Positions 1-17,309 of a stretch of 17,309 bases of DNA are shown here, one piece after another. Every line of letters starts with the position of its first letter. The first letter of the stretch is position 1. The translations under genes were made by a program, and so were the position numbers. The DNA comes from Desulfobacterales bacterium (lineage in GTDB: Bacteria > Desulfobacterota > Desulfobacteria > Desulfobacterales > BuS5), in NCBI GenBank assembly GCA_016735355.1, contig JAERRQ010000391.1, positions 1-17,309 on the forward strand, given 5' to 3'. The notes beneath the pieces are model-generated. The model worked only from the letters and a program-made list of their open reading frames with translations. It had not been told where the DNA came from and ran no database searches.

Positions 1-108
1 ACTCCCCTGGATAAGCAATTTGTAAATATGCTCCGTCTTATCCACATACAGATAATTGCCATCTATCAATTTCCGAAAAGTCTGTATCCCTATCGGAAGT
101 TTTTTCAT
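1..108 (-). CDS. AAA-ATPase_like family protein, 5' end only (runs off window)
   Basis: Reading the minus strand from an ATG at 108 gives 36 open codons up to the window edge. They begin MKKLPIGIQTFRKLIDG and continue with NYLYVDKTEHIYKLL. This is the typical N-terminus of the AAA-ATPase_like family (PF09820), which usually continues with a C-terminal PD-(D/E)XK nuclease-like domain. The phrase YVDKTxxIxxL precedes the Walker A region in family members, but the Walker motifs lie outside the window. Members are abundant in Desulfobacterota and Bacteroidota and their role is not established. The gene is divergent from the ATPase remnant that starts at 304. The family call rests on recognition of the N-terminal motif only; whether the gene is intact beyond the window cannot be seen. 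Confidence 0.8.
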   Translation of the reverse strand, partial: MKKLPIGIQTFRKLIDGNYLYVDKTEHIYKLLIQGS

Positions 109-135
109 ATTTTTTTATTCCCTTTAATTTTTTTG

Positions 136-165
136 CCACAGATCTACACGAATTACCACAGACCT
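136..165. repeat. CCACAGAT-type short intergenic repeat
   Basis: The segment contains two copies of CCACAGA, one followed by TCTACACGAATTA and the other by CCTTT. This resembles the degenerate short repeats seen elsewhere in this window that are built on CAGAT units at about 10-bp spacing. It lies in the 195-bp gap between the divergent ATPase genes. The match is weak and the family assignment is tentative. Confidence 0.4.
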
Positions 166-197
166 TTTATGAAAAGCCAATACAACAATGGACGTCA

Positions 198-213
198 CGA
201 AAGTACACTTTCG
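198..213. promoter_or_regulatory. Short palindrome in divergent intergenic region
   Basis: CGAAAGT and ACTTTCG form 7-bp perfect arms separated by AC. The palindrome lies between two divergently oriented ATPase genes, about 90 bp from the start at 108 and about 90 bp from the start at 304. It could be an operator or a chance palindrome. Downstream at 251-256 is a TTGACA, and AT-rich sequence resembling a -10 lies at 269-276, but the spacing is too short for a convincing sigma-70 promoter. Confidence 0.3.
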
Positions 214-303
214 GTATTATCTTAGAAAGTTGAAAATATATTTTAATTATTTGACAACATTTCCCTATTATAATAAAAATGTGTTTAGTTAAAGGAGATA
301 ATT

Positions 304-470
304 ATGCTAAATTATTTTCGAAGCTAAATTATTTTCGAAATAAACAGGCAAGGATTGTTCAGTCCATACTTGATGCTTTTATTCGCCGGAAATATATGCA
401 AAAACTGGTTTCCGCCAACAGGTTTGTTGGCTTGATCGGCCAGCGGGGTGTTGGGAAAACAACAACCCTT
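304..470 (+). pseudogene. DUF4143-type AAA ATPase, N-terminal remnant with Walker A
   Basis: An ATG at 304 follows a good ribosome-binding site (AAAGGAG at 291-297), but its frame stops after seven codons. A 17-bp tandem duplication (307-340) causes this: with one copy removed, the ATG reads MLNYFRNKQARIVQSILDAF and then RRKYMQKLVSANRFVGL, followed by IGQRGVGKTTTL. The last part is a Walker A P-loop of the kind found near the N-terminus of AAA ATPases that carry a C-terminal DUF4143. Homology ends at about 468, where sequence antisense to a wecB fragment begins. The C-terminal part of the same family resumes at 1588. I infer a single ancestral gene 304-2379 whose central part, including Walker B, has been lost. 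Confidence 0.75.
307..340 (+). repeat. 17-bp tandem duplication
   Basis: The unit CTAAATTATTTTCGAAG at 307-323 is repeated at 324-340, differing only in the last base. It lies directly after the start codon of the ATPase remnant. Because 17 is not a multiple of three, it shifts the frame from the ribosome-binding site into a stop. A bypass frame from an ATG at 279 stays open, but that ATG lacks a ribosome-binding site. Confidence 0.9.
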
Positions 471-697
471 CCGGTCTGCACTGCATGTGAGCCGGGACCA
501 ACCTCAACCTCAACCTCAATATCCGGCCTTGGCATGCCAAGATCCTCAAAAAAAGCCTTGCTCATTTTTTCATCATAATGCTGACCAGTATGCACCAGCA
601 TCTGATCTATCCGGTCAGGATGCCTGTTCATGGCCTCAAGAATCGGAGCAATCTTCATAAAATTCGGCCTTGCGCCGACAATGTTTAAAATTTTCAT
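470..697 (-). pseudogene. wecB: UDP-GlcNAc 2-epimerase, 5' fragment (about 76 codons)
   Basis: From ATG at 697 the minus strand encodes MKILNIVGARPNFMKIAPIL, then VHTGQHYDEKMSKAFFEDLG and finally GSHAVQTGR. These are hallmark N-terminal motifs of the non-hydrolysing UDP-N-acetylglucosamine 2-epimerase, which makes UDP-ManNAc for polysaccharides. The full enzyme has about 370 residues; here identity stops after about 76, at about 470, where the frame runs into sequence antisense to an ATPase remnant. A hexanucleotide repeat (CAACCT at 499-516) adds the unusual stretch EVEVEV. The open frame continues to 359, but that part is not epimerase. A CAGAT-type repeat lies 15-40 bp upstream of the start. 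The fragment lacks most of the active site and cannot be functional. Confidence 0.85.
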
Positions 698-712
698 AAT
701 AATAATTTAGAA

Positions 713-836
713 TTAGCCGCAGATGTACGCAGATAAAATCTATTTTTTTGTAATAGTTCACCACGGATTACTTATGTTTCTTTGTTGAAAAAAGTGTTTT
801 TAATAATTTTCGTTAATCTGCGTTTATCTGCGGCTA
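713..836. repeat. Inverted pair of CAGAT-type short repeats
   Basis: At 713-737 the plus strand reads TTAGCCGCAGATGTACGCAG followed by ATAAA; at 811-836 its near reverse complement appears (CGTTAATCTGCG, then TTTATCTGCGGCTA). The two copies face each other across about 75 bp that encode nothing recognisable and include CACCACGGATTACTTATG, a further degenerate repeat phrase. The pair sits between the wecB fragment and vapC. Related copies occur at 9529-9562 and 10792-10834. Confidence 0.8.
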
Positions 837-877
837 AAAATGGAATTCATCCGCTGCCACTCAAGCGATCCGTAACG

Positions 878-1279
878 TTATTCAGCCCAGTTTTCCAGAT
901 GCAGCCCAACAATTCTTTCAAATTCTTTGGTATTGTTGGTCACCAATATCATGTCCCGTGATCTGGCCAGACCTGCTATAAGAAGATCATAAGGACCAAT
1001 TGGCGTTCCTTTCTTTTCAAGTTGTGCGCGAATAGTTGCGGCTTCTATAGCAGAGGAACGATCCAGGTTAATAAGGTTCAATGGCAGAAGAAATTTGGCA
1101 AGGGCATCCTCGGAATATTGCCGGTATTGGCTTTTTTCGACCCCATATTGAAGTTCGAACAGGGTGATTGTGGAGATTGCAACATCCTGTGGAGAATGTT
1201 GCCTGAATCGCTCAAGAACCTCCGATGGGTGTTTTTTTATGAGGTATATGCAAATATTGGTATCAAGCAGATAGCGCAT
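878..1279 (-). CDS. vapC: VapC-type PIN-domain toxin ribonuclease
   Basis: The 133-residue product is a complete single PIN domain, the normal length for VapC toxins that cleave tRNA or other RNA. It starts MRYLLDTNICIYLIKKHPSE, with the first catalytic acid D6 in the LLDTN motif. E42 lies in LFELQYGVEKS and D98 in GPYDLLIAGLA. The fourth motif reads VTNNTKEFERI (about 113-123), the form seen in the tRNA(fMet)-specific VapC subgroup. The start codon overlaps the vapB stop (TGATG), which suggests translational coupling. The module sits inside the remains of an ATPase gene and looks intact. Target specificity is inferred from subgroup resemblance only. Confidence 0.93.
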   Translation of the reverse strand: MRYLLDTNICIYLIKKHPSEVLERFRQHSPQDVAISTITLFELQYGVEKSQYRQYSEDALAKFLLPLNLINLDRSSAIEAATIRAQLEKKGTPIGPYDLLIAGLARSRDMILVTNNTKEFERIVGLHLENWAE

Positions 1280-1509
1280 CAGAAAGACTCCCTCTTCTGC
1301 ATGTCAGGCTGATTACGTCCGTCTTTCAGAAAGTCTTCTGGAAATTCACTGAGAGATTCGAACAACGAGTCCCATGTCATTTCTATGGGCTCCAGTATAA
1401 CCTGGCTGCCTTTTTTGTATATTTTCACCTCATTACCAGAAATTCTGAATGCTTTTGGCAGTCTTACTGCTTGAGAACTGCCATTTTGAAATAATTTTGC
1501 TGTTTCCAT
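1279..1509 (-). CDS. vapB: VapB-type antitoxin (AbrB/SpoVT fold)
   Basis: I place the start at the ATG at 1509, giving 76 residues beginning METAKLFQNGSSQAVRLPKA. This is the classic VapB/VagC N-terminus forming the swapped-hairpin AbrB DNA-binding domain (about residues 1-45, including FRISGNEVKIYKKGSQVILE). The C-terminal half is the expected VapC-neutralising tail. A longer reading from 1569 would add 20 residues but would start inside the -35 box; the 1509 start has AAAGAGGGG about 8 bases upstream. It would bind VapC and repress its own promoter. Its stop overlaps the vapC start by one base. Confidence 0.93.
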   Translation of the reverse strand: METAKLFQNGSSQAVRLPKAFRISGNEVKIYKKGSQVILEPIEMTWDSLFESLSEFPEDFLKDGRNQPDMQKRESF

Positions 1510-1528
1510 TTTATTACCCCTCTTTGTC

Positions 1529-1569
1529 GTATATATTTTTAGTATATACACCAACAATCTAAAAGTCAA
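1529..1569 (-). promoter_or_regulatory. vapBC promoter with overlapping operator palindrome
   Basis: On the minus strand TTGACT (1569-1564) is followed by a 17-bp spacer and TATACT (1546-1541), five of six matches to each sigma-70 box. A perfect inverted repeat GTATATA/TATATAC (1529-1535 and 1543-1549, 7-bp gap) overlaps the -10 box. That placement is what is expected for autoregulation by VapB. The element lies immediately before the point where ATPase sequence resumes. Confidence 0.7.
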
Positions 1570-1587
1570 TTTTCAAGAAGCTTTGTT

Positions 1588-2379
1588 TTGGTGGGCATAC
1601 AGCTACATAAAATTCGGAATAATTTAACCGCAAGTTTCAATGAATATCTGGATCTCAGCAGAGACTGCAAATTGCCCGTTCTGCCCCTGGAAGAGATTTT
1701 AAACCGGGGCGCGGAAATGAGCCTTGATCTGGCGCTGTCTCAGTCTAACATTTACAGTGATTTTAAAGATTATCTGAAATATGGAGCGTACCCGTTTTTC
1801 ATGGAGGATAAGGATGAATTCAAAAACAAACTTTTTAATGCCCTGCAAAAGATCATTAATGAAGATATTCCGTCCTGCCATAAAATAGATTATGTCCAGA
1901 CCCGTATATTTAAAAAACTTATTGCCAAATTAATCGGATCAAGGCTGCCCTATAAAGTCAATGTGTCAAGATTGTCTCTGGAACTGGGCATCACTCATCC
2001 CACGTTGAGTATCTATCTGGACATGCTCAAAGATTCGAAAATTTTTAATCCCATAAAAAAATATTCAACCAGGATATCCAGAAAACCGGCAAAACTGCTC
2101 TTTGATAATACCAATATTCTCCATGCCTATGCCGATGAATTTGGAATGGATATGGATGTCGGAACGATCAGAGAGACCTTTTTTGCAAGTTGTTTTTCCA
2201 ATATTTATTATTCAGATATTGGAGATTTCAGGGTAAAAGATACTATTTTCAAAATCGGCGGCAGAAATAAAACCTTTAAGCAAATCAAAGATATACAAAA
2301 CAGTTATCTGGTTATTGACATTGACTATATCACAGATGTTCGCAAAATACCTCTCTGGCTTTTTGGCATGATGGAGTAA
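1588..2379 (+). pseudogene. DUF4143-type AAA ATPase, C-terminal remnant
   Basis: This 263-codon frame begins within family sequence: SFNEYLDL (residues 16-23) corresponds to the conserved SFREYL phrase in the middle of ATPases carrying DUF4143. It continues with YSDFKDYLKYGAYPFF and a winged-helix-like stretch (VNVSRLSLELGITHPTLSIY). DUF4143 follows with KPAKLLFDNTNILHA and the ending IPLWLFGMME, matching the usual family C-terminus. There is no Walker A or B motif and no ribosome-binding site; the first possible start is a TTG at 1588. I infer that it is the 3' end of the gene whose 5' end is at 304-470. About 100-110 residues of the ATPase core are missing between them. It is probably not translated. 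Confidence 0.75.
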
Positions 2380-2451
2380 AAGAGGGGAAAGATCGTCTGT
2401 AACAAAAGATAAAATCTTGACATTGGGTCCACTTCAATCAAGTGCCTCACC

Positions 2452-3444
2452 TCACACTACCTCCAGAACCTCAAGCTTCTTTAACCTTCTTCTAACAAAA
2501 TATGATACCACCGCAAACCCCGCAAAACAACAACTCAAAAAAACAACAACCGCCAAATTGCCATATCCTCGAAGACTCACAGCCCCAATCCCCACCACCA
2601 ACTGCAAACTCCCATACACAGCAGATACCTTCCAGTGATCCATTCTCATCTCGTTTACCAAAAGCTGATAAAGATGCCTTCGATGAGGCTTTAGCAAATT
2701 TTCTCCGTTCCTTAGTCTCGCATACATGGTTATAACCTCATCAGCATAAAAAGGAAAAAGAAAGGCACAAAGAACGACAAAATCATTAAAACTATAAGAT
2801 AGCCCAACCACCAGCCCTGCAAACACAAATCCTAAAAAAACACTCCCCACATCCCCCATAAACACGTAGGCTTTCGGCATATTAAAGGGCAAAAAACCCA
2901 TACATGCCAAACCCATACAAAGAGCCAATATTAAAAAAGAAGACGGACTGCCGGATAAAGCAGCAAACCATGCCACCAGTCCGAATCCAACAATCCCGGT
3001 AATCCCAGCAATTCCGTTAATTCCGTCCATAAAGTTATAATAGTTCGCCGTTCCTGCAACAAATACAGCAAAAAAAGGTATAAGCAGGTAAACAGATACC
3101 CCCCTGCCTTCCCAATAAAACAGACCAAACAACAGACCAACGCTTCCCAAAAGCTGAATACTCAGCCGAACCTTTGGAGAAATCTCTCTGAAGTCACCAT
3201 AAAAACTCAAAAGAGAAACTATACTCGCACACACCCAGAATAATATCGGAAGCCCCAAAACCCACGATGCCAACAAAAAAGCGGCCAGAATACCAATTCC
3301 GCCGCCCTTTGGAACAACCCCTTTATGAGAACTCCGATGATTGGCCTTGTCTAAAAGCCCAAAACCACTGCCCCATCTAACTATAAGCCAGGCGCCGGCG
3401 CTGCCGGTAACCAAAGAGGCTATGTAAAGAATTAAATATTTCAT
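2452..3444 (-). CDS. WecA/WbpL-like polyprenyl-phosphate sugar-1-phosphate transferase
   Basis: The 330-residue protein is a multi-pass inner-membrane enzyme of the MraY/WecA superfamily. It would transfer a sugar-1-phosphate from a UDP-sugar to undecaprenyl phosphate, the first membrane step of repeat-unit assembly. Visible motifs are LLDKANHRSSHKGVVPKGGG (30-49), the cytoplasmic FYGDFRE (81-87), NYYNFMDGINGIAG (134-147), MGDVGS (196-201) and HRRHLYQ (254-260). About ten hydrophobic segments fit the family. The HRRHLYQ motif and the neighbouring WbpV/WbpK-like epimerase favour a WbpL-like enzyme using UDP-QuiNAc, UDP-FucNAc or a similar sugar, but the substrate is not proven. It is the last gene of the leftward locus and has its own promoter. 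Confidence 0.9.
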   Translation of the reverse strand: MKYLILYIASLVTGSAGAWLIVRWGSGFGLLDKANHRSSHKGVVPKGGGIGILAAFLLASWVLGLPILFWVCASIVSLLSFYGDFREISPKVRLSIQLLGSVGLLFGLFYWEGRGVSVYLLIPFFAVFVAGTANYYNFMDGINGIAGITGIVGFGLVAWFAALSGSPSSFLILALCMGLACMGFLPFNMPKAYVFMGDVGSVFLGFVFAGLVVGLSYSFNDFVVLCAFLFPFYADEVITMYARLRNGENLLKPHRRHLYQLLVNEMRMDHWKVSAVYGSLQLVVGIGAVSLRGYGNLAVVVFLSCCFAGFAVVSYFVRRRLKKLEVLEVV

Positions 3445-3454
3445 TTATATTAAA

Positions 3455-3483
3455 AGTATAGCGTACTGATCATGTTATGACAA
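3455..3483 (-). promoter_or_regulatory. Sigma-70 promoter for the WecA/WbpL-like gene
   Basis: On the minus strand TTGTCA (3483-3478) and TATACT (3460-3455) are separated by exactly 17 bp. Each matches the sigma-70 consensus at five of six positions. The -10 box ends about 10 bp before the start codon at 3444, so the transcript would have a very short leader with no clear Shine-Dalgarno. It would let the initiating transferase be expressed independently of the upstream operon. Confidence 0.5.
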
Positions 3484-3513
3484 AAAAAATATATTCTCAT
3501 TTCGTCTCCGTTC

Positions 3514-4536
3514 CTAAAATTGCGAACTTATTTTTGAGCGAACCCTTAACGCCTTTACGTGAGATATTAAAGCTTCATCCATAGAAGCAACAGGCTTCCA
3601 CCCCAACAGATCCCATGCCTTAGAGCTATCCACCTGCAATGAACCAAGCAAACGATCTGCGACATCTCTTTTACCCAGCATATTCGCCACAAAAATCATC
3701 AAACCAACAGGCACAGGCAACAAAAAAGATCGCTTTCCAAAGGCATGCGCTATTTTCTGTAATAACTCGGTAGTCGATACATCCTTGCCATCAGAAATCA
3801 AAAATACCTCATTTGCAGCATTAGGGTGATCAATACAATGAATAATAAAACTTACCAGATTATCCAAAGCCACAAAACTGCGTTTATTATATACAGCGCC
3901 TAAGGGCAATGGCACTCCACGGCTTACCCACTTCATAAGCGACCGAAAATTAGCCTTAACCCCAAGTCCGTAAACCAGAGGCGGACGAATAATCACAACC
4001 TCAAGCCCTGTCTCTTCAGCAATTTTCAACAAACCTTGCTCAGCTTCCCATTTTGAAACAGCATACGCATCCTGCGGGCAGGGAATATCCTTCTCAGAAA
4101 AAACTTCTTTCAGCTTACTTTCCTGCCCTCTGCCCTCTGCCCTCTGACCTCTGATCTCCGTCCCTTCCCCATTAACCTTAATAGAACTGATAAAAACAAA
4201 CCGTTTCACACCAGCCGTCACAGCCTGACGAGCCAGGTTTAAAGTACCTTCCGTATTCACCCTGCGAAACTCAGCCAGAGGATCAGTAATACTCTGGCGC
4301 ATAACATGCACTCTTGCTGCAAGATGAACAACTACATCAATCCCGTTGAGTGCCTTGCTCCAATCAGTTCGAGTATTAATTTCACCGGATACAAAAATAT
4401 GGTCTCCGACCTCAGCAATTTCCCTGTTCCCAGCTGCTGAACGAACACTCCCCCTAATATTATCCCTATTTCTCTGCAAAGCTGCGGCAAGACCACGACC
4501 AACAAAGCCATTTATACCGGTAATTAACATATTCAT
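3514..4536 (-). CDS. NAD-dependent sugar epimerase/reductase (WbpV/WbpK-like), extended SDR
   Basis: This 340-residue extended short-chain dehydrogenase acts on a nucleotide sugar. The N-terminus has the NAD-binding motif TGINGFVG (6-13), then VVHLAARVHV, SSIKVNGEGT and the catalytic YAVSK (Y158, K162). IIRPPLVYG follows in the substrate half. Similarity and pairing with a WbpL-like transferase suggest reduction or epimerisation of a UDP-4-keto-6-deoxy-N-acetylhexosamine. The 4,6-dehydratase needed to supply that intermediate survives in this window only as a fragment (12724-12816). Residues about 127-138 (EIRGQRAEGRGQ) are encoded by an inserted heptanucleotide repeat and lie in a loop before the YxxxK motif, so activity may be retained. 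The ATG at 4530 is an alternative start. Confidence 0.88.
   Translation of the reverse strand: MNMLITGINGFVGRGLAAALQRNRDNIRGSVRSAAGNREIAEVGDHIFVSGEINTRTDWSKALNGIDVVVHLAARVHVMRQSITDPLAEFRRVNTEGTLNLARQAVTAGVKRFVFISSIKVNGEGTEIRGQRAEGRGQESKLKEVFSEKDIPCPQDAYAVSKWEAEQGLLKIAEETGLEVVIIRPPLVYGLGVKANFRSLMKWVSRGVPLPLGAVYNKRSFVALDNLVSFIIHCIDHPNAANEVFLISDGKDVSTTELLQKIAHAFGKRSFLLPVPVGLMIFVANMLGKRDVADRLLGSLQVDSSKAWDLLGWKPVASMDEALISHVKALRVRSKISSQF
4124..4158. repeat. Heptanucleotide tandem repeat inside the epimerase gene
   Basis: Five consecutive 7-mers are present: TGCCCTC three times, then TGACCTC and TGATCTC. On the coding strand this is the AGAGGGC heptamer. It encodes EIRGQRAEGRGQ, a low-complexity insertion. 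Flanking sequence matches the SDR family on both sides, so the insertion is in frame overall. Confidence 0.95.
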
Positions 4537-4580
4537 CTAAAAAATTAAGCTCTTTTTACAAAACCATTTTTCTTTTGCCA

Positions 4581-5744
4581 TTAAATCAGCAACAATTCCG
4601 CAGCCATTTCCTGTGAAATATTTTGACGCTGATATTTTTCTATAAACTCAATACGCTGCACCATTGTTTTCGGCAACAACTCAAAAGCCTGTATAAAACC
4701 ATTCACACTGCATGGATCAAAAACCACAGATCCTTTGATATTATGTTCAATAAAATTCCGTGCATACCCGGCAACACCAGCAATAACAGGTTTTCCTGTT
4801 GCGGCATACTCAAACACCTTAGAAGGCAGCACTTTTTTAAACGCCGGATAATCATTTAGGTGTAAAAACAGATAATCGCATTGAGCATACAGGTTCAAAA
4901 GCTCCGAACGGCATACCGGATCAAATAAACGGACATTTGATATATTATACCGTTGCATTTCAGTCTCCAACTTTGAGCGAGTACTGCCATCACCAACAAT
5001 CCAAAATTCACAATCACTCAAAATATGTGCACATTCAGGAACTATCTTGTCCAGACCTTGTCCATCACCAATATTTCCGGCATATAAAATTATTTCTTTA
5101 GAAGTCAGGCTTATTTTTGTAAAATCATAATCAAGAAATTCGTTGTCAATGCCATTGGGATAAAATGAAAATTTTTGATTTGGGGCAACTGATTTAAAAT
5201 AATTCAAAAAACCCTGTGAAACAAGATTAACACGGCATGCGGATCTGATTGTAAATTTTTCGACTTGTAAAAATATTGGTATTAATAATTTCAAAAAGCG
5301 ATTTTTTAATACATCCTCTAAGGTATCGGTAAAAATATCTCTAATATCTAAATAAAGTTTCGCTTCTGTTTTACGTGCAACCAGCGATCCTAAAAAAGCT
5401 GTAAACAAACGCGAAGAAGTAGCAAACACCAGATCATATTCTTTATTTATGACTATAGGCAATACTTCAAAAGTATACTTTATAAAGGATCTAGCCTGAT
5501 CCAGCATACCACTTTTATGACCGGGCAATTTAATTCTTCTGATTGTTACATTTCCAACGCTCTCACAAGCTAAAGCCTTTTGTTTAAAAGAATGATAGCG
5601 ATTAGGCAGAGTTGTAATGACCTCTATCTTTGTATCCTTTTCAACCAGCTTTTGCAATTCATCCACGAATGCTGTGGTTCGAAAAGAACCTGCACATAAA
5701 TCCGGTTTATAGTAAAATGTCAGAATAAGTATTTTCAATTGCAA
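4581..5744 (-). CDS. Glycosyltransferase family 4 (GT-B fold), WbuB-like
   Basis: The 387-residue protein has the GT-B organisation. An N-terminal acceptor half begins ILILTFYYKPDLCAGSFRTT. A C-terminal nucleotide-sugar half contains ILYAGNIGDGQGLD, FWIVGDGSTRSKLE and LPSKVFEYAATGKPVIAGVA. Length and motifs match retaining GT4 enzymes such as WbuB/WbjE that add sugars to an undecaprenyl-linked O-unit on the cytoplasmic face. Donor and acceptor cannot be predicted. It is separated by two bases from the upstream heparinase-like gene and so is almost certainly co-transcribed. No membrane segment or signal peptide is evident. Confidence 0.9.
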   Translation of the reverse strand: MQLKILILTFYYKPDLCAGSFRTTAFVDELQKLVEKDTKIEVITTLPNRYHSFKQKALACESVGNVTIRRIKLPGHKSGMLDQARSFIKYTFEVLPIVINKEYDLVFATSSRLFTAFLGSLVARKTEAKLYLDIRDIFTDTLEDVLKNRFLKLLIPIFLQVEKFTIRSACRVNLVSQGFLNYFKSVAPNQKFSFYPNGIDNEFLDYDFTKISLTSKEIILYAGNIGDGQGLDKIVPECAHILSDCEFWIVGDGSTRSKLETEMQRYNISNVRLFDPVCRSELLNLYAQCDYLFLHLNDYPAFKKVLPSKVFEYAATGKPVIAGVAGYARNFIEHNIKGSVVFDPCSVNGFIQAFELLPKTMVQRIEFIEKYQRQNISQEMAAELLLI

Positions 5745-5746
5745 AT

Positions 5747-7369
5747 CTAGTGGTAGATAAATTTTATGAAATATTGACTATTCAATGGTTTTACAACAAG
5801 ACAATTATTGGACACAACCTTGTTAAATTCAGGATAGTAATATGTATCTTTCAAAAAAACCTCAGCATCTGTTTGAAATTTAATACAGATATCATCCAAT
5901 AAGATTTTTTTTTTCTGCAAATCCACTGTGGCACCGGGATAAAGATGATAAAAAGCCACAGCTTCCGAAAAACCACCTGTAACTATATCCTTAATTTCAA
6001 GGGAATTATCTTTCAAGCACCATTCCCGACAATGTACGGGCTTTCCTTTTAAGCGAGTATAACCATCATGCCCGCATCTTATCCATAATCCTTTTTTTTT
6101 ATCTTTAACTTCAAGCCCAAAAGGATATGCTCTTTTTGCCACCCGAAACCCGTCCCAGACCTCAGAAGAATTTTCCCCATTAATTACCAAAGTATTATGA
6201 CAGGCTGTCCCCCGCTGTCTAATCCGTTCTTTTGAATTGCCATAACAGGAAATACCGGAATTTACAAAAATGCGCCTCCATGCCGTTTCCTTTTTGCTAC
6301 GCACTGAAAACTCAAAACTCAAGGTATCTGCATGGACGTGACCCGGCAAATAATCCGGTCCTATCCTGCCCACATCAGCTATCAGAACTGCAACGCCCTT
6401 TTGTAATCTTACATACCCGGAATCCATTAACGGAGTAATTCCCTCCTGAGGAGATTCAACATTAGAAAAACACAAACGCATAGCATATTGCTCCAAATCC
6501 ACAAAATCAGGAGCAATACCAAATGCACAATCATTAAAAAAACCTGGCTTTTTGTCAGGATGGCACATTACCTTGAGCCAGAAGAGCATCTTTGCAACAG
6601 AGTTCAACCAGGTCTCAGGATGTGTCTGACCGTAAGCTCTCATAATGTTAATAAGATCCAGAAGATCTTCCAGAATAATAGAATGATACATAGGGCTTAG
6701 TTCAAAATGTCCGCCATCATCCAGAATCTGTTCATGGACTTGCTTTGAAAATATTTTCAACCCCTTATTCAGCCATAGTTCAGCCCCACTGCCATCAAAA
6801 AAAAGCCCTGCAAATACAAGTGCTTTGGCATTGGCAAACAGATGATTGCCAAGCAGATGAACTTCAAGTTTTCTAAACAGATACCGTGTCTGAACCGCCA
6901 GGCTGTTCATGGCCTCATCAGGCAGACCATTCCCGCCCAGCGCCCATTTAATCCAGTTGACAATGCGCAAAGAGGTTGGATAAGGCTCCCAGCCATTGCC
7001 AATACCAGGAGGATTTTCTTCAATCCACTTGCCAATCAGATCAAGATGCAGCGCCTTTTTATTTTCAGCATCACACGCCTGCAAATCATCAAAATAGTGA
7101 AGATTATAAAGCCAAAGCTTCTCCCATCGGGGATTATTCCAGTCCTTTACAGAATTAATCTCATGCTCTTGAGTCAGAAATCGAAAACGATAAGGAAAAA
7201 GTAGAGAAGGATTTTTTTTGCAAGGGCTTACCCAATCAGCTTTAATTGGCCTTGTTGCCGGCGCTGACGACATATCCGGCCTGGGTTTATATAATTTAAA
7301 CCATAATCTGCCATAAATCTGAACAGGTTTAAGATATTTAACTGTATGAAAGAGGCGAGTAAAATTCAT
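5747..7369 (-). CDS. Heparinase II/III family protein with N-terminal alginate-lyase-like domain
   Basis: The 540-residue protein has the two-domain plan of heparinase II/III-like polysaccharide lyases. The helical toroid shows LWLYNLHYFDDL (86-97), GNGWEPYPTSLR (124-135), NHLFANAKAL (175-184) and GGHFELSPMYHSIILED (219-235). The beta-sandwich has GHVHADTLSFE (343-353) and RIRQRGTACHNTL (382-394). Conserved N175, H221, Y228 and H344 fit candidate catalytic positions by family pattern. There is no signal peptide, unlike secreted heparinases, and the gene lies among synthesis genes. It may therefore act on a nascent or lipid-linked polymer, for example as an epimerase-like or trimming enzyme. 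This type is often found beside the bi-domain oxidoreductase directly upstream (22-bp gap). Confidence 0.9.
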   Translation of the reverse strand: MNFTRLFHTVKYLKPVQIYGRLWFKLYKPRPDMSSAPATRPIKADWVSPCKKNPSLLFPYRFRFLTQEHEINSVKDWNNPRWEKLWLYNLHYFDDLQACDAENKKALHLDLIGKWIEENPPGIGNGWEPYPTSLRIVNWIKWALGGNGLPDEAMNSLAVQTRYLFRKLEVHLLGNHLFANAKALVFAGLFFDGSGAELWLNKGLKIFSKQVHEQILDDGGHFELSPMYHSIILEDLLDLINIMRAYGQTHPETWLNSVAKMLFWLKVMCHPDKKPGFFNDCAFGIAPDFVDLEQYAMRLCFSNVESPQEGITPLMDSGYVRLQKGVAVLIADVGRIGPDYLPGHVHADTLSFEFSVRSKKETAWRRIFVNSGISCYGNSKERIRQRGTACHNTLVINGENSSEVWDGFRVAKRAYPFGLEVKDKKKGLWIRCGHDGYTRLKGKPVHCREWCLKDNSLEIKDIVTGGFSEAVAFYHLYPGATVDLQKKKILLDDICIKFQTDAEVFLKDTYYYPEFNKVVSNNCLVVKPLNSQYFIKFIYH

Positions 7370-7391
7370 TTCGGTGTTTTTTTAGCGCTGA

Positions 7392-9527
7392 CTAATTAAC
7401 CTCCACCCATCGCCCTTGTTTCAGTGACTTAATAGCTGCAAAGCTCGCCCTTGTAGTATTTACAATCTCTTCAAACGGAATCAGGGCTTCACCGCCATTT
7501 TTTATCCGATCAATTAGCAGGCGAAATTGCTCGATATGCCCCTTATCCTGTTTTTTTTTTAACTTTGAAAAACCTTTAAACCCAAACCCTCTCAATGTCC
7601 GCCAGTTATCCATAACAAGAGAACGGCCCTGTGAATGAACCTCAACCCGTTCCTTGGAATATGCCTTATTGCCATTGGCAAAATAATTGATTACAGCGTT
7701 GGAACCATTTTCATACCGCAGCAGAATACTTGCATTGTCAGTATTCTCCTCTGGAGATTGCCCCATTGCATTCATGCAAACCGCAGCAACCCTGCTTCCG
7801 GTCAGGTAAGTATAAAGATCAATAAAATGGCACGCTTCACCAATAATGCGGCCTCCGCCGACCGCAAGGTCATGGACCCAGGAACCGGCAGGGACTTCCC
7901 CGGCATTCATTGTAGCCACAATATTAACAACCCCAACACCCAGCAGCTCCTTCATCTTCCGGGCAAGCGGAGCAAACCGCCTGTTGAACCCAACCATCAA
8001 AAGGGGTAATTGTGAATTGTGAATTGTGAATTGTGAATTGTAAAGAGCTTCAATTTCATTTAACTTATCTTGATTCAAGCAAAGGGGTTTTTCCACAAAA
8101 ACATTTTTACCAGCCTCCAAAGATTCAATAACCATGGAGGCATGCAAATCATGCCTTGTGGTAATTATAATCAGATCAACTTCATCATCCTCAAGAACCT
8201 GTTTATAATCAGTTGCAGCACAGGCAATTCCGGCACGCTCAGCCAGCGTAGTGGAGGAGATTCCCCCGGCGGAAACAATATATTTAAGCTGTGCGTCAAG
8301 GGGTTTCAGGGCTGGAATAAGCGTAGCGCTTGTGAAATTGCCGGCGCCGACAATAGCTATAACGCCTTCGCCTTTAGTGAAAGATCGTTCTGTCACTGTT
8401 ATCACCGGACTTGCATCAACATTGCCTTCATAAACCAGCAAAGATGCAATAGAGGAAGAACCGCTTATGTTTTCATAAATGCGGCCATACTCTGATAGAG
8501 GAACCTGTTCTGTAATCAACGATTCCACGTCAAGCTGTCCGCTCTCTATCGCGGAAAGAATCGCTTCAAAATTGCGTTTTTCAGTCCAGCGAACAAATGC
8601 AACCGGATAGTCCTGCCCTTTTAGTTCATAGTTATCATCATAACGTCCCGGGCCATAGGAGCATGACACCTGAAAGCTCAATTCCTTCTCGTAGAATTCC
8701 GCACGGGAAATATCAAGACCCACAACTCCGATTAGAACAATACGCCCCCGCTTGCGACTCATGCGCGCAGATTGGGAGATAATTTCATTGCCTTTAGCGG
8801 ATGCAGTAATCAGCACGGCGTCAGCACCGATCCCTCTGGTCTGTTCCTCCACAAATCTGACTTGATCTGTACCTTCTGCCGGATTAACAGCAATAATGCC
8901 AAGCTTACCGGCAATATCTACCTTTGTCTGATCATAATCGAAACCGATAACCCTGCAGCCATTGGCCCTGAGAATCTGCACGGCAATGAGGCCTATTAAC
9001 CCAAGACCAATAACAACAATCGTTTCTCCAAAGGCCGGCTTAAGAAGACGAACCCCTTGCAGCCCGACAGCCCCGATCACTGTAAAAGCCGCCGCCTCAT
9101 CGCTGACACCGGCAGGGATTTTGGCGCAAAGATTCTTCGGCACACACACAACTTCCGCATGAGGCCCATTGGAGGCAATCCTGTCACCCACTTGAAATTC
9201 AGATACACCTTTATCTATATCAATAACATGACCCACATTACAATATCCAAGCGGCAAAGGCTGGCCCAACTTATTAAAAACAGCTTCCAGTGTCGGCAGC
9301 AGTCCATCGCTTCGGATTTTGTCAAGCACCATCCTGACTTTATCCGGTTGTTGACGGGCCTTTTGTATCAGGTTTGCATGACCGAACTCAACAAGCATTC
9401 GTTCTGTTCCTGCAGACACCAGCGACACAGACGTCTGTATAAGCAAATGCCCAGCCTTACCAATAGGGCAGGGCACTTCTATAATCTCCGTCTTGCCGTT
9501 CTTTAAGTTTTGTAGGATTTGTTTCAT
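7392..9527 (-). CDS. Bi-domain oxidoreductase: zinc-type alcohol dehydrogenase plus Gfo/Idh/MocA
   Basis: The 711-residue fusion has an N-terminal medium-chain dehydrogenase domain (about 1-370) with SLVSAGTERMLVEFG, the GDRIASNGPHAE segment and the nucleotide motif GLGLIGLIAVQIL. The C-terminal Gfo/Idh/MocA domain (about 380-711) has AIVGAGNFTSATLIPAL, NVFVEKPLCLN and IGEACHFIDLYTYLTGS. The catalytic-zinc Cys/His pattern of true alcohol dehydrogenases is not evident. Such fusions sit in polysaccharide loci with heparinase II/III-like genes and probably oxidise or reduce a nucleotide sugar or sugar acid; the reaction is unknown. The loop around residues 496-506 (NSQFTIHNSQL) is encoded by a heptanucleotide repeat (8013-8040). 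The ATG at 9527 abuts a CAGAT-type repeat and has no strong ribosome-binding site. Confidence 0.92.
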   Translation of the reverse strand: MKQILQNLKNGKTEIIEVPCPIGKAGHLLIQTSVSLVSAGTERMLVEFGHANLIQKARQQPDKVRMVLDKIRSDGLLPTLEAVFNKLGQPLPLGYCNVGHVIDIDKGVSEFQVGDRIASNGPHAEVVCVPKNLCAKIPAGVSDEAAAFTVIGAVGLQGVRLLKPAFGETIVVIGLGLIGLIAVQILRANGCRVIGFDYDQTKVDIAGKLGIIAVNPAEGTDQVRFVEEQTRGIGADAVLITASAKGNEIISQSARMSRKRGRIVLIGVVGLDISRAEFYEKELSFQVSCSYGPGRYDDNYELKGQDYPVAFVRWTEKRNFEAILSAIESGQLDVESLITEQVPLSEYGRIYENISGSSSIASLLVYEGNVDASPVITVTERSFTKGEGVIAIVGAGNFTSATLIPALKPLDAQLKYIVSAGGISSTTLAERAGIACAATDYKQVLEDDEVDLIIITTRHDLHASMVIESLEAGKNVFVEKPLCLNQDKLNEIEALYNSQFTIHNSQLPLLMVGFNRRFAPLARKMKELLGVGVVNIVATMNAGEVPAGSWVHDLAVGGGRIIGEACHFIDLYTYLTGSRVAAVCMNAMGQSPEENTDNASILLRYENGSNAVINYFANGNKAYSKERVEVHSQGRSLVMDNWRTLRGFGFKGFSKLKKKQDKGHIEQFRLLIDRIKNGGEALIPFEEIVNTTRASFAAIKSLKQGRWVEVN
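8013..8040. repeat. Heptanucleotide tandem repeat inside the bi-domain oxidoreductase gene
   Basis: Four perfect copies of TGAATTG stand in tandem, with partial copies on either side (about 8007-8042). On the coding strand they read as CAATTCA and encode NSQFTIHNSQL between a helix (LNEIEALY) and the conserved PLLMVGFNRRFAP of the Gfo/Idh/MocA domain. The frame is open throughout. Confidence 0.95.
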
Positions 9528-9528
9528 T

Positions 9529-9562
9529 TATCTGCGTCCATCTACGTTCATCTGCGGCTAAT
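9529..9562. repeat. CAGAT-type repeat abutting the oxidoreductase start codon
   Basis: Read on the minus strand it has three CAGAT-like units at 10-bp spacing (GCCGCAGATG, AACGTAGATG, GACGCAGATA) and ends two bases before the ATG at 9527. It therefore occupies the ribosome-binding region of the oxidoreductase gene. Confidence 0.85.
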
Positions 9563-9618
9563 TCTTATATCTTCCTTCCACACAGTCAAATCTTTATGGG
9601 TTTTTATCATATCACTCA

Positions 9619-9985
9619 TTAACCCTTTGCATTGACCATATAGTATCCCCCTGCCTTCTTGCTCCCGCGATATTCGATGCTTCCCTGTCGCTTCAGATCG
9701 GCAATCCATCGTTCAATCGTTTTTGCTGGAATTCCAAGGCGGTCCGCCATCTGTGGAATTCGTCTTCCCTGCGCACTCCGTATATGTTCCAGCAAGAGGT
9801 TTATTCCCTCACTTATTCCCTCACTTATTCCCTCAGGGGGTACTGATACCGAGGATATCTTTTGTTTCTGGTATCTCAGTATGACAAAAAAACCGTCGCC
9901 GCTCTCCTCATAGGCAAACTCTATGGTTGGATATGACCCAATCTCACCACGAACCCGGATAAAACCACTCCCGTAATCAACAAAC
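9619..9985 (-). pseudogene. AlbA_2/RecG-like transcriptional regulator, 3' fragment
   Basis: An open minus-strand frame with no start codon reads GSGFIRVRGEIGSYPTIEFA, YEESGDGFFVIL, three EGIS-type repeats and a winged-helix domain (QMADRLGIPAKTIERWIADL). It ends YYMVNAKG with a stop at 9621-9619. This is the C-terminal portion of the AlbA_2-domain, ATP-dependent DNA helicase RecG-related regulators. The N-terminal AlbA_2 domain and most of the ATPase-like domain are absent. The 5' boundary is about 9985, where methyltransferase sequence in another frame begins; the exact junction is uncertain. The fragment is not expected to be made. Nothing else recognisable lies between its stop and the repeat at 9562. 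Confidence 0.75.
9801..9835. repeat. 12-bp tandem repeat (three copies)
   Basis: TTATTCCCTCAC occurs twice and is followed by a third copy lacking its last base. In the regulator fragment it encodes repeated GISE units linking the ATPase-like and winged-helix domains. Similar four-residue repeats are common in this regulator family, so it is probably a normal linker feature. Confidence 0.9.
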
Positions 9986-10781
9986 CAAGCCCAAATTGAT
10001 CACCCAAAAGACGAACCAGCCACCTTGGATATACCTTCCACATCAATTTATAAATCAATCCCTCGTAACGTTTACTTGGCCTGATAGTTAATAAATCCCC
10101 CGGGCCAAGTTTGGTTTTGAGACCAATTTTTTCAAAGCCACAAGCGGACAATAATTTTTCCGCTTCTTTCAAGGTATAAGCCTTTGTCCCGGGACTTTCC
10201 AGATAGTTATAAATTGCAAACGCGAGGCGATAAAAAAAGCTTACCTTTAAACAATCCATAACGTAACCATAACATCCAGCCTGTCCATGATGGCACATGA
10301 TAAATCATCGCCTTTAGCTTACCGCCCGGCTTTAAAACCCGAAAACATTCAGAAAATGCCTTTTCTGTAACTGGGGTATGATGCAAAACTTCCCACGAAT
10401 AAACCAAATCAAATGCATTGTCCTCAAATTCCAGATTTTCAGCATCTCCAGTTTTTAATCTCCCTTCTGGATTGATACCATGAAAACTTAACCTCTTTTT
10501 TGTAAGCTCAATTGCTGCCTCAGTTAAATCTATACCAAATGGGATTGCTCCTGCTTTATACCAATTGATATGATCTATCCCCCCCCGACACCAATTTCTA
10601 ATACTTTTTTATCTTTATATTTTTGAAACTGAACAAATTCCAGGATTTCCGGCTCCAATTCATACCTGACATCTTCAGTGCCCTGAATAATGCCTTCGAT
10701 ATCGTCATCTGCCTTATATCGTATTCCACAAGTTTCGTTCTCCCAGTGTTTATTAACTCTTTCCTTTAAGTCTTGATTCAT
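9921..10781 (-). pseudogene. SAM-dependent methyltransferase, frameshifted twice
   Basis: The gene starts at ATG 10781 (MNQDLKERVNKHWENETCG, with GGTGGA upstream) and encodes a class I methyltransferase. It reaches motif I (VLEIGVGGG) at a run of eight Gs on the coding strand (10586-10579), where the frame closes. Adding one G continues with IDHINWYKAG, then YSWEVLHHTPV and FRVLKPGGKLKAMIYHVPSW. A second single-base shift at about 10219-10222, after KLFLSPRV, is needed to reach AIYNYLESPGTKAYT and LGPGDLLTIRPSK. True family sequence ends near FGLGLLI (about 9985); the remaining codons to the stop at 9921 come from the adjoining regulator fragment. It would modify a sugar or biosynthetic intermediate. 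Read errors could explain one shift, but the displaced 3' end also indicates decay. Confidence 0.75.
10579..10586. repeat. Homopolymer C8/G8 tract at a frameshift
   Basis: Eight consecutive Cs on the plus strand are Gs in the coding strand of the methyltransferase. Nine would restore the glycine-rich SAM-binding loop in frame. Slippage at such tracts is a known cause of phase variation in surface-glycan genes, and also a common sequencing error. Confidence 0.9.
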
Positions 10782-10791
10782 ATTCCACCAT

Positions 10792-10834
10792 GTATCTGTA
10801 TACATCTGCGTTAATCTGTGTTCATCTGCGGCTG
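10792..10834. repeat. CAGAT-type repeat spanning the 3' end of asnB
   Basis: Read on the minus strand it has four CAGAT-like units at about 10-bp spacing. It spans the end of asnB and the gap before the methyltransferase start. The AsnB C-terminal residues QPQMNTD and the stop codon are encoded within it. Confidence 0.85.
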
Positions 10835-12736
10835 ATTCTCATCCAAAAATATCCTCATCCACCATTCAATACACATCAATGAAAAAACAGGATAACTCGC
10901 ATCAATCTTCCCGTTATAATCATCATCAACTAATTTTGACACAGCCTTTGGATCAAAAAGCCCGCGATTTTGCAGGCTTCCCTCTCCAAGCATCTCCATG
11001 ACAACTTCCCTTAGCTCTCCATGCAGCCATTGCCTGAGAGGAGCCCCAAATCCGCTTTTAGGACGATAAATTACATCTTTTGGCAAATAAGGTTCCATGG
11101 CCTTTTTAAATATATATTTTCCAATCCGACCTTTTTGTTTCAACTGAGTAGGTATCCGGGTTGCAAAGTCGATTAATTCCTTATCAAGCAAGGGAACCCT
11201 TACCTCAACGCCGGCAGCCATACCCATTTTATCAGTATAATTAAGATTGTGATCCGCCAAAAAGTGTTTTGCCTCCAGATAGAGCATACGATTTAATCGG
11301 TTTTTTTCTTCAGGAATTCTGTTTAAAGTTTGCCTTAACGGGTCAATTGCGTTGGTATCTGCAAGAGCATTCCTCAAATCATCAGAATAAAGAGACCTCT
11401 GAATATTCTCATCAATCCATAAAAAATAGCTGATCAATCTTTCTTCGCTACTGCAATCGGCATAACGGAATGCCTTTCCTATTCTTCTTCCGATTGAGTT
11501 ATTTTGAGGAAGCCTGCCGCTGATAGCATGGAGCGCCTTGCGCCCGACCATTGGAAGCCATGACCAGTATTTTTCCAGAAGCAATGCATAATGCCGCCTG
11601 TAGCCACTAAATATATCGTCTCCTCCGGCGCCTGAAAGCAAAACTTTAATTCCGTGCTCTCTGGCAAGTTCACTGATAAACAGGGCATTTAAAGGGGCAG
11701 GGTCGGCCTGGGGCTCATCAAGGAAATAAATCATTTCTTCAATTTTGTTTACCATTTCAGAGCCAACTGTAACAGTGTTCAGATTAACTCCCAAATATTT
11801 TGCCACCTTTTGAGCATAAGGTAAATCCTCTGCAAACCCCTCAAATTTACCAATACTATTTTCAAACCCGATGGTGAAACAATCAAGCTTATTATCGGGA
11901 TTCATCTGTCTCGCAAAAGCAACCACAGCGCTGGAATCCAACCCGCCTGAAAGAAATGCTCCCACAGGCACATCACTCACCATTTGCCGTTGCACGGCTT
12001 CCTTTATTTTTTTAGCAAGATCTCCGGCTATTTTACTTTCCGAAGAATGAAAAACCTCCCGCCCATAAGGAAGATCATAAAAACACCATTTCTTTTGGAT
12101 TTTCCCAGTCTTAACCAGCAGAGCGTAACCCGGCTCCAATTTGCGAACTGATTTCAACATGGTATATGGCGCAGGGCACCAAAGATAGGAGAGATAATAA
12201 TGAATGGCCTGGTGATTTAATGATTTGTCAATACCCGGATCTTTTAATATTGCTTTAAGTTCGGATGCAAATAAAAAACCATTATTATTTTGAACATAAT
12301 ATAATGGTTTTACACCAAGATCGTCACGGGCAATAAAAAGTTCTTTTTTAAGGTTATCCCAGATGGCAAAGGCAAAAATACCATTTAATTTACCCAGCAT
12401 TTTATATCCGAACTCGTCATAAAGATGAATCAAAACTTCGGTATCTGATTTGCTCTTAAAAGCATATCCCTTTGTCTGAAGCTCCTTCCTTAACCCCCTG
12501 TAATTGTAAATCTCGCCATTAAAGACTATTGTGATCGTTCCTTGAGCATTGGACATCGGCTGCCCGGCATCATGAGAAAGGTCAATAATTGAAAGCCTGC
12601 GATGAGCTAATCCAACTGAACTTGTTCTATTAAACCAAATCCCGAAATCGTCTGGACCACGATGGGCCTGAACCGCATTCATCCGTTTTAAAAGTATTCG
12701 ATCAAAATTACCTGAAAAACCAGCTATTCCACACAT
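10811..12736 (-). CDS. asnB: Asparagine synthase (glutamine-hydrolysing), polysaccharide-locus type
   Basis: The 641-residue enzyme has an N-terminal class II glutamine amidotransferase domain with nucleophile C2 (MCGIAGFSG), HRGPDDFGIW, AHRRLSIIDLS and FNGEIYNYRGL. The ATP-dependent synthase domain has the PP-loop FLSGGLDSSAVV (261-272), LLSGAGGDDIFSGYRRH (about 366-382) and a late KSGFGAPLRQWL. All key residues seen are intact. In polysaccharide loci such proteins (WbpS-like) usually amidate uronic-acid carboxyls rather than make free asparagine; that role is inferred from context. The last residues and the stop come from an intergenic repeat. The start at 12736 lies within the residual frame of a truncated dehydratase gene, so asnB may borrow its expression signals. 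Confidence 0.93.
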   Translation of the reverse strand: MCGIAGFSGNFDRILLKRMNAVQAHRGPDDFGIWFNRTSSVGLAHRRLSIIDLSHDAGQPMSNAQGTITIVFNGEIYNYRGLRKELQTKGYAFKSKSDTEVLIHLYDEFGYKMLGKLNGIFAFAIWDNLKKELFIARDDLGVKPLYYVQNNNGFLFASELKAILKDPGIDKSLNHQAIHYYLSYLWCPAPYTMLKSVRKLEPGYALLVKTGKIQKKWCFYDLPYGREVFHSSESKIAGDLAKKIKEAVQRQMVSDVPVGAFLSGGLDSSAVVAFARQMNPDNKLDCFTIGFENSIGKFEGFAEDLPYAQKVAKYLGVNLNTVTVGSEMVNKIEEMIYFLDEPQADPAPLNALFISELAREHGIKVLLSGAGGDDIFSGYRRHYALLLEKYWSWLPMVGRKALHAISGRLPQNNSIGRRIGKAFRYADCSSEERLISYFLWIDENIQRSLYSDDLRNALADTNAIDPLRQTLNRIPEEKNRLNRMLYLEAKHFLADHNLNYTDKMGMAAGVEVRVPLLDKELIDFATRIPTQLKQKGRIGKYIFKKAMEPYLPKDVIYRPKSGFGAPLRQWLHGELREVVMEMLGEGSLQNRGLFDPKAVSKLVDDDYNGKIDASYPVFSLMCIEWWMRIFLDENQPQMNTD

Positions 12737-12816
12737 ATTTTCTGAAATCTCTTAATTGCTGCATTCCCGAAAGAACCGGTGCCACCGGTTATAAGTAGCG
12801 TTTTATCTTTAAACAT
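12724..12816 (-). pseudogene. CapD/FnlA-type UDP-sugar 4,6-dehydratase, 5' stub
   Basis: From ATG at 12816 the minus strand encodes MFKDKTLLITGGTGSFGNAA then IKRF, after which homology ends and the frame stops at 12724, 13 bases into asnB. The sequence is the very conserved N-terminus, with the NAD-binding GGTGSFG, of the polysaccharide-biosynthesis UDP-GlcNAc 4,6-dehydratase/5-epimerase family (CapD, FnlA, WbjB), normally over 330 residues. About 25 codons remain and the rest is deleted, leaving asnB joined directly downstream. The stub could act as a short leader ORF translationally coupled to asnB, since its stop overlaps the asnB start region. Confidence 0.8.
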
Positions 12817-12895
12817 TATTTTCTCTTGATTGAGTTAGAGAGAGCATGTGAGTTGAAGGGACTGAATTCGTGAGTAGTTCTCACCATCTCAAGAT

Positions 12896-13300
12896 TCAAG
12901 ACCTGGGGGTGATTTCATCAAGTAGGGCGGGGTGGTTATCCAAGAGTTTAAACAGGTTCGTGACCGATTGCATGGGTTTGGCTTTGCCGCGTTCGTAGCG
13001 GGAGAATGCGTTTCGCCCTCCCCCGGTTAGCAACGCAGCTTCCTGCTGTGTCAGTTTGAGTTTTTTACGAATTCTTACAAGTTCAGCCGATTCTTTTGCA
13101 TCAATTTTCCTGGCGAATTGTTTGATGGCTTCGGCAAAGCGCACACCTTCGCCTGCATCGAATTCAACTTCCCCGCAATGGCAACAGTGCCATCCCTTGA
13201 CCCCGGGAATAACGGTATGGTGTCCTTTATAGGTATATGGCACATCCCGAACAGTATGCACCATCTCTTTTTGTTCGCAATTCAGACAGTCGCGTTTCAT
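12896..13300 (-). CDS. mqsA: MqsA-type antitoxin, zinc-ribbon plus HTH
   Basis: The 134-residue protein has the full MqsA architecture. The zinc-binding N-terminal domain has C5, C8, C39 and C42 (DCLNC and CCHC) plus the RDVPYTYKGHHTVIPGVKGW core. The C-terminal XRE-type HTH has LKLTQQEAALLTGGGRNAFS, then RYERGKAKP. N97 and R101, the DNA-contact residues of E. coli MqsA, are conserved at the same positions. It would neutralise MqsR and repress the operon. The start at 13300 lies one base after the vestigial mqsR stop and has AAGGAG 10-15 bases upstream. Toxin and antitoxin order matches E. coli mqsRA. Because mqsR is wrecked, this is now an orphan antitoxin, possibly kept as a regulator. Confidence 0.92.
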   Translation of the reverse strand: MKRDCLNCEQKEMVHTVRDVPYTYKGHHTVIPGVKGWHCCHCGEVEFDAGEGVRFAEAIKQFARKIDAKESAELVRIRKKLKLTQQEAALLTGGGRNAFSRYERGKAKPMQSVTNLFKLLDNHPALLDEITPRS

Positions 13301-13455
13301 CTCATTTCTCCTTGAACTGGATCACTATAGACCCATCATGGCGTATATAACCTTGACATAGGCTATTCCGGAAAGCGTTTCCGGGTGGTAAACATCCTGC
13401 CAAATTTGGCTTGATGCATGGGTCGTCATACTTTTGTAAAAATCGGATCGACCCA

Positions 13456-13578
13456 TGGAACAAACCATGCCTATCCGGTTGACACAGGTTGATTATCTTT
13501 GCATGGCGAAAAATTATATATTATCAAACAGATAGCCTTTATTCACCTGTGCTAACCGGATAGGCGTGGAACAAACCA
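13456..13578. mobile_element. MITE-like 99-bp element with terminal inverted repeats and 12-bp direct repeat flanks
   Basis: The perfect direct repeat TGGAACAAACCA occurs at 13456-13467 and 13567-13578. The 99 bp between them (13468-13566) begin and end with 22-bp imperfect inverted repeats, TGCCTATCCGGTTGACACAG plus GT and its counterpart, matching at 19 of 22 positions. The interior is AT-rich and encodes nothing. Deleting the element and one direct repeat (111 bp) restores the mqsR reading frame exactly (VVCS joined to MGRSDFYKSM), so this is an insertion with target duplication. No transposase is present, so it would be mobilised in trans. A 12-bp duplication is unusually long for small IS-derived elements. 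Confidence 0.85.
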
Positions 13579-13665
13579 CTTCGATTGCTTGACCAATTTC
13601 AAGTCCCATTGTCTGAGCGCCGATCAATGCCGTTGCGGTAAAAGCGTCCGCACCGCGTAAACGAA

Positions 13666-13741
13666 CGCCGGCTGTTGGAGGAACTCAGCAGCCGGCGATA
13701 AGCGCAACCGTGTGCGTAGCGTAGCTCACGGTTGCGCTTAT
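13666..13741. repeat. Double-hairpin palindromic repeat inside mqsR
   Basis: Two adjacent inverted repeats are present: a 9-bp pair CGCCGGCTG/CAGCCGGCG (13666-13674 and 13689-13697), then a perfect 15-bp pair ATAAGCGCAACCGTG/CACGGTTGCGCTTAT (13698-13712 and 13727-13741) with a 14-base loop containing GCGTAGCGTAGC. The GC-rich structure resembles REP/BIME-like palindromic units and interrupts MqsR between AVQSA and ADAFTA. On RNA it would form strong stem-loops. Confidence 0.85.
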
Positions 13742-13795
13742 AAGCGGATTGTACTGCTTAAAGGTCGTAATGCGGTTTACGTTTTTCCATAAATT

Positions 13796-13808
13796 AACCT
13801 TATAGGGT
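13796..13808 (-). promoter_or_regulatory. MqsA operator-like palindrome before mqsR
   Basis: The sequence is AACCT-TAT-AGGGT, one mismatch from the published E. coli MqsA recognition pattern AACCT-N3-AGGTT. It lies 6 bp before the vestigial mqsR start codon. TTGACA on the minus strand at 13819-13814 is a candidate -35, but the -10 at 17-bp spacing is poor. MqsA conserves the DNA-contact residues, so self-repression may persist. Confidence 0.6.
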
Positions 13809-13886
13809 AATTTTGTCAAGTAATGTTTGATAAAAATCTAAATTTCTGCTACAAACTCTATTCACAAGTCTCACATGTTGAACTAT

Positions 13887-14060
13887 TTATGGATGTCCCA
13901 CAAGTGCTCTCTCATCACCTGAAGCCCATATCTCCCGTGCCCTTTCAGACCATTTCATATATTCATCATTACTCATGTCAAGGCACTGTTGATACACCTC
14001 AAGCATTTTGGCCGTTGTAATATACACCCGTTTTTTACCTTCATGTTTTTCGCGTCTTTC
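13887..14060 (-). pseudogene. Glycosyltransferase family 4 remnant, related to the gene at 14148
   Basis: The frame reads KKRVYITTAK, then MLEVYQQCLDMSNDEYMKWS and ERAREI, ending at 13887. The first part matches KKRVYMTVAK in the middle of the glycosyltransferase at 14148-15320. The second matches its C-terminus (CVDMNDEEYVQWSERA), with similarity visible at DNA level. The fragment is therefore a related GT4 gene with its centre deleted. A one-base shift near 13938 separates this frame from the one that would read YGLQV. Its 5' side is joined to a CACGAAAGACGCGAAAAAC-type intergenic repeat at about 14041-14069. No function is expected. Confidence 0.7.
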
Positions 14061-14069
14061 GTGGTGAAA
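14041..14069. repeat. CACGAA-type short intergenic repeat
   Basis: Read on the minus strand this is a TTTTCACCACGAAAGACGCG stretch continuing with AAAAACATGA, a degenerate CACGAAxGA unit repeated at about 10-bp spacing. It marks the junction between the ORF stub and the glycosyltransferase remnant. It is distinct in sequence from the CAGAT repeats but has similar periodicity. Confidence 0.6.
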
Positions 14070-14133
14070 ATAATGCCATTGCATCCCGCAGACTGCCTGA
14101 ATCACGAACATTGCCGATATAAAATTTCAGCAT
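14041..14133 (-). pseudogene. Short 5' ORF stub of unknown family (30 codons)
   Basis: An ATG at 14133, 15 bp after the upstream glycosyltransferase stop and preceded by AGAGGGTAGAAG, opens MLKFYIGNVRDSGSLRDAMA and LFS. It then runs into a CACCACGAAAGACGCG-type repeat and stops at 14041. It looks like the start of a lost gene cut by the repeat, but I do not recognise the family and it may be chance. Confidence 0.3.
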
Positions 14134-14147
14134 GGTTCTTCTACCCT

Positions 14148-15320
14148 CTACCCAAAAAAAAGTTTCCGATTCTGTTCAACCACCCCGTCATCCTTTGTCA
14201 CCTGAAGCCCATAACTCTGCGCCCTTTCAGACCATTGCACATATTCCTCATCATTCATGTCAACGCACTTTTTAAGAACTTTTTGAAACATCTCCGGCTT
14301 ACTCAAAGGCAGGCCCCAGCCAACACCTTTTTCTTCCAAATTTCGCCAGGGGGTCTGATCGCTTATTAAAACAGGGCAACCAGCGCAAAGCGCCTCTAAT
14401 ATCACATGCCCAAAGTTTTCACCCAGTGTGGGGAAAAAGAAAAAATCATACTCCCTCATTACAGCGCCCACTTTGTCATGCTCTACACTTCCGCAATAAT
14501 TGACCTTAATATTATCCGGCAAGGTACTGATAATTTCCTCGCACTCAGACCAATATGCCTTGTCCTCAATAGGCCCGTAAATATTAAACTGAACATTCCC
14601 AATTAATCCATTAAGCATCTTTAAAGCGCTATCCAGATTTTTCATTCGGGATATGCGGGACAGAAAAATGATCTTAAGGCATCCTTTTGCCTTTTTCTTT
14701 ACTGCAATCAGCCCATCTGCCGCATTGAGCACAGGCGGCAGATCAGGAGCAATAATCACCTGCACATTATTGCCAAACCAGCACCGGATATCCACCTCCT
14801 CATACCGGCTTGACGCTTGCCAAATAACGCTGCGGTACAGACCAAGTGCTTTCGCCACTGTCATATACACCCGTTTTTTAAAGCTCTTCAGCCCAAGGGC
14901 ACCGGGTGAAAACTCCCCGCGCGGAGCAATAACCAATGGCTTGCCTGGAATCAGCCGAAACCTTTGTAATAATAATGGCTTGATGGTAAAATGAGGTGAG
15001 AATAAACTGTTAAGATAGAGAACATCATATTCCGTTGAAATCAAAAGCTTTCTAAAATCACTCAAAGAACGGTTTTTTTGAGACATATAAAAGACATCGG
15101 CCTTGCCGACCCTGTTCCAGCCGTCAATTTTGATTCCAGGATAAGGCTTCGCGTCATCAAAATCACGATCAGCAGTAACAATCTTAAATTCAAACTCAGC
15201 CCCCAGCCTGTCCACCATATTCGCTAATGTCCGTATCGGCCCGCCGGCTTTGTAGCCTGGGAGGTAGTAGCCGACGGATGTTAGGATTTTAAGTTTTAAC
15301 GGTTGTTTTGTTTTTAACAT
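14148..15320 (-). CDS. Glycosyltransferase family 4 (GT-B fold)
   Basis: The 390-residue GT-B protein begins with a basic leader and then LKILTSVGYYLPGYKAGGPI with RTLANMVD, the glycine-rich acceptor motif of GT4 enzymes in surface-polysaccharide loci. VIAPRGEFSPGALGLKSFKK follows in the first half. The donor half has IIFLSRISRMKNLDSAL, FNIYGPIEDKAYW and the EX7E-type motif GENFGHVILEALCAGCPVLI. The length is normal and the frame is intact. No strong ribosome-binding site precedes the ATG at 15320. It probably acts on the cytoplasmic face of the inner membrane; donor and acceptor are unknown. A deleted relative of its 3' end lies immediately downstream (13887-14060), so this region has been duplicated. 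Confidence 0.9.
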   Translation of the reverse strand: MLKTKQPLKLKILTSVGYYLPGYKAGGPIRTLANMVDRLGAEFEFKIVTADRDFDDAKPYPGIKIDGWNRVGKADVFYMSQKNRSLSDFRKLLISTEYDVLYLNSLFSPHFTIKPLLLQRFRLIPGKPLVIAPRGEFSPGALGLKSFKKRVYMTVAKALGLYRSVIWQASSRYEEVDIRCWFGNNVQVIIAPDLPPVLNAADGLIAVKKKAKGCLKIIFLSRISRMKNLDSALKMLNGLIGNVQFNIYGPIEDKAYWSECEEIISTLPDNIKVNYCGSVEHDKVGAVMREYDFFFFPTLGENFGHVILEALCAGCPVLISDQTPWRNLEEKGVGWGLPLSKPEMFQKVLKKCVDMNDEEYVQWSERAQSYGLQVTKDDGVVEQNRKLFFG

Positions 15321-15354
15321 ATTATTGTGCGCCTTTAATGCATTCTTTGACTAT

Positions 15355-16674
15355 TTATGGGCGAACCAGTCTAAAATATGATGATGCAACCGCTTCTATT
15401 TTGAATTGCGACAACCATTGTTGTAAAGTTGCAGAATCAAGATGGGGAGGATTTTCAATAAATTTTACCACCTCTTTAATACGTTCTGCGAATAAACTAT
15501 CCCGATATTCCAGTAGATTCATTGATGGTTGATACATTTTAAAAAAAGAAATGGAACTGTCATAGTTTGTAGTTACAAGATTAAGCACAGGTTTGCCTGT
15601 GCTTGCATATTCCACTACCTTGCTTGGCAATTGATAGGAAGTGCTATTCCCGATATTAATAAGAACATCGGACTTTTTAATGGCTTGAGCAGCTTTTTCC
15701 CTGCTAACTTGCCCGTGCAGAAAAATTTTTGTGCCAAGCAGCGCTTGATACTTATCAAAAAAATCATGACAATCGTGAATACTCCCGAAAAAATGAAGTT
15801 CAAGCCTGTCTCCAATATTGGTATTCAGCAATTTGCTGAACAAAAACAAAAGATAGCCAGGGCTTCGAATATTTTTATAAAGCGTCCCAATAAAGACAAG
15901 TCTCAATTTTTGATTTTTCGGAAAAAGAGGAGATATACTTTCATTGTTTATCTGAGAAAGCAAAGGCGGAATGACATAAATTTTAGAGGTATTTTCAGGA
16001 AAGAGCTCTGCATACTTCTCCAAAGTTGGCTTTGTAGTTACTGCAATAACATCAGATTGATTAAATATCTCTCTTTCGCACTTATAGTTCAATTTTTTGT
16101 AGAAGATGTGATTATTTGTCGGAGTTTTTTCCAGAAAACAGAACGGATCGCCAATGTCAACCAGCCACTTGATTTGTGGATATTTTTTTTTCAGATTAAA
16201 TCCGATTAGATGGCTGGTGAAGGGAATAGATACGGTAATAAAACTGTCATAGCAATTTTCTGTGAGCAACTGCCCCGCCTTTTTAACCGCAGAAAAATAC
16301 CACAGGCATGCATAGTCCGGCCAATATACCTTTTTCCATGTATGATCATGGAAGCATTTTATAAGACGTCCGGCTTTATGGCGTACGCTGATACCTGCAG
16401 AAGATTCCTGGTTGCCCGGCGTTTTTTTCCCGGACAGTTTTTTTATGCTGAGCCTGTTTCTTAAAAACTCTGTTATTTTTCCTCCGGTCCTGTAAATATT
16501 AACTCCATTCAAAATTTCGTTTTCAGGCAAACCAGGTCCCCAGCCACACACCACATCAACACGATGCCCTTGTTTTGTCCAATGTTCAGCGATGGCTGAC
16601 CACCGAAATGCACGTGGTGTAAGTGCAGGAGCATAGGAATAACAAATAATTAAAATATGAAAACTTTTTACTAT
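15355..16674 (-). CDS. Glycosyltransferase family 4 (GT-B fold), start codon uncertain
   Basis: The open frame encodes a GT4-like protein of about 440 residues. Conserved N-terminal sequence ILIICYSYAPALTPRAFRWS then AIAEHWTKQGHRVDVVCGWG lies upstream of the first GTG (16554), so that GTG is not the start. No in-frame ATG, GTG or TTG exists between this region and the preceding gene. The codon at the expected place is ATA (16674), reading ATA-GTA-AAA-AGT with AAAAAAGG about 10 bases upstream, as if an ATG had mutated. The donor half has KLRLVFIGTLYKNIRSPGYL, ADVLIN-like SDVLINIGNSTSYQLPSKVV and EYASTGKPVLNLVT. Translation may be weak or may use a non-standard start. A 34-bp gap separates it from the next gene. 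Confidence 0.82.
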   Translation of the reverse strand: MVKSFHILIICYSYAPALTPRAFRWSAIAEHWTKQGHRVDVVCGWGPGLPENEILNGVNIYRTGGKITEFLRNRLSIKKLSGKKTPGNQESSAGISVRHKAGRLIKCFHDHTWKKVYWPDYACLWYFSAVKKAGQLLTENCYDSFITVSIPFTSHLIGFNLKKKYPQIKWLVDIGDPFCFLEKTPTNNHIFYKKLNYKCEREIFNQSDVIAVTTKPTLEKYAELFPENTSKIYVIPPLLSQINNESISPLFPKNQKLRLVFIGTLYKNIRSPGYLLFLFSKLLNTNIGDRLELHFFGSIHDCHDFFDKYQALLGTKIFLHGQVSREKAAQAIKKSDVLINIGNSTSYQLPSKVVEYASTGKPVLNLVTTNYDSSISFFKMYQPSMNLLEYRDSLFAERIKEVVKFIENPPHLDSATLQQWLSQFKIEAVASSYFRLVRP

Positions 16675-16733
16675 TTTTAATAACCTTTTTTCCGAAGTAG
16701 GAACGGGGACGAAATAACTGAAAAATGGTCTAA

Positions 16734-17309
16734 TTAAAGCGCAATCTTTCTGCCATAAGAAGATGAGTAAAAATTGTTTGCGGGAGGATGTTTTCCGAAA
16801 TTATAAACAGTGTTAATATTTTTAAAATTGCTGAACATCCATGGTATCTCAATAAACTGCTGCATAGATTGTGCGTATATATGTAATATTTTAAGCTTAC
16901 ATTCCTGAAAATTTGTATAAAAGCATATTTTTGAACCATATCCATAATGCCGCCCGACAAACCCTTCTATTCCAAAATACAGACACTCCCCGCTGACTGC
17001 ATTCCCAAGCTTAAACAGATTCTCATTGAGATTGGCCGGTTCACGGCCTTTCACTTGCGGGGCAAAGTGTGCCTTGACTGAGCGGTATTCGTTCCGACGT
17101 TCGGGTAACGGGGTATAAAGATATGTGCCGGGGTCGGAAATTATGTCTTTTCCGTCGATATTAAGCTCAATTGAAAGCTGGTCGTTGTGGGCATGTCCAC
17201 CGTTGCCGTTTTGGCCAATGGAGCCGCAGCGGATGGCAAGATAAAATCGTTTTGAACGGTAGATATAAAGCCCGAAATCAGGATAAGCATAGAGTTTCAA
17301 ACTAACTGC
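16734..17309 (-). CDS. Heparinase II/III family protein, C-terminal part (runs off window)
   Basis: The open frame enters at the window edge (AVSLKLYAYPDFGLYIYR) and ends at 16734, giving about 190 residues of the beta-sandwich half of a heparinase II/III-like protein. Diagnostic sequence is AIRCGSIGQNGNGGHAHNDQ then LSIELNIDGKDIISDPGTYL and RRNEYRSVKAHFAPQV. This corresponds to the GHVHADTLSFE region of the heparinase-like protein at 5747-7369, but the two are divergent and are not a recent duplication. The TTG at 17300 is an internal codon, not the start. It is the first gene of the leftward cluster visible here. Confidence 0.85.
   Translation of the reverse strand, partial: AVSLKLYAYPDFGLYIYRSKRFYLAIRCGSIGQNGNGGHAHNDQLSIELNIDGKDIISDPGTYLYTPLPERRNEYRSVKAHFAPQVKGREPANLNENLFKLGNAVSGECLYFGIEGFVGRHYGYGSKICFYTNFQECKLKILHIYAQSMQQFIEIPWMFSNFKNINTVYNFGKHPPANNFYSSSYGRKIAL

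Follow-up and report, generated by a model that had tools for sequence, protein, structure and literature searches.

The analyzed window, a 17,309-nucleotide stretch of genomic DNA from a Desulfobacterales bacterium, contains an mqsA antitoxin gene and, adjoining it, a broken mqsR gene (Table 1). Within this mqsR-like gene, identical 12-bp direct repeats TGGAACAAACCA at 13456-13467 and 13567-13578 bound a segment with an inverted repeat (13465-13489/13545-13569) of 25 nt at 88% complementarity. The list of open reading frames has none of 60 aa or more that overlaps 13466-13568. The preliminary description took this segment for a 99-bp mobile element with a 12-bp target duplication; the perfect direct repeats on which it relied are indeed identical, and the pairing of 19 of 22 positions that it gave for the ends is correct by direct reading.

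Table 1. Features of the mqsRA locus and of the insertions in mqsR (window coordinates)
Feature	Position	Strand	Evidence
mqsA antitoxin gene, open reading frame adjoining mqsR	12896..13300	-	Pfam MqsA_antitoxin 7.2e-44 (12899-13300)
C-terminal fragment of broken mqsR	13328..13465	-	Pfam MqsR_toxin 6.8e-14; MqsR of PDB 3hi2_B 1.9e-9
8-bp target duplication GAACAAAC, left copy	13458..13465		compared with other copies
103-bp MITE (non-autonomous IS1595-type element), CATGCC...GGCGTG	13466..13568		same 103 bp at C260 and C199, 0 mismatches
Left terminal inverted repeat, 24 bp, 21/24 paired with right one	13466..13489		
Right terminal inverted repeat, 24 bp	13545..13568		
8-bp target duplication GAACAAAC, right copy	13569..13576		compared with other copies
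Middle fragment of broken mqsR	13571..13648	-	pairwise alignment with intact homologues
112-bp interval with second, unrelated repeat insertion in mqsR	13649..13760	-	exceeds four intact homologues by 76-79 bp
First ten mqsR codons, in-frame stop directly after	13761..13790	-	

A search of the source genome with 13456-13578 yielded two more copies, one on contig C260 and one on C199. All three agree without mismatch over 103 bp (13466-13568 in the window) and are flanked by different 8-bp sequences, GAACAAAC in the window, GTTCATAC in C260 and GTTTCTTC in C199; the direct repeat of the C260 copy measures exactly 8 bp. Because the copies agree over 103 bp between different 8-bp flanks, and because the C260 repeat stops at 8 bp, the element spans 103 bp and its target duplication 8 bp, instead of 99 and 12. 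Thus, the inverted-repeat segment of the preliminary description is real, but its boundaries were misplaced and its target duplication was four bases too long. In the window, the 8 bp of target were preceded by TG and followed by CA, and the element has CA at its start and TG at its end, which extends the apparent repeat to 12 bp; the outer TG and CA of the 12-bp repeat are element ends that match the target by chance.

Short (103 bp), bounded by 24-bp terminal inverted repeats, free of a transposase gene and dispersed as three identical copies with three different target duplications, the segment has the features of a MITE. The preliminary description had named a lack of other copies as grounds for giving up a small non-autonomous mobile element; the two further identical copies, found in the source genome with different flanks, uphold its reading. 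Because the three copies are identical, the element has probably moved recently. A pattern search for its ends in the same genome, with up to three mismatches allowed, returned eight ends that make up four elements, against no match to the control pattern. One relative on contig C26 is 134 bp long, has only the ends in common with the window element and carries the duplication CTTCAGTC.

The single-stranded DNA of 13466-13568 folds with z = -5.54, and none of 200 shuffled sequences folds as well. So strong a fold would also suit a static hairpin, such as a terminator, a REP-like sequence or a structured RNA, that does not move at all. The identical copies with different 8-bp duplications contradict this, as do Rfam matches far under the gathering scores (29 vs 80 bits), and we consider a static hairpin very improbable. 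The Rfam hits were to miRNA models, at 24.2-29 bits with gathering scores of 80 and 90, and were dismissed as chance matches.

Some observations concern the genes around the copies. Toxin-antitoxin genes contain or neighbor two of the three copies; a sample of three is too small to give this meaning. The C199 copy (L021) is about 290 bp from a hicA/hicB-like pair (L021, 7-458), in which the HicB-like protein passes its Pfam cut-off and the HicA-like protein, at 25 bits, falls just below its cut-off of 27. At C260 (L020, 762-1490) and C26 (L022, 768-965), host reading frames enter the element and end in PCLSG. For the protein that runs into the C260 copy, Pfam gives a sub-threshold rhodanese match alone, and its tail looks PEP-CTERM-like; the corresponding C26 protein matches MauE.

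The ends of the element are found far beyond its own genome. A scan of the genome collection with a 20-bp end core gave 48 stretches, with record titles that include Desulfobacterales, Desulfobacteraceae, Thermodesulfobacteriota, Deltaproteobacteria, beta- and gammaproteobacteria, as well as Kiritimatiellae, Nitrospirota, Chlamydiae, Anaeromyxobacter and others. The survey comprises 27 paired elements, 23 of them 103-384 bp and four 1102-1105 bp long. This count leaves out all seven rows of the viral-collection contigs L096, L097, L099 and L101, elements lying 15 bp or less from the end of a locus, exact duplicates, and pairs with more than seven end mismatches in total or with neither end within two mismatches. 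The 24-bp ends of the window element read CATGCCTATCCGGTTRRCACAGGT, and other MITEs with different interiors carry the same ends.

A perfect 8-bp duplication flanks 20 of the 27 paired elements, at 19 distinct targets. In these 20, the matching run is 8 bp in nine elements, 9 bp in four, 10 bp in one, 11 bp in five and 12 bp in the window element alone. The other seven (L023, L024, L029, L032, L055, L075 and L129) have no perfect 8-bp duplication, the repeat of L024 matching at 7 of 8 bases. The 19 targets show a palindromic preference, with G followed by W-W at one end and W-W followed by C at the other; at either end, 13 of the 19 carry the G or C, and W is preferred two bases further out.

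In the viral collection, elements with TGCCTATCCGGTTAGCACA-like ends abut one another in three contigs (L097, L099 and L101), with about 12 bp between them that hold TTAATCAT or ATGATTAA. Repeated insertion at one site is a possible explanation. L097 and L101 also carry a relative of the IS1595 transposase at 38-39% identity.

The parent family is indicated by the long members of the survey. Three elements, L035 (1102 bp), L068 (1102 bp) and L047 (1105 bp), have the same ends, exact 8-bp duplications in all three cases and a gene for a 348-351-aa protein. These proteins score 190.5 (L035), 196.3 (L068) and 165.2 bits (L047) with the NCBIfam IS1595 transposase model NF033547, which has a cut-off of 75 bits, and all three exceed the cut-offs of Pfam DDE_Tnp_IS1595 (PF12762) and Zn_ribbon_IS1595 (PF12760). 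The fourth full-length element, L129, is 83% identical to L035 in DNA over 1013 bp; its frame is interrupted, the longest related ORF having 204 aa, and it lacks a perfect duplication. The link between transposase and ends rests on the three intact elements and on L129 with these defects. With tblastn at E 1e-5, the L035 transposase matches 15 of 54 loci (48 genome stretches and six from the viral collection), many of the matches being short remnants or truncated where a contig ends.

The duplication length points the same way: IS1595 members are usually bounded by 8-bp duplications according to an excerpt of PMC8101967, and an excerpt of PMC12561309 reports an 8-bp duplication generated by ISApl4. 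Taking the ends, the duplication length and the partner transposases together, we assign the element to IS1595, and with high confidence regard 13466-13568 as a MITE of this family, presumably moved in trans with an 8-bp duplication. Weighing against this are the lack of IS1595 transposase matches in the source genome and its genus (see below), the seven paired elements that have no perfect duplication, the interior of the window element, which matches no full-length element, and the first bases of the ends, which differ from those of ISApl4. The full transposon with the same ends that the preliminary description proposed to look for does exist, although L035, L047 and L068, the autonomous elements that match the MITE ends, all lie in other genomes.

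The element is real and of a kind already known, IS1595, and its suggested attribution to an undescribed family has to be withdrawn, as the full-length partners with the same ends encode IS1595 transposases and have 8-bp duplications. The case for a new family that makes a 12-bp target duplication was the perfect 12-bp direct repeat at the window site. Of the other 19 elements whose duplication is perfect, none reaches 12 bp, the identical C260 copy has exactly 8, and the full-length partners are IS1595, all of which makes such a family highly unlikely. The IS4/IS231 type makes 10-12-bp duplications, and the 12-bp repeat, taken alone, would also fit a mobile insertion cassette of that type, whose ends may resemble those of the element. 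Against 8-bp duplications and three intact full-length partners that encode IS1595 transposases, the probability of such a cassette is close to nil.

With the ends, the duplication length and the parent family settled, the claim of a new transposon family is removed, and the IS1595 family gains MITEs with a common 24-bp end. Among the titles and abstract openings listed in literature searches, none reports an IS1595-derived MITE, which is not proof of absence. The locus also shows how misleading it can be to assign a family from a single insertion, since a target similar to the ends of the element lets the duplication appear longer than it is.

A natural mechanism for the IS1595-type MITE would be that an IS1595 transposase, with its zinc ribbon and DDE-type domain, is supplied in trans and recognizes the 24-bp ends of the element. 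Integration would proceed by an 8-bp staggered cut, with AT-rich targets of the form GWWNNWWC favored. The helper that would have mobilized the element may then have been lost, or may have been left unassembled.

Known members of the family share some of these properties. ISAcr1 and its relatives, of the IS1595 family, occur on Acidiphilium and other plasmids, and proteins annotated as ISAcr1 family share 50.2% identity with the L035 transposase. At E 1e-40, 36 plasmid records match this transposase, all at less than 60% identity, and seven of the best 20 of the 36 bear the ISAcr1 family annotation. The ISAcr1 copy on pACRY03 has TGCCTATCCGGTTGAC in its left end and no 8-bp repeat that could be seen by eye, and a 51% relative on Rhizorhabdus pDC08 has the ends CGTGCCTATCCGCTTGACGCA and, by eye, the 8-bp repeat GAAACATG. 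The ends of ISAcr1 and its relatives diverge from those of the window element beyond about 16 bases; the latter, moreover, is 103 bp long and has no transposase. The ends of ISApl4 start with GG in the excerpt of PMC12561309, whereas those of the window group start with CATGCC or TATGCC.

Closer are L035 (Desulfobacteraceae RAAP-1), L068 (Nitrospirota) and L047 (Thiocystis minor), whose 20-24-bp ends are almost those of the window element and which likewise have 8-bp duplications; unlike the window element, they carry the 348-351-aa transposase, and its interior matches none of them at E 1e-3. A MITE of 151-152 bp (L028, L042, L049 and L055) also has similar ends and 8-bp duplications in three of four cases, two of them with the same duplication, but it is about 49 bp longer than the window element and one of its ends reads GGTTATCTCAGG. 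Outside the family, MITEPye1, as described in an excerpt of PMC11578231, is likewise short and gene-free, with direct repeats and the ends of a known IS family; there, it is linked to IS1182 rather than IS1595.

Judging by sequence, some of the MITEs that carry these ends seem to have arisen from full-length elements by deletion. L041 has 155 bp at 78% and L071 has 101 bp at 80% identity in common with the full-length L035. For the interior of the window element, no full-length element was matched at E 1e-3; 49 bp of this interior are 90-92% identical to the 151-152-bp MITE, from two other assemblies. The window element has matches in 3 of 96 related genomes including its own, the other two by the ends only. 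An end with at most one mismatch occurs in 17 of 389 genomes of the order, its own included, and the reversed control pattern in three.

The L035 transposase has no match in the source genome, which is 82.8% complete; an empty result proves nothing by itself, but this query did find matches (E 1e-20) in 9 of 96 relatives. Likewise, Pfam DDE_Tnp_IS1595 (PF12762) has no match in the three genomes of the genus, a search in which the control matched in 1 of 14. The element may thus be an orphan, or, since the source genome is 82.8% complete, its helper may have been left unassembled. Another scenario is that a transposase of a different IS family tolerates these ends and moved the element. It would account for the absence of an IS1595 transposase from the genus searches alongside three identical copies, that is, probably recent movement. 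The 8-bp duplications and the matching full-length IS1595 elements make an ordinary helper sufficient, however, and the source genome is incomplete, so a mover from another family is improbable. For the IS1595-type MITEs a broader scenario can be offered only tentatively, and we consider it possible but doubtful: orphan MITEs would spread within one order, and perhaps between phyla, without the transposase settling, through briefly resident helpers that leave identical copies in IS1595-free genomes.

The insertion truncates mqsR, because the reading frame reaches a stop within the element after 18 codons. Element and one duplication together measure 111 bp, which is divisible by three, and the frames on the two sides are in register. 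The three mqsR pieces were aligned separately, unjoined, to MqsR homologues of relatives at 9 of 11 loci (L141 and L146 were left out). For four of the nine homologues (L135-L138), the residue at which the middle piece stops is also the one at which the last piece begins, the pattern expected of a duplicated target. L139 fits only when extrapolated, L140 and L143 give no exact agreement, and the alignments of L142 and L144 score weakly and are perhaps in the wrong frame. The middle fragment, of 26 aa, has no Pfam match when searched alone, and PDB then gives an unrelated weak match.

The preliminary description saw here an exact rejoining of the frame, and with it a clean picture of mqsR before and after insertion. 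The rejoining holds for the insertion itself, by length, frame and the residue shared in the four homologues, but the gene so restored would still have the early stop and the second repeat. Since mqsR has at least two lesions besides the MITE, the stop after residue 10 and the second repeat, the site documents the insertion clearly without offering a contrast between an intact mqsR and a disrupted one.

The second repeat lies between the first and middle pieces of mqsR, which are 112 bp apart compared with 33-36 bp in L135-L138. The extra DNA at 13649-13760 (best match 13674-13741) is 80-87% related to a dispersed repeat of the genus, present in 2 of 95 other genomes searched, both from the same genus. 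In one relative, G002, a query with a G002 copy found the repeat at 35 places and as one 30-bp fragment; nine of the matches listed correspond to the other arm of this hairpin. The repeat forms several hairpins, in which differences between copies keep the stems paired, as judged by eye.

In G002, 18 copies, all on one strand, lie at 3.968-4.036 Mb (C1 3967970-4036447), and a further six, also all on one strand, at 789-812 kb (C1 789474-812138). By eye, 22 of these 24 clustered copies directly abut attC-like sites that end in GTT. A hairpin test for attC was applied to 48 sites, 24 on the repeat's own strand and 24 at the other arm: 41 exceed the 95% control value, among them 18 of the 24 own-strand sites, and one site exceeds the control maximum. 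The attC reading was thus made mainly by eye and is in part supported by the hairpin test. The gene of an integron integrase (TIGR02249, above cut-off) occupies G002 3966820-3967764, and the copy at 3967970 lies about 200 bp away. The second repeat may be a separate element that targets cassette junctions, or it may belong to the cassette design, and it may prove a more interesting object and a better lead than the MITE. At four G002 positions (C1 792790, 3976572, 4024528 and 4036377), what is presumably the 3' end of an intron of group IIC-attC type, on the opposite strand, seems to follow an attC-like site.
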